Origin: Leptospirales bacterium
GTDB taxonomy: Bacteria > Spirochaetota > Leptospiria > Leptospirales > Leptonemataceae
DNA length: 64,000 nt
Assembly (NCBI GenBank): GCA_019694655.1
Contig: JAIBBN010000001.1
Location: 564,501-628,500, forward strand
Reading direction: 5' to 3'
The position numbers and the translations under genes are program-made. The notes under the pieces were generated by a model. That model saw nothing but the letters and a program-made list of their open reading frames with translations, made no database searches and was not told the origin of the DNA. How positions within the stretch are numbered: the first letter of the stretch is position 1; each line of letters opens with the position of its first letter. Shown one piece after another: positions 1 through 64,000 of this stretch.

Positions 1-20
1 ATCTACAGGTAGTCTGATCC

Positions 21-362
21 ATGCGAGCAAAAAGCGGCACCATCCATAGCAAACGCCGGGCGCGGACCCTGAAGGACGCCAAGGGCTTCCGTGGCGCGCG
101 CCACCGGCAGTACCGGATGGCCAAGCAGTCAGTGGTCAAAGCCGGCGTTCACGCTTACAATTCCCGTCGTCAGCTGAAGCGCCAGATGCGGGCTCTGTGG
201 ATTGTTCGAATCAATGCGGCCGCGCGCCTCCATGGCCTGTCCTATTCGCGCCTGATCCACGGCCTCAGCGAAAAAGGCGTCGCTCTGGATCGTAAAGCCC
301 TGGCCGACATTGCCTTTGGCGACCCCCTGGCCTTCAAGACGCTCTGCGAAAGCGCTCGCTGA
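21..362 (+). CDS. rplT: 50S ribosomal protein L20
   Basis: L20 binds 23S rRNA early in large-subunit assembly. The 113-residue product matches the family in length and features: a very basic N-terminal half (TIHSKRRARTLKDAKGFRG, then RQYRMAKQSVVKAG) and a globular C-terminal half ending near ALADIAFGDPLAF. The gene is complete. The first twelve bases of the window could be the last codons and stop of rpmI (L35), which normally precedes rplT, but too little is present to call it. A 170-base spacer with no recognisable gene separates it from the next CDS. Confidence 0.97.
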   Translation: MRAKSGTIHSKRRARTLKDAKGFRGARHRQYRMAKQSVVKAGVHAYNSRRQLKRQMRALWIVRINAAARLHGLSYSRLIHGLSEKGVALDRKALADIAFGDPLAFKTLCESAR

Positions 363-532
363 TTGCCAGGCCCGGCGGTTCGCGGGGCTCATTTTCTGGC
401 CGCGAAAAAATCTAGTTGAACTCCGCATTTTTGCGTCTGTTGCTGTCAGACATCCGATAAAAAAAGCAATCGAGCGGCGTTTTGTCTCCAGGGGAGGACG
501 GCGTCGGCGTCGAGCGTCAGGGGCATCCTTAC

Positions 533-1273
533 ATGATTACGATAGAACAACTGGACGAGCTTGAGGGCCGAATTCTCCGGGCTCTCGATTTGATTGGCGA
601 CCTGCGCTCCGAAAACTCGCGATTGGAAGGCGAGAACGAGCAGCTGCGCAAAGAGCACGATGAGCTGAAGCTTGCCCTGGAACAAAAAGATCGCGAGGTA
701 GCGCCGCTGCGTTCGCAGCTGGAAACGACTTCGCGCGAACTGCAAGAATTGAAAGGACGGGAAGAAGTCCTGGAGCGCAAGATTCGCGAAATGCTCTCCC
801 GGCTTTCCGCTGTTGGCGATGGCGCAAGCGCTGAGCGCTCCTACAGTCCGCCGCCAGCCAGCGCGCCTTCGGCGCCGATCAGCGCGCCAGCGGTAGCAGC
901 TGTTGCGGCGCCTGCGGCAGCGCCCGCGCCCGTGCACGTTGACGACGATGAAAGCGTAGTCATCATTGAAGACGATCTGCCAGAAGCTTCGCACAGTGCG
1001 ACGCCGGTGGCGCCGCCGGCAGCGGCGGCAATGGATGATGAAATCATCATTCTTGACGACGACGAAGAGGACATCGTACTCACCGAAGAACCGGCATCTG
1101 CTCCGGCGGCCAGCGCACCGGCGCCGGCGCCCGCCACAGCTCCTGCGCCAGCCTCTGCGGCGCACAGCGCCGGCGACGACGATATTATCCTGGAAGATGA
1201 CGACGACGCTCTGGGCGTCTTCGATGTCGACGATGATGACGATTTCTTGATCGTCGAGGAAGAGGCTCGCTAA
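533..1273 (+). CDS. Coiled-coil protein with repeated acidic/hydrophobic motifs, upstream of zapA
   Basis: A 246-residue protein. Residues 1-92 form a heptad-rich coiled coil (ENSRLEGENEQLRKEHDEL) resembling short division coiled-coil proteins such as ZapB. The rest is Pro/Ala linker broken by four similar acidic/hydrophobic patches: 137-148 (DDDESVVIIEDD), 168-183 (DDEIIILDDDEEDIVL), 215-225 (DDDIILEDDDD) and 233-244. I chose the ATG at 533, where the coiled coil begins, over an in-frame GTG/TTG-type start further upstream. It ends 13 bases before zapA, so co-transcription and a division-related role are likely but inferred. No enzymatic motif is visible. I do not recognise the full-length protein. 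Confidence 0.8.
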   Translation: MITIEQLDELEGRILRALDLIGDLRSENSRLEGENEQLRKEHDELKLALEQKDREVAPLRSQLETTSRELQELKGREEVLERKIREMLSRLSAVGDGASAERSYSPPPASAPSAPISAPAVAAVAAPAAAPAPVHVDDDESVVIIEDDLPEASHSATPVAPPAAAAMDDEIIILDDDEEDIVLTEEPASAPAASAPAPAPATAPAPASAAHSAGDDDIILEDDDDALGVFDVDDDDDFLIVEEEAR

Positions 1274-1286
1274 GGCGTAGCACAGC

Positions 1287-1607
1287 ATGGCATCGCCGGC
1301 AACTATTCCCGAAGCGCGCGTCGCGGTAGAAATACTCGGCGAACGCTTTGTGATCCGCGGCGATGCCGAGGCCGGCTACATCGCAGAGGTGGCGCGCATT
1401 GTCGATGATCGCCTGCGGGACCTCAGCCGTTCTTCGCCGGGCGCCAGCCGCGCCCGCATTGCCACGCTGCTGGCGCTCAATCTGGCGGACGAACTGATGC
1501 AGGAAAAAAACCGCGGCGGCGATCACGAAGAGCTGCGTTTTGCTGCGGAGCGCACGCGTCAGCTGATCGACCTTCTCGATGAAGGCTTGATTGGCGAAAG
1601 CGTTTGA
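1287..1607 (+). CDS. zapA: Cell division protein ZapA
   Basis: ZapA is a small cytoplasmic protein that bundles FtsZ filaments. The 106-residue product has the family layout: an N-terminal beta-rich head (ARVAVEILGERFVIRGDAEAG), then IAEVARIVDDRLRDL, then a C-terminal helix suited to dimerisation. The length is normal for ZapA. It lies directly after the acidic coiled-coil gene and before a probable 6S RNA and the formyl-THF cyclo-ligase gene. The zapA-ssrS-fau order is known from many bacteria, which supports the call. Confidence 0.85.
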   Translation: MASPATIPEARVAVEILGERFVIRGDAEAGYIAEVARIVDDRLRDLSRSSPGASRARIATLLALNLADELMQEKNRGGDHEELRFAAERTRQLIDLLDEGLIGESV

Positions 1608-1659
1608 TTGGCGCTGCCGCGACTATCGAACAAAGGCTCCGGAACCGCCTGCGCCGTTA

Positions 1660-1805
1660 CTACCGAGAAATTTTGGGACCTGGTTACCAGGTGGGTTTCC
1701 TGTCCTGCCGTTCTGACTTCCCTCTGTAAGGGCCTGCCATCGCGGCGGCGAACTCCGGATTCCCGTTCTATTCAATGTTGGTCCGAAAATATGGGTTCTC
1801 GAACG
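1660..1805 (+). ncRNA. ssrS: Probable 6S RNA
   Basis: 6S RNA mimics an open promoter and sequesters RNA polymerase. Two things support it. First, the position between zapA and fau is a classic 6S locus. Second, the sequence folds as a rod. The closing stem pairs 1664-1669 with 1796-1801, 1670-1674 with 1786-1790 and 1676-1680 with 1780-1784, with one G-G mismatch and a five-base bulge. A large central bubble follows (1681-1704 and 1749-1779), then an apical stem (1705-1710 with 1743-1748) and a CCCT/AGGG tip hairpin at 1720-1732. A competing hairpin pairs 1750-1758 with 1814-1823, so the 3' end is uncertain. The fold was done by eye. Confidence 0.55.
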
Positions 1806-1885
1806 CTGCAGTCCCGGAAGTTCTATGCTAGCACACTGTCGGCGCTGCGTCAACCGCTGCGCCGCAACCAGAGGCGCCGACGCTG

Positions 1886-2488
1886 ATGAACCTCTCAAAA
1901 AACCAGGCCCGTCAGCAGGCCAGGGCGCTGTGGCCCAGCTGGCTGCCGACTGAGGCGCCTCGCCAGGCGCTACAAATCCTGGAAACGCTGCTGGCGGCGC
2001 TCCAGCCGCGTCGTATTGCCGCCTTTTATCCAATGAACGATGAGTACGATCCGTGGCCGGCGCTGCCGGCCAATGCTCAGATTCTGGCCCCCCGGGCTGT
2101 ATCTGGACTGCTGGAGTTTCGAGTAGTCCGATGGCCGGGGGAGGCGGCGCTGCCTGCTTTGCGCGATCAGAGCGGTGCGCCAGGCGCTTCGGACGCCGCC
2201 ACTCTCTTGCCCCAGGGTGCGCCCATCGATATAGCTCTTTTGCCGGCGCTTGCTGCTGCGGCGGACGGCGCTCGATTGGGCCGCGGCGCCGGCTACTACG
2301 ATCGATCCCAGCATCTGCTGGGCGAGGCCCTGCGTCTGGCGCTACTCCCGGCTGCGCTCTGTCGTTTGCCCTTTGCCGGCGAGGAGCACGATTTGCAGCT
2401 CGATCTGGCGATCTGTGAAAATGGCGCCTGCTGCTATACTGCGGCGGGCCGGCTGGCGCTGGCCGATCGGGCGGCCCGGGTCGAATAG
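1886..2488 (+). CDS. fau: 5-formyltetrahydrofolate cyclo-ligase
   Basis: Converts 5-formyl-THF to 5,10-methenyl-THF using ATP, in cytoplasmic one-carbon metabolism. The 200-residue length fits the family, and the nucleotide-binding signature is present as ARLGRGAGYYDR (family form RLGxGGGYYDR). The N-terminal basic stretch KNQARQQARALW corresponds to the usual opening helix. A perfect 8-bp inverted repeat (1838-1845 with 1874-1881) lies just before the start and covers the weak Shine-Dalgarno GAGG, so translation may be modulated. It follows zapA and the probable 6S RNA. Confidence 0.92.
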   Translation: MNLSKNQARQQARALWPSWLPTEAPRQALQILETLLAALQPRRIAAFYPMNDEYDPWPALPANAQILAPRAVSGLLEFRVVRWPGEAALPALRDQSGAPGASDAATLLPQGAPIDIALLPALAAAADGARLGRGAGYYDRSQHLLGEALRLALLPAALCRLPFAGEEHDLQLDLAICENGACCYTAAGRLALADRAARVE

Positions 2489-2562
2489 CTGAGCGTCGGC
2501 GCGACGCAGCGGATGCAAAAAGACTTTCAGCGCGCGCCGCAGACGGGCAATCTGGATGGACC

Positions 2563-3075
2563 ATGTCCATGGAATTGAGCTACGGCGGGCTCTCCGGTCT
2601 TTTCGACGATTTGCAAGAACAGGAGAGCGGCGAACAGTATCGTCAGTTCCTGACCTTCGATGCAGCCGGCGGCTACTACGCCGTCAACATCCTTGATACT
2701 TTTGAAATATTGAAGCCGACCCTGCTCACGCGCACGCCCAATGTCGAGGATGAGATGCTTGGCGTGGTCAACCTGCGCGGTAACATCATACCGATTGTGG
2801 ATTTGAGCCGCAAATTCCGCGGGGACTTTACGGAGCTGGAGAACGTAAGCCGCATTGTGGTGGTCAGCTTTCAAGGAAAGTACAGCGGCCTTCTGGTGGA
2901 TCGAGTACTCGAGGTTGTTCGCGTTGCAGAATCGGCCATTGAGGCCGGCGAAGTGCGCGGTTTCTCCAATGAGTACATTCAGAGCGTCGGGCGTTCCGGC
3001 GATCGCATCTTTCTCATTCTGAATCTTGAGCGTTTGTTGCAGTTTGGCGGCGCTATGCAGGAGCGCGAAGTCTGA
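2563..3075 (+). CDS. cheW: Chemotaxis adaptor CheW
   Basis: CheW couples chemoreceptors to the kinase CheA at the inner face of the membrane. The 170-residue protein carries one CheW domain from about residue 27: QFLTFDAAGGYYAVNI, then MLGVVNLRGNIIPIVDLSRKF, a classic CheW core, and a final ILNLERLL strand. The first 25 residues are a short acidic extension. The stop codon overlaps the start of cheA, so the two are translationally linked at the head of the che operon. Confidence 0.95.
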   Translation: MSMELSYGGLSGLFDDLQEQESGEQYRQFLTFDAAGGYYAVNILDTFEILKPTLLTRTPNVEDEMLGVVNLRGNIIPIVDLSRKFRGDFTELENVSRIVVVSFQGKYSGLLVDRVLEVVRVAESAIEAGEVRGFSNEYIQSVGRSGDRIFLILNLERLLQFGGAMQEREV

Positions 3076-6000
3076 TGGCCGACCAGAAGGATCGTTATCT
3101 CGAGATTTTCCTGGAAGAGGCCGGCGATCAGCTCGATCTGCTGAATCGCAGCTTGCTCGATCTGGAACGTTCCGGTCCGCAGCGCGAAATCATCGACGAA
3201 ATTTTTCGCAGCGCTCACACCTTGAAATCGGCGGCGGCCTTCATCGGCTACGACCATCTATCGGAACTGAATCATCGACTGGAAGACCTCTTCCAGCGCA
3301 TTCGCGATCAGAAGATTGCGATCAGCACGCCTATTGTGGACTTGATGTTCGAGGCGCTGGATCATATGCGCGCCTTTCTGGCGGCCGTATCGCGCGGCGA
3401 GTCGCCGGAAAACGATTTTGCCGAATTGCGCGAACGACTGCAACAAACGCTGCAGGAAGCGACGGGCGCGCCGGTCGTGGGCGGCCAGATCGCCAGTCTG
3501 ACCAGCTTGAATCCCGGCGCCAATGCAGGTCCGGCAAACGCTCCAGCGGCGGCCGCTGGCCTTGATTTTTTGAGCCTTGATGAGGCCGATGAGGAAGCGC
3601 TGGTTCAGCAGGCCGCCGGCCGTCACGTTTTTGATGGCATCGTTCGCATCGATCGCGACGCGGCGATCAAGAACATGCGCTATCTGCTTCTGCTGGAAAG
3701 CATCAAGCGCGAGGCGACGCTGTTTCGCTCCGAACCGGCGGCGGAAATGCTGGAGACGGACCAGGAAGTCGACCATCTTGCCTTTGTCGTCCACGGCGAC
3801 ATCACTCGCGATCGTCTGGTCAAGCTCTGCCAGATCGATATGGTGGAAGAGCTGCGCATCGCGGAACGCGGACCTGGCGCGGCCATTGGCCGTCGTGAAG
3901 GCGGCGATGCTCTGCACGCCGAGGCGCGTTTGCAGTCGCGCAATATCAAGGTCTCCGCAGAGAAGATCGACTACCTGATGAACAATGTGGGCGAGCTGGT
4001 GATCATCAACTCCGGCCTGCAAAAAATCTACGAGGATATGCAGAGCTCCCTGGGCGAATCGGGGCTGCTGGCGGAGCTGAAATCAAAGATCGATCAGGCC
4101 GAGCGAATTGCTCGCGACCTGCAGTCCGGCATCATGAAGACGCGCATGATTCCCGTCGGGCTTGTCTTCCATCGCTTTACGCGTCCGGTGCGCGATCTTT
4201 CCCACGAACTGGGCAAAGAGGTTGAGCTCTACTTCCATGGCGAAGACGTTGAGCTGGACAAGAATATCATCGATGCCCTTGGCGAACCGCTTCTGCATCT
4301 GCTGCGCAATGCGCTCGACCATGGCATTGAAACGCAGGCTGAACGCGTCAGCCGCGGCAAACCGGCGACAGCGCGCTTGACGCTCAACGCCTACCAGAGC
4401 GGCAACAATATCTTCATTGAGATTTCAGATGACGGCCGCGGACTCAACACCGAGGCGATTCGCCGTAAGGCGCAGGCTGGCGGACTCATACCCTCGAACA
4501 GCGATTTGAGCGCGGATCAAATCCACCAGCTGATCTTCGAGCCAGGCTTTTCAACAGCGGCGACCGTGACTGACCTTTCCGGTCGCGGCGTGGGAATGAA
4601 TGTGGTCAAGAAGATGACCGAGGATTTCAAAGGATCAATTCAGATCCAATCACAGGCGGGGCAGGGCGCCGCCTTCTTACTGAGCTTTCCGCTGACGCTG
4701 GCCATCGTCTCCGCCATCCTGGTGCGCATTGAGGAGGAAGAATACGCCTTCCCCCTGGCGGACGTAGTGGAAACGATACGCGTCAATCGCGACGAGGTGA
4801 CCAGCCTGCAGGGACGCGACATCATCAATCTGCGCGGCGATATCCTGCCGGTCTACCGCCTGAGTCGATTGCTGGGTTTGCACGACGGGGCCGAAGGCGC
4901 GGATTTTCCAGTGCTGATTGCGCTGCATGCCAATCGCAAGATTGGCTTCGTTGTCGATGGCTTGATTGGTAAGAAAGAGATTGTGATCAAATCCCTCGAG
5001 CAGAATTACCGCAGCGTGCCCGGACTGATCGGCGCCTGTCTGATGGGCGACGGACGGATTGTCATGGTGCTCGATGTCCAGGGTCTGCTGGAGATTGCCG
5101 CGCAGCAGAGCGGGGCGCACGCGGCGCTGCAAATGGCCCAATCCGAAAGCGGAGAGTATCTGAACCCGGCGCAACTTTACAATCTGCGCGTCGAGGAACT
5201 GCAGCGCCTGCAGCGGCAGATGGCGGAAGACTGGGAGACTGGCGAGGTCGAAGAATTGGCCGCCGTGGGCGCCAGCAGCGCTGTCGCCGCCATGGCGCCG
5301 GCCGGCGCCGCCAGAGCCAGCGTCAACGCTGGACCGCCGCCCGAGCTGAACGCTGCAACACCTGGCGGCTCTTTGCTGGCGGGACCAGAAGCCAGCGCAA
5401 GCAAACGACCATCCTCTTCGCTTTTTGAACAGGATATGCAGGCGGCGGCCGAAGAATTGGCCCGGACGCACTTTCCCGAAGTCGAACCCGCTGCTGTTGA
5501 AGCGTCCATGCCAGGCGGAGAACAGCAGCCTCCCGCGCCTGCACTCCCGGCGTCGTCGTCTCCCGATCGCCACGCGGATCGTGCGGCGCCGTTGCGCGAG
5601 CTTTCCGACGAAGACTATCAGAAGTTATACGGTTTGATCAATCGCGGCATGCTCAATGCCGGTCAGGTCCTGTCCCAGCTGCTTGGGGTTCGCGTCGATG
5701 TTTCTACGCCGGAAATCAAGACAATGGACTACGCCGATATCAGCCGCTATACGCCGGCCGGCAGCTTGCTGGCGGCGACAGTCGAAGCGGAGCAAGGCAT
5801 CGATGCCATCGTGCTCTTGGTTTTCGACGAGGCTACGGGATATCGGGCGGCCGGCGATCTGCTGGGCATTCCTCCGGAACAGTGGACGCGCGAAGCCATC
5901 GGCGCCGAGGATTTGCGTTCTGTGATTCAGGAGTTGATCAATATAGTTGGCGCCAGCATACTGAATGAACTGTCCAATCGTACTGGAATCACCATGACGC

Positions 6001-6194
6001 CAACAGTGCCCGACTTCTTTCAGGGAGCGCGCGACGGACTGATTCGCTGGCTGGACCAGAAGGAAGGGGACGCGCGCGGATTGAAAGTGCTCTATATCAC
6101 CGCCGATTTCTACCGTCAAGATCTGGAATTTCTGGGACGCTTGTTCCTGATTCCTTCAGCGCAGTCTCTGGCCCGCGTGGTCAATCGACTCTAA
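3075..6194 (+). CDS. cheA: Chemotaxis histidine kinase CheA fused to a C-terminal CheC-like phosphatase domain
   Basis: A 1,039-residue protein. An Hpt domain (about 1-105) has the phospho-accepting His48 in SAHTLKSAA. A P2-like region follows (about 165-270), then the P3 dimerisation helices (about 285-360), a GHKL ATPase (about 365-530; LRNALDHGIE, SDDGRGL, GRGVGMNVVK) and a CheW-like P5 domain (about 535-665). After an Ala/Pro linker, residues 845-1039 form a CheC/CheX-like domain. Its second half keeps the phosphatase signature S949-x3-E953-x2-N956-x22-P979; the matching first-half site has lost its Glu (Gly instead). Standard CheA lacks this domain. The protein could therefore both phosphorylate CheY and help dephosphorylate it. 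Confidence 0.95.
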   Translation: MADQKDRYLEIFLEEAGDQLDLLNRSLLDLERSGPQREIIDEIFRSAHTLKSAAAFIGYDHLSELNHRLEDLFQRIRDQKIAISTPIVDLMFEALDHMRAFLAAVSRGESPENDFAELRERLQQTLQEATGAPVVGGQIASLTSLNPGANAGPANAPAAAAGLDFLSLDEADEEALVQQAAGRHVFDGIVRIDRDAAIKNMRYLLLLESIKREATLFRSEPAAEMLETDQEVDHLAFVVHGDITRDRLVKLCQIDMVEELRIAERGPGAAIGRREGGDALHAEARLQSRNIKVSAEKIDYLMNNVGELVIINSGLQKIYEDMQSSLGESGLLAELKSKIDQAERIARDLQSGIMKTRMIPVGLVFHRFTRPVRDLSHELGKEVELYFHGEDVELDKNIIDALGEPLLHLLRNALDHGIETQAERVSRGKPATARLTLNAYQSGNNIFIEISDDGRGLNTEAIRRKAQAGGLIPSNSDLSADQIHQLIFEPGFSTAATVTDLSGRGVGMNVVKKMTEDFKGSIQIQSQAGQGAAFLLSFPLTLAIVSAILVRIEEEEYAFPLADVVETIRVNRDEVTSLQGRDIINLRGDILPVYRLSRLLGLHDGAEGADFPVLIALHANRKIGFVVDGLIGKKEIVIKSLEQNYRSVPGLIGACLMGDGRIVMVLDVQGLLEIAAQQSGAHAALQMAQSESGEYLNPAQLYNLRVEELQRLQRQMAEDWETGEVEELAAVGASSAVAAMAPAGAARASVNAGPPPELNAATPGGSLLAGPEASASKRPSSSLFEQDMQAAAEELARTHFPEVEPAAVEASMPGGEQQPPAPALPASSSPDRHADRAAPLRELSDEDYQKLYGLINRGMLNAGQVLSQLLGVRVDVSTPEIKTMDYADISRYTPAGSLLAATVEAEQGIDAIVLLVFDEATGYRAAGDLLGIPPEQWTREAIGAEDLRSVIQELINIVGASILNELSNRTGITMTPTVPDFFQGARDGLIRWLDQKEGDARGLKVLYITADFYRQDLEFLGRLFLIPSAQSLARVVNRL

Positions 6195-6216
6195 CGCTGC
6201 CGGACCGTTGCCATTC

Positions 6217-7242
6217 ATGTTTCGTATCCTGCTGGTAGACGATTCCCCGCTGGCCCGCCGCGCGGTGCGCGATACCCTGGAGGCGATCGAGGGGTTGAGC
6301 GTTGCCGCTGAAGCGACCGACGGTGAGCAAGCCCTGCAAGCGCTTGCCACGCAGCAATTTGACTTGATCATTCTGGATGTGGAGATGCCGCGTCTCGACG
6401 GCATTGGCGTGCTCAAGGAGATGCAAAAGCGCGGGCTCAAGACGCCGACGCTGATGCTGTCCTCGCTAACGCGCAGCGGAGCGATCACCACTTTTCGCGC
6501 CCTGGACCTCGGCGCGGCGGACTTTGTAACCAAACCCTCGCCGGACGCCGGCGTAAGCGTCGCCGACATGCAACTGGCGCTGCGCGAAAGGGTGAGCGCC
6601 TTTGCCGAAGCGGAACGGCTCAGCGCTGCGCCCGCCCCACAAGCGACGCCCCGCGCCTCCGGCGTGCGCTACGGCGCCTTGCTGATTGGCGCTTCAACGG
6701 GCGGACCAAAAGCGCTGCAAGACATGCTGCGCGAGATGCCGGCCGAATTTCCGGCGCCCATCCTGATCGTGCAGCACATGCCGCCGCTGTTTACCGCAGC
6801 CTTTGCCGAGCGACTCAACGAACTCTCGCCGCTTGAAGTGCGCGAGGCTTGCGACGGCGAAGCATTGCACCCTGGACTGGTTCTGATTGCGCCGGGCGAT
6901 CAGCACCTGCTGGTGGAGCGCAAAGGCGATCTGCTGCTGGCCAGGCTGGACAGCGGACCCGCCGTACGCTCGCATCGACCTTCCTTTGAACCGCTTCTGG
7001 AGTCGGGAATCAAAGTCTTTGGCGGAGAGCTGGCGGCCCTGATCATGACCGGGATGGGTCGGGACGGCGTCGATGGCTTGCTGCGGCTGCGCGCCGCCGG
7101 CGGATTGACGCTTGCGCAGGATGAGGCCTCCAGCGTAGTGTTTGGCATGAACCGCAGGGCGATCGAAGCCGGGGCTATCGATCAGGTCGTTCCACTGAAA
7201 AATATGGTTGCGGTCCTGTCCGCTTGCTTCTCATACCAATAG
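6217..7242 (+). CDS. cheB: Chemotaxis methylesterase/glutamine deamidase CheB
   Basis: CheB removes methyl groups from chemoreceptors after phosphorylation by CheA. Residues 1-120 form a receiver with acidic pair (LLVDDS) and phospho-acceptor Asp54 (IILDVEMPRLDG). The C-terminal esterase carries the catalytic set: Ser in LIGASTGGPKA, His in IVQHMPP and Asp in MTGMGRDGVDG. I chose ATG 6217 over an in-frame TTG three codons earlier because MFRILLVDD is the normal receiver start. It follows cheA by 22 bases. No cheR is present in the window. Confidence 0.95.
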   Translation: MFRILLVDDSPLARRAVRDTLEAIEGLSVAAEATDGEQALQALATQQFDLIILDVEMPRLDGIGVLKEMQKRGLKTPTLMLSSLTRSGAITTFRALDLGAADFVTKPSPDAGVSVADMQLALRERVSAFAEAERLSAAPAPQATPRASGVRYGALLIGASTGGPKALQDMLREMPAEFPAPILIVQHMPPLFTAAFAERLNELSPLEVREACDGEALHPGLVLIAPGDQHLLVERKGDLLLARLDSGPAVRSHRPSFEPLLESGIKVFGGELAALIMTGMGRDGVDGLLRLRAAGGLTLAQDEASSVVFGMNRRAIEAGAIDQVVPLKNMVAVLSACFSYQ

Positions 7243-7265
7243 CGGGTTCAATCTGGAGAGTATTT

Positions 7266-7625
7266 GTGGCACGTGTTCTGGTGGTAGATGACGCCAAATT
7301 TATGCGCACCCTGGTCAAGGATGCGCTCACCGCCGCCGGCCACGAGATTGTCGGCGAAGCGGAGAACGGCGTCCAGGCCGTGAAGCTATTCGGGGATCTG
7401 AAGCCGGACCTGGTGACCATGGACATCACCATGCGCGAAAAAGATGGACTGGAGGCCGCCGGGGAAATTCTGAAAAAGGACTCCACCGCTCGGATCATTA
7501 TGGTTACGGCTCTGGGGCAGGAAGATCTGCTGGCGCGCGCCATAAAGATGGGCGTAAAGGACTTCGTGGTGAAGCCCTTTCCGCCGGAGCGCCTGCAGCA
7601 GGCGGCGGCCAAGGCGCTTGGCTGA
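7266..7625 (+). CDS. cheY: Chemotaxis response regulator CheY
   Basis: A single-domain receiver of 119 residues that signals from CheA to the flagellar motor. It has the acidic pair in VLVVDDAKFMR, phospho-acceptor Asp53 in LVTMDITM, the Thr in VTAL and the Lys in FVVKPF. The GTG at 7266 is chosen because GGAGAG lies at 7255-7260 with good spacing and the protein then begins exactly at the receiver fold; an upstream in-frame extension would overlap cheB without reason. It closes the cheW-cheA-cheB-cheY operon. Confidence 0.95.
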   Translation: MARVLVVDDAKFMRTLVKDALTAAGHEIVGEAENGVQAVKLFGDLKPDLVTMDITMREKDGLEAAGEILKKDSTARIIMVTALGQEDLLARAIKMGVKDFVVKPFPPERLQQAAAKALG

Positions 7626-7677
7626 GCTTCGCGCGCTCGCCGTAGCTCCATTCTGATTCCCCTCGCGCAAGAGGCCC

Positions 7678-8574
7678 TTGTCTCCCGCTGATCCTACAGA
7701 TTCCTCTGAAGAGCTTCCGGGCCCTGCCGCAGGGGCTGGCGCAAGCGACAGTGCTGCAACCGTTGCTGGCGAGCAGCAGTCGTCTGGCGAAGACGCCGAA
7801 CGCATTCCTGAACCCCTCGATCAATTTCAGGTCAGCTGGACCGATCCAGAGGGCGAGCCGCATCACGGGCCGCTGTCCGTACTCTGGAAGTTGATCGAAT
7901 CCTACCGGATTGATATCTTCGAGGTATCGTTACTGCGCATTAGCGAAGACTTTCTGGAATTCCTGAGCCGCGCCAGCGAGTTGCAGATCGAACTTGCTTC
8001 GTCCTTTGCGGTGATGGCCTCGCAACTGCTCTTCTACAAGAGCCGCGCCTTGCTCCCTGATCCTGGTTTTGAGGATGCAGAGGAAGAGCCGCGTCTGCCG
8101 CCAGAACTGGTGCAGCAATTGCTGGAGTACCGGCGCTTTCAGCTGGCGGCCGATCGCCTCCGCGAAATGGACAATCTGGCGGCGGGCATGCTGACGCGTC
8201 CGCCCTCGCCGGCAGCGACGGCCGCTGCGGAGGGCAACGAGTGGCTGGAGGTCAGTATCAATGACCTGATCCAGGCCTACTCCAATATGTTGCGACGGCT
8301 GCAGGAAGGGGCCGCCGAAGAACGGCGCTTTGAAATTCAACTGGAAGAGGTCTCCGTTGAAGATCGTATCGAAGCGCTGCGCGAACTGTTCAAGACGGCC
8401 CAGGAATTGAGTTTTGACGAGCTTTTCGAAAGCGTAGAACGCATGAATCGCGCTGAAATTATCGCCACTTTTCTGGCGCTTCTGGAACTGACGCGGATGC
8501 GCGAGATTGTCATCCGCCAGCGGGTGAACTTCGGCGAGATCCGTATTTTCAAGCGCAGCGCTCTGGTGCATTGA
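7678..8574 (+). CDS. scpA: Segregation and condensation protein A (ScpA)
   Basis: ScpA is the kleisin subunit of the SMC-ScpA-ScpB chromosome condensin. The 298-residue protein has an unusually long acidic/Ala-rich extension of about 45 residues, then the kleisin core: GPLSVLWKLIESYRIDIFEV, MASQLLFYKSRALLPDP and a C-terminal winged helix ending in RQRVNFGEIRIF. The start is probably the TTG at 7678, with AGAGG just upstream. The TTG and the extension make the exact N-terminus uncertain. scpB follows 139 bases downstream. Confidence 0.9.
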   Translation: MSPADPTDSSEELPGPAAGAGASDSAATVAGEQQSSGEDAERIPEPLDQFQVSWTDPEGEPHHGPLSVLWKLIESYRIDIFEVSLLRISEDFLEFLSRASELQIELASSFAVMASQLLFYKSRALLPDPGFEDAEEEPRLPPELVQQLLEYRRFQLAADRLREMDNLAAGMLTRPPSPAATAAAEGNEWLEVSINDLIQAYSNMLRRLQEGAAEERRFEIQLEEVSVEDRIEALRELFKTAQELSFDELFESVERMNRAEIIATFLALLELTRMREIVIRQRVNFGEIRIFKRSALVH

Positions 8575-8713
8575 GCGGGGCTTGGGGTTGACATAATCCC
8601 CGCCGCCCGCGATTCCGGGCGCCAGCCTGAGCGCCAGGCCGGACGCCGCCGGTTCAATTCCAGCCGCTGTGCGCCCGTTAATAAGGCAGGAGGCGGTTGA
8701 TCCGCCACAAACC

Positions 8714-9439
8714 ATGGCTCGCGAACGCAAAAGACGAGATACCGTTGCAAAACCGGCCGACGAACCCGGATTTTCTTCCGATATCGGTGCAATTGAACCG
8801 GCGACGACGGCGCCTCTGTCGCCGCCGGAAGCTGGCGGGGCCACGCCGTTGGCTCAGGCCGCCGACGCTGCCTTGCCCGAGCATCGCGAATTGTCCAGGG
8901 AAGAGGAAGAGTTCTATCGCGGGCTGATCGAGGCCGCGCTCTTTCTGGCGCCGGAACCGCTTTCCATCAGCTCGCTGGCCAGACGCTGCAATCTGGATCG
9001 CGTCAACGCGCGCGTGCTGGCGGACAGCCTGGCCGACGACTACGCCGAGCGCGATGGCGGCGTGCAGCTGCGCGAAATAGCCGGCGGCTATCAGTTTGTG
9101 ACCGCCGAACGCTACAGCGCCGCAATCAAAGAGGTCTTCAAAGAACAGAAACGCGAGACGCTGTCGCGATCGACCCTGGAAACGCTGGCAATCATCAGCT
9201 ATCGGCAGCCGATTACATTGCCGGAGATCGAGGAGATCCGCGGAGTCAATAGCCGCGCCATGGTTGTTCAGTTGTTGCAGCGTAAGTTGATCAAGCCGCA
9301 GGGCTACCGTCCGGCGCCGGGCCGCCCCACGCTCTACGTAACCACGCGCCAGTTTCTTTCCCACTTTGCATTGAACTCGCTCGGCGATCTTCCCACGCTG
9401 GAAGACGTCAAGGAGCTGAAGTTCGACGATCTTGACTGA
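8714..9439 (+). CDS. scpB: Segregation and condensation protein B (ScpB)
   Basis: ScpB is the winged-helix partner of ScpA in the SMC complex. Diagnostic stretches are EEFYRGLIEAALFLAPEPLSI, GGVQLREIAGGYQFVTA and the highly conserved LETLAIISYRQPITLPEIEEIRG (residues spread over the second winged helix). The ATG at 8714 is the likely start; an in-frame GTG at 8669 would add 15 residues, and an AGGAGG at 8688-8693 lies between the two. The stop codon nearly abuts the pheA start. Confidence 0.92.
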   Translation: MARERKRRDTVAKPADEPGFSSDIGAIEPATTAPLSPPEAGGATPLAQAADAALPEHRELSREEEEFYRGLIEAALFLAPEPLSISSLARRCNLDRVNARVLADSLADDYAERDGGVQLREIAGGYQFVTAERYSAAIKEVFKEQKRETLSRSTLETLAIISYRQPITLPEIEEIRGVNSRAMVVQLLQRKLIKPQGYRPAPGRPTLYVTTRQFLSHFALNSLGDLPTLEDVKELKFDDLD

Positions 9440-9443
9440 CGCC

Positions 9444-10559
9444 ATGCCCTCCGAAGACGAGGAATTGCGCCAGTGGCGAGAGGGAATCGACCACGCCGAT
9501 CAGGAGATCATTCGCGCGATCATGCGACGCACCGACCTGGTGCGCAAGATTGGCGAGGTCAAGCGCCGCGTCGGCGCCGCTGTGTATCGGCCAGATCGTG
9601 AAAAGGAAGTCTACGATAACCTTCGACGGCTGGTGGAATCGGAGTTTGGCGCTGCGCCGCCGATGCCGCTGGCCATCCTGCGCCACATCTATCGCGAGAT
9701 CATGTCCGGCAGTATTGCCGTGGAGGGCGGTCCGGTCGTTTCCTATCTGGGCCCGCCGGCCTCCTTTTCCCACGAAGCAACGCTCTTTCGTTTTGGCTCC
9801 GCCGTCCGCGCTCTGGCCGTAGATACTATCCCCGATGTCTTTCGTGCAGTGGAAGCGCTCAGCAGCGCCAACTTTGGCGTGGTTCCCGTGGACAATACAA
9901 CAGAAGGCGCCGTTGGCGTGACGCTGGAGATGTTTCTGCGCAGCGAGCTGAAGGTTTACGCCGAACACTACATCCGCGTTACGTTGAATCTGTTGCATCA
10001 CGAAGAGATGGATCTATCCGCGGTACGCCGCATCTATACGCTGCGCATTGCTCGTGAGCAATGCCGCGAGTGGCTGCAGCAGAATCTCAATCTTTCCCAG
10101 ATCGAACTGGTCGAAACCTCAAGTACAGCGGCGGCGGCAAGGCTGGCGGCGGAACGCAAAGACGGCGCCGCCATCGCCTCGCAATTGGCGGCTGAGACCT
10201 ACGGTCTCAAGGTCTTGCGCGCGGGTATACAGGAGAAATCCTACAATATTACGCGCTTCTTTGTGGTGGGTGCGGAGCAATGCCCGCCTACCGGCGATGA
10301 CAAAACTTCGATGGTGTGCTCGGTGCGCGATAAGCCGGGGAGCCTCTATCGCATGCTGACCCCCTTCGAACGAAGCGGCATCAATCTGACGCGCATTGAA
10401 TCTCGCGCCAGCCGCCGCGCCTTTGGCGATTACAATTTCTTTATCGACTTTGAAGGGCACCAGCAATCGGAAGCAGTGCGCGCTGTCCTGGCCGAGGTCG
10501 AGGAGCATACGTCTTTTTTGAAAATCCTTGGATCCTATCCGCGGATGGACCTGCCCTGA
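9444..10559 (+). CDS. pheA: Bifunctional chorismate mutase/prephenate dehydratase
   Basis: Converts chorismate to prephenate and then phenylpyruvate for phenylalanine synthesis. Residues 1-85 form an AroQ-type chorismate mutase (GIDHADQEIIRAIMRRTDLV). The prephenate dehydratase domain starts at VSYLGPPASFSHEAT and includes VPVDNTTEGAVG and SSTAAAARLA with the TxxAA-type loop. An ACT domain ends the protein and carries the feedback-binding ESRASRRAFGDYNF motif. ATG 9444 is preferred to an in-frame TTG at 9432 that would overlap scpB. tyrA follows after six bases. Confidence 0.95.
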   Translation: MPSEDEELRQWREGIDHADQEIIRAIMRRTDLVRKIGEVKRRVGAAVYRPDREKEVYDNLRRLVESEFGAAPPMPLAILRHIYREIMSGSIAVEGGPVVSYLGPPASFSHEATLFRFGSAVRALAVDTIPDVFRAVEALSSANFGVVPVDNTTEGAVGVTLEMFLRSELKVYAEHYIRVTLNLLHHEEMDLSAVRRIYTLRIAREQCREWLQQNLNLSQIELVETSSTAAAARLAAERKDGAAIASQLAAETYGLKVLRAGIQEKSYNITRFFVVGAEQCPPTGDDKTSMVCSVRDKPGSLYRMLTPFERSGINLTRIESRASRRAFGDYNFFIDFEGHQQSEAVRAVLAEVEEHTSFLKILGSYPRMDLP

Positions 10560-10565
10560 GGCGCA

Positions 10566-11483
10566 ATGAAGCCGCAATCGATATTGATTCTTGGCATGGG
10601 CATGATGGGCGCATCGCTGGCGCTTGCCGCGCGCAAACGCTGGCCCACAGTGCGTCTTGATGGCGTGGTGCGCAGCGAGTCTTCGCGCCGCTGGATTGAA
10701 GATCAGCGGATGGCCGATCGCGCCATTGCCGCATCCGGCGTCGAAGCGCTTGGCGCTTTGCAACTGGATTCCTATGATCTGATAGTCCTGGCCTTGCCGC
10801 TGGGCGCCGTGCGCGCCCTGGCGCCGGTCTTTCCACAATGCAGCTCGTTGATCACCGACATGTCCTCTGCGCGCCGCGAAGTAGATCAGGCCTTTGCTTT
10901 GCGCAGCGATCTTCGTTTTGTTGGATCGCATCCGATGTGTGGATCTGAAAATCGCGGGCCCTCCGCCGCCAGTTCCGACCTGTATGTGGATCGCCTCTGT
11001 TTGATCAGCAAAGACAGCGGCGCCTATCCTGGCGGAGAGAGCGCTGCAGGAGCCGATCGCCAGCTCATTGCAGAATTCTGGCAGGAGCTGGGGATGCGCA
11101 TCTGTCTTTTGCCGGCTGAGTTGCACGATCAGACTCTGGCTTATTTGAGTCATGCCCCGCATGTTCTTTCCGGCATTCTGGCGCGCTGGGCCCAGGCCGC
11201 GCCGTCCGTCGAACAGAGCCTGGCGCTGGCGCCCATGCCAATTACCGGCGGCGGCTTCAAGGGTATGGCGCGCATTGCCGGCTCCAATCCCGAAATGTGG
11301 CGCGACGTTCTGGTAGCTAACCGCCAGGCCGTGTTGCATTCGCTGCGGGATTTTCAGGATCAGCTTGGCGAGATCATTGTCCAGTTGCAGCGTTCGCCGC
11401 TCGATGAAGACTGGTGGATGCAATGGTTTGCTGCGGCGCGGCGCGATCGCAATCGCCTTTGTGGATTTCAGGAAGATGAGTAA
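10566..11483 (+). CDS. tyrA: Prephenate dehydrogenase
   Basis: Oxidises prephenate to 4-hydroxyphenylpyruvate for tyrosine synthesis using NAD. The 305-residue protein opens with a Rossmann motif (ILILGMGMMGASLA), followed by DMSSARREVD, the conserved FVGSHPMCGSENRGP and the helical domain with LAYLSHAPHVLSG and GGGFKGMARIAGS. It lacks an added ACT or mutase domain. It overlaps cmk by 8 bases. In many bacteria aroA lies between tyrA and cmk; here it is absent. Confidence 0.94.
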   Translation: MKPQSILILGMGMMGASLALAARKRWPTVRLDGVVRSESSRRWIEDQRMADRAIAASGVEALGALQLDSYDLIVLALPLGAVRALAPVFPQCSSLITDMSSARREVDQAFALRSDLRFVGSHPMCGSENRGPSAASSDLYVDRLCLISKDSGAYPGGESAAGADRQLIAEFWQELGMRICLLPAELHDQTLAYLSHAPHVLSGILARWAQAAPSVEQSLALAPMPITGGGFKGMARIAGSNPEMWRDVLVANRQAVLHSLRDFQDQLGEIIVQLQRSPLDEDWWMQWFAAARRDRNRLCGFQEDE

Positions 11484-12180
11484 GCGCGGCGCTGCAAAAA
11501 CGGTGATTGCACTGGACGGTCCAGCGGGCAGCGGCAAGAGCACAGTTGCTTCCATGCTGGCGGAGCGCCTGGCCTACCTGCACGCCGACTCCGGCGCCAT
11601 CTATCGCACGTTGACCCTCGCCTGGATGGAGCGTATGGGCGAGGGGCTATCGCCTGAGGACTTTGGCCGGCTGGCGACAGCCGATAAACTGCGGCCAGAA
11701 GAGCTGGGCGTCGAGGTGCGGCTGGTCGAAGGCCGCCAGAGCAACTGTCTGAATGGCGTTGATGTTGGCGCACGCATTCGCACGCCGCAGGTGACCGCTC
11801 GCATTCGCTACATTGCCGATATGCGCGCCTGTCGCGACGTGGTCAATGCGCAGCTGCGTTCCTTCGCGCGCGTCGCCGATCTGGTGGTCGATGGTCGCGA
11901 TATTGGGTCGGTGGTGTTTCCAGAGACTCCGTACAAATTCTACCTGGACGCCAGCGTTCAGGTGCGGGCCGAGCGTCGTCAGGGAGAATTCCAGCGCGGC
12001 GGCGCCCAGGTCGGCATGGAGCAACTGGCGCGGGAAATCCATGAGCGTGATGAACAGGATCGCGCGCGGCCCTTTGGCGCCTTGCGACAGGCTGAAGACG
12101 CTATTCTTATTGACACATCGCTGCTTTCGCCCAACGATGTCGTCCACAGGCTCCTGAGCTATCTGCAGATTCAATTCTAG
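11476..12180 (+). CDS. cmk: Cytidylate kinase
   Basis: Phosphorylates CMP and dCMP with ATP. The 234-residue product begins with a P-loop (IALDGPAGSGKSTV) and has the family's HADSGAIYRTLTLAWM and VVDGRDIGSVVFP motifs, the latter binding substrate. The ATG at 11476 overlaps the end of tyrA and has AGGAAG just upstream. The next gene is rpsA, the usual neighbour of cmk. Confidence 0.95.
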   Translation: MSKRGAAKTVIALDGPAGSGKSTVASMLAERLAYLHADSGAIYRTLTLAWMERMGEGLSPEDFGRLATADKLRPEELGVEVRLVEGRQSNCLNGVDVGARIRTPQVTARIRYIADMRACRDVVNAQLRSFARVADLVVDGRDIGSVVFPETPYKFYLDASVQVRAERRQGEFQRGGAQVGMEQLAREIHERDEQDRARPFGALRQAEDAILIDTSLLSPNDVVHRLLSYLQIQF

Positions 12181-12272
12181 CAGGTCGTGTTTGCAGCGGC
12201 CTGCCAGGCCCCGCCGGGGGCGCAAACGATTCACTCCATCGCTTGAATGGCGACTACAACTACGGTTCCTCT

Positions 12273-13961
12273 ATGACCTCTCGCAACCGCGCATCCACTC
12301 CGTTCGACCTCGATCGTGAGGAGCTGGAGTCCATGACGCAAGCCATGGAATCGATGGGCGCTCAGGATGATATTTCCGCCGGCGAAGTGATCGAAGCGCG
12401 CGTTATCGACGTCGATGACCGCGACGTCTTTCTGGACATTGGACAGAAGCAGGACGGCCGCTGTCCGCGATCCGAATTTGCGGAGACGCCTTCAGCAGGC
12501 GACGTAGTGCACGTCGTCGTCGTTTCGCGCGGCGACGATGGTCCGGTGCGCCTCTCGCGACTGGAGGCCGAACGGCGCATCGCCTGGCGCGATCTGGCCG
12601 AGGCGTCCCAGGCCGACGCCGCATTGACCGGCGTGGTAACGCAGAGTTTGAACCACGGCTATCTCGTCGATTTTGGCGGGCTGCAGCTGTTCATGCCCTT
12701 TTCGCACGGCGATTTGAAAACGCGAAAGAGCCGCCATGCAGTCGGCCACAAGCTGGATTTCAAAGTGCTGGAGCTGAAGGAGCGCCATCGCTCCGCGGTC
12801 GTCTCCCATCGACGCATCATCGAAGAGCGAAACGACGAGCTCTGGAACGCGTTGATAGAGAAATACAAGGAGGGCGACGAAGCGGATGGCGTCATCAGCA
12901 AGAAAGTCGCCTTCGGACTCTTCATTGATATCATGGGCGTAGAAGGCCTGCTGCATCAAAGCGACATCAGTTGGAAAAAATGGGCGCCCTTCAAGTCGCG
13001 CTTCAAGGTAAAAGAAGCGATTCACGTTAAGATTCTGTCCATGGATCGCGAGAACAATCGACTGTCGCTTGGACTGAAACAACTCAGCGAAGATCCCTGG
13101 GAATGGGCGGCCCGCGAGCTGAGCCCCGGCGTCGTTGTCAAAGGACGCGTCAGCTCGGTTACAGACTACGGCGCTTTTCTGGAATTGAAGGAAGGCCTGG
13201 AAGGCCTGGTGCACGTTTCCGAACTTACCTGGTCGCGTCGTCCTAGGCACCCGCGCAGCTATCTGGAACAGGACTCCGAAGTTGAGGCCGAGGTGCTGTC
13301 CGTCGATCTGGAACAGAAACGCATCTCGCTGGGCCGCAAGAAGATGCTGGCCGATCCCTGGCAGGCGCTTGGGTCGCAGTTGCGCGCCGGAGAGATCGGC
13401 GAGGGGCGGGTGGCCAGCATCACGCGTTTTGGCGCCTTTGTTGAAGTGGCCGAAGACATCGAAGGGCTCATTCACTTCAAAGACTACTCCTGGGATGAGC
13501 ATCCCGATCGCAACATGCTGAAAAAAGGCGATCAGGTAAAGTTCAAGATCCTCGAAGTGAACAAGAAGGAGCGTCGCATCTCCTGTGGGATCAAGCAGCT
13601 GACGCCCAGTCCCTTCCAGCAGTTGATGGAGAAGTATCGCAAAGGCGATACGATCCAGGGGACCGTGGCGCGCATTGCGCCCTTTGGTCTTTTCGTAAGC
13701 ATCGGCGATGGCTTTGAAGGGCTGGTGCACGTTTCCCGTTTGCCGCTGAAGCCCGATCAAAAAATGGAAGAAGTCTACAAGCCAGGACAGGAAGTGAACG
13801 CCATCCTGCTTGGCATTGATGCCGACAATCGTCGCATTTCGCTTTCGATCAAGGACTACGATGTGCGCCAGGAACGCGCATTGATTGAGCAGTATTTGAA
13901 AAAGGATGCAAGTCCCTCCACCTCCAGTCTGGGCGCCTTTCTGAAGAAGACCCAGGCCTGA
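12273..13961 (+). CDS. rpsA: 30S ribosomal protein S1
   Basis: S1 unwinds and delivers mRNA to the 30S subunit. About 560 residues include six S1 OB-fold repeats, each ending in a RISLG or RLSLG-type strand (for example EGLEGLVHVSELTW, EDIEGLIHFKDYSWD, DGFEGLVHVSRLPL). The start may be ATG 12273 (MTSRNRAS) or an in-frame TTG at 12243; the flexible N-terminus does not decide. It sits in the usual place after cmk and is followed 29 bases later by a TPR membrane protein. Confidence 0.95.
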   Translation: MTSRNRASTPFDLDREELESMTQAMESMGAQDDISAGEVIEARVIDVDDRDVFLDIGQKQDGRCPRSEFAETPSAGDVVHVVVVSRGDDGPVRLSRLEAERRIAWRDLAEASQADAALTGVVTQSLNHGYLVDFGGLQLFMPFSHGDLKTRKSRHAVGHKLDFKVLELKERHRSAVVSHRRIIEERNDELWNALIEKYKEGDEADGVISKKVAFGLFIDIMGVEGLLHQSDISWKKWAPFKSRFKVKEAIHVKILSMDRENNRLSLGLKQLSEDPWEWAARELSPGVVVKGRVSSVTDYGAFLELKEGLEGLVHVSELTWSRRPRHPRSYLEQDSEVEAEVLSVDLEQKRISLGRKKMLADPWQALGSQLRAGEIGEGRVASITRFGAFVEVAEDIEGLIHFKDYSWDEHPDRNMLKKGDQVKFKILEVNKKERRISCGIKQLTPSPFQQLMEKYRKGDTIQGTVARIAPFGLFVSIGDGFEGLVHVSRLPLKPDQKMEEVYKPGQEVNAILLGIDADNRRISLSIKDYDVRQERALIEQYLKKDASPSTSSLGAFLKKTQA

Positions 13962-13990
13962 AACTGAAGCCGCAGGAGCAGCGCTGAAAT

Positions 13991-14749
13991 ATGGCACGTC
14001 GACGTCGCACCCAGCAACACGCCGAAGAGATTCGCGCCAGTGCGGCCCTGGATCCCTTGCGCGATTTTCAGGGTAATGCGGCCGAGCGAATGGTCGCCCG
14101 CGTCGCGCTCTATCTTCGGCAGCATTTGCGCCAGACCCTGATCGGCGTCGGAATTGTGGCCGTTGCGCTGCTTTCGGCGATCGGCGTTCGCCTGTATCTG
14201 GATGCACAGGAGCAGAAGTCGCTGGCGGACTACGAAGCGCTGCTGGCAAATCCGCTGCTTGACCCGGACAATCAGGCCGGCGCGGCGGCCATCGCAAAAG
14301 TCGATGAGTATTTGCAGCAACATGATAGCGCCAGCTCCAGCAAGCGCGGCTTGTTGCTCAAATTTGGTCTCGAGCTGCGCGCCAAGAATTTTGGCAGTGC
14401 GGCGCAGGCGGCGATGGCCCTCGCCCGCCAAATAGAAACGCCGGAGCTGCGCGGCTATCTCTATCTTCAGGCCGGCGCCTGCTTCGAGGATGCCGAAAAG
14501 CTGAACGAGGCGCTCAACGCCTACAGCCTGGCCGTTGACGATTTGCGCGAGGACAATGTGCTGCGCGCTACCGCGCGCTTTGGCCAGTCGCGCGCCCTTT
14601 TTGCACTGGGACGTCGCGACGATGGGCGCAAGGCTCTCGAAGAACTGTTTGCAATGAATGCTGGCGCTACCATTGCCGGCGAATATGATGTTCGCGCCGC
14701 TGCCGTGGCATTCGCCCTGGCTAATGGCGCGGCCGCGTCGCAACCGTGA
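13991..14749 (+). CDS. Membrane-anchored tetratricopeptide-repeat protein
   Basis: A 252-residue protein with a basic N-terminus, one transmembrane helix at about residues 48-68 (LIGVGIVAVALLSAIGV) and TPR-like helices after it (GYLYLQAGACFEDAEKLNEALNAYSLAVDDL). The layout resembles YfgM-type ancillary translocon proteins, but I see no decisive motif and leave it unnamed. The soluble part should face the periplasm. A GCAGGAGC Shine-Dalgarno region precedes the ATG. The end overlaps the hisG start, so the two are coupled. Confidence 0.8.
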   Translation: MARRRRTQQHAEEIRASAALDPLRDFQGNAAERMVARVALYLRQHLRQTLIGVGIVAVALLSAIGVRLYLDAQEQKSLADYEALLANPLLDPDNQAGAAAIAKVDEYLQQHDSASSSKRGLLLKFGLELRAKNFGSAAQAAMALARQIETPELRGYLYLQAGACFEDAEKLNEALNAYSLAVDDLREDNVLRATARFGQSRALFALGRRDDGRKALEELFAMNAGATIAGEYDVRAAAVAFALANGAAASQP

Positions 14750-15390
14750 ACCAGCCCTTTACACTTGCCTTGCCAGCCGGCCGAATGGCCGACGAAAGCA
14801 TCGAGTTTTTCGAGCGCGCCGGATTTGCTCGTTTCAGCAAGCCGCGCCAGGATCGCTCGCTGGCCTTTCTGGATGACAGCGGAAAAATTCGTGCCGTGCT
14901 GGTGCGCAGCCAGGATGTGCCCACCTATGTTCTGCAGGGCGGGGCGCACGCCGGCATAACCGGTCGCGATGTACTGGAAGAAGGCGCCTATGACCTGACT
15001 GCCCCGCTGGAGCTGGGCTTCGGTCAATGTCGACTGGCGCTGGCCGCGCCTGCCGAACGCGCTGCAGAGCTGTTGCAGAGTTCGCATCTGCGCGTGGCCA
15101 CCAAGTATCCGCGCCTGGCGATGGATTACTTTTTCAAACGCGGCGTCAGCTGCGAGGTCATAAAATTACATGGTTCCATCGAGCTGGCGCCAACGCTCGG
15201 TCTTTCTGATTGCATTGTCGACCTGGTAAGTACGGGCGCCACGTTGAAGGCCAACGGTCTGCGCGAGATTGAAACGATACTCCAATCGCAGGCTACGTTA
15301 ACCATACGCCGCGCCGCCTACGCGCTGGATGCCGCCTTTATTCAGGATCTGCTCTCCAGCTTTCGCAGCGCGCTGGCTGCGACGCAATAA
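14746..15390 (+). CDS. hisG: ATP phosphoribosyltransferase, short form
   Basis: Catalyses the first step of histidine synthesis, joining ATP and PRPP. The 214-residue length is that of the short HisG, which lacks the C-terminal regulatory domain and needs HisZ as partner. Motifs seen are TLALPAGRMADES, the PRPP-binding segment SDCIVDLVSTGATLKANGL and ATKYPRLA. It starts with GTG in a GTGA overlap with the TPR gene. No hisZ or other his gene is in the window. Confidence 0.93.
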   Translation: MNQPFTLALPAGRMADESIEFFERAGFARFSKPRQDRSLAFLDDSGKIRAVLVRSQDVPTYVLQGGAHAGITGRDVLEEGAYDLTAPLELGFGQCRLALAAPAERAAELLQSSHLRVATKYPRLAMDYFFKRGVSCEVIKLHGSIELAPTLGLSDCIVDLVSTGATLKANGLREIETILQSQATLTIRRAAYALDAAFIQDLLSSFRSALAATQ

Positions 15391-15462
15391 GCCCGGGATT
15401 TCGCTTGCCGGACGCCAGCAGGGCGACAGTAGCTGGCCCAACTACTGAATTTGAGGACTGGC

Positions 15463-16146
15463 ATGATGAAGCAATGGCATAAGACCACGCTGGCGATTGT
15501 TGCCGCGGCGCTGCTTGGCGCTCTGGGCAGCGCCTGCAAAAAAGACAACATGCGCGTGGCGCGCTGGGCGCTGGCGGCAAGCAGCGATGCAGCCGGTCAA
15601 ACGCGCAGCGGTTATCTGAGCAAGGGCGAGCGCGTGGAATTCCTGCGCGTCGAGGGCGATCGCAGCCTGGTGCGCCTTGCCGATGGAAAGGAAGTCTTTG
15701 TGGAAAGTAAGAATCTGTTCATTGACGCCGGCGTTATTCAAAGCAGCGGTCTGCAGATCTATCAACGCCCCAGCGCTACCTCCGGCGCCCAGAGCAGTTC
15801 CCGAAATATCAAGCCCGGAGTTGTATTCTTTGTTAAGTCGCGGGAGAAGAACGCAGAGGGCGAGTGGCTGCAGGTAGAAGGCGGCGCCAGCGGAACCTAT
15901 TTTGCGGGCTGGCTTTTGAACAAAGAGGGGCAGGGCCTGGATTTTGATGTGGCTGTCGTTTCCATGGGTCTGCGCCTGGAGACGGCATTGCAGAAAAAGG
16001 ATCGCGGCGAGCTGGAGTCTCTGGCCGGCGAGCGCGGCGGCATTGGCGAGGCGGCGGCGGCGGCATTGGCCGAAATGGCGCCGGCGGAAGAAGCCCAGGA
16101 TGCGGATGGCGCTGTCGATGGATCGAAGCCGGAAGGGCAGCCCTAA
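15463..16146 (+). CDS. Lipoprotein with SH3-like repeats
   Basis: A 227-residue secreted protein: MMKQWHKTT, a hydrophobic core, then a loose spirochaete lipobox LLGALGSAC at about residues 18-26. The next 120 residues look like two bacterial SH3-type segments (SKGERVEFLRVEGDRSLVRLADGKEVFV; then GEWLQVEG with YFAGWLLNKEG), a fold often involved in peptidoglycan contact. The tail is Glu/Ala-rich. ATG 15463 has GAGG six bases upstream. The end overlaps the M23 peptidase start, suggesting a joint envelope role. Confidence 0.75.
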   Translation: MMKQWHKTTLAIVAAALLGALGSACKKDNMRVARWALAASSDAAGQTRSGYLSKGERVEFLRVEGDRSLVRLADGKEVFVESKNLFIDAGVIQSSGLQIYQRPSATSGAQSSSRNIKPGVVFFVKSREKNAEGEWLQVEGGASGTYFAGWLLNKEGQGLDFDVAVVSMGLRLETALQKKDRGELESLAGERGGIGEAAAAALAEMAPAEEAQDADGAVDGSKPEGQP

Positions 16147-16699
16147 GCGTATCCGCATCATTTTGCTGGCGGCGGCAGCCGCGCTTTGTATGCGCGTCTA
16201 CGTCTGGCCGGGGCCGATGGATATACCGGTGCTGGGCGCTCGACCGAGGCATTGGACGGCTCAGAATTGGTGGGATCGTTGTCCGTGGTGCAGCGGAGAA
16301 CGCCTGCACTACGGACTCGATATCATTCGACCTGCTGGCGCGAGGATCGTTTCTGCGACGCACGGCATCGTGCTCTACACGGGCCCGGATCCGATTACAG
16401 GCCGCGGCGGCCAGGTCGTCATGGTTCTTGGCGCCGATCTCCTCTTGCATTACTACGCACATCTCTCAAAATTCCAGACAGGCTCAGGCGCTCTGGTAAA
16501 GCGGGGCGAGGAGCTGGGGCTGGTTGGCAACACGGGCGCATCGGACCTGCCGCATCTGCACTATTCCATCTTCAGTATTTTTCCACATCTGGAGCGCCTT
16601 GATTTGAGCCGCCGGCGCGGCTGGCTATTGATCTTCTTTCTGGATCCAAATCGAGAGCTAATGCGACGCGTAGATCCCGAAGCGCTGTCCGCTCCTTGA
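16100..16699 (+). CDS. M23-family (LytM-type) metallopeptidase
   Basis: A probable peptidoglycan-cleaving or regulatory LytM protein of about 199 residues. A basic N-terminus and one hydrophobic segment (RIIILLAAAAAL type, near residues 18-30) suggest membrane anchoring or export. The zinc ligands of M23 are visible: LHYGLDI gives the first His and Asp, and LPHLHYSI gives the HxH pair. The rest is only a small catalytic domain, without the long coiled coil of NlpD- or EnvC-type proteins. It overlaps the upstream SH3 lipoprotein by 47 bases. The start codon could also be 16106 or 16118. Confidence 0.82.
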   Translation: MRMALSMDRSRKGSPKRIRIILLAAAAALCMRVYVWPGPMDIPVLGARPRHWTAQNWWDRCPWCSGERLHYGLDIIRPAGARIVSATHGIVLYTGPDPITGRGGQVVMVLGADLLLHYYAHLSKFQTGSGALVKRGEELGLVGNTGASDLPHLHYSIFSIFPHLERLDLSRRRGWLLIFFLDPNRELMRRVDPEALSAP

Positions 16700-16734
16700 A
16701 GTGCTTTTGGCGGTCAGGGTCTGCAGGCCGGGTG

Positions 16735-17586
16735 CTATGGCTGCCGCCAGCTGCCGTTCAACTGCCAGTCGTACGGTAAATAGGCGAGGCGCACAGAGTC
16801 GATGTTGGCCTGCGCCTCGCTGGCAATGGCCGGCGGCGCATAGCCAAGCACAAAGCGCAGTTCGGCGCCAGGTCCGCCGCCACCGCGGAAGTCGTCGCGA
16901 AACCAATCGATCAATTCGGAAACGGAAAGCGTCTGGCGTTCCGCATTCCAGCGCAGGTTGCTCTCTCTGGCAAAAAAGCGCCGCGCCTGATCCTGCAGCT
17001 GGGCGCGCAGAGCGCGAGCGCGGTAGGGTTCGCGGCGCAATGGCGGACAACCGCGCGAGGCGCAGACCAGGCCAAAGTGAATCAAGGGCTGTCGGTGCTG
17101 GGCGCGAATCCACTGGTGCTCGATGGCATCGAGACTCCAGCGGCGACCGGCCAGCTGCCAGCGCTGATCTTTCCAGCGTCGGGCGGCGGGTATGTCCTGG
17201 ATGGAGCGCACTTGAGGATAGCCAAGCATCAACTTTAAGGTGAAGGCATTGTAGGCATTGATCAACAAAGCCAGTTCGGCCTCGCTGGAAAGCGCGGACA
17301 CTTCTACAGCAGCGTAACTGGCAAGCACACGGTCGAGCTGCGCCTCATCTGCTTTCAAGGCGGCATAGTTTACCGCGCCGTCCTCGGCTACGTGACGCAG
17401 CAGCAGCGCGCCGTAAGCGTTGTCATCGACGCTGTCCAGGCCCTCGCGCTGTACGCCTGGAGCGTTGCTTTCGACTACTTCGGGATAAAAAGCCGAACGA
17501 ATCAGCCAGCTGTCGCGAAAGCTACAGGCCGACGCAATGACGGCGCACAGAAGGACGGCCAGCTTCGCCGCTGCACTCAGATTCAT
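16735..17586 (-). CDS. DUF547-family lipoprotein
   Basis: A 283-residue exported protein with a lipobox-like VIASAC after a hydrophobic core (AKLAVLLCAVIASAC). The mature part carries the DUF547 signature pieces: LLINAYNAFTLKLML, then IHFGLVCASRGCPPLRREPY and LSVSELIDWFRDDF. The function of DUF547 is not established; a Cys-containing papain-like fold has been suggested. The ATG at 17586 has GGGAGG directly upstream on this strand, better than an in-frame start six codons earlier. Convergent with the M23 gene; 30 bases separate it from the next minus-strand gene. Confidence 0.82.
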   Translation of the reverse strand: MNLSAAAKLAVLLCAVIASACSFRDSWLIRSAFYPEVVESNAPGVQREGLDSVDDNAYGALLLRHVAEDGAVNYAALKADEAQLDRVLASYAAVEVSALSSEAELALLINAYNAFTLKLMLGYPQVRSIQDIPAARRWKDQRWQLAGRRWSLDAIEHQWIRAQHRQPLIHFGLVCASRGCPPLRREPYRARALRAQLQDQARRFFARESNLRWNAERQTLSVSELIDWFRDDFRGGGGPGAELRFVLGYAPPAIASEAQANIDSVRLAYLPYDWQLNGSWRQP

Positions 17587-17616
17587 GCTTGCCTCCCGGC
17601 GCAAAGCCAGGCGCCT

Positions 17617-18468
17617 TCAGGGAGCGGCGCCCGGCAATTGTAGATCTCCGCTGCGCACGCGCTCCAGAATCTGCTGCCGCGTAGCGCGGTCCAGATTGCG
17701 GAAGTAGGGCGATTCCAGCAGCTGCTCTTCCAGCGTGGCCTCATAGGGCGCGTCATCATCCATCGGGTCGAAATTGAGAAAACCAAGCAGCAAATCAAGA
17801 AGCTCGCCCGGATTGAAGCCGATGCGCAGTCCAAAATAGACGCCCAGCGAAAGATCAAGCTGTGTAAAATAAGAACCTGGCGCAAAGACCTCGCCCTCCT
17901 GCTTCAAAAGCGAGCGTCGCAGGTGCGCCGGCATTTGCGTACCAAGCGGAGCGCGCGCGCGGTATTCTTTATGACGCAAACTCAGCAGCGGCGTCACATC
18001 GCCGGCTTCATTTTCGTCAGCTATCGCAGGCCCGCCTGTGTCCTCGCTGGCAGCAGCGTCCTGCGTCGAAGGCGGCGCCGCCTCAGCTGTGTCCGACGAT
18101 TCCTCGGCGCTGTCCGATGCCTCCTCTGCTTCAGCCTCGCCTGGCGGACTGAAACGAATTGGCGCCGAGCTCAGATAGTCGGCGCCAAAAAAAAGCGCCG
18201 TAAAGCCGGCGGTGAACTTCTGACCCCAGCTTCCGCCGCGCAGACCGCCGCTGTAGCCAGCCGCGTCTTTGTAGGCGGCGCCAAGCTGTAGCGGCCCGGC
18301 GCGCACGCTGAGTCCATAGCTCTGTGTGCTGAACTCCAGCGTGAAAACGTCCGCTGCATCACGGCCGCGATTGCTCCAGTACAGACTGCTGCAGGCGACG
18401 CTGCTGGCGCTCCCGGCCGCCAGAAGCAGCAGCAGAGCGGCGCGCTTCAAAAACCCTGCGGAAAACAT
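17617..18468 (-). CDS. Putative leptospiral-type lipoprotein
   Basis: A 283-residue protein with a signal segment (LKRAALLLLLAAGSASSVACSS) whose lipobox is loose. The start of the mature part, LYWSNRGRDAADVFTLEFSTQSYGLSVRAGPLQLG (in pieces), resembles lipoproteins common in Leptospira in which an NR-DxxD segment precedes glycine-rich beta strands; the resemblance is from memory. A Glu/Ser/Ala-rich insert runs from about residue 110 to 160. It may start three codons upstream (18477). It overlaps the next gene upstream, suggesting an operon of three or four genes on this strand. Confidence 0.7.
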   Translation of the reverse strand: MFSAGFLKRAALLLLLAAGSASSVACSSLYWSNRGRDAADVFTLEFSTQSYGLSVRAGPLQLGAAYKDAAGYSGGLRGGSWGQKFTAGFTALFFGADYLSSAPIRFSPPGEAEAEEASDSAEESSDTAEAAPPSTQDAAASEDTGGPAIADENEAGDVTPLLSLRHKEYRARAPLGTQMPAHLRRSLLKQEGEVFAPGSYFTQLDLSLGVYFGLRIGFNPGELLDLLLGFLNFDPMDDDAPYEATLEEQLLESPYFRNLDRATRQQILERVRSGDLQLPGAAP

Positions 18469-18827
18469 TGGCGACATCCCTTGATGGAGAGCTTCAGCCG
18501 ATCGACGCGCGGATCGGCCAGCGCCAGGATGACCTCATCCTGCGCTACCGGACGCTGGCAGACCGGGCAGCTGCGCTTGCGTCGATTGGATGGACCCATG
18601 CAAAACGGGCAACCCTTGATCCGCGTCTGCACCTCGATATTGCCGATCTCCGTCTGATCGGAGCGCACGCGCTCGCCCTTCATCAAGGGGTGCTTGCACA
18701 GCGGACAGAAACCGCGCGGCTTTTCCTCCGGCGCCTGACGACGACTGCGCAGCGGCAAGAGCATCCAGATCAAGAGGATGGCCAGGCCAAGCGTCAGTCC
18801 GATCAATATGAGATAGCCGTCTTCCAT
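18447..18827 (-). CDS. Membrane-anchored zinc-ribbon protein
   Basis: A 126-residue protein with one N-terminal transmembrane helix (YLILIGLTLGLAILLIWMLL) followed by a cytoplasmic or periplasmic domain with four CxxC knuckles: CPLCKHPL, CPFCMG, CPVCQRP and CRQC. Together these could hold two zinc ions. No known family was recognised. The ATG at 18827 is preferred to an upstream start in the coding region of the neighbouring gene. It is sandwiched between a two-helix membrane protein and a lipoprotein with overlaps of a few bases, pointing to a shared envelope task. Confidence 0.72.
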   Translation of the reverse strand: MEDGYLILIGLTLGLAILLIWMLLPLRSRRQAPEEKPRGFCPLCKHPLMKGERVRSDQTEIGNIEVQTRIKGCPFCMGPSNRRKRSCPVCQRPVAQDEVILALADPRVDRLKLSIKGCRQCFPQGF

Positions 18828-18832
18828 AGCAT

Positions 18833-19090
18833 TCAGGGCAGGCGGCGCTGGCCCGGGCTTTCGCTCGCGGAGGCAGCGATCCATTTACGCAAATCGCCGC
18901 CGGCCTTGCTCAGCGACGCCAGGGCAATCAGTCCGGCGATGACTGCCACCCACAACAATGGACGCTGCGCTCGCCGCTGCGGGCGAGGCGTCCGGCGGTG
19001 GCGCAATAGAATCATCAGGCTCCAGCCGGCGGCCAGCGCGCCAAACACAAGGCCAATGATGATAACGCTCAGCTCGCGAAAATGTTCCAT
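18833..19090 (-). CDS. Small two-helix membrane protein
   Basis: An 85-residue protein with two hydrophobic segments (SVIIIGLVFGALAAGWSLMILL and LLWVAVIAGLIALASL) separated by a very basic loop rich in Arg and Pro. ATG 19090 (MEHFREL) faces the trpS gene across an 81-base divergent spacer. No family recognised. It is the first gene of the minus-strand set that runs down to about 17.6 kb. Confidence 0.6.
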   Translation of the reverse strand: MEHFRELSVIIIGLVFGALAAGWSLMILLRHRRTPRPQRRAQRPLLWVAVIAGLIALASLSKAGGDLRKWIAASASESPGQRRLP

Positions 19091-19171
19091 GTGCCTCGTC
19101 GATCGATCGAGCTCTGCGGCTGCGCGCCGGAAAGTACTGGCGAGCATGCAGGGCAAGGGCTCCCTGGCGCT

Positions 19172-20137
19172 ATGCGCATTCTGTCCGGCATACAGCCCAG
19201 CGGACGGCCTCACCTGGGAAACTACTTTTCCATGATGCGCCGAATGGTAGATTACCAGCAGCATCACGAACTGTTCTGTTTTATTGCCAGCTACCATTCA
19301 CTGACCTCTGTCGGCGAGGGTCAGACGCTGGCGCAGAATATCCTGGAAACCGCCGCCGATTTTCTGGCCCTCGGCCTGGACCCGGCGCGCTGCGTTTTCT
19401 GGGTGCAGAGCGACGCGCCCGAGGTGCAGGAACTGGCCTGGATTCTTTCCATGCATATCACTGCGCCGCAGCTGGAACTGGCGCATTCCTACAAGGACAA
19501 AGTTGCCCAGGGCATTACGCCCAGCGGCGGTCTGTTTTTCTACCCGGTGCTGATGGCGGCCGATATCTTACTCTTTCAAAGCGACCGTGTTCCGGTGGGC
19601 AAAGATCAAAAGCAACATCTGGAGTTTGCGCGCGACATTGCGCGGCGCTTCAATCTGCAATACGGCGATCTACTGAAGATCCCGGAACCAGACATCCTGG
19701 AAGATGTAGCGGTGGTGCCCGGCGTCGATGGACGCAAGATGAGCAAGAGCTACAACAATGCCATCTATCCTTTTGCGCCGGAGAAAGAGCTGCGCAAGGC
19801 GATTATGGGCATTGTGACTGATTCCACGCCTGTCGATGCGCCCAAACCAGCCGAGGGGACGCCGCTTTTTGAAATCTATTCGCTATTCCTGGACGAGCGC
19901 GGTCGCCAGGATCTGGCGCGACGTTTTGCCGAGCCGGGCAAGGGCTACGGCCATTTCAAGCAGGAGCTATTCGAAATTGTGCTGCAGCACTTTCAGCAGC
20001 AGCGGCAGCGGCGCGAGGAGATCATGCGCGATCCGCAGGCGTTGCGCGAATTGCTGCATGCTGGCGCCGCAAAAGCGCGTCGTAGCGCCGCCGCTACGCT
20101 GCACAGCGTTCGTCGCGCCATCGGTCTGGATTACTGA
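19172..20137 (+). CDS. trpS: Tryptophanyl-tRNA synthetase
   Basis: Charges tRNA-Trp. The 321-residue class I synthetase starts at MRILSGIQPSGRPHLGN, which holds the HIGH-type signature, and has GRKMSKSYNN as the KMSKS loop and the conserved VPVGKDQKQHLEFARDIA. I placed the start at ATG 19172 because the family begins here; an open extension upstream overlaps the divergent gene. A perfect hairpin lies 49 bases after the stop. Confidence 0.96.
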   Translation: MRILSGIQPSGRPHLGNYFSMMRRMVDYQQHHELFCFIASYHSLTSVGEGQTLAQNILETAADFLALGLDPARCVFWVQSDAPEVQELAWILSMHITAPQLELAHSYKDKVAQGITPSGGLFFYPVLMAADILLFQSDRVPVGKDQKQHLEFARDIARRFNLQYGDLLKIPEPDILEDVAVVPGVDGRKMSKSYNNAIYPFAPEKELRKAIMGIVTDSTPVDAPKPAEGTPLFEIYSLFLDERGRQDLARRFAEPGKGYGHFKQELFEIVLQHFQQQRQRREEIMRDPQALRELLHAGAAKARRSAAATLHSVRRAIGLDY

Positions 20138-20176
20138 AGCCAGTCTTGCGATCGTTTGCATTGCCTGCAATTGGTG

Positions 20177-20207
20177 CAAAAAAAAGGCGACCGTCATGAC
20201 GGTCGCC
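20177..20207 (-). terminator. Rho-independent terminator for the FecR-domain gene
   Basis: A perfect inverted repeat (20186-20207, arms GGCGACCGTCA and TGACGGTCGCC) is bordered at 20177-20185 by an unbroken A-run, which reads as a U-run on the minus strand. It lies 34 bases after the stop of the minus-strand FecR gene. The hairpin may also stop trpS transcription, though the plus-strand side has only a weak T tract. Confidence 0.85.
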
Positions 20208-20241
20208 TCTTCGTCGAAGCATCGATGACAGGGATCGCCGA

Positions 20242-21354
20242 CTAGCGTGCGTCCTGGTAGTCGATGTAGCTGATGTCGTTGACTTTGACGCGATCCACGC
20301 CGGCCGCGCTGTGCACCACGATCACATCGCCAATCTGAGTCATCACTGCGCCGGTGATCTTGCGGCCATCCTTCAGCGAAACCACTTCTACCAGGCGATA
20401 GAGACGACGGATTTCAGCATCGCTGTTGGCCTGCGTATTGCGCGCTTCGGATTCGATGCGCTGCAGCGCTCCCTCGCGTTCGCGATTGTAGTCGTTTTGC
20501 AGCGCCTCGGTAGCTTGCGGGCTGCCGGCGTTTTCCAGGGCCTGCTGGAAGGCGTCGTTGCTGACTGCCACCAGGCTTTCCTGTTCGGCGCGGTCGCGTA
20601 TGGTAATATCAGCCTGGGCTACCTGCACCGGTTGCTCCGGCGCGTTCAGCTGTTGCATAACCTGGGCCGGGAGGGCCTGGTTGTTGCTCGCTGATTCGGC
20701 AACGGCCTCATTGGCCTGCTGCAATGCCTGCACCGTTTGCGGACTGAGCGAACCGGACTGGCCGCCCTCAATTACCGTTTCTTGCGCCTGCAGCTGTTCT
20801 TGCGCCTGCGCTACGGACTGCTGGCTGGCGCCGCTGAGGTTGGCATCATCCGCTGCAGCAATGCGCGGGGCCAGCGCTACCTGTCCTTCCAGCACGGTCA
20901 CCTGGGCGCCGTGTTCGGCATCCTCTTCCACGGTGAAGGTGGTGCCGCGCACGCCGGCGATGGCCGTAGGCGTCCGCACCGTAAAATCCTCGCCAGCGCC
21001 TGCGCGGCGAACGCGGGCAGCCAGCGAGCCATTCTTCAGATCGAGGGAAACGCCCTGCTGCGGCATCAGGCTGCGCACCTGGATTTCAGTGAAGGGGCGC
21101 ACGCGCACGGTGGCGCCGCCGGAGCTCTGCAGATCAACCTGGCCTTGCGTTGTGCGAATACGATCGCTTTCTTCCACAGCCATGCCGATTCTGGCCGGAC
21201 TTTCCTTTCCGTTCTGGACTACCACGGCGCCCTCGCCGGCAAAGATCACCAGTAGATGGGCGCGAGTTCCCGCCGTTTCCTTCTTGCAGGCGATGCCAGA
21301 CACTCCGGCCACGAGTGCGCCCAATAGGAGCGCGCTTAGAATTCGATTGCGCAT
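20242..21354 (-). CDS. FecR-domain lipoprotein, LipL45-like
   Basis: A 370-residue envelope protein. The signal peptide ends in GVSGIACKK (loose lipobox). Residues about 30-160 form a FecR domain: GKESPARIGMAVEESDRIRTTQG, then TPTAIAGVRGTTFTVEED, the most conserved stretch of this domain. A long Gln/Ala-rich helical middle (160-320) follows, and a small C-terminal domain (LKDGRKITGAVMTQIGDVIVV). The order matches the leptospiral lipoprotein LipL45, which is also FecR-type; orthology is inferred. GGAGGAAAT precedes the ATG. It has its own promoter-like box and terminator, so it is probably a monocistronic, well-expressed gene. Confidence 0.82.
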   Translation of the reverse strand: MRNRILSALLLGALVAGVSGIACKKETAGTRAHLLVIFAGEGAVVVQNGKESPARIGMAVEESDRIRTTQGQVDLQSSGGATVRVRPFTEIQVRSLMPQQGVSLDLKNGSLAARVRRAGAGEDFTVRTPTAIAGVRGTTFTVEEDAEHGAQVTVLEGQVALAPRIAAADDANLSGASQQSVAQAQEQLQAQETVIEGGQSGSLSPQTVQALQQANEAVAESASNNQALPAQVMQQLNAPEQPVQVAQADITIRDRAEQESLVAVSNDAFQQALENAGSPQATEALQNDYNREREGALQRIESEARNTQANSDAEIRRLYRLVEVVSLKDGRKITGAVMTQIGDVIVVHSAAGVDRVKVNDISYIDYQDAR

Positions 21355-21389
21355 GATTTCCTCCGCAGACCGCCAGCGACGACTGCTAT

Positions 21390-21395
21390 ATTATA
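21390..21395 (-). promoter_or_regulatory. Probable -10 box of the FecR lipoprotein gene
   Basis: On the minus strand the hexamer TATAAT occurs 35 bases upstream of the ATG, in a notably AT-rich patch of an otherwise GC-rich spacer. No clear -35 hexamer at 17 bases is seen, so it may depend on another factor or an extended contact. Confidence 0.45.
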
Positions 21396-21558
21396 CAACA
21401 GACGAAGCAACGGGCGCTTGCAAGCAAGTCACAATCCAGAGCTGTCAAAATTACGCAAAATCGCTTGCCCGGACCTCTGCCGCTACAATTGCTTTGCCGA
21501 TGCCGGAACACTGCCCGGATCTCCTGGAACTTATCCTGGTCCGCCTGGGCCTTGTGCC

Positions 21559-22491
21559 ATGACCAAACTGGCGCTCAGCGCTCGCAGCGTGGTCAAGCAG
21601 TTCGGCAAGCTGCGCGCCGTAGACCGCTTCGATCTGGAAATCGAGGGCGGCCAATTTGTAGCGCTGCTTGGACCCAACGGCGCGGGCAAGACCACCTTCG
21701 TCGAGATGCTGGAAGGCTTGCAGAGCCCGGACCAGGGTAAAATCGAAATCTTCGGGCTCGACTGGCGCCGCAGCGCGGCCAGAATTCGGCGGCGCATTGG
21801 CGTCGCCCTTCAAGAAACGCGATTTCAGGATCGACTGACCGTCGCCGAGATCCTGAACCTCTTTGCCAGCTTCTACGGCCTTGGCCGCAGCCGTGTGGAT
21901 CAGCTTTTGGAGCAGGTGCAGCTGAGCGAGAAGCGTGCGGCGCGCGTGGCGCACCTTTCGGGGGGACAGCGCCAGCGCCTGGCCCTGGCCACAGCATTGA
22001 TCAATGAACCGGAATGCTTGCTGCTGGATGAGCCCACCACCGGGCTCGATCCCAATGCCCGTCGCGACGTCTGGGGCATCCTCGAGGGCCTCAAGGCCCG
22101 CGGCATCACTCTGATTCTAACCACACACTACATGGAGGAGGCGGAGCGGCTTTGCGATCGAATCGTAATCATGGATCGCGGACGCAAGCTGGCCGATGGC
22201 GAACGCGAAAGCCTGCTGCGTTCGTTGGGCGGCGAGGTGATCGAGTTCAACAGCACGCTCCGTCCGCAGCGCTTTCAGCAAACTCCCGGTCTGACTCGCG
22301 CCGAAGCCTTGAATGGCAGACGCATCCGCTTGACCGTACGCTCCGCCCACAAGGCGCTGCCGGCCATCCTGCGGCTGCTGCCGCCCGCTCGACAGAGCGA
22401 TCTGGTATGTCGTCGCATGCACCTCGACGATCTCTTTACGGCAATGACCGGACGGTCCCTCGATGATACGACAAACACTGCTGCTGACTGA
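21559..22491 (+). CDS. ABC transporter ATP-binding protein
   Basis: A 310-residue ATPase of the drug/polysaccharide export type. It has Walker A (LLGPNGAGKTTFVEML), the Q-loop (GVALQETRF), signature HLSGGQRQRLALA, Walker B (LLLDEPTTGLDP) and the switch His in LTTHYMEEAERLCDR. The last 90 residues form the extra C-terminal region found in CcmA/NodI-like ATPases. ATG 21559 is chosen where the domain begins. It overlaps the permease gene by 29 bases. The substrate is unknown. Confidence 0.92.
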   Translation: MTKLALSARSVVKQFGKLRAVDRFDLEIEGGQFVALLGPNGAGKTTFVEMLEGLQSPDQGKIEIFGLDWRRSAARIRRRIGVALQETRFQDRLTVAEILNLFASFYGLGRSRVDQLLEQVQLSEKRAARVAHLSGGQRQRLALATALINEPECLLLDEPTTGLDPNARRDVWGILEGLKARGITLILTTHYMEEAERLCDRIVIMDRGRKLADGERESLLRSLGGEVIEFNSTLRPQRFQQTPGLTRAEALNGRRIRLTVRSAHKALPAILRLLPPARQSDLVCRRMHLDDLFTAMTGRSLDDTTNTAAD

Positions 22492-23512
22492 AGCCGCCAT
22501 TAAGGAGTTCTTCCGCGAGCCGGGCACGATCTTCTGGGCCCTGCTCTTTCCCATTTTGATGGCCGGCGCTCTTGGCCTCGCCTTTTCCAAAGGCGAAGTT
22601 GAACAAGTGCGCATCGCTGTAGCGCTCCCTTCTGATAGCCCGCGCTTTCGCCAGTTGCAGCAGGCGATTGCCGGCCCTGGATCGGAAAAGTTGAATATTG
22701 AATTGATTGCGGCGGCGGATGAGGATGCCGCGCTGCGCTCTGTTCGTCATGGCGAGGCCGCATTGTATGTGACCCTTGACGCCGATGGCTGGCGCGCACA
22801 TCTCGATCCCTCGGCGACGACGGCGCGTACGGCCTGGCTGGCGGCAGAAAGGCGATTGCAGCTGGCGCGCGGCGTGCGACCGGCGGTAAATGAACGTCTG
22901 CTTTCCAACCTGGGCGATCGCTACATCGATTTTCTGGCCCCTGGCATGGTCGCCATGGGCGTGATGAACTCTTGCTTGTGGGGCGTCGGCTTCGGTTTGA
23001 TTGATCTGAGGACTCGCAAGCTGCTGCGACGGATGGCGGCCAGTCCGATGAGTCGCGCCGCATTCCTGCTGGCTCAGCTGATTGCGCGCTTGCTCTTTAT
23101 CAGTATCGAAACCGGCGCGCTGCTGCTCTTTACCTGGCTCTTTTTCGGGCAGCAGAATCAGGGCGCGTGGGGCAGCGTTGCGCTCTTGCTGCTGGCCGGC
23201 ATCGCCGCGTTTGGCGGCATTGCCATCTTTGCTGCCAGTCGCGCCGAAAGCCTGCGCGCCGCAAACGGCATCGTCAATGCCTTGACCCTGCCAATGATGG
23301 TCCTATCCGGGATATTCTTCAGCTATCGCAACTTTCCAGATTGGCTGGTCCCAATTCTCTCGCGGCTGCCGCTTTCGATTCTGGCCGACGCCCTGCGCGC
23401 GGTTTTCAATGAAGGGGCGGGTCTGACTGAGATCGCGCTTCCGACGGCGTGGTTGGGCGCGATCGGGCTCTGCTTTTTCACGCTTGGAATGCGCATGTTT
23501 CGCTGGCGTTGA
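22463..23512 (+). CDS. ABC-2 type transporter permease
   Basis: A 349-residue membrane protein of the ABC-2 export family: one N-terminal helix (FFREPGTIFWALLFPILMAGALGLAF), a periplasmic domain of about 130 residues (VRIAVALPSDSPR onwards) and a C-terminal bundle of five helices with the typical MMVLSGIFFSYRNFPDWL. It pairs with the ATPase just upstream, making a half-transporter exporter that probably dimerises. Confidence 0.9.
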   Translation: MIRQTLLLTEAAIKEFFREPGTIFWALLFPILMAGALGLAFSKGEVEQVRIAVALPSDSPRFRQLQQAIAGPGSEKLNIELIAAADEDAALRSVRHGEAALYVTLDADGWRAHLDPSATTARTAWLAAERRLQLARGVRPAVNERLLSNLGDRYIDFLAPGMVAMGVMNSCLWGVGFGLIDLRTRKLLRRMAASPMSRAAFLLAQLIARLLFISIETGALLLFTWLFFGQQNQGAWGSVALLLLAGIAAFGGIAIFAASRAESLRAANGIVNALTLPMMVLSGIFFSYRNFPDWLVPILSRLPLSILADALRAVFNEGAGLTEIALPTAWLGAIGLCFFTLGMRMFRWR

Positions 23513-23551
23513 AGCGATTGACAACTCAGTCGACATTCGCCAGAAGCGCGT

Positions 23552-24364
23552 ATGCAAGACAGCGTGTATCATCCCTCAGAGCAAAGCTTGCAGGGTTCGC
23601 AGGGCAGCCCTGCAAATGGCAGCACGGGCTATGGCAAGCTGGATCTGGCGCGCTGTTTTGAGGTCGGCTTCAAGGCCGCCTGGGAGCAAATCGGCCAATC
23701 CTTTGCCATCGGTTTTCTTCATCTGCTGCTGACCTATGTGATCCTTGCGCTCAGCGTTTTGCTGGTGGGAATCTTCCTGATTCCGATTGTGATCAGCGGC
23801 TACGCCCTTGCCGGAATTGGATTGGTCCGTCGTCGCGATCCTGTCGGCGGGCTCTTTGCCCCTTTTCGCAACTATGGGCGTCAGCTGGGCGCGTCGCTGC
23901 TGTTTGTGGCGCCATTTCTGGCTGCCTTCTTGCCGCTTATTGTTTTTGGTTTTGGTCTGGGCGCTCTGGGCGGCGCCAGCGGCGAATCCGCCGGCTCCGG
24001 CGCACTCAAGGCCGCGCTGTTGGTTGGCTACCTTGGCAGCTTTGGTTTGTTTTTCGTCGTTTCGGTCTTCATGTACTTTCTCTGGGGCCGCTGGGTGCTG
24101 GTCTTTCCGCTGATCCAGGAGCGCAACTTTGGAGTGATTGACGCCTATCGCGAGTCGTGGCGCGTTACGGCGCCTTACAAATGGTACCTGATGCTCTTGG
24201 TCTTTGCCATGACGCAAGTCAGCAATCTGGGCATCCTGCTTTGCTTTGTGGGCATCTTCCCGACCATGGCCGCGAGTATGGCTATGTACGGCGCCGCCGC
24301 CACGCAATTGCTTGGAGAGGATCAAGCGACGGGAAGCGCGCCCGCGCTCAGCGCCGGCAGCTGA
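23552..24364 (+). CDS. Polytopic membrane protein of unknown function
   Basis: A 270-residue inner-membrane protein with about six transmembrane segments (LHLLLTYVILALSVLLVGIF; LLFVAPFLAAFLPLIVFGFG; GSFGLFFVVSVFMYFL; LLVFAMTQVSNLGILLCFVG). The stretch VFPLIQERNFGVIDAYRESWR is like that in DUF975-type membrane proteins. It follows the ABC permease by 39 bases and may belong to the same unit. No catalytic motif is visible. Confidence 0.75.
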   Translation: MQDSVYHPSEQSLQGSQGSPANGSTGYGKLDLARCFEVGFKAAWEQIGQSFAIGFLHLLLTYVILALSVLLVGIFLIPIVISGYALAGIGLVRRRDPVGGLFAPFRNYGRQLGASLLFVAPFLAAFLPLIVFGFGLGALGGASGESAGSGALKAALLVGYLGSFGLFFVVSVFMYFLWGRWVLVFPLIQERNFGVIDAYRESWRVTAPYKWYLMLLVFAMTQVSNLGILLCFVGIFPTMAASMAMYGAAATQLLGEDQATGSAPALSAGS

Positions 24365-24400
24365 TTGTTTTGCTGCGCGGCGCCGGGCTACGTGCGCTGC

Positions 24401-25324
24401 TCAGCTCTTCAATTCAAAGAGGCCTTCCACAGAGAGGTAACGCTCTCCGGTATCGTAGCAGAAGGTCAGGATCTTCGAGCCGGCGCTCATCTCCGGCAGC
24501 TTCTTGTGCACCGCAGCCAGCGAGGCGCCGGAACTCACGCCGATGAAAAGTCCTTCTTCGCGCGCGGCGCGCTGCGCAAAATCGAAGGCTTCCTCTTTGC
24601 TGACCTGGATAACTCCGTCGAGCAATTTCACGTCCATGATGCCAGGTACGAAACCGGCGCCAATGCCCTGGATTGGATGCGGGCCTGGCTGTCCGCCGCT
24701 GAGTACTGGCGATGCCGCCGGTTCCACAGCAAAAACCTTCAGCTTTGGAAACTTTTCCTTTAGTATGCGTGCACAGCCGGTGATGTGTCCGCCGGTGCCT
24801 ACGCCGGTGATCAGGCAGTCGAGGCCCTCGGGAAAGTCTTTCAAGATCTCCTGCGCCGTAGTGCGCATGTGTACTTCCGTATTTGCCTCGTTGTCGAATT
24901 GCATCGGCATCCAGGCATTGTCCATGCCTTCGGTCAATTCGCGGGCCTTTTCGATGGCGCCCTTCATGCCGCGCTCTCGCGGCGTAAGTTCAAAGCTGGC
25001 GCCATAGGCGGCCATCAATCGACGCCGCTCGACGGACATGGACTCCGGCATGACCAGGATCAGTTTGTAGCCTTTCACCGCCGCCACCATCGCCAATCCA
25101 ATGCCAGTGTTGCCCGAGGTCGGCTCGATGATTACCGATCCTTTCTTCAGCTGTCCGCGCTTCTCGGCATCCTCGATCATGGCCAGAGCAATGCGATCCT
25201 TGATTGATCCGCCGGGGTTGGCTCGTTCCAGCTTGATCCATACCTCTTGAGCGGAGGGGTAGAGGCGGTTGATCCGCAAGTGAGGCGTGGCGCCAATCGT
25301 ATCCAGAATGCTGTTTGCTTTCAT
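24401..25324 (-). CDS. cysK: Cysteine synthase A (O-acetylserine sulfhydrylase)
   Basis: A PLP enzyme that makes cysteine from O-acetylserine and sulfide. The 307-residue protein has the PLP Lys in [18 protein letters not shown], the substrate loop [12 protein letters not shown] and the phosphate loop [11 protein letters not shown], then GIGAGFVP and GVSSGAS. All are standard for CysK. It is downstream of cysE on the same strand with a 45-base spacer, so the two enzymes of the pathway form one operon. Confidence 0.96.
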
Positions 25325-25369
25325 GCTTTTCCCTATCGGTCTGTGGCGCGCGGCACGGGGCGCGACGCC

Positions 25370-26227
25370 TCAGATCACAAAGTCGATTTCGAAGTCTTTG
25401 CGCAGTCGGCGGTCGCGCACGCGGTCGCCGCTACGGTGCGTCACGAGGGAATGAGCGGGCACGCTGCTCGTCAACCATACGTTGCCGCCAATGACGCTGT
25501 CGTGGCCGATGGTCGTGTCCCCGCCAAGGATCGTGGCCCCGGCATAGATCACAACGCGGTCCTCGATGGTCGGATGTCGCTTTTGCCGGGCCAGATCCTT
25601 GTCCACGCTGAGCGCGCCCAGGGTGACGCCCTGGTAGAGTTTGACGTTATCGCCGATGATAGTGGTCTCGCCGATCACCACGCCGGTGCCATGATCAATG
25701 CAGAAAGCCGCCCCGATGCGTGCGCCGGGATGGATATCAATGCCGGTCAAACGGTGGGCGCACTCCGTCATCAGGCGCGGCGCAACCGGAATCTCCATCA
25801 GGTGCAGCTCATGGGCAATGCGGAACATGGCAATTGCCAGAAAGCCAGGATAGGCCAGGATGACTTCGTCCACGCTTTCTGCCGCCGGGTCGCCTTGATA
25901 GAGCGATTCGGCGTCGGCCAGCAGCCGGGCGTACAGCTGCGGCAGACGCTCAAAAAAATCTTCTGGTTTTGCCTCCACACTGAGTCCCAGCTGCTCGCGC
26001 AGCATGCGCAGGACAGTGACCAGTTCCTCTTCGATCCCGGCCAGGGCCGCAGCCATGTCGGACTCGCTGGCAATGGGACGATTGGCGTGGTGCGGGAAAA
26101 AAGCGCCCAGCAGATCGTTGATAAATGCTTCGCTGGCCCGTTTCAGGGGATGCAGGTCGCGCAATTCCCGGCGCCGTTCAAATATGGCGCGCGCTGCGGA
26201 CAGGGAGGCTGGTAGTACTCCGCTCAT
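25370..26227 (-). CDS. cysE: Serine acetyltransferase
   Basis: Acetylates serine with acetyl-CoA, giving the substrate of CysK. The 285-residue protein has a long helical N-terminal part (1-140) and a left-handed beta-helix with hexapeptide repeats: DIHPGARIGAAFCIDHGTGVVIGETTIIG, and LYQGVTLG (split here). The catalytic His/Asp pair lies in DIHPGA and IDHGTG. Length and N-terminal form are like the EpsC/plant-type SAT. The C-terminal tail that binds CysK ends in IDFVI, consistent with the terminal Ile used for complex formation. Confidence 0.95.
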   Translation of the reverse strand: MSGVLPASLSAARAIFERRRELRDLHPLKRASEAFINDLLGAFFPHHANRPIASESDMAAALAGIEEELVTVLRMLREQLGLSVEAKPEDFFERLPQLYARLLADAESLYQGDPAAESVDEVILAYPGFLAIAMFRIAHELHLMEIPVAPRLMTECAHRLTGIDIHPGARIGAAFCIDHGTGVVIGETTIIGDNVKLYQGVTLGALSVDKDLARQKRHPTIEDRVVIYAGATILGGDTTIGHDSVIGGNVWLTSSVPAHSLVTHRSGDRVRDRRLRKDFEIDFVI

Positions 26228-26493
26228 CAGGCCTTCCTTTTTCAGACGCCGGATCGACTCGGCCGTTTCGGCGGAATTGCTGCGATGTGTCCTCTGCGGC
26301 AGGAGTCAAGGAGAAGCCTGCGGAGTGCAGTGCGGGGCCCGGGCCGCTTCTGGTATTTTTTGGCGCCTGGCGAGTCGACCTTGCCGTTTGCGGCTATTCG
26401 CGGCCGGCCCACTGGAAAAAATGTCCGGGGATCAACGGGGGACAGGCCATTTTGCGCAAGCGGCTGGCCCCCACAGCGTTATCAGTACTGGCC

Positions 26494-27480
26494 ATGACCG
26501 AATCCAGCTCCAGCTGCCATTGTGCCGAGTCGGCTGATCTTGTGCGCTATTTGCTGGAAAATTCCCACGACCCCTTTGTGGCCCTGGACGCCGGCGGTCG
26601 GATTCGCCAGGCAAATCAGGTCTTTGCCCGAATTTGCGGTCTGGCCCGGGAGAAGCTGAGCGGGCTTTCCTTCTACTCTCTGATCCACCTGGAGGATCGT
26701 GAGGCTGGAATGGAGCGTCTGGCCCGCCCCGGTGCAGAGCAGCTGGAAACGTCGCTGGAACATCGCGTGGCCGGTCTCAGCGAACTTGAAATCTGGATCA
26801 GCTGGCGCTTTATTCGACGGCCAGATAGCGGCCTTTGGTACGGAGTGGGCCGGGAGATCAGCGAGCGCTGGCGCGAGCTGGCTGATTTCGCTCGCTTTGA
26901 AGCCTCCCGCCAGGACCTGGCGCGGGCCCATCTGGAAAAGACACGACTGCTCAAGAAAATGGAGCAACAGGCGGCGCTGCTGGAGTTGCAGAGCCGCACC
27001 GATGACCTGACCGGCGTCTACAATCGCCGCTACCTGAATCACCGTATGCGCGACGAAATCGACCGCGCCCATCGCTACCGCCGTCCGCTGGCGCTGGCCA
27101 TGTGCGATGTGGATCATTTCAAGCAAATCAATGACTCCTTCTCGCACAGCGTTGGCGACCGCAGTCTGGCGCGCATTGCGCGTATTCTTTCCGATTGTGT
27201 TCGCTCCGTGGATTGTGTGGCCCGCTATGGCGGCGAGGAATTTGCCATGCTCTTTCCCGAAACCGACGGCCGCGGCGCAGAGCGCATCGCCGAGAAGGTG
27301 CGCGCCGGCGTTCAGTCATTTGACTGGTCGCAGATATCCCCCGAATTGAAAATCACTGTAAGCATAGGCGTTGCCGAACTGGGCGAGCGGCGCAACGCCG
27401 ATGAACTGTTGATTGCCGCCGATCGCAATCTGTACTCGGCTAAGGATGCCGGACGCAATTGCGTCATGCTGGTCCAGTAA
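26494..27480 (+). CDS. PAS-domain diguanylate cyclase
   Basis: Makes cyclic di-GMP. The 328-residue protein has a PAS domain at about 18-135 (FVALDAGGRIRQANQVFARICG), a short coiled coil, and a GGDEF domain with the catalytic motif RYGGEEFAMLFPE. An inhibitory RxxD site (RSVD) is exactly five residues upstream of GGEEF, so product inhibition is expected. ATG 26494 is selected because the PAS fold follows directly; the open frame upstream to 26125 runs over the divergent cysE promoter. No transmembrane segment, so the sensor is cytoplasmic. The 266-base spacer before it holds no recognised gene. Confidence 0.9.
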   Translation: MTESSSSCHCAESADLVRYLLENSHDPFVALDAGGRIRQANQVFARICGLAREKLSGLSFYSLIHLEDREAGMERLARPGAEQLETSLEHRVAGLSELEIWISWRFIRRPDSGLWYGVGREISERWRELADFARFEASRQDLARAHLEKTRLLKKMEQQAALLELQSRTDDLTGVYNRRYLNHRMRDEIDRAHRYRRPLALAMCDVDHFKQINDSFSHSVGDRSLARIARILSDCVRSVDCVARYGGEEFAMLFPETDGRGAERIAEKVRAGVQSFDWSQISPELKITVSIGVAELGERRNADELLIAADRNLYSAKDAGRNCVMLVQ

Positions 27481-27483
27481 AGC

Positions 27484-28104
27484 TTGCGTCCGGTTGAACT
27501 CTACGCCGCCCTGCTTGGCATCTCTGCCGCCGTTGACGAGATCGAACTGCGCAAAGCGTACCGTCGACTGGCGCGCGAAAATCATCCCGATCGCTTCGAG
27601 CCCCGGTTGCGCGAGGAGCAGTCGCGCCGCATGGCCGAAATCAATGAGGCCTACCGCGCCTGGCTGCGCTTGCTGCGCGGCGGCGGATCTGTGCTGCCGC
27701 CGGCCGGCAGCGCCGCCCGTCCAGCGCCTGCCGCTCGCGGCGCTACCGCGCCCACGGCGCCGGCGGCGGAAACGCGAGCACTGGCTGAGCTGCGCGATCC
27801 CGCTTACGCCTACTACAAGCAGGGTTTTGTGCACTTCAGTCGTGGCGCCGGCGGCATGATGTTTCGCGGTCGCTCACGGCGCATTCTACCAGACGAAAAT
27901 GGATTGCGCCGCGTTCTGGATTCGCTTGCAGCTTTTGTCCAGGCGCAGGGATATTTTCGAAGATTGATCGAGGAATTTCCGGATAGCATCTGGACGGCGG
28001 ACGCCGAATGGAAGCTGGTGCGTATTCGCGGATTCTTGCGCGTTTACGAAAGCATCCGCGGCAACCTCGAGCGCCGTCTGCGCGAAAACCAGGAGCAGCA
28101 ATGA
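27484..28104 (+). CDS. J-domain protein
   Basis: A 206-residue protein. Residues 5-65 form a J domain with the essential HPD (LARENHPDRFEP), so it should stimulate an Hsp70/DnaK ATPase. After a Pro/Ala linker (72-100) comes a helical C-terminal domain without known motifs. It lacks the zinc and Gly/Phe regions of DnaJ. The start is probably TTG 27484, three bases after the GGDEF gene. ATGA overlap with the lipase gene shows translational coupling. Confidence 0.8.
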   Translation: MRPVELYAALLGISAAVDEIELRKAYRRLARENHPDRFEPRLREEQSRRMAEINEAYRAWLRLLRGGGSVLPPAGSAARPAPAARGATAPTAPAAETRALAELRDPAYAYYKQGFVHFSRGAGGMMFRGRSRRILPDENGLRRVLDSLAAFVQAQGYFRRLIEEFPDSIWTADAEWKLVRIRGFLRVYESIRGNLERRLRENQEQQ

Positions 28105-28988
28105 TACAGTGGAAGTTCTGGCGGCCGCGCGATTTTGATCCGGGGGAAGCCCTGGAGCTCTTGCGGCTGGTAGGGCGCGCCTACGTGCAATATTTTGAAG
28201 AACGCTACGGCGCCAGTCCCGAGGACTGGCGGCCGCGCAGCATGCGCTCGCGGTATGAGCGCTATCGACCGGGACATCTGCCCGCCGAATACCAGTTGCT
28301 GGAAGTCATCCGCTGGCGACAGACGCGCCGCGACGCCTGGCCCATTGGCTTTCTGGCGGCGCGCGGCAAGCAGCGCTTGCTCATTTTTCGCGGAACAATT
28401 CACGACAGCGAATGGCTGCGCGATTTGCAGCTGGCGCAGGTCCCCTGTCCCTTTATGCCCAGACCCGGATTGAGCGGCGGCTCTGTGCATCGCGGATTTG
28501 CCCGCATCTATTCGTCGCTTCGTCCAGCGCCTGCCGAGTTGCGAGCGTTGATTGGCGGCGGACCGCTGACTGTTGCCGGCCACAGTCTGGGCGGCGCCCT
28601 GGCGACGCTGGCGGCCCTCGAATTACACGCCATCCGTCCGCGCGTCTATGTCGTCGGATCGCCGCGCGTTGGCGATGGACGCTTTGCCGGTCTTTTTGAT
28701 CGACTGGTCCCCCAGAGCTGGCGTATCGAGAATGTCTGGGATCCAATCGTCGATACGCCAGTCGAGGACGTACGCATTTTGCGCGCCCACTTTCCCTATC
28801 GCCACGCCGGTCGGGTGCGGCCTATTTTCTCGCTGTCCAAGATCGATGGCGAGCGTCTGGCCCATGCCATCGCCCGCGGCCGAGCCTTATCGGCGCTTGC
28901 TTCGGACGGCGATCTGGATATCCTGTTTACCCATCAGTTGCGAACTTACGAGCATGGACTGACAAAAATGGTCCATGGATCGATCTGA
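28101..28988 (+). CDS. Lipase class 3-family protein
   Basis: A 295-residue alpha/beta hydrolase of the fungal-lipase-like (lipase_3) family. The nucleophile elbow is TVAGHSLGGALATLAAL, and nearby family motifs are LLIFRGTIHDSEW and VYVVGSPRVGDGRFAG, the latter carrying the Gly-x-Pro-x-Val-Gly segment. A likely acid and His follow (NVWDPIVDTP; ILFTHQLRTYEHGL). No signal peptide is seen, so action in the cytoplasm or export by other means is possible. Confidence 0.82.
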   Translation: MIQWKFWRPRDFDPGEALELLRLVGRAYVQYFEERYGASPEDWRPRSMRSRYERYRPGHLPAEYQLLEVIRWRQTRRDAWPIGFLAARGKQRLLIFRGTIHDSEWLRDLQLAQVPCPFMPRPGLSGGSVHRGFARIYSSLRPAPAELRALIGGGPLTVAGHSLGGALATLAALELHAIRPRVYVVGSPRVGDGRFAGLFDRLVPQSWRIENVWDPIVDTPVEDVRILRAHFPYRHAGRVRPIFSLSKIDGERLAHAIARGRALSALASDGDLDILFTHQLRTYEHGLTKMVHGSI

Positions 28989-29024
28989 CCGAGGCGGAAT
29001 TGCAGGAGTGTGCCGCGCCATAAC

Positions 29025-29489
29025 TCAGGGCGATCCATCCCGCTGCAGCTCACGAAAGCCTTCGGCGCTGCAGTCGTCGCGCGCCGCCGCCGCGCCGATT
29101 TCAGCGCCGTCGTACCATACCAGCCAGAGGTCGGGCGGTTCGCTCTTCTCTGGCAGCGCATCGCGGGCATGAATCTGGCAGCGCGCCACCGCCTGCGATG
29201 GGTCGCAGCGCTCGACATCCGCTTCTTGATCCGGTCCGGCGAAGCCGCGTAGATTGAGGCGCGCTCTTTCGATTTGCTTCTGCTCCTCGGCGCTGAGTTC
29301 CAGGCGGCTGTAGATTTCCAGGCAGCGGCAGGGCCGGCTGCAGGAGTAGCCGCGCGGGATAAATTCCATTGCGGAATAGAGGCGATAACCCTCCGGTCCG
29401 GAAGTTGCCGGCTGCGACCTGCTGCAAAAGGATAGAAGCACGGCGCCAGGCAGCGCCAGCAGCAGCGCGGAATAAAGCGATCGAGGCAT
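29025..29489 (-). CDS. Small cysteine-containing lipoprotein
   Basis: A 154-residue protein starting MPRSLYSALLLALPGAVLLSFCSRS, a signal peptide with Cys at about residue 22 that could be lipidated. The mature part has several cysteines (YSCSRPCRCLEIYSRLEL; VERCDPSQAVARCQIHA; RDDCSAEGF), probably disulfide-bonded outside the cytoplasm. No family recognised. Convergent with the lipase gene and divergent from the isochorismatase-like gene. Confidence 0.6.
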   Translation of the reverse strand: MPRSLYSALLLALPGAVLLSFCSRSQPATSGPEGYRLYSAMEFIPRGYSCSRPCRCLEIYSRLELSAEEQKQIERARLNLRGFAGPDQEADVERCDPSQAVARCQIHARDALPEKSEPPDLWLVWYDGAEIGAAAARDDCSAEGFRELQRDGSP

Positions 29490-29581
29490 GGCACAGCGCG
29501 CAAGCACGCCGCGTTGGCGGCAAGCGAAAGCGCGCCGCAGGAACTGCTTGCCGGGTTACAGCCGCGAAGCGCCACTGTTGC

Positions 29582-30145
29582 GTGCGCGTCTTGCTATCAG
29601 AAAGTTGCGGTCTCTTGATCGATGTTCAGGAACGCCTCCTGCCAGCGATCCACAATTCGCCGGCCCTGCTGGATTCCATCGGGCTGCTGTTGCGCGGTCT
29701 CTCGCTGCTGGGCGCTCCGCTGCTGGTCAGCGAGCAGTACCGCAAGGGCCTGGGCCCCACCGTGACGACGCTTCAGGACTGCCTGCAGCAGAACGGCTAT
29801 GGCGAATCCTTGCAGGCGGCAATTGACAAGACCAGCTTCAGCTGTTGCGGCCACAGCGGATTTGTCCAGAAGCTGGAAGGACTGCAACGTCGGTCGGTAA
29901 TCTTGATGGGCATTGAAAGTCATGTATGCGTCCAGCAAACAGCCATCGATCTATTGACTGCCGGCTATACAGTCGTAGTCGTCGCCGACTGCGTCGCTTC
30001 GCGCCGCCCGGAACACAAAGACCTGGCTTTGCATCGTCTGCGTCACGAGGGCGCCATCGTTACCTCTGCTGAATCCTTGCTCTTTGAGCTTTGCCGTGAG
30101 GCTGGCACGGAGCGTTTCAAGGCCATCTCGGCTCTGGTCCGTTAA
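29582..30145 (+). CDS. Isochorismatase-family cysteine hydrolase
   Basis: A 187-residue hydrolase of the YcaC/nicotinamidase-like superfamily. The triad is visible: Asp in CGLLIDVQERL, a Lys in AIDKTSFSCC, and the nucleophile Cys in LMGIESHVCVQQTAIDLL. VVVVADCVASRRPEHKDLAL is a family hallmark. The GTG at 29582 gives the standard N-terminus; a long in-frame extension upstream overlaps the opposite gene and is ignored. Its substrate cannot be told from sequence. Confidence 0.85.
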   Translation: MRVLLSESCGLLIDVQERLLPAIHNSPALLDSIGLLLRGLSLLGAPLLVSEQYRKGLGPTVTTLQDCLQQNGYGESLQAAIDKTSFSCCGHSGFVQKLEGLQRRSVILMGIESHVCVQQTAIDLLTAGYTVVVVADCVASRRPEHKDLALHRLRHEGAIVTSAESLLFELCREAGTERFKAISALVR

Positions 30146-30166
30146 GCGTGCGCTGCAAGCCGCAAA

Positions 30167-30625
30167 TCAGGAGGGATTTCGACGAGGCTTGCGGGCGGTT
30201 GTTTTCGCCTTCTTCTTCCGCTGGTTGAGGCCGCGGGCCGCCGACTTCTTTGCGCCGCGGTCGGAGACCGCTTTCTTTTTCTGCCGCGGACTGGCCGCCG
30301 TCGCGCGCCGCGCCGCAGCCAGCGCGCTTTGCGCCCAGCGCAACAGTTGTTCGGAATCCTCAATCGATTCTTCTGGCGCCGTAAAGTAACTCATCGCCGT
30401 TCTGCGACCGGCTTTGGTTTCGTAGACAAAGGGCCGTTGATCGGCGGCCTCGAATTCGGCGCGATTGCCTTCATCCGTTTTCAGATAGAGCACGCCATCG
30501 GCGACCAGAGCGAACATCTGCGCGCCGCGATAAACGCCATAGCCGCCAAACATGCGTCGCGCGCGGACCGCACCCAGCGGGCGCAACTGCTCCAGCAGGA
30601 AGGCGACAAATTCAGCCTCGGCCAT
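30167..30625 (-). CDS. TfoX N-terminal-domain protein with Lys/Arg-rich tail
   Basis: A 152-residue protein. Residues 1-100 match the TfoX/Sxy N-terminal domain (RARRMFGGYGVYRGAQMFALVADGVLYLKTD; FVYETKAGRRTAMSYFTAPEE, shown as separate pieces). The last 45 residues are Lys/Arg/Ala-rich (SPRQKKKAVSDRGAKKSA), like a histone-type nucleic-acid tail. The TfoX domain is linked to competence regulation in some bacteria, but single-domain homologues are of unknown role. It overlaps the EamA gene by 14 bases and ends the operon. Confidence 0.82.
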   Translation of the reverse strand: MAEAEFVAFLLEQLRPLGAVRARRMFGGYGVYRGAQMFALVADGVLYLKTDEGNRAEFEAADQRPFVYETKAGRRTAMSYFTAPEESIEDSEQLLRWAQSALAAARRATAASPRQKKKAVSDRGAKKSAARGLNQRKKKAKTTARKPRRNPS

Positions 30626-31586
30626 GATCTTTGCCTCCAGCGGCGGCGGACTCTGCCCGGCGCGCGGTTGCGACTCGCGAGGGCGCGCTGGTCAGATAGA
30701 CTCCGCTGAGAATGGCCGCGCCGCCTGCGATTTGCGCCAATCCCGGTTGAACGCCGCTGGCCAGAGAGATCAAGAAGGAAAAAAGCGGCACCAGGTTGAT
30801 GAAGATGGCGGAGCGCGGCGCGCCCAGGCGGGCTACGCCGCGATTCCAGAGCGTAAATGCTAAGGCCGAAGCCAGCGCCGCCATGTAAAGGATTGAAAGC
30901 GTCGCTGCCGGACGGCCCAGCCACTGCAGGCCGCGGCTTTCCAGCATCGCCAGCGGGATCAACAGCAGTGCGCCAGCGCTGGTGGACCACGCGGCAAGTT
31001 CCAGCGCGCCGCGCTGGCGCATCAGACGCTGGCTGAAAAGCGAGTAGATTGCCCAGCAAAAGGAACTGCCCACGATCATCAGGTCGCCAGGTCCAAAGTG
31101 CAGCTGCAGCAGTTGCTTGAGCGAGGCGTTGCTGGCAACGATGGCAACGCCGCTGAAGGATAGTGCGATGCCGGCGGCGGCGCGCGCCGAAGGACGTTCG
31201 CCGCGAAAGAACCAGGCCAGCAGCGCCGTCATCGATGGGTTGCTGGCCACAATCAGCGATGCGTTCAGCGGCGCGGTCTGCGCCAGACCGTGAAAGAAAA
31301 ATACGTTGTACAAAGTAATTCCGATCAAACCGAGCATCACCGCCTGAACCAGAAAGGCGCGATCGAGGACGCTGTGCAGGCCGCTGCGCCAGCGCAACAC
31401 GGCCAGAAGAATTGCGCCGGCTGTTAGAAAACGCGCCGCGGCCGTTTCCATGGGCGTGGCCCAGACCAGCGCCAGCTTGCCTGCAAAGAAGGCCCCTGAC
31501 CAGAATAGCGCCGTCAGCGTCAGCTGAAAATAGATCGAAGCATTGGAATCGCTCTTTGCAGCGATGGACTCCGGCGCTTCGCTCAC
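30612..31586 (-). CDS. EamA/DMT-family transporter
   Basis: A 324-residue inner-membrane protein with ten predicted helices in two EamA repeats, for example LTLTALFWSGAFFAGKLALVW and GLAQTAPLNASLIVASNPSMTALLAWFF, then CWAIYSLFSQRLMR in the second half. The substrate is unknown (metabolite export is typical). It starts in an ATGA overlap with the deacetylase gene. Confidence 0.88.
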   Translation of the reverse strand: MSEAPESIAAKSDSNASIYFQLTLTALFWSGAFFAGKLALVWATPMETAAARFLTAGAILLAVLRWRSGLHSVLDRAFLVQAVMLGLIGITLYNVFFFHGLAQTAPLNASLIVASNPSMTALLAWFFRGERPSARAAAGIALSFSGVAIVASNASLKQLLQLHFGPGDLMIVGSSFCWAIYSLFSQRLMRQRGALELAAWSTSAGALLLIPLAMLESRGLQWLGRPAATLSILYMAALASALAFTLWNRGVARLGAPRSAIFINLVPLFSFLISLASGVQPGLAQIAGGAAILSGVYLTSAPSRVATARRAESAAAGGKDHGRG

Positions 31587-32653
31587 AGCGCGGCTGGCCG
31601 CTCGTCGGGCGGCGCGGCCGGCGGCGTCGAAGGCTGCAAAGCGGCTGGACGTAGCGCGGGCGTTGCGGCCGGCGCGGGCCGTCGACCGGATTCTTCGCCA
31701 GCCGGACGCGACGGGCGCACCTCTCTGCTCAGTCGACGACGGCGTTCCTGGCTGCGCTGAGAACGCTGCGCTGGATGTGACTGGCGCAACGGACTCCGCG
31801 GTTGCCGCACTTCCGCCGCGGTTTGCCTCGGATTTGGGCGGCGTTGCACAGCCCGATCCGCGGCGCTGCGATCGGCATGCGAGGGATCATTCTGGCGCGC
31901 ATTGCGGCGCAGGATTCCAGAAATCAGTCGCCAGCTCTCTTTGGTCACCATGTACCGCGGCAGACGCAGCGGATCGCTATTTTGATCCAGCGGCACGCGC
32001 ACCTGTCCGTGAAAGATTGTAAAGGCATAGCGATAACCGGCGCGTCGCAGCTCAGCTCGGGCCAGATCGCTGGTAACGCCAAAGGGGAAGGCAAAGACGT
32101 CGACGTTGGCGATGCCCAGACGTTCCTGCAAGATGCGTTTGGAACGGTGAAATTCGTCGTGGAAGGCGGTGGGGCTGCGATCGTGTGTTTTCTGATTCAA
32201 GAACAGATGAAAATAGCCATGCGATCCAAAGCTGGCGCCCTGGCTTTGAATGTTTTTCAGTTCCGGAAAGGTCAATGCGTAGTCCGCTTTGTCGATGATC
32301 CCCGGATAAATGAACAACAGCGGTTTGATCGAATGCCGGCGCAGTACATTCTGGTAAACGCTGAGCAGTGAACGATTTCCGTCATCGATACTGATCAGAA
32401 CATTGCGGCTGCCGCTTACCTGGCCGGCCAGCATCTCGGGGTAGCTGACAAAGCGATAGCCCAGCGTCGCCAGCTCATCCATCTGTCGGCCGAATTCCTG
32501 GGGAGAGGTATCGTACTCGCCGCTGCGTCCGAGGAAGGTGTGATAGCAAAGCACATAGACGCGTGCGCCCTCCTGGCTGGAGGCGGGCGGATTGGCGGCG
32601 ACCGGCGCTGCCAGCAACAGGACCGCAAGAGCAGTCTTCGAAAGGGCTTTCAT
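31583..32653 (-). CDS. Exported polysaccharide deacetylase with Arg/Pro-rich tail
   Basis: A 356-residue protein with a signal peptide (ALAVLLLAAPVAANP) and a NodB-type domain: VLCYHTFLGRSGEYD, the metal Asp pair in LISIDDGNRSLL, HxxxH in SFGSHGYFHLF and the FAFPFG segment. It should remove acetyl groups from a cell-wall or surface glycan. From about residue 250 the sequence changes to a low-complexity tail rich in Arg, Pro, Ala and Gln, unlike deacetylases; it may be a genuine disordered tail or the result of a frameshift. First gene of the deacetylase-EamA-TfoX operon. Confidence 0.85.
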   Translation of the reverse strand: MKALSKTALAVLLLAAPVAANPPASSQEGARVYVLCYHTFLGRSGEYDTSPQEFGRQMDELATLGYRFVSYPEMLAGQVSGSRNVLISIDDGNRSLLSVYQNVLRRHSIKPLLFIYPGIIDKADYALTFPELKNIQSQGASFGSHGYFHLFLNQKTHDRSPTAFHDEFHRSKRILQERLGIANVDVFAFPFGVTSDLARAELRRAGYRYAFTIFHGQVRVPLDQNSDPLRLPRYMVTKESWRLISGILRRNARQNDPSHADRSAADRAVQRRPNPRQTAAEVRQPRSPLRQSHPAQRSQRSQERRRRLSREVRPSRPAGEESGRRPAPAATPALRPAALQPSTPPAAPPDERPAAL

Positions 32654-32770
32654 TTGCTACATCCATCGCCCATTCGGGCGAGTTCTTGACCAGGTTTTTC
32701 GGCCCCAGGCGGCGGACAATCGCAAAGATGGCGCCTTGCTGCCGGCGCCAGGCGCCGTCGGCGACGCGCC

Positions 32771-34921
32771 TCAGGCCGGCGCAGCCGGGCTGCGATCAAA
32801 GCGCTTCATCATCATGACCTGGTTGCCGCTATCATTGTAACGGATGACATCAAAGACGCTGCGCGCCATGGAGATCCCGCGGCCATGGGCCAGTTGCTGT
32901 TCATTGGACTGCTGATGCCCCTGCCGCGACATCTTACGATGGTCAAAGCCGGCGCCCTCATCGCGGATCACATAGAACACGCGACGGCGGTTCAGAGAAT
33001 ACTGGATGCGCACCTTGCGGTCGCGGTAGCGGGGATCCTTCTGCCGCTCCAGCAAGAACTGAAAGTAGGCGTCGCGCGATTGGGTGTGCGTCTTCTCTTC
33101 GTAAGTGACTGCAAGGTTGCCGTGCTCGATGGCATTGATTACCATCTCACGCACTCCAATTTCCAGGCCGAGGGTCGTCGCCGGGTCGGCATACTTGCTG
33201 AGGTTCTTGCAGATGCGCTGGCTGATCAGATCGCCAATGTTGATAAAGTTGCCAATCACAAAGTTCTGGCTTTCGCTTTCGACAAAGCGAGCCAGCGAAT
33301 CGTCAAGGGCTTCGCCGGCGCGCGCCAGAATCAAACGCTGACCGGCGCTTTCGATGGAGTCCAGGCGGACCTCCATATGGCGCAGCTCGCCAAGGCGCGT
33401 AGCAAACTCCGCTTTGAAGACCTGGGAGCCGCCGTGGCGGTCCAGCTCGCGGAACTGCCGGCTGAGGAATTCGCCGTGCAGGTCCATATCGGGAAGCAGT
33501 TCGCTCAGCTCTGGCGAGCGAAACAGCAGGCTCTGAAAATTCTGCCCGACCGCCTCTTCCGCCCGGCGGCCCAGGTGCTCTTGTATGGCGCGGTTTGCGC
33601 TCAGGATGACGCCCTGAGGATCAAGCAGCAGAACAATATCTCGTCCGCTTTCTACCAGCAGCCGGTAGCGCGACTCGCTGGCGCGAATCGCCGCATCGGC
33701 ATGGGAGAGGTCCTCCAGTTTTTGCTTGAGGTCCAGTCGCAGCAGGTTGATGCGGTCGGCGAGGCCCAGCGAAAGCAAAACGACCTGCAAGAGGATTCCA
33801 ACCTGCATCGAATTTGCAGTCAACAGCGTATTTGGTAGAATGGCAAAGGTCTTCAAGCTGTAAAGACCGATGCCCACCAGCATGGCGCACCAGGCGATCA
33901 GATAGTAGCGCGCTTCGCGTGCGCGGCGAATTGCGCCAAGGATCGAAGCGGCCAGCGCACAACAGGCGACAATGAACGCCAGGCCCGTAGCGGCCACAAT
34001 TGCCAGGCGGTAGCTGACCAGCGGAGACACAAGCGCCAGCGGTATTCCCGAGATGCTCAGACCCAGCAGGAGTCGATCAAACGTCGGCATGTGCGTCCGC
34101 GTATCCAGGTAGCGGCGCGTAAACAGCAAGCCAAATGTAAAGCACAGCTCAATGAAGACCGGCAAAGCGCTGTTGCCCCATCGCGGCAGCTGCGGCCACA
34201 ACAAGCGAAAGGAGAGGCCATTCAGGGTAAACAGGAAAAGGCTCACGCACAGCAGATATGCTAAGTAGTACAAATAGCTGATGTCGCGAATCGATGCCAG
34301 CAAGATCAAGTTGTAGAAAAACATCACCGCCAGTGCGGCGAAGTACATGCTGTAGATGACGCTTTCCAGACGTTCATGGTCTTGAAAGGCGGCTGCGCTC
34401 CAGAAGCGGATGGGCAGGGCCATGGAGCTTTCGGTTTCGATGCGCAGGTAGCAGCGCAGGGTCTGTCCGGGGTGTACCAGGATCTGGAAGGCCGGGTTGC
34501 GATAGTCTAGCGGGCGTTGATCATAGGGCATCGTATCGCCGGATCGTTGCTCGCTTATTTGGCCGTCGGCGCTCACAACATAGAGGCGAACATCGTCAAG
34601 CATGGCGTAGCCCATGTCGACGACCATCAGTCGTGAAGCGCCGGCGCTATTGGTCAGCTGGAAACGAATCCAGCGCGCCCCCGATTCGAAGCCAAAGGAG
34701 GGGGCGTCGCTGGCGGCTGGCAAAAATTGCAGAGCGTCGGCGGCAGAATCGGCCAGCGGCGGCTGGCTGCGGGCGCCGGGATCGGCCGCCACTTCGGCGT
34801 GCATCGCCGCGCCTTCGCCTTGCCAGTCGATTGCAGCATCCAGCGACGGCATGGCCGTCAGCGGCGCCGCACAGAGCAATGCCAGCGGTAAGAGCAGCCA
34901 TTTGCCCGATGAATAGCCCAT
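32771..34921 (-). CDS. 7TM-DISM receptor with PAS and RsbW-type ATPase domain
   Basis: A 716-residue sensor. A signal peptide (WLLLPLALLCAAPLTA) leads into a periplasmic DISMED2-like beta domain (about 30-175), a seven-helix DISM membrane domain (about 180-385), a coiled coil, a PAS domain (about 410-510; GRDIVLLLDPQGVILSANRAI) and a C-terminal GHKL ATPase of the anti-sigma type (GVREMVINAIEHGNLAV; RDEGAGFD; HGRGISMARSVFD). No HisKA dimerisation domain with a phospho-His is seen, so it should act as a Ser kinase of an anti-anti-sigma protein. ATG 34921 starts the signal peptide. Divergent from comEC. Confidence 0.88.
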   Translation of the reverse strand: MGYSSGKWLLLPLALLCAAPLTAMPSLDAAIDWQGEGAAMHAEVAADPGARSQPPLADSAADALQFLPAASDAPSFGFESGARWIRFQLTNSAGASRLMVVDMGYAMLDDVRLYVVSADGQISEQRSGDTMPYDQRPLDYRNPAFQILVHPGQTLRCYLRIETESSMALPIRFWSAAAFQDHERLESVIYSMYFAALAVMFFYNLILLASIRDISYLYYLAYLLCVSLFLFTLNGLSFRLLWPQLPRWGNSALPVFIELCFTFGLLFTRRYLDTRTHMPTFDRLLLGLSISGIPLALVSPLVSYRLAIVAATGLAFIVACCALAASILGAIRRAREARYYLIAWCAMLVGIGLYSLKTFAILPNTLLTANSMQVGILLQVVLLSLGLADRINLLRLDLKQKLEDLSHADAAIRASESRYRLLVESGRDIVLLLDPQGVILSANRAIQEHLGRRAEEAVGQNFQSLLFRSPELSELLPDMDLHGEFLSRQFRELDRHGGSQVFKAEFATRLGELRHMEVRLDSIESAGQRLILARAGEALDDSLARFVESESQNFVIGNFINIGDLISQRICKNLSKYADPATTLGLEIGVREMVINAIEHGNLAVTYEEKTHTQSRDAYFQFLLERQKDPRYRDRKVRIQYSLNRRRVFYVIRDEGAGFDHRKMSRQGHQQSNEQQLAHGRGISMARSVFDVIRYNDSGNQVMMMKRFDRSPAAPA

Positions 34922-35007
34922 TGTGCGGACTGAGTTCGAAATTTTGCCGGTCGCATCGCAACCAGAAATTCTCCGGAACGCGGCGGCGGCGCCCAACGCC
35001 TGCATTC

Positions 35008-36795
35008 ATGCCGCCCTTTGCCGCCGCTGCCCGCCTGCTTGCACTTGGCTGCGCCTTGCTGATTTGCTGGCGCGCCGGGCATCAGGCCTGCGTCTGGCTT
35101 GCTGCACTGGGTCTGGCAGCGCTTTTGCCAGGTATCGTCGCTGCGCTGAACCGCCGCGCAAGCTGGCGGGGCTGGATTGGGGCGGCCATACTTCTGCTGC
35201 TGGCTGCGCTGCGCCTGGCCCCACAATGGCAGACGGCGCCGCCGCCGGGACAGCTACTGCTTGCCCTGGGCGAGGCTGCGGCACAGCAACCGCGCTATGA
35301 CCGCGCCTATCGCCTGCAAGCGCAAGTGGTCGAGACAATTCGTCCGGGCCTCTATATTATAGAAAGTCAGAGCGGATATGTTGAAGAGCGCCAGGCTCGC
35401 CGACCTGGCTTCAGTCGTCGGCGCGGCGGCGCGGAAGACGCATCCCATCGACCTCGCCGCTACGCAGCTCAGCAGCGCCGCCGCAACGTTAGCAGCCGAG
35501 CCGCCTGGCAGATACGCCGGTCGCAGGCGCCCGTTCGATGGCGGGCGCGCTGGAATCCGTTGAGCCAGGCGCTGGCTACCGCCGCACCCTTTCGCATCGC
35601 TGTTTCGATTAGCGGGCAGCGCTGGATGGAAGGTTGCCGGGTGGAGCTGCGTTTCTGGGGTCGGGGCGCCATGCAACTTGCGCCGCCCGAGGGCTATGGC
35701 CAATTTCTGCAGCGCCGCGGCGTCTATCTGCAGTCGCACATTTCACCGCGTTATCAACTGATCGGGACGAACTGTGCATCGGCTACGTGGCGCGGTCGCT
35801 TGCTTTCTCGACTGGAGCACAGCGTAGAGCAGGCGCCAGGTCTTGATGCGCCGGCAAGATCGGCGATGCTTGCCTTGCTGATTGGTCGTTCCTCGTATCT
35901 GGATCGCCAGTTGCGCGCCGATGCCGCTCTGACCGGCAGCCTGCACCTCTTTGCCGCCAGCGGTTTGCACCTGGCGATTCTCTTTGTCTGCCTGCACTGG
36001 CCGCTGGCTCGGGTCTTTGGCGCACGCCATCCGCTGGCGTTGTGGCCAGGCGTGGCGCTGTGTGCCGTCTTTACTCTGGCTCTGGGCGCGCCCGCTTCGC
36101 TATTGCGGGCGCAGTGTTTTCTGTTGCTGACGGCGCTGCGGTCGCTTATCCACCGGCCGCTGCCGCCGCGGGAGGCCCTGCTGCACGCTGCCTGGCTTTG
36201 TTTCCTGTTGCGGCCGCAGGAGATGCTTTCACCTGGCGCGGCCCTGTCCTTTGCTGCAGCCGGCGGCATTCTCTACTACTTTCGCGATCTGGAGCGGCGA
36301 GTCTTCGACGCCCGGACTGCGCCGGGCCGCTGGCTGGCAACGCAGGGCGCAGTCAGCGCCGCTGCCGGGTTGTTGACGGCGCCGCTCTTGCAGTTCCTCT
36401 TTCGCAGCTATGCGTGGCTGGCGCTGCCGTTGAACATGATACTGGTTCCGCTGGCTGGATTGCTCTTGCCCGCGCTCTACGGCGGCGCCGCGCTCAGCCT
36501 GTGCGGCGTCTCCGATTCGATCGCCGCTCTGGTTCTCTGGCCTGCCGCTCAATTGCTGCAGCTTGCGGTAAAGATCAGCGCCGTCGCCGCAGGTGTTGCC
36601 GCTGTTTTTCCGCCGGCGCCAGCCTTTCTGGCCGGTCTTTGTGGTCTGGCGCTCTGGATTACTTTGCGTCGACTGCGCCAGACGACGCCAGCACGGCGCA
36701 GTATCTGGCGTTGCCTTGCCTGGTTGACGCTGGCTACTGGCGGCCCGCCCGGCGCCCTGGCCCTGCTTGCGCTGCAGCGCTGGATCGCGATTTGA
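35008..36795 (+). CDS. comEC: ComEC/Rec2 competence membrane protein, short form
   Basis: ComEC forms the inner-membrane channel for DNA uptake. The 595-residue protein has N-terminal helices, a soluble region with an Arg-rich stretch, and the Competence domain with HLFAASGLHLAILFVCLHW, ARSAMLALLIGRSSYL and LSFAAAGGILYYF. The C-terminal metallo-beta-lactamase domain of full ComEC is absent; the protein ends right after the membrane helices. ATG 35008 is preferred; an in-frame extension upstream would run through the neighbouring promoter. rsmA follows 47 bases later. Confidence 0.88.
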   Translation: MPPFAAAARLLALGCALLICWRAGHQACVWLAALGLAALLPGIVAALNRRASWRGWIGAAILLLLAALRLAPQWQTAPPPGQLLLALGEAAAQQPRYDRAYRLQAQVVETIRPGLYIIESQSGYVEERQARRPGFSRRRGGAEDASHRPRRYAAQQRRRNVSSRAAWQIRRSQAPVRWRARWNPLSQALATAAPFRIAVSISGQRWMEGCRVELRFWGRGAMQLAPPEGYGQFLQRRGVYLQSHISPRYQLIGTNCASATWRGRLLSRLEHSVEQAPGLDAPARSAMLALLIGRSSYLDRQLRADAALTGSLHLFAASGLHLAILFVCLHWPLARVFGARHPLALWPGVALCAVFTLALGAPASLLRAQCFLLLTALRSLIHRPLPPREALLHAAWLCFLLRPQEMLSPGAALSFAAAGGILYYFRDLERRVFDARTAPGRWLATQGAVSAAAGLLTAPLLQFLFRSYAWLALPLNMILVPLAGLLLPALYGGAALSLCGVSDSIAALVLWPAAQLLQLAVKISAVAAGVAAVFPPAPAFLAGLCGLALWITLRRLRQTTPARRSIWRCLAWLTLATGGPPGALALLALQRWIAI

Positions 36796-36842
36796 CCGAG
36801 GGCCTTGCATCGTAGTGGCCCCCGACGCTGCTTCCGCCGGCA

Positions 36843-37736
36843 GTGGATCTGGTGTCTGCTTTTCCGTATTACAGCGCGACGCGCATCCGCTCGGCCTTTG
36901 CCGCCCATGGGGCCGCTCCGCGCAAGCGCTGGGGTCAGTCCTTTCTGACGGACGCGGCCGTCAGCCAGCGCATGGCCGAACACATTGCCGCCTGGGGTAT
37001 CGATCCGCTGGTCGAGATCGGCCCGGGTCTTGGCGCGCTGAGCTGGCCGCTGCTGGAGCGGGGAAGGAGGTTGTTGCTGCTAGAGCTGGATCCCGTACTC
37101 TGTCACTTGTTGCGCGAGGCCTTTGCTGGACGCAACTTTGCGCTGCGCAGCGGCGATGCACGGCCTGCTCTGGCAGCCTGGGCGGCGGGGGATCGAGTCC
37201 AATTTGATTCGTCTGTGGCCGAAGCGGCGCCAGCGGCGGCGGTCGGTAATGTTCCGTACTACATAACGACAGAATTGCTATTGCAATGCATGGCAATCGA
37301 CCGTCTGCGGCGCGGCGCCTTCCTGGTGCAGCGCGAATACGCGGCGCGGGCGACGGCGGCCAGCGCCGAAAGTTCGCTGACCGTCTATCTGGCCAATGCC
37401 GGCCGCTGGCGAAGCGTGTTCGAGCTCTCGCCGGCGCTCTTCTTTCCAAGGCCCGCCGTGCATTCCACCTTCATCGAGTTCGAGCGCCATGAAGCCGGCT
37501 GGCGCAGCGATCCGGCGGCCTTGCAGTTTGTACTGCGTCGTGCATTTGCGGCGCGGCGCAAGAAGCTCTCAAATTCGATGCGCCAGGCCAGCCGCGATGA
37601 GCAGCAGGCCGCCGCGCTGCTGGGCCTCGCTGAAGAAGTTGGCATTCAGCTGGATCGGCGCGCAGAACAGATCGATCCTGAGTTCTATTTTGCACTGGCG
37701 CGACGCATACCAGAGCAATGGACCGCGCCGCGCTGA
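36843..37736 (+). CDS. rsmA: 16S rRNA dimethyltransferase RsmA
   Basis: Dimethylates two adenosines in the 3' end of 16S rRNA. The 297-residue protein has KRWGQSFLTDAAVSQRM, SAM motif I (LVEIGPGLGALSWPLL), the acidic LLLLELDPVL, motif IV NVPYYITTELLL and the VQREYAAR and FPRPAVHSTF segments of KsgA proteins. It likely starts at GTG 36843. It sits between comEC and the DISM-SpoIIE gene on the same strand. Confidence 0.93.
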   Translation: MDLVSAFPYYSATRIRSAFAAHGAAPRKRWGQSFLTDAAVSQRMAEHIAAWGIDPLVEIGPGLGALSWPLLERGRRLLLLELDPVLCHLLREAFAGRNFALRSGDARPALAAWAAGDRVQFDSSVAEAAPAAAVGNVPYYITTELLLQCMAIDRLRRGAFLVQREYAARATAASAESSLTVYLANAGRWRSVFELSPALFFPRPAVHSTFIEFERHEAGWRSDPAALQFVLRRAFAARRKKLSNSMRQASRDEQQAAALLGLAEEVGIQLDRRAEQIDPEFYFALARRIPEQWTAPR

Positions 37737-37793
37737 ATGACCGCAGATCTCCTTTCGCTTGCCGCCCAGGCAAGTGCGCGCCACTGAGGTTTT

Positions 37794-40337
37794 GTGAGGC
37801 GCAGGACCTTTGTCAGACTGTTTGCGTTCCTGCTGCTGCCGGCGGGACAGCTTGTGGCGTCGCCCGAAGCTCCGCTGCTGGACGCCCGCCAGAGCATTGT
37901 CGCTCTGGAAAGCTCCGAAGGGGTGGATTGGCTGGCCAGCGCCGAGCGCATTGATCCGGCCGCGTTGCAGATTGAATTTCAGAATCGCCGCGACAGCCTG
38001 CGGGGAGCGCCAGGCAATTGGGTCCAGGCGCAGGTTCCCGGCAACGCGCTGAATGACCTGAAATTGGCCCATGGCGTGCGGGAAATCTGGCTGGCCTTCA
38101 GCTTTCGTCTGCGCCGCGCAACGGCCCAGCCCCTGGTGATCAGCCTTGGCAACATCAGCGACATCGATCAGGCCTTTTTGAATGGCGTCGCCCTGGGGCA
38201 GACGGGCGACTTCGCGTCATCGCGTCCGCAGGCCTACGACCGACTGCGTCTCTATCCAGTGCCGGAGAATGTACTGCTCCGCGACCGGAGCAATCTGGTA
38301 TTGATACGAGTGCGCAGCTATTTTCCACACGAGGCCGGAATCATCCGCGGAACGCTGAGCATCGGGCCGGCGAAATTGCAATACCAGCGCTTCTACCTTG
38401 GCAATCTCGTTCAAGGTCTCTTCTTGATGCTCTACGTGTCAGTGGGCGCCTACTTTGCCTTTCTGTTCCTGCGCCGACAGCAGAATCGCGAGAACCTATT
38501 TTTTGCCCTGGCCTGCTTTGGATTGGTGGGCTATCAATTCTTACGGCTGCAGCTGAAGTACTTTATTTCCGACGACCTATTCATGATGAAGCGGATGGAA
38601 TACATCACGCTCTATACGATACCCAACTTTCTCTATTATTTTTTGCGATACAGCTTTCGCCTTCCGCCGGGATGGGCGCAGCGCTGGCTCGATCGCGGCA
38701 TGCTTGCTCTGGCCGGCGTGCACGTTGCTCTGGCATTGTTTATTGCAATCAATGACGATGTCGTAGCCTGGGACTACTGGAATCGTCGCATCGCCATTTC
38801 CAGCTGGGTGATCTTTTATGCGCCGGCGATGCTTGCCTTGATTTCCTATCAAGCATTCTGGCGCAAGGAGCGCGATGCTCGCTACCTGCTGGCCGGTCTG
38901 GCAACCTTTGTTGTCGGAGTGGGCATTGATGCCACGGGTCACCTGTTGAGTTTGCCCATACCGCGCTTCATGGGTTATCTCTTCTTGCTCTTTATTCTGT
39001 CCATTGCGCTGATTCTGGCCAATCGCTTTGTACGACTTAATGAAGAGGTGGAGGACCTCAATCGCAATCTGGAGAAGAAGGTGGCGGATCGCACCGAAGA
39101 GCTGGCCCGCTCGCTGCGCGAGGTGCGCGCCCTCAAAGAGCAGCAGGACGGCGACTATTTCCTGACCTCGCTCCTGATTCGGCCGCTGTCCGGCGGCGCG
39201 CACAGCAGCGAGCTGGTGCGCATCGATACGCGCACCTTTCAGAAGAAGCGCTTTCGTTTTCGCCACTGGGAGGCGGACATCGGCGGCGACCTCTGTGTTC
39301 GCGCCGATGTCCATTTGCGCGGCCGGCACTACACCGCCTTTTTGAATGGCGATGCCATGGGCAAATCGATTCAGGGAGCGGGCGGGGCCCTGGTGCTGGG
39401 CGCCTTGTTTAAGTCGATTCTTTCGCGCACAGCGATGCGCGAATCCATTCAACAGCGCTCGCCGGAGCAATGGCTGCGCGAAGGCTTCCTGGAAATGCAC
39501 GATGTGTTTCTCAATTTTGACGGCTATATGCTGGTTTCCATGGCCATGGGATTGATCGATGAGCGCAGCGGCCTTATCTACTATATAAATGCAGAGCATC
39601 CGCCGGCGGTGCTGCTGCGCCGGGGCAGGGCGCGCTTCCTGGAGCGAGCGCCGCTGTTTCGCAAGCTGGGCATTGATCTGGACCGTCCTTTTCATTTGCG
39701 CACCTTTCAATTGCGGCCGGATGATATCCTGATTCTGGGATCGGATGGTCGCGATGATTTGATTGTTGGCCGGGACGCTCAGGGCAACCGTCGCATCAAC
39801 GAGGACGAAACACTCTTCCTGCGCGCGGCGGAACACTCCGGCGGGGATCTCGACGCACTGTTGAAGCGTCTGGAGACCTATGGCGAGTTTTCAGACGATA
39901 TCAGTCTGATGCGCATCAGCTATCGCGAGGGGGCCCCGCCGCCGCTGCCAGATCAAGCCGCTTCCGGAGCGCGCCGCAAGGCCCTGCAGCTGGCCCTGCG
40001 CAGCCGTGATTTTGTGCGCGCCGCGGAATTGCTGCGCGCCGAGGAGGAGAGCGCGGCCGCAGACTACCATCTATTGATGCTTGCCGGTCGCTGCTTGCTG
40101 CGCGCCGGTCAGGTTGGGCAGGCGCGCGACTATTTTGAACGAGCGCGCATCCAGCGCATCCTTCGCTGGCGGGCGCCGCTCTACCAGTTTTTGTGCGATT
40201 CTCTGCTGGGAGTGCGCAGCGTACAGGAGATGAGCGGCGCATCCCTGAAGCGCGACGCCCGGGAGCGTAACGTAGCTCGCGCTGAGCGGATGCGCGCAGC
40301 GCTTCAGGCCCGCGGTATCGGCGTCAAAGAGCGGTAG
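37794..40337 (+). CDS. 7TM-DISM-type receptor with SpoIIE phosphatase and C-terminal helical repeats
   Basis: An 847-residue protein. It has a signal peptide (FVRLFAFLLLPAGQLVAS), an extracytoplasmic beta-rich domain (about 30-200), seven membrane helices (about 205-415), a coiled coil (EEVEDLNRNLEKKVADRTEEL) and a PP2C/SpoIIE phosphatase (about 470-715). Metal-binding Asp motifs are in EADIGGDLCVRAD, FLNGDAMGKSIQGAGGALVLG, LGSDGRDDL and FSDDISLM. The last 120 residues form TPR-like helices. It should dephosphorylate a STAS-type anti-anti-sigma protein. GTG 37794 has GAGG upstream. Confidence 0.88.
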   Translation: MRRRTFVRLFAFLLLPAGQLVASPEAPLLDARQSIVALESSEGVDWLASAERIDPAALQIEFQNRRDSLRGAPGNWVQAQVPGNALNDLKLAHGVREIWLAFSFRLRRATAQPLVISLGNISDIDQAFLNGVALGQTGDFASSRPQAYDRLRLYPVPENVLLRDRSNLVLIRVRSYFPHEAGIIRGTLSIGPAKLQYQRFYLGNLVQGLFLMLYVSVGAYFAFLFLRRQQNRENLFFALACFGLVGYQFLRLQLKYFISDDLFMMKRMEYITLYTIPNFLYYFLRYSFRLPPGWAQRWLDRGMLALAGVHVALALFIAINDDVVAWDYWNRRIAISSWVIFYAPAMLALISYQAFWRKERDARYLLAGLATFVVGVGIDATGHLLSLPIPRFMGYLFLLFILSIALILANRFVRLNEEVEDLNRNLEKKVADRTEELARSLREVRALKEQQDGDYFLTSLLIRPLSGGAHSSELVRIDTRTFQKKRFRFRHWEADIGGDLCVRADVHLRGRHYTAFLNGDAMGKSIQGAGGALVLGALFKSILSRTAMRESIQQRSPEQWLREGFLEMHDVFLNFDGYMLVSMAMGLIDERSGLIYYINAEHPPAVLLRRGRARFLERAPLFRKLGIDLDRPFHLRTFQLRPDDILILGSDGRDDLIVGRDAQGNRRINEDETLFLRAAEHSGGDLDALLKRLETYGEFSDDISLMRISYREGAPPPLPDQAASGARRKALQLALRSRDFVRAAELLRAEEESAAADYHLLMLAGRCLLRAGQVGQARDYFERARIQRILRWRAPLYQFLCDSLLGVRSVQEMSGASLKRDARERNVARAERMRAALQARGIGVKER

Positions 40338-40454
40338 GTTACAGATCCGTGACAGGAGCGGCCTCGCGGCGCAAAAGTATTGCGCTGCCAGCGCCCTTAC
40401 CGACAGGACGAAATGCCGGAGTCGCGCCCGGAGCAGGCGCCGGCAGGAGTCGGA

Positions 40455-41408
40455 ATGATTGCACAGTTTAAACTCAGCCGCACGATTGCAGGCTATCTGG
40501 CGCTGGCGGCTGGACTGCTGTTTTCGGCCTGCGGCAACGATCCGGATCTTGTCATCTCTGGATCGGAGACGATGCACCCGATGACCGAGCAGCTGGTTGC
40601 AGCGTTTCGGACGGCGGGAAGTACGGACCGCATTGAAATGCATTTTCGCGGCTCGAATGCTGGATTGCGCGATCTGCTTTCCGGCAAGTCCGATGTGGCT
40701 GTTAGTTCGCGTTCGCTGGATGATCAGGAGCGCGTCGAGTTATCGAAGTTGGGCGAGTTTCGGGCGGAAGTGATTGCCTACGATTGCCTGGTGCTGGCGG
40801 TCAATACCGCCAACCCGATCAAGAGCCTCAGTTTGCGCGAGGCCTCGGATATCTTTTCGGGGCGCGTCCGCAACTGGCGAGAAATCGGCGGTCCCGATCT
40901 GCCGCTGCAGCTGGTGATCCGCGACGAGAACAGCGGTTCCACCGTTTACTTTCGGGAGCACGTCCTGCGCATGGCCGATCTTGGCGCCGACGTCTTTGCT
41001 CGCGAAGGCAACCGAGAGCTGGATCCATCGGCCCAGGTGGTTGCTGATAATACGCAGATGGCAGAGTTCATTGAAAAAAATCCAGGCGCAGTGGGCTACA
41101 TGGGCATGGCCAGCGCCGATTTGACCTTTATTCGTCGCGTAAAGCCGCTGGACTATGCTCTGACTCCTCGCGAGCGTCCGGTGGCGCCGACTATCGCCAA
41201 CGTATTGAACCGGACCTATCGCCTGTCCCGTCCCTTGTTCTTTGTTTACTTAAGCAAGCCAAACAATACGGCTCGCGATGACCAGAGCGAGGCTGCCGCT
41301 CGCTTGCTGACCTTCATTACTTCCGCCGAGGGGCAGCGCGTCGTGCAGCGCGCCGGCCAGTTGCGCGCCCTGGCTGCCCAGCTCGAGGTGCGCGGCCAGT
41401 CGCCCTAG
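40455..41408 (+). CDS. PstS-like phosphate-binding lipoprotein
   Basis: A 317-residue periplasmic binding protein. The signal peptide ends in AAGLLFSACGND (lipobox FSAC). Ligand-loop motifs like those of PstS/SphX are present: LVISGSETMHPM, DVAVSSRSLDD and RDENSGSTVYFREHVL, then NPGAVGYMGMA. ATG 40455 with GGAG upstream is chosen; the longer frame upstream lacks a signal peptide. There are no pstCAB genes adjacent, so it may serve a remote transporter or a sensory role. Its 3' end overlaps the convergent repeat-protein gene by 92 bases. Confidence 0.86.
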   Translation: MIAQFKLSRTIAGYLALAAGLLFSACGNDPDLVISGSETMHPMTEQLVAAFRTAGSTDRIEMHFRGSNAGLRDLLSGKSDVAVSSRSLDDQERVELSKLGEFRAEVIAYDCLVLAVNTANPIKSLSLREASDIFSGRVRNWREIGGPDLPLQLVIRDENSGSTVYFREHVLRMADLGADVFAREGNRELDPSAQVVADNTQMAEFIEKNPGAVGYMGMASADLTFIRRVKPLDYALTPRERPVAPTIANVLNRTYRLSRPLFFVYLSKPNNTARDDQSEAAARLLTFITSAEGQRVVQRAGQLRALAAQLEVRGQSP

Positions 41409-42207
41409 GCTTTGCGCCTTTGCGCACTTTCTTGCCTGCTCCTCGGCGGCCTGGCGCAGCGGCTTTGCCCTGAAGCAGGGCTTCCAGCTGTTCGGCGCTG
41501 GCCGCAGGCAGGGTCATCGACTGCACCAGATGCAGGAGCCGCACGCTCTCCGCTGCGCCGATGGTCTTGATCATCGCCGCGGCGCGATCGACGCCCAGGC
41601 CTTCCAGGATTTTCGCGAGATTGCCGGCGCCCAGCCAGGGCGCCAGGATTTTCAGATCCTGGATTCCTCGCTTGCGCACCCAGCGCTTGATATCGGCAAG
41701 CGGAACGGCCTGCACCAGTTCGAGGGCGACATCGACGCCAATCGATTGCACCAGATCGACCAGCCGACGCGCCTTCAGCAGACGGGCCAGCTCAATGCTT
41801 TGTTCCACGCCGGCCCCGCGAATCAGGCGTACGGAATCGCGAGCGCCAATGCCATTGACCAGCGTCGCCGTTTCCTGCACCGGCGAGTGATGCAGCCAGG
41901 CGATCAAATCGGCGGTTGGAATCTCTTCCAGGAGCAGAATAAGATCCTTTTCGGACACAGACCGCAGCAGGCGGATGATTTCCTCGTTGCGCATCGACTG
42001 CATGACTTCGACCAATTTTTCCTGATTTACGCTCTTGAGCAGACGCAAGATCTCAGCGTGCGCGATGCGCTGCGAGATATAGAGCATCCGTTCCATGCTC
42101 AGCCGCGAAAAAAGATGCACCAGACGACCGGCGCCCAGCTCGCGCAGGTAGGCCAGACCGTCAAGCAGCGAGAAGCCGTAGAGCGGCGCTTCGGGCGGCT
42201 TGTTCAA
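41317..42207 (-). CDS. Alpha-helical repeat protein with Lys/Arg/Ala-rich tail
   Basis: A 296-residue protein of unknown function. From residue 25 to about 245 it consists of short helical repeats of about 22-27 residues (RLLKSVNQEKLVEVMQSM; RLLRSVSEKDLILLLEEI; RLVDLVQSIGVDVALELV), reminiscent of MgtE N-terminal or FliG-like superhelices. There is no membrane segment. The last 40 residues are Lys/Arg/Ala/Gly-rich (GKKVRKGAKPRATGR), much of it lying antisense to the end of the PstS-like gene. It overlaps the hydrolase gene by four bases (ATGA type). Confidence 0.72.
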   Translation of the reverse strand: MNKPPEAPLYGFSLLDGLAYLRELGAGRLVHLFSRLSMERMLYISQRIAHAEILRLLKSVNQEKLVEVMQSMRNEEIIRLLRSVSEKDLILLLEEIPTADLIAWLHHSPVQETATLVNGIGARDSVRLIRGAGVEQSIELARLLKARRLVDLVQSIGVDVALELVQAVPLADIKRWVRKRGIQDLKILAPWLGAGNLAKILEGLGVDRAAAMIKTIGAAESVRLLHLVQSMTLPAASAEQLEALLQGKAAAPGRRGAGKKVRKGAKPRATGRAPRAGQPGRATGRRAARRAAPRRK

Positions 42208-43244
42208 GGGGCGGCGCCTCTCTCCTGGCTTTCGAGATCCGCCAGAAAAGCCCGTATCTCCTGCAGCGCGTCCGTTTTGTTAGTACGCACATAGTGACTG
42301 AGCATGATATGGTTGCTGTCCGAAATTGCGGCGGCGCGGTTGAGCGGCGAGGGCCGGCTGAATTTGCCAAACTGGGCAAAGGCCTCAAGCATCGAAGAGA
42401 CGGCAACTGTCCCGTCCTGATGATCCTCATCCTCGTAGTAGTAAAGCATCAGCGTTGGCGCTACGATTCGACCATAGGTCTTCGGCGCCGCCAGACTGCG
42501 TCGCAGTTTATCCAGTTCGACGGCGGCTTCGTAGCGCTGCCGCACCAGCCAGTGATCTTCGTAGCCATCGACGCGCCGCCGCTCCGGATCGTCGCCCCAG
42601 CCGGCGTCGCGGACCTCGCCGTAGAGGGCGTGTGCAATGTAGATGCCGCCGGGGACGCCAAGGATCGCCGCCAGCTTGTTGCGGTAGTCGATCAGCGGCG
42701 AATTGATGATCAGAGCCTTGACGCGATCCGGGTATTGAGCAGCAAGATACATGGCCAGCAGTGCGCCGGTGCTCGAACCAACCAGGATGGTACGCTCGCC
42801 CAGGAGCGGCATGGCCGCAAAGGCCTCTTCCACAGCGTCCAGGTAATCGCGGAAGCCATGTCGGGCATGCTCTTCCATGCTGGCGCCATGGCCCGGCAGA
42901 CGCATGTAGTAGGTATTGGCCCGTCGCTCGGCGGCTACCTGATCGACAATTTCCTCGCCCTCGGCGCGCGAGGCGCCAAAGCCGTGGATATAGAGTATGG
43001 CCTCCCTGCTGCGACCGGCGCTGTAACGTTGCAGCCGCTCTTCATTTCCCGGGCGAACGCCAACGCGCCGGCTTTCTGCCAGCCGTTCCTGTAAGAATGC
43101 TTCGAAGTCTTGTGGCGCCGGCAGCGTCGGCTTCTGGTAGGCAAGCGGATTGTAGAGCAGCGCAAAGGCCGCGACCGCCGCAAAGGCCAGCAGCGCCGAG
43201 GCGCCTGCAATGCGTCGGCGTCGTGTTGACTGATCGAGATCCAT
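42204..43244 (-). CDS. Membrane-anchored alpha/beta hydrolase
   Basis: A 346-residue protein with one N-terminal membrane anchor (IAGASALLAFAAVAAFALLY) after a basic start, then an alpha/beta hydrolase: oxyanion segment ILYIHGFGASRAEG, nucleophile in ILVGSSTGALLAMYLA and a likely His in ISDSNHIMLSHYV. The lid region is around 200-250. Esterase or lipase activity is probable; the substrate is unknown. GGAG precedes ATG 43244. It is divergent from the radical SAM gene and coupled to the repeat protein downstream. Confidence 0.85.
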   Translation of the reverse strand: MDLDQSTRRRRIAGASALLAFAAVAAFALLYNPLAYQKPTLPAPQDFEAFLQERLAESRRVGVRPGNEERLQRYSAGRSREAILYIHGFGASRAEGEEIVDQVAAERRANTYYMRLPGHGASMEEHARHGFRDYLDAVEEAFAAMPLLGERTILVGSSTGALLAMYLAAQYPDRVKALIINSPLIDYRNKLAAILGVPGGIYIAHALYGEVRDAGWGDDPERRRVDGYEDHWLVRQRYEAAVELDKLRRSLAAPKTYGRIVAPTLMLYYYEDEDHQDGTVAVSSMLEAFAQFGKFSRPSPLNRAAAISDSNHIMLSHYVRTNKTDALQEIRAFLADLESQERGAAP

Positions 43245-43384
43245 GTTGCGCTCCGCTGCATCGCACCGGCGGCGACGTCGGCACAGTCAGGCCCGGGCGG
43301 CGGCCGTGAGGGCAAACCGTTCTCCACAGCCGCAGCTATTTTTTTGCTGTCAGTTTGGATCGGCGTCGCGCTTTGCTGTGCGCG

Positions 43385-45976
43385 ATGCGTCTTGCGGCCC
43401 CGGCACCCGATTCAACAGCAGTAGCGGATGTCCGCCCCTTTGGGCCGCCGTTGCAGTTTGTAGAGCGGCATTTGCTGCGACCGCTCTGGCAGAAGGCGCT
43501 TCGACCCGGCCGTTACACCGGCGGCGAGTTTGGTCTGGCCGCCGGCAATCCGCGCCAGGCGACGGTGCGCGTGGCGCTCAGTTATCCGGACACCTATGAG
43601 CTGGGCATGTCCAATCAGGGTCTGAAGATCCTCTACGACGCAGTCAATCGTCGTCCGGACTACATCGCCGATCGCATTTTTCTGCCGTGGCCCGATTTTG
43701 CCGATCAGTTGCAGGCCCATGCCCTGCCGCTCTACTCCCTCGATCATTTCCTGGCCGCCGGCAGCTTTGATCTGTGGGGCTTCAATACCGCGCATGAGAT
43801 GCACTTCACCAATCTTTGCTATGCGCTATCGCTGGCCGGTTCGCCGATCCTGCGCACAAGGCGCGGCGCGCACGATCCGATCGTAATTACCGGCGGAACC
43901 GCCGTATCCAATCCGCTGCCGCTCTTTGATTTCATGGACGGCATCTTTCTTGGCGATGGCGAAGAGGCCTTGCTGGAAATGTGCGACATCATCGCTGCCG
44001 GCAAAGCGGCGGGCAAGACGCGCGCGGCGATTCTGGATGATCTCGGGGCGGTGCAGGGCTTGCTCCTGCCGCATCGCTACGCCATCGAGGCGCCGCCGGA
44101 TGCCCAAAGTTACCCCCGCTACCGCGGGCCCCTGGTGCAAAAGCGCGACTTCTTCAACAAATCATATGCGATGTTAGAACATATAGTTCTTCCAAGCATC
44201 GAGGTGACCCAGGACCGACTGGTGCTGGAGGTCAATCGCGGCTGCGGTCAGGGCTGTCGCTTCTGTCATGCCGGATTCTGGAAGCGACCGGTGCGTAATA
44301 CGGAAGTGACCACTCTTATCAATAACGCCTCGCGGCTGCTGGAGCGAACGGGCGCCGACTCCATTTCGCTGCACTCGCTGTCCATCGCCGATTATCCCTA
44401 TCTGGAAGAGCTGGTCACGGGCCTTGCCAATCGGCACGGTCCGGATGGCGTCTCGCTGTCGCTGCCCAGCCTGCGCGTGCAGGTCAAGACCATACCGGTG
44501 CTGGAGATGACCGCCGGCATTCGCAAGAGCAACGTGACCTTCGCTCTGGAAGCGGGCAGCGAATTACAGCGCGAACGGATTCGAAAAAAGTCAAGCGAAG
44601 AGAATCTGCACTACCTGATTCGTGAAATCTACAGTCGCGGCTGGGATCTGGTAAAGGTCTACTTCATGATGGGCTTGCCCGACCGCGATGGAAGCGAAAT
44701 CGAGGACCTGGTGCGCGCGCTCAATGCCCTTGGCCAGCTGGCCGAGGAGTGCGGGGAGCGCAAGCGCGTCAACGTAACAGTCTCGCTGTTTGTTCCTAAG
44801 CCATTCACAACGTTTCAATGGGAGGCGCAGGCCACGCCGGAGTACTTCCGCAGGGGCCTGGCGCGCCTGAAGTCGGGCTTGAAGAGCCGGCGCGTCGCGT
44901 TGAAGGGTCCGGCGCCGGAGATGGCCTACGTCGAGGGGCTGCTCTCGCGCGCCGATCACCGCGCCGGAGCGCTGATTCTGGAGGCCTTCCAGCGCGGCGC
45001 GCGCTTTGATTCCTGGGATGAGCAATTCAAGGCCGAGCTCTGGATGGAGTTGATTGCCGGCCTGGCGCCCGAGCGACGCGCGCTGTGGATGGAACGCAAG
45101 CCCGGCGGTATGGCCATGCCCTGGCACGATCTGATTCAGGGCAAGGCGATGAATCTGGATCTGCTCAGCCGCGACTTTGCTAAATTCGAGGGCGTGACGG
45201 CCGAGAACATGAAGCCGCCGCATCCCCAGGCCTTGCAGGAGTCCGATTTCCCGCCCGAGCTTTTGAAGCCGGTCAGCATGCCCGAGAACAAGTTCGAGCG
45301 CCGCGCTTATCTGGAGCTGGATTACCAGCGTCTGGATCCTTTTATCTACGTGTCCCACCTGGAGGGAGCGGAGGTCTTGCGCAAGGCCTTGCGGCGCGCT
45401 CGCGCGCCGATGACCTTCAGCCGCGGCTTCAACAAACACGAGAAGCTGCATTTCACCGATTCGCTGCCGCTCTATTTCTACAGTGAATCTGAAAAAATAT
45501 ATGTGGAACTATATGAAATTCCGGATCTGGAGGCGTTGACCGAGCGCCTGAAGTCGCAGCTGCCAGGCGGACTCACGCTCAATAGCCTGCAGCTTCTGGA
45601 GGCGGCGCCGGATCTGCGCGCTGCAGAGTTGCATCCCCGTCGCTATCGTCTGGAGTTTGAGGACGCGGCGCGAGCGGCGAGGGCTTGCCAGGCCCTGCAG
45701 AGCGCGCCGCCCAGCCTGGCCTTTGAAAAGCTGGATCGCAAGAAGAAGCGGGTACACAAGCTCAAGCGCGGACAGAGTCGCATGCGCGCCATGGAGCGAG
45801 CGCTTGGCGCCGCCCTGTCGGACATCGACCTTGATGGATCGCACTTGCGCTTTACGCTGCAGGCCCCTGGCGGCGGCGCCATCTCCCTGACCGATCTGCT
45901 GGTGCAATATCTCGAATTGCCGGTCAGCGAGTGGAATGTGCAATTGCGCATCGTCAAGGAGGCCAGCTCAGTATGA
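43385..45976 (+). CDS. B12-binding-type radical SAM protein fused to a DUF2344 domain
   Basis: A protein of about 863 residues. Residues 60-200 resemble a cobalamin-binding fold (VALSYPDTYELGMSNQG). The radical SAM core has VNRGCGQGCRFCHAGFW, with the CxxxCxxC [4Fe-4S] triad, at about 285-300. The last 220 residues (AYLELDYQRLDPFIYVSHLEG; FSRGFNKHEKLHFTDSLPLYF in pieces) match the DUF2344/TIGR03936 radical-SAM-linked domain. In many bacteria the two parts (TIGR03960 and TIGR03936) are separate neighbouring genes near rng. The reaction is unknown. Start: ATG 43385, or TTG 43355. ATGA overlap with the next lipoprotein. Confidence 0.88.
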   Translation: MRLAAPAPDSTAVADVRPFGPPLQFVERHLLRPLWQKALRPGRYTGGEFGLAAGNPRQATVRVALSYPDTYELGMSNQGLKILYDAVNRRPDYIADRIFLPWPDFADQLQAHALPLYSLDHFLAAGSFDLWGFNTAHEMHFTNLCYALSLAGSPILRTRRGAHDPIVITGGTAVSNPLPLFDFMDGIFLGDGEEALLEMCDIIAAGKAAGKTRAAILDDLGAVQGLLLPHRYAIEAPPDAQSYPRYRGPLVQKRDFFNKSYAMLEHIVLPSIEVTQDRLVLEVNRGCGQGCRFCHAGFWKRPVRNTEVTTLINNASRLLERTGADSISLHSLSIADYPYLEELVTGLANRHGPDGVSLSLPSLRVQVKTIPVLEMTAGIRKSNVTFALEAGSELQRERIRKKSSEENLHYLIREIYSRGWDLVKVYFMMGLPDRDGSEIEDLVRALNALGQLAEECGERKRVNVTVSLFVPKPFTTFQWEAQATPEYFRRGLARLKSGLKSRRVALKGPAPEMAYVEGLLSRADHRAGALILEAFQRGARFDSWDEQFKAELWMELIAGLAPERRALWMERKPGGMAMPWHDLIQGKAMNLDLLSRDFAKFEGVTAENMKPPHPQALQESDFPPELLKPVSMPENKFERRAYLELDYQRLDPFIYVSHLEGAEVLRKALRRARAPMTFSRGFNKHEKLHFTDSLPLYFYSESEKIYVELYEIPDLEALTERLKSQLPGGLTLNSLQLLEAAPDLRAAELHPRRYRLEFEDAARAARACQALQSAPPSLAFEKLDRKKKRVHKLKRGQSRMRAMERALGAALSDIDLDGSHLRFTLQAPGGGAISLTDLLVQYLELPVSEWNVQLRIVKEASSV

Positions 45977-46458
45977 TTGATTTGCGTGATGGACGAACCT
46001 GGCTGGCCGGCGCCCTCTGTGCGGCCGGCATTTGCTGTGCGACTTGCAGCAGCGGCGGCAAGCTGGACCCCGCCGACCCTTCTCAGCCGACAGTGGCTGC
46101 AGAGGATCAATCGGCGGCGCCAGGCGAAGTTGTCGATGATTCCCAGCTTGATGCGGAATATGCTCCCTTTCGAGCGCGGGTGCGCAATGCAAGCCTGGAT
46201 GTACAGGCAATCGGTTTTGGCTGCCGTTCAGTTACGCGTCAAAGCTGGCATCAGGTGCTGGATCAGCTGGAACAATTCTACCGCACTACTCCTGCCTCGC
46301 GCGGCTTTGGCTACAGTCTGGGCTACAGCATTGGCTTTGTTTGTGCGACGAACAACACAACACTGGAATGCGCCGAGGTCTGCGCCCGGCACTTTCAGAC
46401 CAATCATATGGCCGCCGCGCGCCAGCGTTTTCGCGATCTGCTGGGCGTCGGAATCTGA
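45973..46458 (+). CDS. Small cysteine-rich lipoprotein
   Basis: A 161-residue protein with a hydrophobic signal (WLAGALCAAGICCATCSSGG) that has several Cys near the likely lipidation site. The mature domain has four further Cys (FGCRSVTRQSW; GFVCATNNTTLECAEVCARHF), probably in disulfides. No family recognised. It is translationally coupled to the radical SAM gene. Confidence 0.65.
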   Translation: MIDLRDGRTWLAGALCAAGICCATCSSGGKLDPADPSQPTVAAEDQSAAPGEVVDDSQLDAEYAPFRARVRNASLDVQAIGFGCRSVTRQSWHQVLDQLEQFYRTTPASRGFGYSLGYSIGFVCATNNTTLECAEVCARHFQTNHMAAARQRFRDLLGVGI

Positions 46459-46464
46459 GACGGG

Positions 46465-47040
46465 CTAGGAGCCGCTGCAATTGCGCAAGGCTACGGGCGC
46501 TGCCGCTCCGGGGCCAAAACTCAGCTTGAGCAAATCGGGCGGCGCTCCGATGCGATGCGACCAGAGATAGCGTCGCGCCAGCCAAGCGCCCGGCGCAACG
46601 CGCGCAGTTGCGTCCCGCGCCTGTCTGGCGATTTGCTGGCTGCCATCTGGCGCGACCAGGATGATCAGCTCCGGCGCAATCAACTGATTGGCGGCGTCCT
46701 GACCTGGAGTATCGGGATTGCTTCCGCTGTATCCGGCCATCAAGGTGAATGGCTCAATATCGAAGGGGCGAGCGGAGTTCGCTTCGAAGATGACGGTCAC
46801 TGCCAGAATGGCGCGGCCTGGGTCGGCCCAGAAGTTGCTGCCCTGGATGCGCAGGCGCGCCAGCGAGCGGCATTCCGCCACGCGCAGCTGGATCGCTGGA
46901 TTGCGCAAGGCGACTGGCAGTGCGCCGGGCTGCAAGGCGCCAAGCGCCGGGGCATTGTCCTGGTTGCTGAGCGTAGCGCTCTGGCAGGCGCTGATCAATA
47001 GTTGTAGAACAATCGCAATCACTTTCGCCTTGCATTTCAT
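46465..47040 (-). CDS. Putative lipoprotein of unknown function
   Basis: A 191-residue exported protein starting MKCKAKVIAIVLQLLISACQS, where LISAC is a good lipobox. The mature part is predicted to be beta-rich (LAVTVIFEANSARPFDIEPFTLMAG; LIILVAPDGSQQ), with single Cys residues near 65 and at the C-terminus (LRNCSGS). No known domain. It lies downstream of the ssb terminator on the same strand, so it may have separate expression. Confidence 0.65.
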   Translation of the reverse strand: MKCKAKVIAIVLQLLISACQSATLSNQDNAPALGALQPGALPVALRNPAIQLRVAECRSLARLRIQGSNFWADPGRAILAVTVIFEANSARPFDIEPFTLMAGYSGSNPDTPGQDAANQLIAPELIILVAPDGSQQIARQARDATARVAPGAWLARRYLWSHRIGAPPDLLKLSFGPGAAAPVALRNCSGS

Positions 47041-47090
47041 GGACCGCAGAGAAAGTCTCGCCGCCGAAGCGTCAAGCCTTCGACAATTGC

Positions 47091-47123
47091 AAAAAAGCAG
47101 CGGGGCCCCGGACAGGCCCCGCT
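47091..47123 (-). terminator. Rho-independent terminator of ssb
   Basis: Arms AGCGGGGCC (47099-47107) and GGCCCCGCT (47115-47123) form a perfect 9-bp stem with a seven-base loop. On the minus strand the stem is followed by a six-base U-run (plus-strand A-run 47091-47096). It begins eight bases after the ssb stop codon. Confidence 0.9.
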
Positions 47124-47130
47124 GTCCCAT

Positions 47131-47502
47131 TCAGGCCGCTGCTTCGGCCTCCTTTGCATCCTCGCTTTCCGACCTGGTCGGCGGCGTATCAAAGCGAACG
47201 GTCCGCGCGACCACCTTGATCATGCTGCGCGATTTGCCGTCTTGATCCTTCCAGCGATCCTGGCGGATCACTCCGGTCACGGTCACCCGATTGCCCTTTT
47301 TCAGGTACTTCCCGCAGTTCTCCGCCAGCTTGTCCCAGCATTCAACTGCTACGTAGCTTACCTGCTGGTTGCCCTCGCGCGATCCCCATTCGTGATTCAT
47401 GGCCACCCGAAAGGTCGTTACCACGCGATTGTCCTTCACCTGCTTCTGCTCCGGATCGGCAACCAGGTTGCCATCCAGAATTGCAAGCGCCAAATTTTGC
47501 AT
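47131..47502 (-). CDS. ssb: Single-stranded DNA-binding protein
   Basis: A 123-residue OB-fold protein: ILDGNLVADPEQKQVKDNRVVTTFRVAMN (pieces), YVAVECWDKLAENCGKYLKKG and VTVTGVIRQDRWKDQDGKSR are typical SSB strands. It is short. The C-terminus is Glu/Ala-rich (SEDAKEAEAAA) and does not carry the DDxPF tip that binds partner proteins in most bacteria. AGGAGG at 47511-47516 precedes ATG 47502 with ideal spacing. A terminator follows. Divergent from the helicase gene. Confidence 0.92.
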   Translation of the reverse strand: MQNLALAILDGNLVADPEQKQVKDNRVVTTFRVAMNHEWGSREGNQQVSYVAVECWDKLAENCGKYLKKGNRVTVTGVIRQDRWKDQDGKSRSMIKVVARTVRFDTPPTRSESEDAKEAEAAA

Positions 47503-47607
47503 ACAGCTATCCTCCTGTATGCTGGCCGGCGTTGTGCGCCCGAGGATTGTTCCGCAAAAATTTTCCAGAACGCCGGAACAAGGCCGCGCCCGGCGACAAC
47601 TGGCAGT

Positions 47608-48966
47608 ATGGCCAGAGACAGAGCGCGCATCCTGCCGGGATTTTCGAAGGCGCAATCTGATATCATTCTGGATCCCGCGCCCATCAAACAGGTGATTGCC
47701 GCCGCCGGCAGCGGTAAAACGCGCACCGTTGTCGGCTTGATTGCCTACCGTCTGCGCGCAGGTCTCGAGGCGCCTGGCGGCGTGCTGGCGCTGAGCTTCA
47801 GTCGCAAAGCGGCGGCCGAACTTCGCCAGCGTCTGCCGGCGGACGTGCAGTCGCAGGCGGAAGTCTGCACCTTTCATTCCTTCTGCTACCGGCGTCTGCG
47901 CGAGCTGGCGCCGCAGCGCGTGGTCGGTCGCGCCTTAATTACGGAGCAGGAACGCCGCGATTTTCTCTTCGAGCGGATGCGCGAACATGCTGCGCAGCTG
48001 GACGGCATGCCCTTTGCGGCTTTGATCGATGATCCGGCGCTTTTTCGTCGCCTGCATCCGCATGTCGCCCTCGATGTCTTTCGCTCTTTCTATTGCTGGA
48101 AGCGGGCCGAGGAGCGCATGGAGTATGAAGACTTGCAGCAGGGATTGCTCAGCCTCTTGCGGCGCGGCGGACAGGAGGCGGAGCAACTGCGCCGTCGCTA
48201 CCAGCTGGTCATTGTTGATGAATTTCAGGATACGGATGCCAGACAGCTGGAGTTTTTGAGTCTGCTGCGGCCCGCGCGACTGGTCGTCGTGGGCGACGAC
48301 TGGCAAAGCATCTACGCCTTTCGCGGCGCAAACCTGTCGTCCTTTCTGGATTTTCGCAAGCTCTTTCGCGGCGCCCGCCTGTTTCGTCTGGCGGATAACT
48401 TTCGCAGCCTGCGCGGCGTGGTCCATCTGGGATCGGCGGTGATCCGCGGATCGAGCCGGCAATTGCGCAAAAGGGTGCGCGCCGTTCGCGGCGGTGCGCG
48501 CGGCCTGGGACCGCTGGCTTTGCCCGTGGCGCGCGGACGCGAGCGGGAGCTGGCCGGCCTGTTCCATCGCTTTGTGGAGGCCAGACTGTTGGTACGTACA
48601 AACTATCGGAGGGCGCGCTGGATTCAGGCCGGCCTTGACCCGGAGCGAGTTCTTACAGTGCATAAGGCCAAGGGTCTGGAATTCCCGGCGGTGTTTCTGG
48701 ATCTGGTCTCCGGTTGGAGCGGGGCCGGGCGAACAGGCGCCGAGCAGGCGCTTCAGGCCGATGAAGAGTTTCGTATACTTTACGTAGCAATCACGCGAGC
48801 GGAGAATCTGGTCGTCGTCCTGCATCAGCCGGAATACGGCGAAAACGAGCGCGAAGGATTCTACTGGGAGCGCTGGATCGGGCCGCATTGTCGCGCAGCG
48901 GATGGGCTGGCGGTAGAGCGCGCCTTACGCCGCGAAGAGCAGCTGCGCGGCGCTATTCAATCGTAA
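47608..48966 (+). CDS. Compact UvrD/Rep-like DNA helicase
   Basis: A 452-residue superfamily 1A helicase. Motif I is IAAAGSGKTRTVVGL, motif II VIVDEFQDTDARQ, motif III VVGDDWQSIYAFRGA, motif V VHKAKGLEFPAVFLD and motif VI ILYVAITRAENLVVV. It is much shorter than UvrD (about 720 residues), so the 2B domain and most of the C-terminal part are missing or reduced. ATG 47608 fits; an open frame upstream runs into the ssb gene. The last 14 bases overlap the convergent STAS gene. Confidence 0.88.
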   Translation: MARDRARILPGFSKAQSDIILDPAPIKQVIAAAGSGKTRTVVGLIAYRLRAGLEAPGGVLALSFSRKAAAELRQRLPADVQSQAEVCTFHSFCYRRLRELAPQRVVGRALITEQERRDFLFERMREHAAQLDGMPFAALIDDPALFRRLHPHVALDVFRSFYCWKRAEERMEYEDLQQGLLSLLRRGGQEAEQLRRRYQLVIVDEFQDTDARQLEFLSLLRPARLVVVGDDWQSIYAFRGANLSSFLDFRKLFRGARLFRLADNFRSLRGVVHLGSAVIRGSSRQLRKRVRAVRGGARGLGPLALPVARGRERELAGLFHRFVEARLLVRTNYRRARWIQAGLDPERVLTVHKAKGLEFPAVFLDLVSGWSGAGRTGAEQALQADEEFRILYVAITRAENLVVVLHQPEYGENEREGFYWERWIGPHCRAADGLAVERALRREEQLRGAIQS

Positions 48967-49276
48967 AGAAATCGCGCAATTCCAGGATCATCAGGACGCG
49001 CAGGCAGACCTCGGATAGATTGCAGAGAATTACCCGTCCGCCGACGGCATTGAACTGCTGCTGGAAATGCATCAGGGCGCCCACGCCGGTGGAGCTGAGC
49101 AGCTGCAATTGCGCCATATCGATGCGCACCACTCTCTGCGGACGCGCCAGGCACTGGGCCAGTGCGCTTTTCAAATCGACGGAGGCTTCCAGATCCAGCG
49201 CGCCGACCAGCGAAAGCCTGCTCTCCTCCGTCTGGTGGTTTTCGTGAATCAGAAGCATATTGTCTGCAAACTCCAT
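48953..49276 (-). CDS. STAS-domain anti-anti-sigma factor
   Basis: A 107-residue single STAS domain: SRLSLVGALDLEASVDLKSAL, VVRIDMAQLQLLSSTGVGALMHF (pieces) and VILCNLSEVCLRVLMILEL. The Ser in LLSSTGVGAL is at the position phosphorylated in SpoIIAA/RsbV-type proteins. It should be phosphorylated by an RsbW-type kinase and dephosphorylated by a SpoIIE/RsbU-type PP2C; candidate partners lie in this window. It is the last gene of a minus-strand run, 34 bases after speD. Confidence 0.86.
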   Translation of the reverse strand: MEFADNMLLIHENHQTEESRLSLVGALDLEASVDLKSALAQCLARPQRVVRIDMAQLQLLSSTGVGALMHFQQQFNAVGGRVILCNLSEVCLRVLMILELRDFFTIE

Positions 49277-49310
49277 GGCTTCCGAAGGCGCGACCGCTGG
49301 CCGGTCGAGA

Positions 49311-49703
49311 TCAGCTGGCCGAGCCTTTGCCGGGCGCGCCCACTGCGGCCAGCGGACGGATGCCGCGTTCGATTCGCTTTACTTCCATATCGGACGGTTG
49401 GAACGCCTGGCGGATCATATCCAGGCACTCTTCCAGGGGCATATGCAGATTGCAGGTAAATAGATCGAGGGCGGCGTAGCCCAGTTCTGGCCAGGTGTGA
49501 ATGCTGAGGTGCGATTCGGCAATGACCACCACTCCGGAAACGCCCTGTGGTGCGAACTGGTGGAAGCGATCGTCGATGATGGTGGCCTCTGCGCGGCGGG
49601 CTGCTTCCAGCAGCGTGCTGCGAATGGCAGGTAGATCGTTCAAGGCTGTCGCCTCGCAACCCCAGAGTTCAATGATGTAATGAGCGCCAAGTGGATCGAC
49701 CAA
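49311..49703 (-). CDS. speD: S-adenosylmethionine decarboxylase proenzyme
   Basis: Provides the aminopropyl donor for spermidine synthesis. The 130-residue protein has the prokaryotic class 1b form. Self-cleavage would occur between Glu63 and Ser64 in VIAESHLSIHTWPE, turning Ser64 into the pyruvoyl cofactor; His69 and Cys84 (LDLFTCNLHMP) match the other catalytic residues. The start is TTG 49703, with GGGAGGG upstream, because the N-terminus then fits the family. No speE is present nearby. It shares a strand with korAB and the STAS gene. Confidence 0.9.
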   Translation of the reverse strand: MVDPLGAHYIIELWGCEATALNDLPAIRSTLLEAARRAEATIIDDRFHQFAPQGVSGVVVIAESHLSIHTWPELGYAALDLFTCNLHMPLEECLDMIRQAFQPSDMEVKRIERGIRPLAAVGAPGKGSAS

Positions 49704-49950
49704 TGCGTCCCTCCCCCGAACAGGCGCCAGACCGCCTTGCGGTCCAGCCTCGCCTGGAAGCAGTCCCGACCGACGCGGATTGTGCCGCGCCTGCCGCAGA
49801 TCGCTGCGCTTTGCACAGCGACGACGGGGCCGCCCGGAACTACCGGACGACGCCAATTTCCTGAAACTCCAGGAAAGCGGCCATACTCTCCGGGGAGGGT
49901 CTGCTGTCAAGAGATCGGAACAGAGCGGACTGTTGAGCGACATCTGCCGT

Positions 49951-50958
49951 TCAGTGGATTTGCCAGGTGTCGCCGGAGCGCAGCAGTGCGTCCAAATTGC
50001 CGCGACCGCGTCGTGCAGTCTGCTCTTCAATTTGAGCGATGACCGCCGACTCGTAGCCCGGCTTTTCCACGGAACGAAAGACGCCAACCGGCTCTGGAAA
50101 TTCCGGCTGCATCAGATGCGAGAGCAGGAAGGCGTAGCCTGGATTCTGCAGATCTTCGCGGTGCACGGCCACGTCGTCGAGACGACCGCTGGCCGCATCG
50201 ACCACCTCCGCAGCAAAGTCGGTGATGGCCAGGCCCTTCTGGTTGTCTTTGCCAAAGCGCAAACGTTCGCCATGCTGCAGGTGCAGCATGTGGTCGACGC
50301 GCTGGTCCTTGCCGACGATATCCTCGAATACGCCGTCGTTGAAGATAACACAGTTTTGCAGAATCTCAACGAAGGCGGCGCCCTTGTGCTCATGGGCGCG
50401 CTTGAACACATCGCTCATGTGTCTGGCGTCTTTATCATAGGTGCGCGCAACAAAGGTCGCGCCAGCGCCCAGGGCCACGGCCGTAGCAGAGAAGGGCTGA
50501 TCCACCGAACCATAGGGCGTGGACTTGGAGATGGTGCCAGGGTGACTGGTGGGCGAATACTGGCCCTTGGTCAGGCCATAGGTCTGGTTGTTAAACAACA
50601 GCACCTTGATATTCACATTGCGCCGCATGGCATGGATCAGGTGGTTGCCGCCAATCGACAGCGCGTCGCCGTCGCCGGTGATGACCCAGATCGAAAGATC
50701 CGGACGCGCCAGGGCCAGGCCGGTGGCGATGGTCGGCGCGCGCCCATGGATTGTATGGAATCCATACGTATTCATGTAGTAGGGAAAGCGCGAAGAGCAG
50801 CCAATGCCGGAGACAAAGACAATCTTCTCGCGCGCCACGCCCAGCTCGGGCATCGTTTTCTGGATGGCCGCCAGGATGGCATAGTCGCCGCAGCCAGGGC
50901 ACCAGCGCACCTCCTGGTCATTGACGAAGTCTTTTTTGGTCAGTGCAGTTGCGCTCAT
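49951..50958 (-). CDS. korB: 2-oxoacid:ferredoxin oxidoreductase, beta subunit (KorB-like)
   Basis: Binds thiamine diphosphate and passes electrons to ferredoxin, most likely from 2-oxoglutarate. The 335-residue protein has WCPGCGDYAILAAIQKTMPEL, the TPP motif GDGDALSIGGNHLIHAMRRN and FNNQTYGLTKGQYSPTS, characteristic of the Kor/2-oxoglutarate branch. It lies six bases after korA. The complex could substitute for, or supplement, 2-oxoglutarate dehydrogenase. Confidence 0.92.
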   Translation of the reverse strand: MSATALTKKDFVNDQEVRWCPGCGDYAILAAIQKTMPELGVAREKIVFVSGIGCSSRFPYYMNTYGFHTIHGRAPTIATGLALARPDLSIWVITGDGDALSIGGNHLIHAMRRNVNIKVLLFNNQTYGLTKGQYSPTSHPGTISKSTPYGSVDQPFSATAVALGAGATFVARTYDKDARHMSDVFKRAHEHKGAAFVEILQNCVIFNDGVFEDIVGKDQRVDHMLHLQHGERLRFGKDNQKGLAITDFAAEVVDAASGRLDDVAVHREDLQNPGYAFLLSHLMQPEFPEPVGVFRSVEKPGYESAVIAQIEEQTARRGRGNLDALLRSGDTWQIH

Positions 50959-50964
50959 ACTTCC

Positions 50965-52851
50965 TCAGTTGCGTCCCAGCAGTTCCATGGCTTTTGCTTT
51001 GATCTCGCCAACCAGAAAAGGCCGGCCCTTGACCTTGTGCAAACCAACAACCTCGCGCAAAAAGCGGGCGCGGATCAGCCAGGACAATTGACCGAGATTC
51101 AATTCGGGGATCAGAATTGTATCAAAGCGTTTGAGGATCTCGCCCAGATTGCGCGGGAAGGGATTCAAGTAGCGCAGATGGGCGTGGGAGACGCTGACGC
51201 CCTCGCGCTTCAGTTCCTCGACCGCGGCGCGGATTGCGCCATGGGTTCCGCCCCAGCCCAGAATCAAAAGCTGGCCCGATTCTTCGCCGTAGACGCTTTG
51301 CTCGGGGATGAAATTGGCAATGTTTTCGATCTTCTGCTGGCGAGTGAGCGCCATGCGTTCGTGGTTATCGGGATCGTAGCTGACCGCGCCGCTGAGCGCA
51401 TCCTTTTCCAGGCCGCCGACGCGATGCTCGAAGCCGGGGATGCCGGGTATCGCCCAGCGTCGCGCCAGGGTTTTTTCATCGCGGGCATAGGTATGAAAGG
51501 CGGCCGGATCTTCGCCGGCCTGGATCTGGTTGTGGCGAATGACTGGCAGCGAGTCGGCGCTGGGAACGCGCCAGGGCTCGGAGCCAAAGATCAAGAAGAG
51601 CTCGGAGAGATACATGACCGGCGTCATGAACTCAACGGCCAGACGCACGGCCTCAATGCTGCAATCGAAACTGTCCGCCGGCGTGGCCGATGCCAGAATT
51701 GGAATCGGACTTTCGCCGTTGCGTCCAAAGAAGGACTGCAATAGATCGCCCTGTTCGGTCTTGGTTGGCAGACCGGTGGAGGGACCGGCGCGCTGGGCGT
51801 TGATCACCACCAGCGGCAACTCGGTGATCATCGCCAGGTTCATCGCTTCCAGCTTGAGATTGATGCCCGGGCCGGCGGAAGCCGTTACGCCCAGCGAACC
51901 GCCGTAGCTGGCGCCAATTGCTGCGCCAGCGGCGGCAATCTCGTCCTCGGCCTGAAAGGTCTTCACGCCAAAGTTTTTGTGTTTGGAAAGCTCGTGCAAA
52001 ATGTCCGAGGCCGGCGTGATTGGATAGCCGGCGTAGAGCAGTTCCAGACCGGCGCGATCGGCCCCGGCAATCAGGCCAAGGGCGATGGCCGTGGCGCCGT
52101 TGATGTTGCGGTAGAGGCCGGGCTCAAAATGGGCGTCGCGCACCTCGTAGCGGGAGGTGAACAGTTCGCTGGCTTCGGCAAAATTGTAGCCGGCGCGCAG
52201 CGCGCGAAGGTTCGCCTCTACAAACGTTTCGTTTTTCTTAAATTTGTCTTTGATCCAGTGCGTGGTCGTTTCCGGATCGCGCTGGTAGAGCCAGTAGGCC
52301 ACGCCCAGGGCAAAGAAGTTCTTACAGCGATCCATGTGGTTTTGCTGCAGCTCCAGGCCTTCCAGCGCAGTGCGCGTCAGCTTCGTGATGGGCGCGCGAA
52401 TCAGCTGGTACTTCTCGGCCACCGCCGGATCCTCCAGCGGATTGGAGCTGTAGCCGACGCGGCTCAGATTGCGCTCATCAAAGGCGTCGGTGTTGACCAG
52501 CAAAACGCCGCCCGGACGCAAGTCCTTGAGGTTGACCTTCAGCGCCGCCGGGTTCATCGCCACCAGCACATCAATCAGGTCGCCCGGGGTGTGGATGTCG
52601 CGGCTGGAAAAGTGGATCTGAAAGCCGGAGACCCCGCCCAGGGTGCCCACCGGCGCGCGGATCTCCGCCGGGAAATCGGGAAAGGTCATCAGGTCGTTGC
52701 CGGCTACGCCGGTGGTGGTGGTGAACTGAGCGCCGGTGATTTGCATGCCGTCGCCGGAGTCCCCGGCAAAACGGACTATGGCGCTTTCAATGGTCTCGTG
52801 CTTGACCTGGCGTTCGTTCTGGCTGTGCACCGGGCTGGCGCCTGAACTCAT
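50965..52851 (-). CDS. korA: 2-oxoacid:ferredoxin oxidoreductase, fused gamma-alpha subunit (KorA-like)
   Basis: A 628-residue partner of KorB. The N-terminal 190 residues are the gamma-type domain (VRFAGDSGDGMQITGAQFTTTTG), and the rest is the alpha pyrimidine-binding domain (LLYAGYPITPASDILHELSKH; GASYGGSLGVTASAGPGINLK). The C-terminal transketolase-like part contains LLILGWGGTHGAIRAAVEEL. This two-subunit form (alpha-gamma fusion plus beta) is known from many bacteria. The ATG at 52851 has AGAGG nearby upstream on this strand. Confidence 0.92.
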   Translation of the reverse strand: MSSGASPVHSQNERQVKHETIESAIVRFAGDSGDGMQITGAQFTTTTGVAGNDLMTFPDFPAEIRAPVGTLGGVSGFQIHFSSRDIHTPGDLIDVLVAMNPAALKVNLKDLRPGGVLLVNTDAFDERNLSRVGYSSNPLEDPAVAEKYQLIRAPITKLTRTALEGLELQQNHMDRCKNFFALGVAYWLYQRDPETTTHWIKDKFKKNETFVEANLRALRAGYNFAEASELFTSRYEVRDAHFEPGLYRNINGATAIALGLIAGADRAGLELLYAGYPITPASDILHELSKHKNFGVKTFQAEDEIAAAGAAIGASYGGSLGVTASAGPGINLKLEAMNLAMITELPLVVINAQRAGPSTGLPTKTEQGDLLQSFFGRNGESPIPILASATPADSFDCSIEAVRLAVEFMTPVMYLSELFLIFGSEPWRVPSADSLPVIRHNQIQAGEDPAAFHTYARDEKTLARRWAIPGIPGFEHRVGGLEKDALSGAVSYDPDNHERMALTRQQKIENIANFIPEQSVYGEESGQLLILGWGGTHGAIRAAVEELKREGVSVSHAHLRYLNPFPRNLGEILKRFDTILIPELNLGQLSWLIRARFLREVVGLHKVKGRPFLVGEIKAKAMELLGRN

Positions 52852-53619
52852 GGATTCCTCTCTATAATAGGGCGAGCAGCAGGGCCCGCAGGCCTATCTG
52901 CCCGAGTTTTTGCAGCGATTGGCAGGGGCAACCGAATTCCCCGCCCCAGAAAAGGCGCCGGCTGGCGGGCGGGCGAGGGCGGATGGCGCTTCAGAGTCCC
53001 CTGGCAAGCGACACAGGCGTCCCTGCCCGAGTCGCTTGCACACGCGACCTCCATGGTCGCGTGCGAGCAGGGGACTCTTCCGCGCTGAGCTTCGGCCAGA
53101 CTATCGTTCTGGCCTTTCTCCCGGAAGCGAGCCAGGGTCTCGCTTCCGGCGGCGCGTTGCGCCGCTCATTCTACGGGCGTCCGCCGCTCGATGGTCGTTA
53201 TATCCAGCACTTCCTGGCCTCGCTTAGCGCTCGGCCAGCGGCGCCGGGCTGCTGCGCACTTCGCTGTCGCTTCGGCCCCGCACGCAGAACACTCTGAAAT
53301 TACTTTGTGCCACCCCAGAATCGCCTCCGCGCCCGGTCAGTCCTGCGTGCGGGTCTTGCTGCGCTCGCGCTTGCAATGCTGCGCATCCCTGCCGCGGAAG
53401 CGCGGCTATCATTTTGGAATTCTGCAGGCTGAAGTGTAAAATAATCACCATTGGGCTACCTGTGCACAAGGGCGAGACGCGGCTTCACCGTCTCGCGCCC
53501 GCTCTAGTTGACCCCGCCAGACACTCTGGCCGCAGCGTGCGCATCTGTGAGCGCTTTTCCCTGGAGCCGTCGTGGACTCTGCATTGCCTACTTTTCAGTA
53601 GCCTGCTACGCAGCGGAGA
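52852..53619 (+). other. Non-coding, hairpin-dense stretch (no gene seen)
   Basis: A stretch of 768 bases with no credible protein. It is filled with perfect inverted repeats: the branched element at 52993-53078; GGCCAGA/TCTGGCC at 53094-53114 (seven-base loop); an 11-bp stem at 53121-53149 (seven-base loop); GCGGCGC/GCGCCGC at 53149-53165; an 8-bp stem at 53472-53496; and GCCAGA/TCTGGC at 53516-53530. GC content falls sharply near 53640 where the orphan gene begins. It could be a repeat cluster or a structured RNA. It carries no recognised promoter of its own beyond TATAAT at 52863-52868. Confidence 0.6.
52993..53078 (+). repeat. Nested inverted repeats forming a three-way junction
   Basis: The outer stem pairs AGAGTCCCCTG (52993-53003) with CAGGGGACTCT (53068-53078), 11 of 11. 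Inside it are two perfect 9-bp stems: GCAAGCGAC (53004-53012) with GTCGCTTGC (53031-53039), and CACGCGACC (53041-53049) with GGTCGCGTG (53055-53063). Only five bases are unpaired at the junction. Both strands would fold the same way. Its role is unknown. Confidence 0.8.
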
Positions 53620-53979
53620 CTATTTCATTCTGCGAGTGGCAAAAAGGTGTTCTATATACTCTTCGTGCAAATTGCCGTTAAATGATCCGGCCGATTTCTC
53701 AACGAGGTTAAGCTGTAAGTCTGGCGTATCCCCTGATCCATTGTCGATAATTACAAAAATTGAGTGAACGGCCATATTCAGGATTTCACCAATATAAACT
53801 TCAAATTCGCTCTTTAGCTTTTCGTCGCCCAAAAAGTGTGCGATCTTTCCGAACCGTGCTGGATCCTCTAACCAGCCAGTATTGGCGTTTAGGCGAAGGT
53901 TAGCCGCTAGACTGGTCCATTGGTCAACTCGATCGGCAACGGCTTCATAGAATACGCGTTTCACATCCTGAATGTCCAT
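53620..53979 (-). CDS. Orphan hypothetical protein, AT-richer than its surroundings
   Basis: A coherent 119-residue protein (MDIQDVKRVFYEAVADRVDQ at its start), with a predicted helix-strand mix and no signal peptide or membrane helix. The pieces FEVYIGEILNMAVHSIFVIID and NLHEEYIEHLF recall small immunity-type proteins, but I do not recognise the family. The base composition is clearly lower in GC than the neighbouring kor genes, suggesting acquisition. Its start lies 54 bases from the left end of the IS3-family element, whose transposase reads in the same direction. Confidence 0.6.
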   Translation of the reverse strand: MDIQDVKRVFYEAVADRVDQWTSLAANLRLNANTGWLEDPARFGKIAHFLGDEKLKSEFEVYIGEILNMAVHSIFVIIDNGSGDTPDLQLNLVEKSAGSFNGNLHEEYIEHLFATRRMK

Positions 53980-54032
53980 GGTTCTGCTCGCCCTTAGGGA
54001 TAAAAATAGCGCCTGTACCTTATGTCAATAAC

Positions 54033-54057
54033 TCTGGTCCGGCCCCTTGAAACTGGA
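54033..54057 (+). repeat. Left terminal inverted repeat of the IS3-family element
   Basis: 25 bases, outer part TCTGGTCCGGCCCC. It is the reverse complement of the right end except at one position (T versus C at the fifteenth base). Confidence 0.9.
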
Positions 54058-54069
54058 AAGCGAATTTAA

Positions 54070-54942
54070 TTAAGTTCTACAGAGTTTTTCGAATTCGACA
54101 GGGGTCATTCCGTTCAGGCTTGAGTGTGGGCGGTAATGGTTGTAGCGGCGGATGAAGAGGAAGACGGCGCGATCAGCTTCCGCCGGGCTGGCGTAATCGG
54201 AAAGATTAATCTCCTCATATTTTACGGTCTTGTTAAAGGACTCAGCGCTTGCATTCTCGTAGACGCTTCTCTCGATCATTGAACAGCGCATCCCGAAGCG
54301 TTTCAGCGTCGCCTGATACCTCGCGAAGCGATACACCGAATCGCGGTCGGTGTGGTGAATGCAGCCGCGGAGACTCCGGCGACGGCGCCTGGCATCAATG
54401 AGGGCCCGCAGTACAAGTTCCGTGTCAATTCGATCCGATGCAGCGCGACCGACGATCCGCCGCGAGCAATGGTCCTTCAAAGTGGCGAGATGGCGCTTCT
54501 GTCCATCGACCAGATAGGAAGTGATGTCGCCGACCAGCGCCTGGCCGGGATTCTTGATCTTTGCGGAGCGGAGCAGGTTTGGATGGCGCCGGCCGCCGCC
54601 GCTCTTCTTTTTCCCATCAGACTTCCGCTTTTTCCGGGGAATCAGAGCATTTTCGCTCATGATCCGATAGACCCGCTTCTTGTTTACGCGGATCTTACGG
54701 CGAAGAATCCGCGTAAAGGAACGATAGCCGGAGGCGGGAAGTCGCAACAGGATTTGTTCGATTCGGCGCAGCAAAGCAGCATCCGAAATCGCCTGTTTCG
54801 CCGGGCGGCTTTGATAGTAAAAGGTGGATACGCTCAGCCCGAGCGCTTTGCAGCTTTTTTCGATCCCGAACTCAGCGGCGAGATGGCGCCGGACCAGCTC
54901 CCGTTTCGCTGCAATTCTCTGGAAAGTTCTTCCGTTTTTTTT
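54070..54942 (-). CDS. IS3-family transposase, OrfB part (made by -1 frameshift)
   Basis: The catalytic half. In the frame set by a -1 slip on the A8 run (minus strand, 54935-54942), translation continues through RTFQRIAAKRELVRRH and AEFGIEKSCKALGLSVSTFY into the HTH_21 and rve core. The DDE triad is Asp in VGDITSYLVDG, Asp in HHTDRDSVYRF and Glu in NASAESFNKTVKYEE. The end (YNHYRPHSSLNGMTPVEFEKL) is typical of IS3 OrfB. A separate ATG-like start exists further in, near 54774, but the N-terminal part is conserved only through the frameshift product. Confidence 0.9.
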   Translation of the reverse strand, partial: KKNGRTFQRIAAKRELVRRHLAAEFGIEKSCKALGLSVSTFYYQSRPAKQAISDAALLRRIEQILLRLPASGYRSFTRILRRKIRVNKKRVYRIMSENALIPRKKRKSDGKKKSGGGRRHPNLLRSAKIKNPGQALVGDITSYLVDGQKRHLATLKDHCSRRIVGRAASDRIDTELVLRALIDARRRRRSLRGCIHHTDRDSVYRFARYQATLKRFGMRCSMIERSVYENASAESFNKTVKYEEINLSDYASPAEADRAVFLFIRRYNHYRPHSSLNGMTPVEFEKLCRT

Positions 54943-55190
54943 AGAATATGATTCTCCAGGGCGATGTCCGCCAACGCCCCTTCCAGCTCCTTGATGCGCT
55001 TGCGCAACTCGATCTCGGTTCTATGCTCCGAGCGGAAAGTCCCGGTATTAAGTTCATCGCGCCAATTCGAAATCGTAGCGGCGGCGATGCCCTCCCTTCG
55101 GGCTATCCAAGTCATCGGGCTCAATCCCGATACAACCTCCAAGACGATCCTCTTCTTGAATTCGCGTGAAAAATTCCGCCTTTTGATCAC
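54834..55190 (-). CDS. IS3-family transposase, OrfA (DNA-binding) part
   Basis: A 118-residue protein with an N-terminal helix-turn-helix (FKKRIVLEVVSGLSPMTWIA; GIAAATISNWRDEL) and a leucine-zipper segment (EIELRKRIKELEGALADIALEN). The slippery run CTAAAAAAAACGG is read CTA AAA AAA ACG here; after it, the 0-frame tail is only a short Ser/Gly/Lys stretch ending at a stop, as expected for the OrfA product when no frameshift occurs. Confidence 0.9.
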   Translation of the reverse strand: MIKRRNFSREFKKRIVLEVVSGLSPMTWIARREGIAAATISNWRDELNTGTFRSEHRTEIELRKRIKELEGALADIALENHILKKTEELSRELQRNGSWSGAISPLSSGSKKAAKRSG

Positions 55191-55223
55191 AGGTCAATCT
55201 CCTTGCTCCCTTTTTGGCTGTCC

Positions 55224-55248
55224 TCCAGTTTCAGGGGGCCGGACCAGA
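55224..55248 (-). repeat. Right terminal inverted repeat of the IS3-family element
   Basis: 25 bases ending GGACCAGA at the outer edge; 24 of 25 match the left end. It ends 34 bases upstream of the orfA start. Confidence 0.9.
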
Positions 55249-55249
55249 T

Positions 55250-55395
55250 TATTCGTCTATGCGCCGGCCATCGCCGGAGCAACCATGTGCGTTTACAATC
55301 GTTCCAGCGATGGGAACCTGACCCAGACGCAAAGTTTGAGCGTGACTTCGCCAGTAGCGGCCTATTTGCTGCAGCGCTACAGTTTGAGTTTTTAG
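55250..55395 (+). pseudogene. Possible beta-propeller (lactonase-like) fragment cut by the IS element
   Basis: Directly after the IS right end, one plus-strand frame reads LFVYAPAIAGATMCVYNRSS and then DGNLTQTQSLSVTSP before a stop. The FVY...VYN...DGNLT pattern is that of one blade of lactonase-family propellers found as repeats in leptospiral secreted proteins. No start or further blades are present on either side. The match is from memory and short. Confidence 0.3.
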
Positions 55396-55440
55396 CGGAA
55401 TTGTGGCTGCTCGCTGCGCTGCGCCTGGGAGCAATATCCT

Positions 55441-55792
55441 AATCTAAATGTAGCACACTGCTCATTCATATGCTCCGGTTTGATGTATTTTGTCGAGCGC
55501 GACGCCCACGCAGAAGCCTTGCCAGTTTTCCGAAATCGATGTGGCGGGGCGTTGCCACGCTGACAACAATGGGATATGGCGACGTCTATCTTGCGACTGT
55601 AAGGCTCGAATTCTGGCGGCGCGGGCTTCGATACCTGGAATCGGAGTCTTCGCGCTGCCGACGGGAATACTTGCAGCGGCGTTTGCACGCCAGCCCAGCG
55701 CAGGACAACGACAGGAAGCCATGGTATTTGAATGCCCCCATTGTGGACGGCCCCTCGCCCCATTGGAGCAAAAAGTAGAGGTGAATCAATGA
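55441..55792 (+). pseudogene. Degraded voltage-gated potassium channel
   Basis: Three consecutive plus-strand frames together make one channel C-terminal half. Frame at 55441: FICSGLMYFVERDAHAEA (S5 end and turret). Frame 0 (from about 55518): LASFPKSMWRGVATLTTMGYGD, the pore helix and the TMGYGD selectivity filter. Third frame (from about 55592): ARILAARASIPGIGVFALPT, the S6 helix, then MVFECPHCGRPLAP, a CxxC tail common in such channels, and a stop at 55792. Two frameshifts and missing S1-S4 show a pseudogene. Its upstream part may have been lost when the IS element arrived. Confidence 0.8.
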
Positions 55793-56037
55793 AGGCAAAC
55801 ATCCTGCTGGCGCTTGCGGCCCTTAGCGTAGCTGCCGTACAACCAATCGCGCCACAGATCTCAGTAAGTGGCTACTCCGACCTTGTAAACAGCCGCCTTT
55901 GGAAACGGGGTTGTTGCAGTCGCCACGGCGGCGTATGCGGCAACCGTTGTTGCGATGGTTCTCCGCTGTCGGCCGGGTGTCGCTGACCTGATGCAATGCG
56001 CCGCAGCGGGCCTCCAGCATGGCAAGAGGCAATCTTG
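55789..56037 (+). pseudogene. Small secreted or membrane protein, apparently frameshifted
   Basis: An ATG at 55789, with GAGG suitably upstream, begins a signal-like segment (MKANILLALAALSVAAVQPI) and continues to YSDLVNSRLWKRGCC, stopping at 55986. Another frame over the same stretch is hydrophobic and coherent (AAFGNGVVAVATAAYAATVV, then AMVLRCRPGVADL), as if one base had been lost near 55890. Neither part was recognised. It overlaps the stop of the channel pseudogene, so both may have been one operon. Confidence 0.35.
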
Positions 56038-56464
56038 AGCGAGGAACTTATTCCTTAGCCTGGCTTCAATCAGCGGCTAGACGATGCCGGTCGTTCGCTT
56101 CGAAACTTTGAAGCACTATAGTTTCAGCTGCAAGATTAACGGCCATCCTGGGCTTTTCCGACGAAGGAGGCTACTTGCACAGTCACAATCGAATGAACGT
56201 ACCTCGGACTCAAAGCGGGCGGTTGGCAGGCAATAGAGAGCAGTCGTAGCCACAAAGCTGGAGGCCCATAGATCACCAGTAGCCAGATGGCGGCTCCAGG
56301 TATCAAGATTCGTTCCATCGATCTGGAAAGCGATCGCGGCCAATATCCATCGCCACAAACATACCCTGCGAATGCACAGGACGAGAATCGCGTTTGCCAC
56401 CCGACGCCAGCTTGACGTCAGCGCCGGCCGCGCGATGCCAGGGAGAATAGAGGGGGCGGATAGA
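56038..56464. other. Spacer without a recognisable gene
   Basis: About 430 bases. On the minus strand two frames give hydrophobic pieces (for example AAIWLLVIYGPPALWLRLLS), which could be the remains of a membrane protein, but no start, domain or continuous frame supports it. The stretch is less GC-rich than the core genome. Confidence 0.4.
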
Positions 56465-57028
56465 ATGCGATACCTTGTGGCCACAATCCTACTGTTTCAA
56501 ATCAGTAGCTGCACTGCGCTATTGGGCGGCGAGGACTCTTCCGATTCGGATGTTGCAATCCTGGCGGCTCTGGCCGCGCTATCCGGCGGCATCTCGATTG
56601 GCGGAACCACGACCGGCGATTTGACCGGCTCCTATGGTCTCAGGCTCAGCAATGGCGGGACGACAACCAACGTCGCTGTTTCCACTCTCGGCGCCTTTGT
56701 GCTGGCCCGCAACGTGACTTCCGGCAGCAGCTACTCGGTTATATTCACCAGCCAGCCCAATTTCGTAGCGCCCTCTACTTGTAGCGTTGCCAACACGCGC
56801 CGCTGCACAATTGCCAACAACACAGGGACCGTCGGCTCGTCCTCCGTTACCAACGTTGCTGTTACTTGCGCAACAATATCGCCCGGCAATTGCAATGCTG
56901 TTCAAGATGGATTTGAAACCGCAACCGACTGCGGCGGAACGACTGCGGCGCTCTGTCCCACTGGACGGGCCTGTGTCGCCGGAACGGATTGCCAGTCGCT
57001 CACCTGCACGGGGTCGATCTGCCAGTAG
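56465..57028 (+). CDS. Lipoprotein with leptospiral-type beta domain and Cys-rich tail
   Basis: A 187-residue exported protein. The signal MRYLVATILLFQISSCTALL has a lipobox-like ISSC. Residues about 50-140 form a beta domain seen in spirochaete surface lipoproteins: YGLRLSNGGTTTNVAVSTLG, YSVIFTSQPNFVAPSTCSV and VTNVAVTC. The last 45 residues are a Cys-rich repeat of the form DGxETxxDCGG...C...C...DCxSxxC (DGFETATDCGG; GTDCQSLTCTGSICQ), a motif usually found in extracellular proteins. Likely surface-exposed. It is the only clearly intact non-transposon gene in this decaying stretch besides the gene at 53.6 kb. Confidence 0.78.
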   Translation: MRYLVATILLFQISSCTALLGGEDSSDSDVAILAALAALSGGISIGGTTTGDLTGSYGLRLSNGGTTTNVAVSTLGAFVLARNVTSGSSYSVIFTSQPNFVAPSTCSVANTRRCTIANNTGTVGSSSVTNVAVTCATISPGNCNAVQDGFETATDCGGTTAALCPTGRACVAGTDCQSLTCTGSICQ

Positions 57029-57097
57029 GCTCGATAGATTTGCAGCTCTTTGGCTGCAGACTGAAGCGCTTGCGCGGCTGCAATTGCGCAATACAGG

Positions 57098-57229
57098 CTA
57101 TTCTTTCCAGATTTCGGGTGCAAGCGGCAACGCATTGATTTCAGCGCGGGCTTCGATACTGGTCGGATAGTGTTGGCTGAGAAGTGCAATAAACCGCTCG
57201 TTATGGGTCGGTTCAAGAAGATGCGTCAT
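57098..57229 (-). CDS. Short fragment of unknown protein
   Basis: A 43-residue product (MTHLLEPTHNERFIALLSQH, then YPTSIEARAEINALPL). It has a natural amino-acid pattern and could be the N-terminal remnant of a larger enzyme; NERFIALLSQHYPT faintly resembles the first residues of class III fructose-1,6-bisphosphatase, but the match is too short to use. Translation may begin up to 18 codons earlier at 57283. Nothing on the same strand continues it. Confidence 0.3.
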   Translation of the reverse strand: MTHLLEPTHNERFIALLSQHYPTSIEARAEINALPLAPEIWKE

Positions 57230-57428
57230 CATCATGAATGATGACATATTCAACGAGATCTTTTCCAGAGAGTGTGGCATCACAAAATATTGCTATTGAA
57301 ATGCTCTCCGGGCTTGGAGCCAATATGCTTGCGGAATGGAGTGGAGCTTATGGCGGAGCGTTCCTGGCCGATTCAGGATTTCAAAGCGTGGAGGTCGCCC
57401 GGCTGCGTCTACGACGAGTTGCAGGGAG

Positions 57429-57450
57429 ACCGTACGCAAATGCGTACGGT
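57429..57450. repeat. Perfect hairpin
   Basis: ACCGTACGC (57429-57437) pairs with GCGTACGGT (57442-57450), nine of nine, with an AAAT loop. No T-run follows on either strand beyond ATTT, so a terminator role is uncertain. It lies inside the fragment upstream of the second transposase. Confidence 0.6.
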
Positions 57451-57487
57451 ATTTCCAGAGTATGACCAGGGCTTACTCAAAGACCAG

Positions 57488-57508
57488 AACAGGCGGCGAA
57501 GCCGCCTG
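57488..57508. repeat. Perfect hairpin at the 3' end of the second transposase gene
   Basis: ACAGGCGGC (57488-57496) pairs with GCCGCCTGT (57500-57508) around a GAA loop, directly after the transposase stop. It may mark the end of the element or end its transcript; there is no U-run. Confidence 0.6.
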
Positions 57509-57509
57509 T

Positions 57510-58541
57510 CTATCCGCCGATCTGGCCTTCGCCGGCGTTCAACTCCGGCAATGCGACGGTCACTGCGGAGTTCTCACCGGACTTACAGGCCTTGCAGTTG
57601 AATTTCGAGTTCTCTTCGATGCGCAGAGCGCGCGCTGCTACAATTCTGGCAGCGAAGCGGTGGCGATCGGGAATTTCGCCGTGAAATGCCGGCAGAGGTC
57701 GCGTGCCGTGAAGGGACCCGTGGCAACGGTTATTGTAGTCCTTAACCGCTTCATCTACGGCTTCCTGGAATCCAGCCAGGGTTGTGAATACGCGCTCCTG
57801 AATGTACTGACCTTTCAGAATTCGATTTATGGCTTCGGCCATCGAGTTCGAGAAGGTGATGTCCTTCTGGGCCGCCAGCCGACGAACACGATCGGGAGCG
57901 CTGTCGGCCAGTTCAGCAAGTTCTCCTTTGTTCTCGGAGCCGTCGTCGACGATGAGATCAAAGGACGAGGGAAGAATATCGGTGTGGCGGTCAAGAACGC
58001 CTTCGAAGATCGAGCGCCACAGCGTGGCGGATGCCGGGAAGGTGGCTACGGCAGCCAGAATGCATCTGGAGAAGTTGTCCATCAGGACATGCACATGTAC
58101 CATGCGGTGATCGCTCAAGAACATGCGCGTGACATCGGTATGCAGGATTTCTCCGGACCTGCCTGCGCGAATTCCGATTGGATGCTTGCGACGGAAGCTC
58201 CTGAATACCCGGGAAAGACCGAGTGCGCGACAGAGTTGGTAGATCGAGGATTTGCAGGCTTCGATGCGGCGCTGCCCGGGGCGAATCTGCTGCGAACAGA
58301 TGCCGAGCGACCGGAGGTACAGGGCTCGCACACTGCCGGAGAGCCGCTGCGCCCTGCTTACAATCCTGGCCCTGGCCAGTCGCTGTTTGGCGCCCTTAAA
58401 CGAATAGAGCGCCTGCCTGAGCACGCGATTGGCTGCCAGCAATGCGCGATTGTTGCACGAAGCAATGACGGTTTCAGTTGCCGTGGCGGGAAAATATGCG
58501 AAAGCGAGAGCAGTCTCTCCGGGGAAACGTGAAACTTTCAC
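57510..58541 (-). CDS. Transposase with rve integrase core
   Basis: A 343-residue single-frame transposase. The N-terminal 110 residues are basic and probably bind DNA. The DDE core is Asp in ILHTDVTRMFLSDH, Asp in LIVDDGSENKGELAEL and Glu in ITFSNSMAEAINRILKGQY, followed by VDEAVKDYNNRCHGSLHGTRP, the typical rve end. The spacing fits the IS3/IS481 superfamily. No upstream orfA was found, and no clear terminal inverted repeats could be paired around it, so the element may be degraded at its ends. The start is a GTG with a poor Shine-Dalgarno. Confidence 0.82.
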   Translation of the reverse strand: MKVSRFPGETALAFAYFPATATETVIASCNNRALLAANRVLRQALYSFKGAKQRLARARIVSRAQRLSGSVRALYLRSLGICSQQIRPGQRRIEACKSSIYQLCRALGLSRVFRSFRRKHPIGIRAGRSGEILHTDVTRMFLSDHRMVHVHVLMDNFSRCILAAVATFPASATLWRSIFEGVLDRHTDILPSSFDLIVDDGSENKGELAELADSAPDRVRRLAAQKDITFSNSMAEAINRILKGQYIQERVFTTLAGFQEAVDEAVKDYNNRCHGSLHGTRPLPAFHGEIPDRHRFAARIVAARALRIEENSKFNCKACKSGENSAVTVALPELNAGEGQIGG

Positions 58542-58930
58542 GAACGCTACACAGAGGGCAGCTTCCGCGAGTTATTCCGCATCTGACAGAAGAGTAAACT
58601 TCAATTTTCTCTTGCACAACTGAAGCAATACTCTTGAATGTTTAAGAATTCATGCGCACAAAAAAACTGCGCATGCTCTTTAATCGGACCTGCAGGCCGG
58701 CCGGATTGCCGGCAGCGGAGAGTAGAGTAAAAGGACGGAGTAGATTCGCGTGCGGGACAGGCATGGCCTCCGACCGCGGCGAAGCATCCGGGAGGACAGG
58801 CAATTCCGCAGATCGTCTGCGGAATTCAAGATGACGACCGCGCCCCCGCGCGAGGGACGCGCCCGGAAAAGCGCCGGACCGATTTACCGGCAGGCCGCGC
58901 CGGTCAGGGCGCCCGCCCGCCGCCCCTGGC
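58542..58930. other. Spacer with several perfect hairpins, no gene
   Basis: A stretch of 389 bases with no credible protein. Inverted repeats: CATGCGCA/TGCGCATG at 58651-58675 (nine-base A-rich loop), GCCGGC/GCCGGC at 58696-58713, AATTCCGCAGA/TCTGCGGAATT at 58802-58826 (three-base loop, 11 of 11), and CCCTGGC/GCCAGGG at 58924-58941, which encloses the stop codon of the reductase gene. The last may terminate that gene without a U-run. Style and density resemble the hairpins at 53 kb. Confidence 0.55.
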
Positions 58931-60289
58931 CTAAGCCAGGGTCTCCAGTATAAACGGCAATAGCTCGCTGACGGTGGGATGCACAAGCACGGCGCGCTGC
59001 ATCTCTTTGACGGTCAGTCCGGCATAGAGATAGGGTGCAAAGTGGTTGATGATCTCGTCGCCGCCGACGCCCAGAATGGTCGCGCCCAGAAATCGTTCGC
59101 TGTTCTTCTCTACCAGAATCTTAATGGAACCTTTAGTTTCGCCCATCTCGCGTGCGCGGTTGATGCGCTCCATGGGCCGCTGCGCCAGTCGGTAGGCAAT
59201 GCCGCGCGCCTGTGCGTCCTTTTCATTCAGGCCAATGCGCGCCAGCGGCGGATCGGTGAACATGGCAAAGATTGGCTGACGATCGCTGACTTTCGTTTGG
59301 CGGCCCTGCCAGTTAGCGATCATTACCTGGCCGTCGTGCACGGCGGTGTGTGTGAAGGCGCCGCGGCCATTGACGTCGCCCAGGGCAAAGATGCCAGGCG
59401 CGCTGGTCTGGAGATATTCATCGGTCTCGATAAAGCCCTGAGCATTGCAACGCACGCCGGCCGCCGCCAGATTCAACTTTGCGGTATTTGGACTGCGACC
59501 GACGGCCGCCAGCAGATGCGAGCCGCTGATGGTCTGGCTGCTGCCGCCGTGCTCATAACGGATCTCGATTGGCGAGGTTCCCTGCACCGACTGAATCTTG
59601 ACGCCGCTGTGGATGACCATGCCTTCTTCCTCCAGCATGCTGCGCACCTGTGTGCAGATGTCGTCATCCTCGCGCGGCGTAATCTGTGGCGCAGCCTCCA
59701 GCACCGTAACCTTTGAACCCAGTCGACGAAAGACCTGGCCAAACTCCAGACCGATGTAACTGCCGCCCAGAATCAGCAGGTGCTCGGGAAGCTCTTTCAA
59801 CTCCAGAAGTTCGATGTTGGTCATGACGCCGCTCTGGGCGAGACCTGGAATATCCAGCAGACGCGGCGAAGCGCCAACGTGAATATAGATGCGCTCGCCT
59901 TCCATTTCCTGATCGCCAACCTTCACGCGTCGCTCGCCGCTGAAGCTGGCCCAGCCGGCATAGAAGTCGATATTTGCCTCCGATTTCATCCATTCAGTTA
60001 GCCGATCGCGATTGCCATGGCGGATGCCGTTGACCCGCGCCATCACCGCCCCAAAATCGATCTGTGGCGAGCCAGCGTGGACGCCATATTCCGCTGCGCG
60101 CCGGATCAGCTGCGCCACGCGTGCGCTGGCCACCAGCGTCTTGGTCGGCGTGCAGCCGTTGTTGACGCAGGTTCCGCCTACCGAGGCGCCCTCGATCACC
60201 GCAATCTTCTGACCGCTGGCCAGCAGCGGCGGCAGGATTGTCGTGCTGGCCTGTCCGGTTCCTATCAAAATATGATCGTAGTGTTTCAT
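58931..60289 (-). CDS. Pyridine nucleotide-disulfide oxidoreductase (dihydrolipoamide/mercuric reductase-like)
   Basis: A 452-residue FAD enzyme. It has the N-terminal FAD site (HILIGTGQASTTILPPLL), the redox disulfide in VGGTCVNNGCTPTKTL, the NAD(P)H site (LLILGGSYIGLEFGQVFRRLG), FAD motif FALGDVNGRGAFTH and the dimerisation domain ending in HPTVSELLP, with the catalytic His-Glu-type pair replaced by His-Ser context (HPTVSE keeps the Glu). The substrate is unclear: members reduce lipoamide, mercury or other disulfides. No lipoyl protein or mer gene is nearby. ATG 60289 with GGAG upstream is chosen. Confidence 0.88.
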   Translation of the reverse strand: MKHYDHILIGTGQASTTILPPLLASGQKIAVIEGASVGGTCVNNGCTPTKTLVASARVAQLIRRAAEYGVHAGSPQIDFGAVMARVNGIRHGNRDRLTEWMKSEANIDFYAGWASFSGERRVKVGDQEMEGERIYIHVGASPRLLDIPGLAQSGVMTNIELLELKELPEHLLILGGSYIGLEFGQVFRRLGSKVTVLEAAPQITPREDDDICTQVRSMLEEEGMVIHSGVKIQSVQGTSPIEIRYEHGGSSQTISGSHLLAAVGRSPNTAKLNLAAAGVRCNAQGFIETDEYLQTSAPGIFALGDVNGRGAFTHTAVHDGQVMIANWQGRQTKVSDRQPIFAMFTDPPLARIGLNEKDAQARGIAYRLAQRPMERINRAREMGETKGSIKILVEKNSERFLGATILGVGGDEIINHFAPYLYAGLTVKEMQRAVLVHPTVSELLPFILETLA

Positions 60290-60433
60290 GTTTGAGCTCC
60301 GCATCAAGGGACGCAGACAGCGGCGAAGGGTTTCAAAGAAGTGTTAAAAGCCATGGTCGAAAGCGCGGCTCATTCGCTTGACGAGATCGAATGCATGGCT
60401 CAACAATCGCGCCCTGCGCATCGGCTTGCTGCC

Positions 60434-63400
60434 ATGAGGTCCTTTTTCCACTCCCACTTCAATACGACGAGCTGGCTGGCGGCGCTGCTGCTCTGCCTTG
60501 CGCTGGGCGCCGGAAGCTGCGGCAAGGGGGGTGCGCCGCGGACAGCGCCGCGCGCTGTGAATGGCGTGCTCGATTTGCGCCATTGGGACTTTGCCGACGA
60601 GGGGCCGGTCAGGCTGGACGGGCAGTGGCATTTCTATTTCAACCGACTGCTGGACCCAGCGCAGGACGCAAGGGGCCTTGCACTTGAGGGCGGCGAGTTC
60701 GTTGAAGTTCCAAATAGCTGGGTCGATTCGGAAAAGAAGCGGCCGCCCTTTGGCGCCGCCAGCTACGCGCTGACCATTTTGCTTCCGCCGCACAGCGAGG
60801 GCCTGATGCTCTACCAGCGTCAGGTGGATACGGCGATGCGACTCTACGCCAACGGGCAGGAGGTCGGAGAGAGCGGAAATCCCGCGCTGGATGAAAGTCG
60901 CGCCCGGCCGCAGGTAAGCGTCCAGCTGATTGCGCTGCCGCCTACGCCAGCTGCGCAGCTGCGCTTGCTCTATCATACATCGAACTACGCCAATGATTCA
61001 GCAGGCATCTGGGAGAGCATCGATCTGGGGCCGGCGGCGCAGATTGTATCGCGCCGCGAGGGCAAACTGCTTTCCGACTACCTCCTGTTCGGCGCTCTGA
61101 TTCTGGCCGCGGTCTACCACATTGGATTGTTTGTGAGCCGGCGCAGCGATTTGCCGGCGCTGCTTTTTGGACTCTTCTGCCTGGACATGGCGCTGCGCAT
61201 TCCGGTTACCGGCGAGACAACCATCCACCGCTTCCTGCACGATCTGTCCTACGAACACTACAAGATGATCGACCATTTTCTGGTCTACGTCGGCGGCCCG
61301 CTCTTTGCCGCTTTTGTGGCGCTGCTCTTTGGCGGTCGACTCAAGCGCTCGCTGATTCTCTTTTCCTCGCTAACGGCGCTGCCCTGCATTGTGGCCCTGC
61401 TGGTCCTGCCCTCGCGCAGCTTCATTCCAATCTTTCCTTACTATTTCATCAGCCTGCTGATCGTTTTCCTCTGGCTGATCACCGCCCTGATCCTGGCCTC
61501 CGCCCGTCGCCAGGAGGGAGCGCTGTTCTCGCTGCTGGGGCTGCTCTTTTTTATCGCTACCATTATCAATGACTTTCTGGCCTCGCGACTGATCATACAC
61601 AGCGCCTACATCTTGCCGCTTGGCCTGTTTGTTTTCATCTTCTCCCAGGCCTACATGCTCAGCCGGCTCTTTGCTCGCGCTTACAATACCGCAGAAAAGC
61701 TCTCGCTGCAGATGCAGCAGCGTAACGTCGAGCTGCAGCGCCTGGACCAGTTGAAGGATGAATTCCTGGCCAACACCTCGCACGAATTGCGCACGCCCTT
61801 GCATGGCATCGTTGGCATTTCCGATTCGCTGCTGGGCGGCGCCGCCGGCGAAACCAGCGCCGTGATGCGGCGCAATCTGCAGTTGATCAGCGACAGCGGT
61901 CGTCGTCTGGCCAGTCTGGTCGATGACATCCTGGATTTCTCGCGGCTGCGCAACCGCGATCTGGAATTGCGCCGTCGTCCAGTGGACATTGCATCGGCCA
62001 TTGATGTCGCACTGGCGCTTTCCCAGGGACTGGTGGGAGCGCGCCAGCTGCGGCTGGTCAATCAGGCGCCGGGTCTCTATGTTGATGCCGACGAAGATCG
62101 ACTGGAACAGATTCTGCTCAATCTGATTGGCAATGCCATCAAGTTCACCGCCAGCGGCGAAGTGCGCATTGAAGCAGGACGCGATCCAGAACAGCCAGCG
62201 ATGATTCGCATCAGCGTGCTTGATACCGGCATTGGCCTGCCCGAAGATCGTCTGGAGTCGATCTTTGATTCTTTCACGCAGGCCGATGGGTCCATCGGTC
62301 GCGAATACGGCGGCGCCGGCCTCGGGCTTTCCATCACGCGCAGTCTGGTGGAACTGCACGGCGGAAAGATTTCTGCGCATCGGCGCGCCGAAGGCGGAAG
62401 CGAATTTCGTTTTACATTGCCGGCTGTGGAAGCCGCCGAGCTCTCCAGCGCCGCCGCCGAAGAAGCAAGCGCGGCGCAGCATCTGCGTCTTCTGCCATCG
62501 ATTGCGCCAGCCGAAGGCGCGCCGTCGGTCCATGAGGCGGCGGCAGAGTCGGCGGCCAGCGCTGTAGCGCCGGCCGAGAGTGCGCCTCGCGAGGCTGTCC
62601 TTGCCGAGGAGCGGCCCGCTCATATCCTGATTGTTGATGATGATCCCGTCAACCTGCAGGTGCTGCGCAATCATCTCTCCATGTCCCAGTACCTGGTGCG
62701 CGAGTGCGCCAGCGGTCAGGAGGCGCTGGCCGCGCTGCAAGAAGCAAACTTCGATCTCATTTTGCTCGATGTGATGATGCCGCGGCTTTCCGGCTATGAG
62801 GTTTGCCGCATTGTACGCGAATCCTTTTCTACAACCGAACTGCCAGTCATACTTTTGACGGCGCGAAATCGCGTCAGCGATCTGGTGACTGGCCTGGAAA
62901 GCGGGGCCAACGACTATCTGGTGAAGCCTTTCGACGCCCAGGAATTGCAGGCGCGCGTGCGCACGCTACTGGAGTTGAAGCGCGCTGCAGCATCGCAATC
63001 GCACCTGGCCATGTTGCAGGGCGAGCTGGCGGTAGCGCATCAAATTCAGCAATCGCTCCTGCCGCGCGCGCTGCCGCCAACGCCTGGCCTGCGCATCGCC
63101 GCACGCTACCAGCCAATGACCGGTCTGGCTGGCGATTTTTACGACTTCTGTCCGACCGATGACGGCGGCATTGGCTGCATTGTCGCTGATGTTTCGGGCC
63201 ACGGCGTGCCGGCAGCGCTGGTCGTATCAATGCTCAAGGTCACGCTGTGGTTTTTTCAGCAGGAGTTTGGCGCGCCGGATGCATTGCTGTACAATATGAA
63301 TCAAGCGCTGCTGCGCAACACCGGATCAGAGTTTGTGACGGCGGCCTTTGCCTGGATCGACCGGACGCGAAGCAAATTGCTGCTGTCCAATGCCGCCCAT

Positions 63401-63763
63401 CCGCCGGTCTACTTGCTCCGCGCCGCCGACGGCGAGCTCCTGCGTCTTAAACCGGCGGGCGCCTTGCTGGCTGTATTTCCCGAAATTGATCTGCAGCTGG
63501 CGCAGGTCGATCTGGCGCCCGGCGACCGTATTGTCCTCTATACAGATGGCGTCACCGAAGCTATCAACAGCGGCGATGAGATGTTTGGCGAGGAGCGTCT
63601 GGAACAACTGCTGCGTCAATCCCTGGCCCTGGACGCCGAGCAGTTTGCCGCGCAGCTCTTTGATACTGTCTTGAATTGGACCGGTGATACTGTCCATCTG
63701 GCGGATGATTTTTCTTTTGTCGTGATTGACGTCCTATCTCAGGACGCAGGGCTCGGGCCATAA
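60434..63763 (+). CDS. 7TM-DISM hybrid: histidine kinase, receiver and SpoIIE phosphatase in one chain
   Basis: A 1,109-residue protein. A signal segment ends in LALGAGSCGKG, so it may be lipidated. Next come a DISMED2-like beta domain (about 40-200), seven membrane helices (about 205-410), a HisKA domain with His450 in ANTSHELRTPLHG, a HATPase (LNLIGNAIKFT, DTGIGLP, GGAGLGLSIT), an Ala-rich linker, a receiver with Asp779 (LILLDVMMP; DYLVKPFD), and a C-terminal PP2C/SpoIIE domain (LAGDFYDFCPTDD; IVADVSGHGVPAALVV; LYTDGVTEAI; LADDFSFVV). The receiver probably gates the phosphatase. I chose ATG 60434 as the start of the signal; longer in-frame starts upstream exist. Confidence 0.9.
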   Translation: MRSFFHSHFNTTSWLAALLLCLALGAGSCGKGGAPRTAPRAVNGVLDLRHWDFADEGPVRLDGQWHFYFNRLLDPAQDARGLALEGGEFVEVPNSWVDSEKKRPPFGAASYALTILLPPHSEGLMLYQRQVDTAMRLYANGQEVGESGNPALDESRARPQVSVQLIALPPTPAAQLRLLYHTSNYANDSAGIWESIDLGPAAQIVSRREGKLLSDYLLFGALILAAVYHIGLFVSRRSDLPALLFGLFCLDMALRIPVTGETTIHRFLHDLSYEHYKMIDHFLVYVGGPLFAAFVALLFGGRLKRSLILFSSLTALPCIVALLVLPSRSFIPIFPYYFISLLIVFLWLITALILASARRQEGALFSLLGLLFFIATIINDFLASRLIIHSAYILPLGLFVFIFSQAYMLSRLFARAYNTAEKLSLQMQQRNVELQRLDQLKDEFLANTSHELRTPLHGIVGISDSLLGGAAGETSAVMRRNLQLISDSGRRLASLVDDILDFSRLRNRDLELRRRPVDIASAIDVALALSQGLVGARQLRLVNQAPGLYVDADEDRLEQILLNLIGNAIKFTASGEVRIEAGRDPEQPAMIRISVLDTGIGLPEDRLESIFDSFTQADGSIGREYGGAGLGLSITRSLVELHGGKISAHRRAEGGSEFRFTLPAVEAAELSSAAAEEASAAQHLRLLPSIAPAEGAPSVHEAAAESAASAVAPAESAPREAVLAEERPAHILIVDDDPVNLQVLRNHLSMSQYLVRECASGQEALAALQEANFDLILLDVMMPRLSGYEVCRIVRESFSTTELPVILLTARNRVSDLVTGLESGANDYLVKPFDAQELQARVRTLLELKRAAASQSHLAMLQGELAVAHQIQQSLLPRALPPTPGLRIAARYQPMTGLAGDFYDFCPTDDGGIGCIVADVSGHGVPAALVVSMLKVTLWFFQQEFGAPDALLYNMNQALLRNTGSEFVTAAFAWIDRTRSKLLLSNAAHPPVYLLRAADGELLRLKPAGALLAVFPEIDLQLAQVDLAPGDRIVLYTDGVTEAINSGDEMFGEERLEQLLRQSLALDAEQFAAQLFDTVLNWTGDTVHLADDFSFVVIDVLSQDAGLGP

Positions 63764-63777
63764 TTTCTGGGGGAGTT

Positions 63778-64000
63778 ATGGATACATTGAAACAATCGCA
63801 ATTGAAAGCAGGCGCACTGTTGCTCTTTCTGGGCATGCTCACCGGCATACTGGTCTCGGCGGGGATGACGCACAAAATTCCGGCCGACGGCCGTATCATG
63901 CTTGGCTCGCACCTCAACGCCATTCTGGGCGCTTTCATGCTCTTTGGCTATGCGCTCTCGCTGGCACACTTGAAGTATGAACTGAAGACGCTGCGCTTGA
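63778..64000 (+). CDS. Small membrane protein, truncated by the window edge
   Basis: The first 74 residues are visible and the frame is still open at the end of the window. It has hydrophobic segments KAGALLLFLGMLTGILVSAG and LNAILGAFMLFGYALSLAHL joined by a short loop (MTHKIPADGRIMLGSHLNA). The GSHLNAxLGxF pattern recalls small four-helix proteins of the styrene-oxide isomerase/hydroxylaminobenzene mutase type, but with only half the protein this is tentative. GGGGGAG precedes the ATG. It follows the hybrid kinase gene by 14 bases. Confidence 0.6.
   Translation, partial: MDTLKQSQLKAGALLLFLGMLTGILVSAGMTHKIPADGRIMLGSHLNAILGAFMLFGYALSLAHLKYELKTLRL

Follow-up and report, generated by a model that had tools for sequence, protein, structure and literature searches.

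The fusion of CheC/CheX domains to F1 CheAs was described for the class Leptospirae by Berry, Andrianova and Zhulin (2023), who suggested that the fused proteins act both as kinase and as phosphatase (PMC10782961). Their genome set consisted of the RefSeq genomes of GTDB v95, and the fusion was given one short paragraph that dealt with the Leptospirae only (PMC10782961). The CheA described here has the same architecture, the same dual function is proposed for it, and it probably comes from the same class, its named relatives being Leptospiraceae or Leptospirales and its operon being shared. It exemplifies an architecture that was already in print, as was the interpretation, and the finding as such is already known. 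Our additions are modest: compared with that study, we extend the distribution beyond the class, to at least 11 further families, follow the conservation site by site down to an invariant catalytic site, place the fused proteins in a tree and describe a pattern of cheX replacement.

Several other systems resemble the fused protein in part. The CheC of T. maritima (1xkr; 2f9z with CheD) is alike over the whole domain, in its fold (TM 0.84) and in the ExxN motif of the second helix. That protein is free-standing and has both ExxN motifs intact, however, whereas our domain is fused to CheA and has lost the Glu of its first site. CheX (T. maritima 1xko, Borrelia burgdorferi 3hzh), a member of the CheC clan and the CheY-P phosphatase of those spirochaetes whose cheX adjoins cheA, carries one ExxN per chain, as our domain does, but is the weaker match in both sequence and fold. 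FliY (T. maritima 4hyn) is a CheY-P phosphatase with a CheC-like fold whose activity is localised by fusion to another domain; there the partner is the FliN switch domain at the motor, whereas here it is the kinase, presumably at the receptor array. Enterobacterial CheZ, recruited to the array by CheA-short, follows the same logic of placing a CheY-P phosphatase beside the kinase, although its fold is unrelated and its recruitment non-covalent; no CheZ was found in the genome studied here. Rhodobacter sphaeroides CheA3, reportedly a bifunctional kinase-phosphatase (Porter 2008), is likewise a kinase of chemotaxis whose chain can also dephosphorylate a CheY, but its phosphatase part is not known to be CheC-like.

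The window analysed here is a stretch of 64,000 nt of a Leptospirales bacterium (GCA_019694655.1, contig JAIBBN010000001.1, positions 564,501-628,500 of the forward strand). The cheA operon and the domains of its kinase are laid out as follows, in window coordinates:

2563..3075, + strand: cheW (Pfam CheW, 111 bits), the upstream operon partner of cheA
3075..6194, + strand: cheA, an ORF encoding a fused CheA-CheC of 1039 aa, Pfam order Hpt-P2-H-kinase_dim-HATPase_c-CheW-CheC
3096..3371, + strand: P1/Hpt domain of CheA, residues 8-99 (Pfam Hpt, 59 bits), with phospho-acceptor H48
3642..3863, + strand: P2 CheY-binding domain of CheA, residues 190-263 (Pfam P2, 25.7 bits, cut-off 23)
3939..5093, + strand: P3-P4-P5 core of CheA (Pfam), comprising dimerisation (289-356), ATPase (405-541) and CheW-like (547-673) domains
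5232..5594, + strand: disordered linker of CheA, residues 720-840 (pLDDT below 50 throughout in the full-length model)
5607..6191, + strand: CheC domain of CheA, residues 845-1039 (Pfam, NCBIfam, PDB profile match, model with Foldseek)
5631..5711, + strand: degenerate CheC site 1, with G853 (Glu lost), N856 and P879 (alignment)
5919..6011, + strand: intact CheC site 2, S949-x3-E953-x2-N956-x22-P979 (DNA and alignment)
6208..7242, + strand: cheB (Pfam Response_reg and CheB_methylest), the downstream partner of cheA
7224..7625, + strand: cheY (Pfam Response_reg, 97 bits; closest NCBIfam model CheY), the presumed substrate of kinase and phosphatase
7678..8574, + strand: a gene which we take to be scpA-like, marking the conserved end of the operon

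The Hpt, P2, H-kinase_dim, HATPase_c and CheW domains all score above their Pfam cut-offs and are followed by CheC on one chain. In an alignment with 14 full-length relatives the kinase residues, including H48 and the ATP-binding motifs, are invariant. The gene order cheW-cheA(CheC)-cheB-cheY-scpA was found at 38 fused loci, and the CheY adjoining the fused cheA is 74-87% identical in nearly all loci of the main lineage.

The original prediction placed a CheC-like domain at residues 845-1039 of CheA, behind a disordered linker, and both elements were borne out. Pfam CheC (PF04509) matches residues 948-981 with 30.3 bits against a cut-off of 22, whereas Pfam CheX (PF13690) reaches 20.5 bits, under its cut-off of 27. 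The whole of the NCBIfam model CheC_Thtogales aligns with residues 843-1037 (41 bits, E=1.7e-10), and a profile built from 19 relatives matches end to end both the T. maritima CheC structure 1xkr (E=2.3e-15) and the Haloarcula CheC structure 3qta (E=2.2e-15). AlphaFold models the domain with confidence (pLDDT 88.1, pTM 0.85), and the model superposes on CheC crystal structures: with Foldseek these are the best matches among solved structures (3qta, E=4.5e-17, TM 0.82; 1xkr, with the TM given above), followed by FliY and FliM, and CheX is more distant at a TM of about 0.5. By fold and by sequence the domain is a CheC rather than a CheX. Shuffle controls exclude a chance origin of the match: a profile of standalone spirochaete CheC gives the real domain 48.3 bits and the shuffled copies that were scored at most 8.3 bits, and E-x2-N-x22-P arises in 1.2% of domain shuffles, or 0.06% when the Ser is included. 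In the full-length model the overall pTM is 0.36 and residues 720-840 are disordered, so the domain is predicted to be tethered to the kinase without a fixed place.

The catalytic signature that had been proposed for the second half of the domain, with its E-x2-N and a Pro 23 residues on as in CheC, is exact when read off the DNA (S949 at 5919, E953 at 5931, N956 at 5940 and P979 at 6009). The loss of Glu from the paired site in the first half also stands: site 1 reads G853-x2-N856-x22-P879, Asn and Pro being retained, and the two intact ExxN sites that are typical, but not universal, for CheC are not both present in this domain. No fused domain departs from E953, N956 or P979 (70/70 for each), whereas site 1 has Glu in 6/70, Asn in 45/70 and Pro in 47/70. 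An invariant site 2 beside a decaying site 1 is the pattern expected for one catalytic site under selection. Against a phosphatase reading, S949 is not universal, being conserved in 57 of the 70 domains, and with a single active site in place of two the activity may be low. The helix of site 1 (residues 845-879, window 5607-5711), with the pattern G-M-x-N-A-G-x-VLSQL-x-G, is nearly invariant in the Leptospirales despite the loss of Glu, and this suggests a retained non-catalytic surface.

In the mechanism that we propose, domains P1-P5 of CheA would phosphorylate CheY at the receptor array, and the C-terminal CheC domain, on its flexible linker of about 120 residues, would bind CheY-P via the single intact ExxN helix and dephosphorylate it, and kinase and phosphatase would thereby be kept in one complex at the array. 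We infer here the catalytic activity, the use of this operon's CheY as substrate and the localisation at the array. The probability that this flagellar (F1-like) operon encodes such a bifunctional CheA, a CheY kinase with a tethered CheY-P phosphatase at the array, is about three in four.

Among the indirect signs that the fused domain may share a pathway with CheX, the strongest is a pattern of gene replacement. Other spirochaetes, as had been stated from the outset, have cheX as a gene of its own: in 10 of the 13 genomes with a non-fused CheA it follows the kinase core on the same strand at a distance of 0.2-3.2 kb. The slot downstream of cheA is occupied in the fused operons by cheB and cheY, not by cheX, so the domain appears to take the place of a known phosphatase gene. 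Where fused genomes from outside the class were checked, standalone CheX genes and cheA were on different contigs. In the window's genome itself, three CheX proteins with ExxN motifs are encoded by genes of their own, at C1:8.6 kb, C18:51 kb and C21:35 kb. These speak against a simple phosphatase story, as they could do the bulk of the dephosphorylation, and the fused domain is therefore not the sole candidate phosphatase.

Two CheX loci are of separate interest. At L056:7822-9433 (G000 contig C1, about 7.8-9.4 kb) a response regulator-CheX-ODP cluster is found beside a PAS/Hpt/HATPase kinase; the ODP protein belongs to the oxygen-binding diiron family PF19583 (177 bits), and the cluster is reminiscent of the pairing of CheX with ODP in Treponema denticola. 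At L058:7385-9897 (G000 contig C21) a standalone CheX adjoins a DUF5939/adenylate cyclase gene, and a role outside chemotaxis is possible for this CheX.

The main rival to a tethered phosphatase is a dock for CheD. By analogy with the free CheC of B. subtilis, in which phosphatase activity is minor and CheD binding is the main role (PMC3513319), the fused CheC could be mainly a CheY-P-gated docking site that keeps CheD near the receptors or apart from them according to the level of CheY-P, its phosphatase activity being secondary. CheD is indeed present in 43 of the 48 genomes of the class. In the CheC of B. subtilis the residue in contact with CheD is D149. Two confident CheD genes, and one below cut-off, occur in the window's genome; one of the confident ones has the sequence GGASMF, aligning with the T. 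maritima CheD of the CheC-CheD crystal, and species that have CheC are reported to carry an M-F pair in their CheD (PMC3513319). However, CheD lies outside the fused operon, one copy sharing its contig with another CheA that is not fused and lying no more than about 3 kb from it; CheD proteins with the M-F pair also occur where the CheC domain is highly divergent; and pure docking would need no E, N and P that are invariant in every fused domain. We consider docking as the main role unlikely.

Still less probable is a module that only binds CheY-P, being catalytically weak and acting as an extra P2-like tether or as a phosphate buffer. P2 offers a precedent for a tethered CheY-binding domain in CheA. 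In most members the Glu-less site 1 still has its Asn and Pro, and its helix motif VLSQLLG ranks with the best conserved stretches of the domain in the Leptospirales; this would fit a non-catalytic binding surface. Mere binding would, however, tolerate change at the E and N of site 2, as it does at site 1, whereas these residues are invariant, and the replacement of the cheX gene in the operon also argues against it.

The CheA-CheC fusion is widespread. A survey of CheA across the Leptospirales, suggested with the original prediction, found a CheC match in 19 of the 22 genomes of the window's own family and in 8/8 of its sister family, nearly all within a CheA-sized frame; of the three genomes that lacked a match, two were without any CheA hit. 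The named relatives of the window's CheA, found with patterns derived from a 10-row alignment, are Leptospiraceae or Leptospirales assemblies; these patterns are Leptospirales-specific and uninformative on other phyla. In other families of the class the domain at the end of a long CheA is more divergent, and in some sister families it is very divergent, falling below the Pfam threshold in L069 and L073. A separate cheC gene beside cheA in the sister families f3-f6, an idea prompted by weak CheX hits directly 3' of cheA in G042, G030 and G033, was dropped, as a profile of the Leptospirales domain finds the domain within the long CheA frame.

A search of the Spirochaetota with the fused profile, followed by inspection of the loci, showed the fusion beyond the class in at least 11 families (f8, f12, f23, f26, f27, f28, f31, f35, f39, f41 and f46), and the notion of a curiosity confined to the Leptospirales was rejected. 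Of four such proteins scanned with Pfam CheC, three (L103, L107 and L125) scored above the cut-off and L121 just under it. Some members vary the theme: in the fused CheAs at L061:3113-7165 and L080:4062-8147 (1351 and 1362 aa) P5 and the CheC-like domain are separated by a linker of about 470 aa. In the window's family, a second, more divergent fused CheA occurs beside the main one at L065:245-3238 (G008) and L082:5303-8323 (G009), with a cheY-cheY layout, so that paralogous fused systems exist in one cell. An artefactual fusion, in which a stop was missed or a frameshift joined cheA to a neighbouring cheC, is refuted: nearly all fused genomes lack an in-frame stop, and dozens of independently assembled genomes have single open frames of about 870-1360 aa. 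The one relative with a split frame (L129) has an assembly gap, translated as X, inside a gene in which both domain parts are present.

In a tree of 101 CheA kinase cores all 71 fused proteins fall in one clade (support 100/98; root not fixed), the only non-fused member of which is the gap-broken L129. One origin is therefore likely, and within the Spirochaetota, the phylum that the search covered, a single early fusion event is the simplest reading of the sequences. This rests mainly on the core tree; the tree of CheC domains is compatible with it and recovers the Leptospirales and the groups from other classes, but has long branches and separates fused from standalone CheC at moderate support only (86/84).

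Taking this together, we lean, if only slightly, towards an ancient subfamily of CheA proteins, of single origin and active both as kinase and as CheY-P phosphatase, across much of the Spirochaetota, in which the fused CheC would have replaced the cheX of the operon and CheY would be controlled by a fixed 1:1 complex at the array, the ratio of the two activities being immune to expression noise. If the domain is active, kinase and phosphatase are fixed at 1:1 and in the same place in these spirochaetes, which bears on how chemotaxis withstands expression noise and on where, array or motor, CheY-P has to be destroyed; the protein would then amount to CheZ recruitment in a natural, covalent form. 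The Leptospirales include motility-dependent pathogens, and a fused enzyme departs from the usual models of spirochaete chemotaxis, Borrelia and Treponema, with their free CheX. The wider distribution and the replacement of cheX provide a clean comparative set for testing.

Finally, in spirochaetes without a fused CheA, standalone CheC with two sites was observed at L127:5011-5978 and L128:4660-5735, in frames of 228 and 334 aa that lie beside or overlap a receiver domain; these are possibly receiver-CheC fusions.

Follow-up and report, generated by a model that had tools for sequence, protein, structure and literature searches.

Among the closest described counterparts of the element reported here are the CsrB/CsrC and RsmX/Y/Z sponges of Gammaproteobacteria, in which one RNA combines several hairpins whose stems vary while A(N)GGA is conserved in their apical loops. 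These sponges bind dimers of CsrA or RsmE, as would be expected of the present element by analogy. The high-affinity RsmE site is described as an ANGGAX hexaloop placed directly on a stem, with weaker binding where the N is omitted (PMC4005645). According to a review, a CsrA dimer bridges 10-63 nt, best above 18, and fliW is absent from Gammaproteobacteria (PMC7652899). GGA hexaloop hairpins are also reported from flagellin leaders under FliW-linked control, namely those of B. subtilis hag, C. jejuni flaA and L. biflexa flaB3 (PMC7652899, PMC8668096, PMC4894983). Leptospira is reported to carry csrA beside fliW, and L. biflexa CsrA to bind a GGA hexaloop (PMC8668096); a single CsrA-like ncRNA has been predicted computationally in L. 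biflexa (PMC4863578).

The element differs from the CsrB/RsmZ sponges in having only two hairpins, carried on a closed three-way junction, in occurring at up to 10 dispersed loci per genome, in lacking an Rfam match, and in belonging to a genome with fliW beside csrA. With the CsrA-bound flagellin transcripts it shares GGA hexaloop hairpins, in its own case in putative mRNA leaders. Unlike these, it is a conserved branched unit that lies mostly away from flagellin genes and, where it precedes a gene, 34-141 nt from the start codon rather than over the ribosome site. REP/BIME and ERIC repeats are likewise dispersed, palindromic, GC-rich and often found just behind genes. The element departs from them in its conserved loops and structure without conserved stem sequence, its asymmetric wobble pairs and its 85-nt junction. 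Lastly, one related genome carries it inside an IS5-type MITE, with terminal inverted repeats and 4-bp duplications of the YTAR form typical of IS5; this carrier is confined to one genome, and the copy described below lies outside it.

The window, that is, the whole 64,000-nucleotide stretch that was analysed, comes from the Leptospirales genome GCA_019694655.1 (here G000, window G000:C1:564501-628500). A preliminary description had singled out six perfect stems of 7-11 bp, three of them nested as a three-way junction with five unpaired bases. A listing of stems returned all six, and the junction is exact, its unpaired bases being 53040 and 53064-53067. The features are as follows.

52993-53003 with 53068-53078: perfect stem of 11 bp, outermost of the three nested junction stems
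53004-53012 with 53031-53039: perfect stem of 9 bp, junction arm
53041-53049 with 53055-53063: perfect stem of 9 bp, junction arm
53094-53100 with 53108-53114: perfect stem of 7 bp, beyond the junction
53121-53131 with 53139-53149: perfect stem of 11 bp, beyond the junction
53149-53155 with 53159-53165: perfect stem of 7 bp, sharing base 53149 with the preceding 11-bp stem
52993-53078, minus strand: three-way-junction RNA element, with P1, P3 and P2 in 5'-3' order
53048-53055, minus strand: P3 apical loop with closing bases, CATGGAGG, candidate CsrA site 1
53018-53025, minus strand: P2 apical loop with closing bases, CAGGGACG, candidate CsrA site 2
53094-53165, no strand assigned: three extra hairpins within the repeat, with stems of 7, 11 and 7 bp, which precede the junction when the minus strand is read 5'-3'
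52985-53427, no strand assigned: repeat enclosing the junction, six copies in G000
50965-52851, minus strand: 2-oxoacid:ferredoxin oxidoreductase gene (Pfam POR and POR_N)

The early judgement that such an arrangement is unlikely to arise by chance is borne out on both strands. For 52980-53180, the fold energy has a z of -6.8 on the plus strand and -7.5 on the minus strand, and the 102-nt junction on the minus strand reaches -8.16; none of 200 shuffles was as stable in any of the three cases. An Rfam search of the window at gathering scores gave no family matching the element and no Csr/Rsm match. A search of nine junction loci, with E up to 5, likewise gave no Csr/Rsm match and no family above threshold; HTT-AS1_3, which overlapped one copy (L038) at E 3, was set aside as a chance match far under its gathering score. 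Elsewhere in the window, a 6S RNA lies at 1638-1817 on the minus strand (RF00013, 75.1 bits).

The region is not unique, as a DNA search of the window's genome returned seven matches that make up six repeat copies: the window copy, three on contig C19, and one each on C9 and C25. The C9 copy lacks the left part, and one of the six is common only over the first ~180 bases. The three extra hairpins are nearly invariant among these copies and so provide no covariation evidence of their own. A seventh, diverged junction, on C3, was found by covariance model downstream of a tRNA-Ser gene. At the DNA level, the repeat is absent from 60 relatives, save for a weak 43-base match in G023, and no copy was found among plasmid records.

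The junction itself is distributed far more widely than the repeat. In a hand-made alignment of five junctions from G000 and one relative (G005), 22 of 36 pairs are changed on both sides and 93.2% of cells are paired, a value equalled by none of 500 shuffles. A covariance model built from these five on the plus strand (R2) detected the junction, at E up to 0.05, in 11 of the family's 22 genomes, nine of which had contributed no sequence to the model. The model-fitted alignment of 32 sequences (A11; A13 was fitted in the same way) has 86.7% of cells paired, against 54.3% when shuffled. After removal of nine rows that were badly aligned, truncated or near-duplicate, the remaining 23 (A12) have 95.8% paired, against 60.4% shuffled and 34-42% with partners slid, pair counts that tilt towards structure because A12, like A9, was padded by hand. 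As the preliminary description had suggested might be checked, compensatory changes keep otherwise unrelated stem sequences paired: the stems are mostly wholly different among copies of one genome, while the loops are kept.

A further model (R3), built from the 23 sequences on the opposite, minus-type strand, was run on 40 genomes and, with E up to 0.01, matched 67 times in 16 of them; the E-values of models R1-R3 are rough owing to short calibration. These comprise 15 of 22 genomes in the window's own family, one of eight in family f2 (G024, with four copies) and none of 10 in the rest of the class. The family genomes without a match are the four of genus g3 together with G007, G009 and G010. 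Up to 10 copies occur per genome, all such counts being lower bounds. In an R3 search of 224,750 bases, the window element scores 66.8 bits (E 5.4e-12). The 63 matches of that search, less three with a sequence already represented, provide the 60 distinct copies used below, which are counted as sequences and not as independent events.

Specificity was also gauged with a folded-strand pattern, strict enough to miss many known copies and thus no guide to abundance, in 84,980 species genomes, a collection that may leave out the window's own genome. It returned 20 stretches, 14 of them in records titled as Spirochaetia, Spirochaetales or Leptospirales MAGs and four in 'bacterium isolate bin.39'. 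The last two, in a Gemmatimonadetes MAG and in Blastococcus mobilis, have no R2 match at E up to 1. The same pattern gave no stretch in viral contigs, and no description of such an RNA was found in the titles and abstract openings of the open-licence PMC literature. The window hairpins are thus part of a three-armed RNA family, not listed until now, that is scattered through the genomes of some relatives of Leptospira, and the covariance model offers a means of finding further members.

The same kinship does not extend to the four isolated hairpins that the preliminary description had grouped with the junction. Those at 57429, 57488, 58651 and 58802 do exist, their perfect stems measuring 9, 9, 8 and 11 bp, respectively; R3, however, finds only one place in the 64-kb window at E up to 0.001. 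The first two lie within or next to an IS-like integrase element, to which sequences on C19 and C25 are related and whose ORF at 57510-58541 scores 23.5 bits for rve_3, under the cut-off of 26.5. The other two lie inside 58560-58861, which is related to C25:21564-21864; the two segments share 90% identity on opposite strands, and the latter adjoins the C25 junction copy. A separate IS3-like element occupies 54033-55248, with ORFs 54070-54774 and 54834-55190 on the minus strand and inverted ends of 25 bp that are 96% complementary.

The wobble pairs reveal which strand folds. On the plus strand, P1 and P2 contain 28 A.C mismatches against seven G.T pairs, an excess seen even though R2, with which the copies were collected and aligned, favours G.T on that strand. 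The outward extension of P1, which lies outside all models, shows the same bias (21 A.C against five G.T, plus strand). Plus-strand A.C mismatches in otherwise perfect helices are minus-strand G.U wobbles, so it is the minus strand that folds. With a symmetric score over the 60 distinct copies, the minus-type strand has 109 G.U and 36 A.C. G.U outnumbers A.C in 38 copies and the reverse holds in seven (sign test 1.6e-6, which ignores relatedness and applies to copies collected with R3, a model that favours the minus-type direction). A plus-strand RNA was dropped as a reading on these counts. The structure, its conservation and the identity of the folded strand are well supported, and of the options first raised for the hairpins, a structured RNA is the one backed both by covariation across genera and by the wobble-pair bias that selects the minus strand.

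Conservation is concentrated in the two apical loops. In the P2 loop, read on the folded strand, all 23 aligned sequences share the C, A, G, G, A and G of CANGGANG, and P3 presents CA(N)GGANG in most of them. Among the 60 distinct copies, 52 have CANGGANG in P2, a C-ANGGAN-G hexaloop closed by C-G, and 55 have A(N)GGA in P3. Both loops carry A(N)GGA in 53, with seven exceptions. R3 was trained on GGA loops and its matches tilt towards them; among the 37 copies outside the training set, both loops carry the motif in 31. P3 often lacks the N of ANGGA, which by the RsmE definition (PMC4005645) would make it a weaker site and counts against the CsrA reading. The distance from GGA to GGA is 24-33 nt (median 27, 51 copies measured), within the 10-63 nt range described for a CsrA dimer. 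Many copies also have a purine internal loop in P3, with GGA facing GAA.

These features suggest a new family of CsrA-binding RNA elements, ~85 nt long and read from the minus strand, which would act as mRNA leaders, as sponges, or as both. On the sequence evidence, we consider this the probable explanation. P1 closes the element, and the hairpins P3 and P2 branch from it at a compact three-way junction. Both apical loops present A(N)GGA, P2 in the form of a C-G-closed ANGGAN hexaloop, and one CsrA dimer would most likely bind both loops of a single RNA. Where a copy lies just 5' of a gene, CsrA might control that mRNA; where it has no co-directional neighbour, the copy might instead yield a small RNA that titrates CsrA. 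CsrA is the favoured partner because it accounts for both the invariant loop positions and their spacing. An array of protein-binding sites, another of the original suggestions, comes near to this in spirit, with CsrA the likely partner at two loops of one RNA.

In G000, csrA lies beside fliW (the CsrA protein was checked by Pfam), and csrA is present in 19 of the 22 family genomes (G000 and 18 of the 21 others); the three genomes lacking it reach no more than 81% completeness. Since csrA occurs nearly everywhere, including genomes with no detected element, its presence does not separate genomes with and without the element and was rejected as a discriminating test. A broader proposal would have these spirochaetes maintain a dispersed network of RNAs that bind CsrA, alongside FliW, as the first lineage in which titration by RNA and FliW both act on one CsrA, with mobile DNA (the MITE in one genome, the toxin-cassette repeats in another) spreading the double sites; this extension is rather doubtful. 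The family does supply defined RNAs in fliW-csrA genomes that can be put to direct test.

Gene contexts bear on the proposed roles. They were taken from an ORF finder and not a gene caller, with Pfam checks on part of the neighbours. On the folded strand, the genes flanking the 60 copies are convergent in 19, co-directional in 11, both antisense in nine and divergent in eight; one flank is missing in 13. Such mixed orientations mean that some copies can be leaders, while others, if transcribed, must be separate small RNAs. The leader-like placements, with neighbours assigned by Pfam and distances from element to gene, are listed here.

obg: 38 nt in G003 and 35 nt in G015
ftsA: 39 nt
FKBP gene: 78 nt
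FlgE/F/G gene: 70 nt
actin/MreB-like gene: 73 nt
spore-photoproduct-lyase-like gene: 34 nt
ferredoxin oxidoreductase subunit in G004: 43 nt
the window's oxidoreductase gene: 141 nt (on the minus strand, from the 3' side of the element to the start of the gene)

The oxidoreductase gene may or may not be on one transcript with the window copy, which may be either a leader or a sponge. A leader role does not explain the 23 of 60 copies, classed by hand, that follow at 6-55 nt the stop codon of a gene read in the opposite direction, nor the nine with both neighbours antisense. Indeed, the frequency of placement behind oppositely read stop codons is left unexplained by CsrA binding in general.

That placement speaks for a 3' UTR structure on the opposite strand, either a terminator or an mRNA stabiliser, behind stop codons and tRNA or tmRNA genes. 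REP/BIME elements are said to act in just these ways. Copies stand behind tmRNA genes (L079, L082) and tRNA genes (L081, L033), and behind groEL in L099, where the stem ends in a T-rich stretch. However, mismatches on the opposite strand are A.C and not G.T, and the 23 behind-stop copies themselves favour the folded strand by 56 to 9. T-runs of at least five within 60 nt hardly differ between strands (7/56 copies on the opposite strand, 5/56 on the folded strand), and across these 56 copies no promoter-like or T-run signal distinguishes the strands or marks the folded one. A terminator would also give the conserved loops no role, and we regard this explanation as unlikely.

Comparably unlikely is an RNA with a different function, be it riboswitch, ribozyme or target of some other RNA-binding protein, in which the GGA loops would coincidentally serve the tertiary contacts of the RNA itself. 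The purine internal loop of P3 would be needless in a plain CsrA site, and the presence of the same motif in both apical loops would also suit possible loop-receptor pairs. Against this, three copies (L091, L099, L165) have a plain P3 hairpin without the internal loop and yet keep ANGGA, the neighbouring genes share no ligand or pathway, and no Rfam family matches.

Association with mobile DNA is evident in two genomes. Besides the window's, there are five repeat copies in G000, all on contigs with polymorphic-toxin cassettes; in this genome the carrier of the junction is the repeat at these cassettes. The five pretoxin-HINT domains of G000 are found on C19 (three), C9 and C5. On C19 the repeat copies adjoin HINT toxin frames or stand before them, and on C25 the copy is followed by a gene that encodes a GH-E nuclease domain. 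The toxin genes at the C19 and C25 copies are encoded on the minus strand, the one that folds, so this strand continues into the toxin frame. G005 has the junction inside a MITE. Of eight MITE copies examined, six measure 245-259 bp, have terminal inverted repeats and are flanked by matching 4-bp duplications (CTAA, TTAA or TTAG); of the other two, one lacks its right end and one has unequal flanks. A DNA search with this MITE gave 30 pieces in G005 and none in G000. By eye, terminal inverted repeats and target-site duplication are absent from the window copy in alignments of the six repeat copies. The MITE provides a case of transposable DNA carrying candidate binding sites of a global regulator.

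The mobile palindromic repeat first proposed fits in part, since there is a six-copy repeat in G000 and MITE carriage in a relative, but most copies elsewhere have stems of their own and do not resemble recent insertions, and the lack of a fixed stem sequence speaks against a REP element. A folded single strand recognised by a recombinase or transposase, attC-like or REP-like and also spreading toxin cassettes, would account for the repeat copies at cassette edges, the MITE that carries the junction in G005, flanked by 4-bp duplications at six of its eight examined copies, and the placement at tRNA and tmRNA 3' ends, and G.T pairs are tolerated in folded DNA as well; nevertheless, we think it improbable, because no stem sequence is common to the copies of one genome, which are thus not the products of recent copying, because MITE movement is explained by the MITE ends and not the junction, because no integrase exceeds the integron cut-off, and because two genomes from a single genus both retain a copy in front of obg. 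An integron, a reading prompted by the palindromes at toxin-cassette edges, was rejected on the integrase result (seven TIGR02249 matches in G000, none over cut-off).

Several further arrangements were seen around the copies. Polymorphic-toxin module arrays occupy G000:C19:40000-50930, G000:C9:1-12000 and G000:C25:15000-26172 (L008-L010), with pretoxin HINT and GH-E nuclease modules, small genes in between, and the junction repeat at module edges. In four copies (three on C19, one on C25), DG or NG codons mark the point where the left edge of the repeat meets the toxin frame. In four genomes the junction immediately follows the tmRNA gene (L077, L079, L082, L103), the gene having been identified by ARAGORN in L079 and L082 and the same 3' end by eye in L077 and L103; in L082, the tmRNA gene end is present twice. 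In L081 (300-460), L103 and L076, the palindrome around the junction reaches imperfectly into the 3' end of the neighbouring gene (tRNA-Asp, tmRNA or a protein gene), with a far arm that, by eye, resembles an inverted gene end. Finally, one locus (L158, G015:C108:9800-13800) has four junction copies within 940 bases, one of them reversed relative to the other three.
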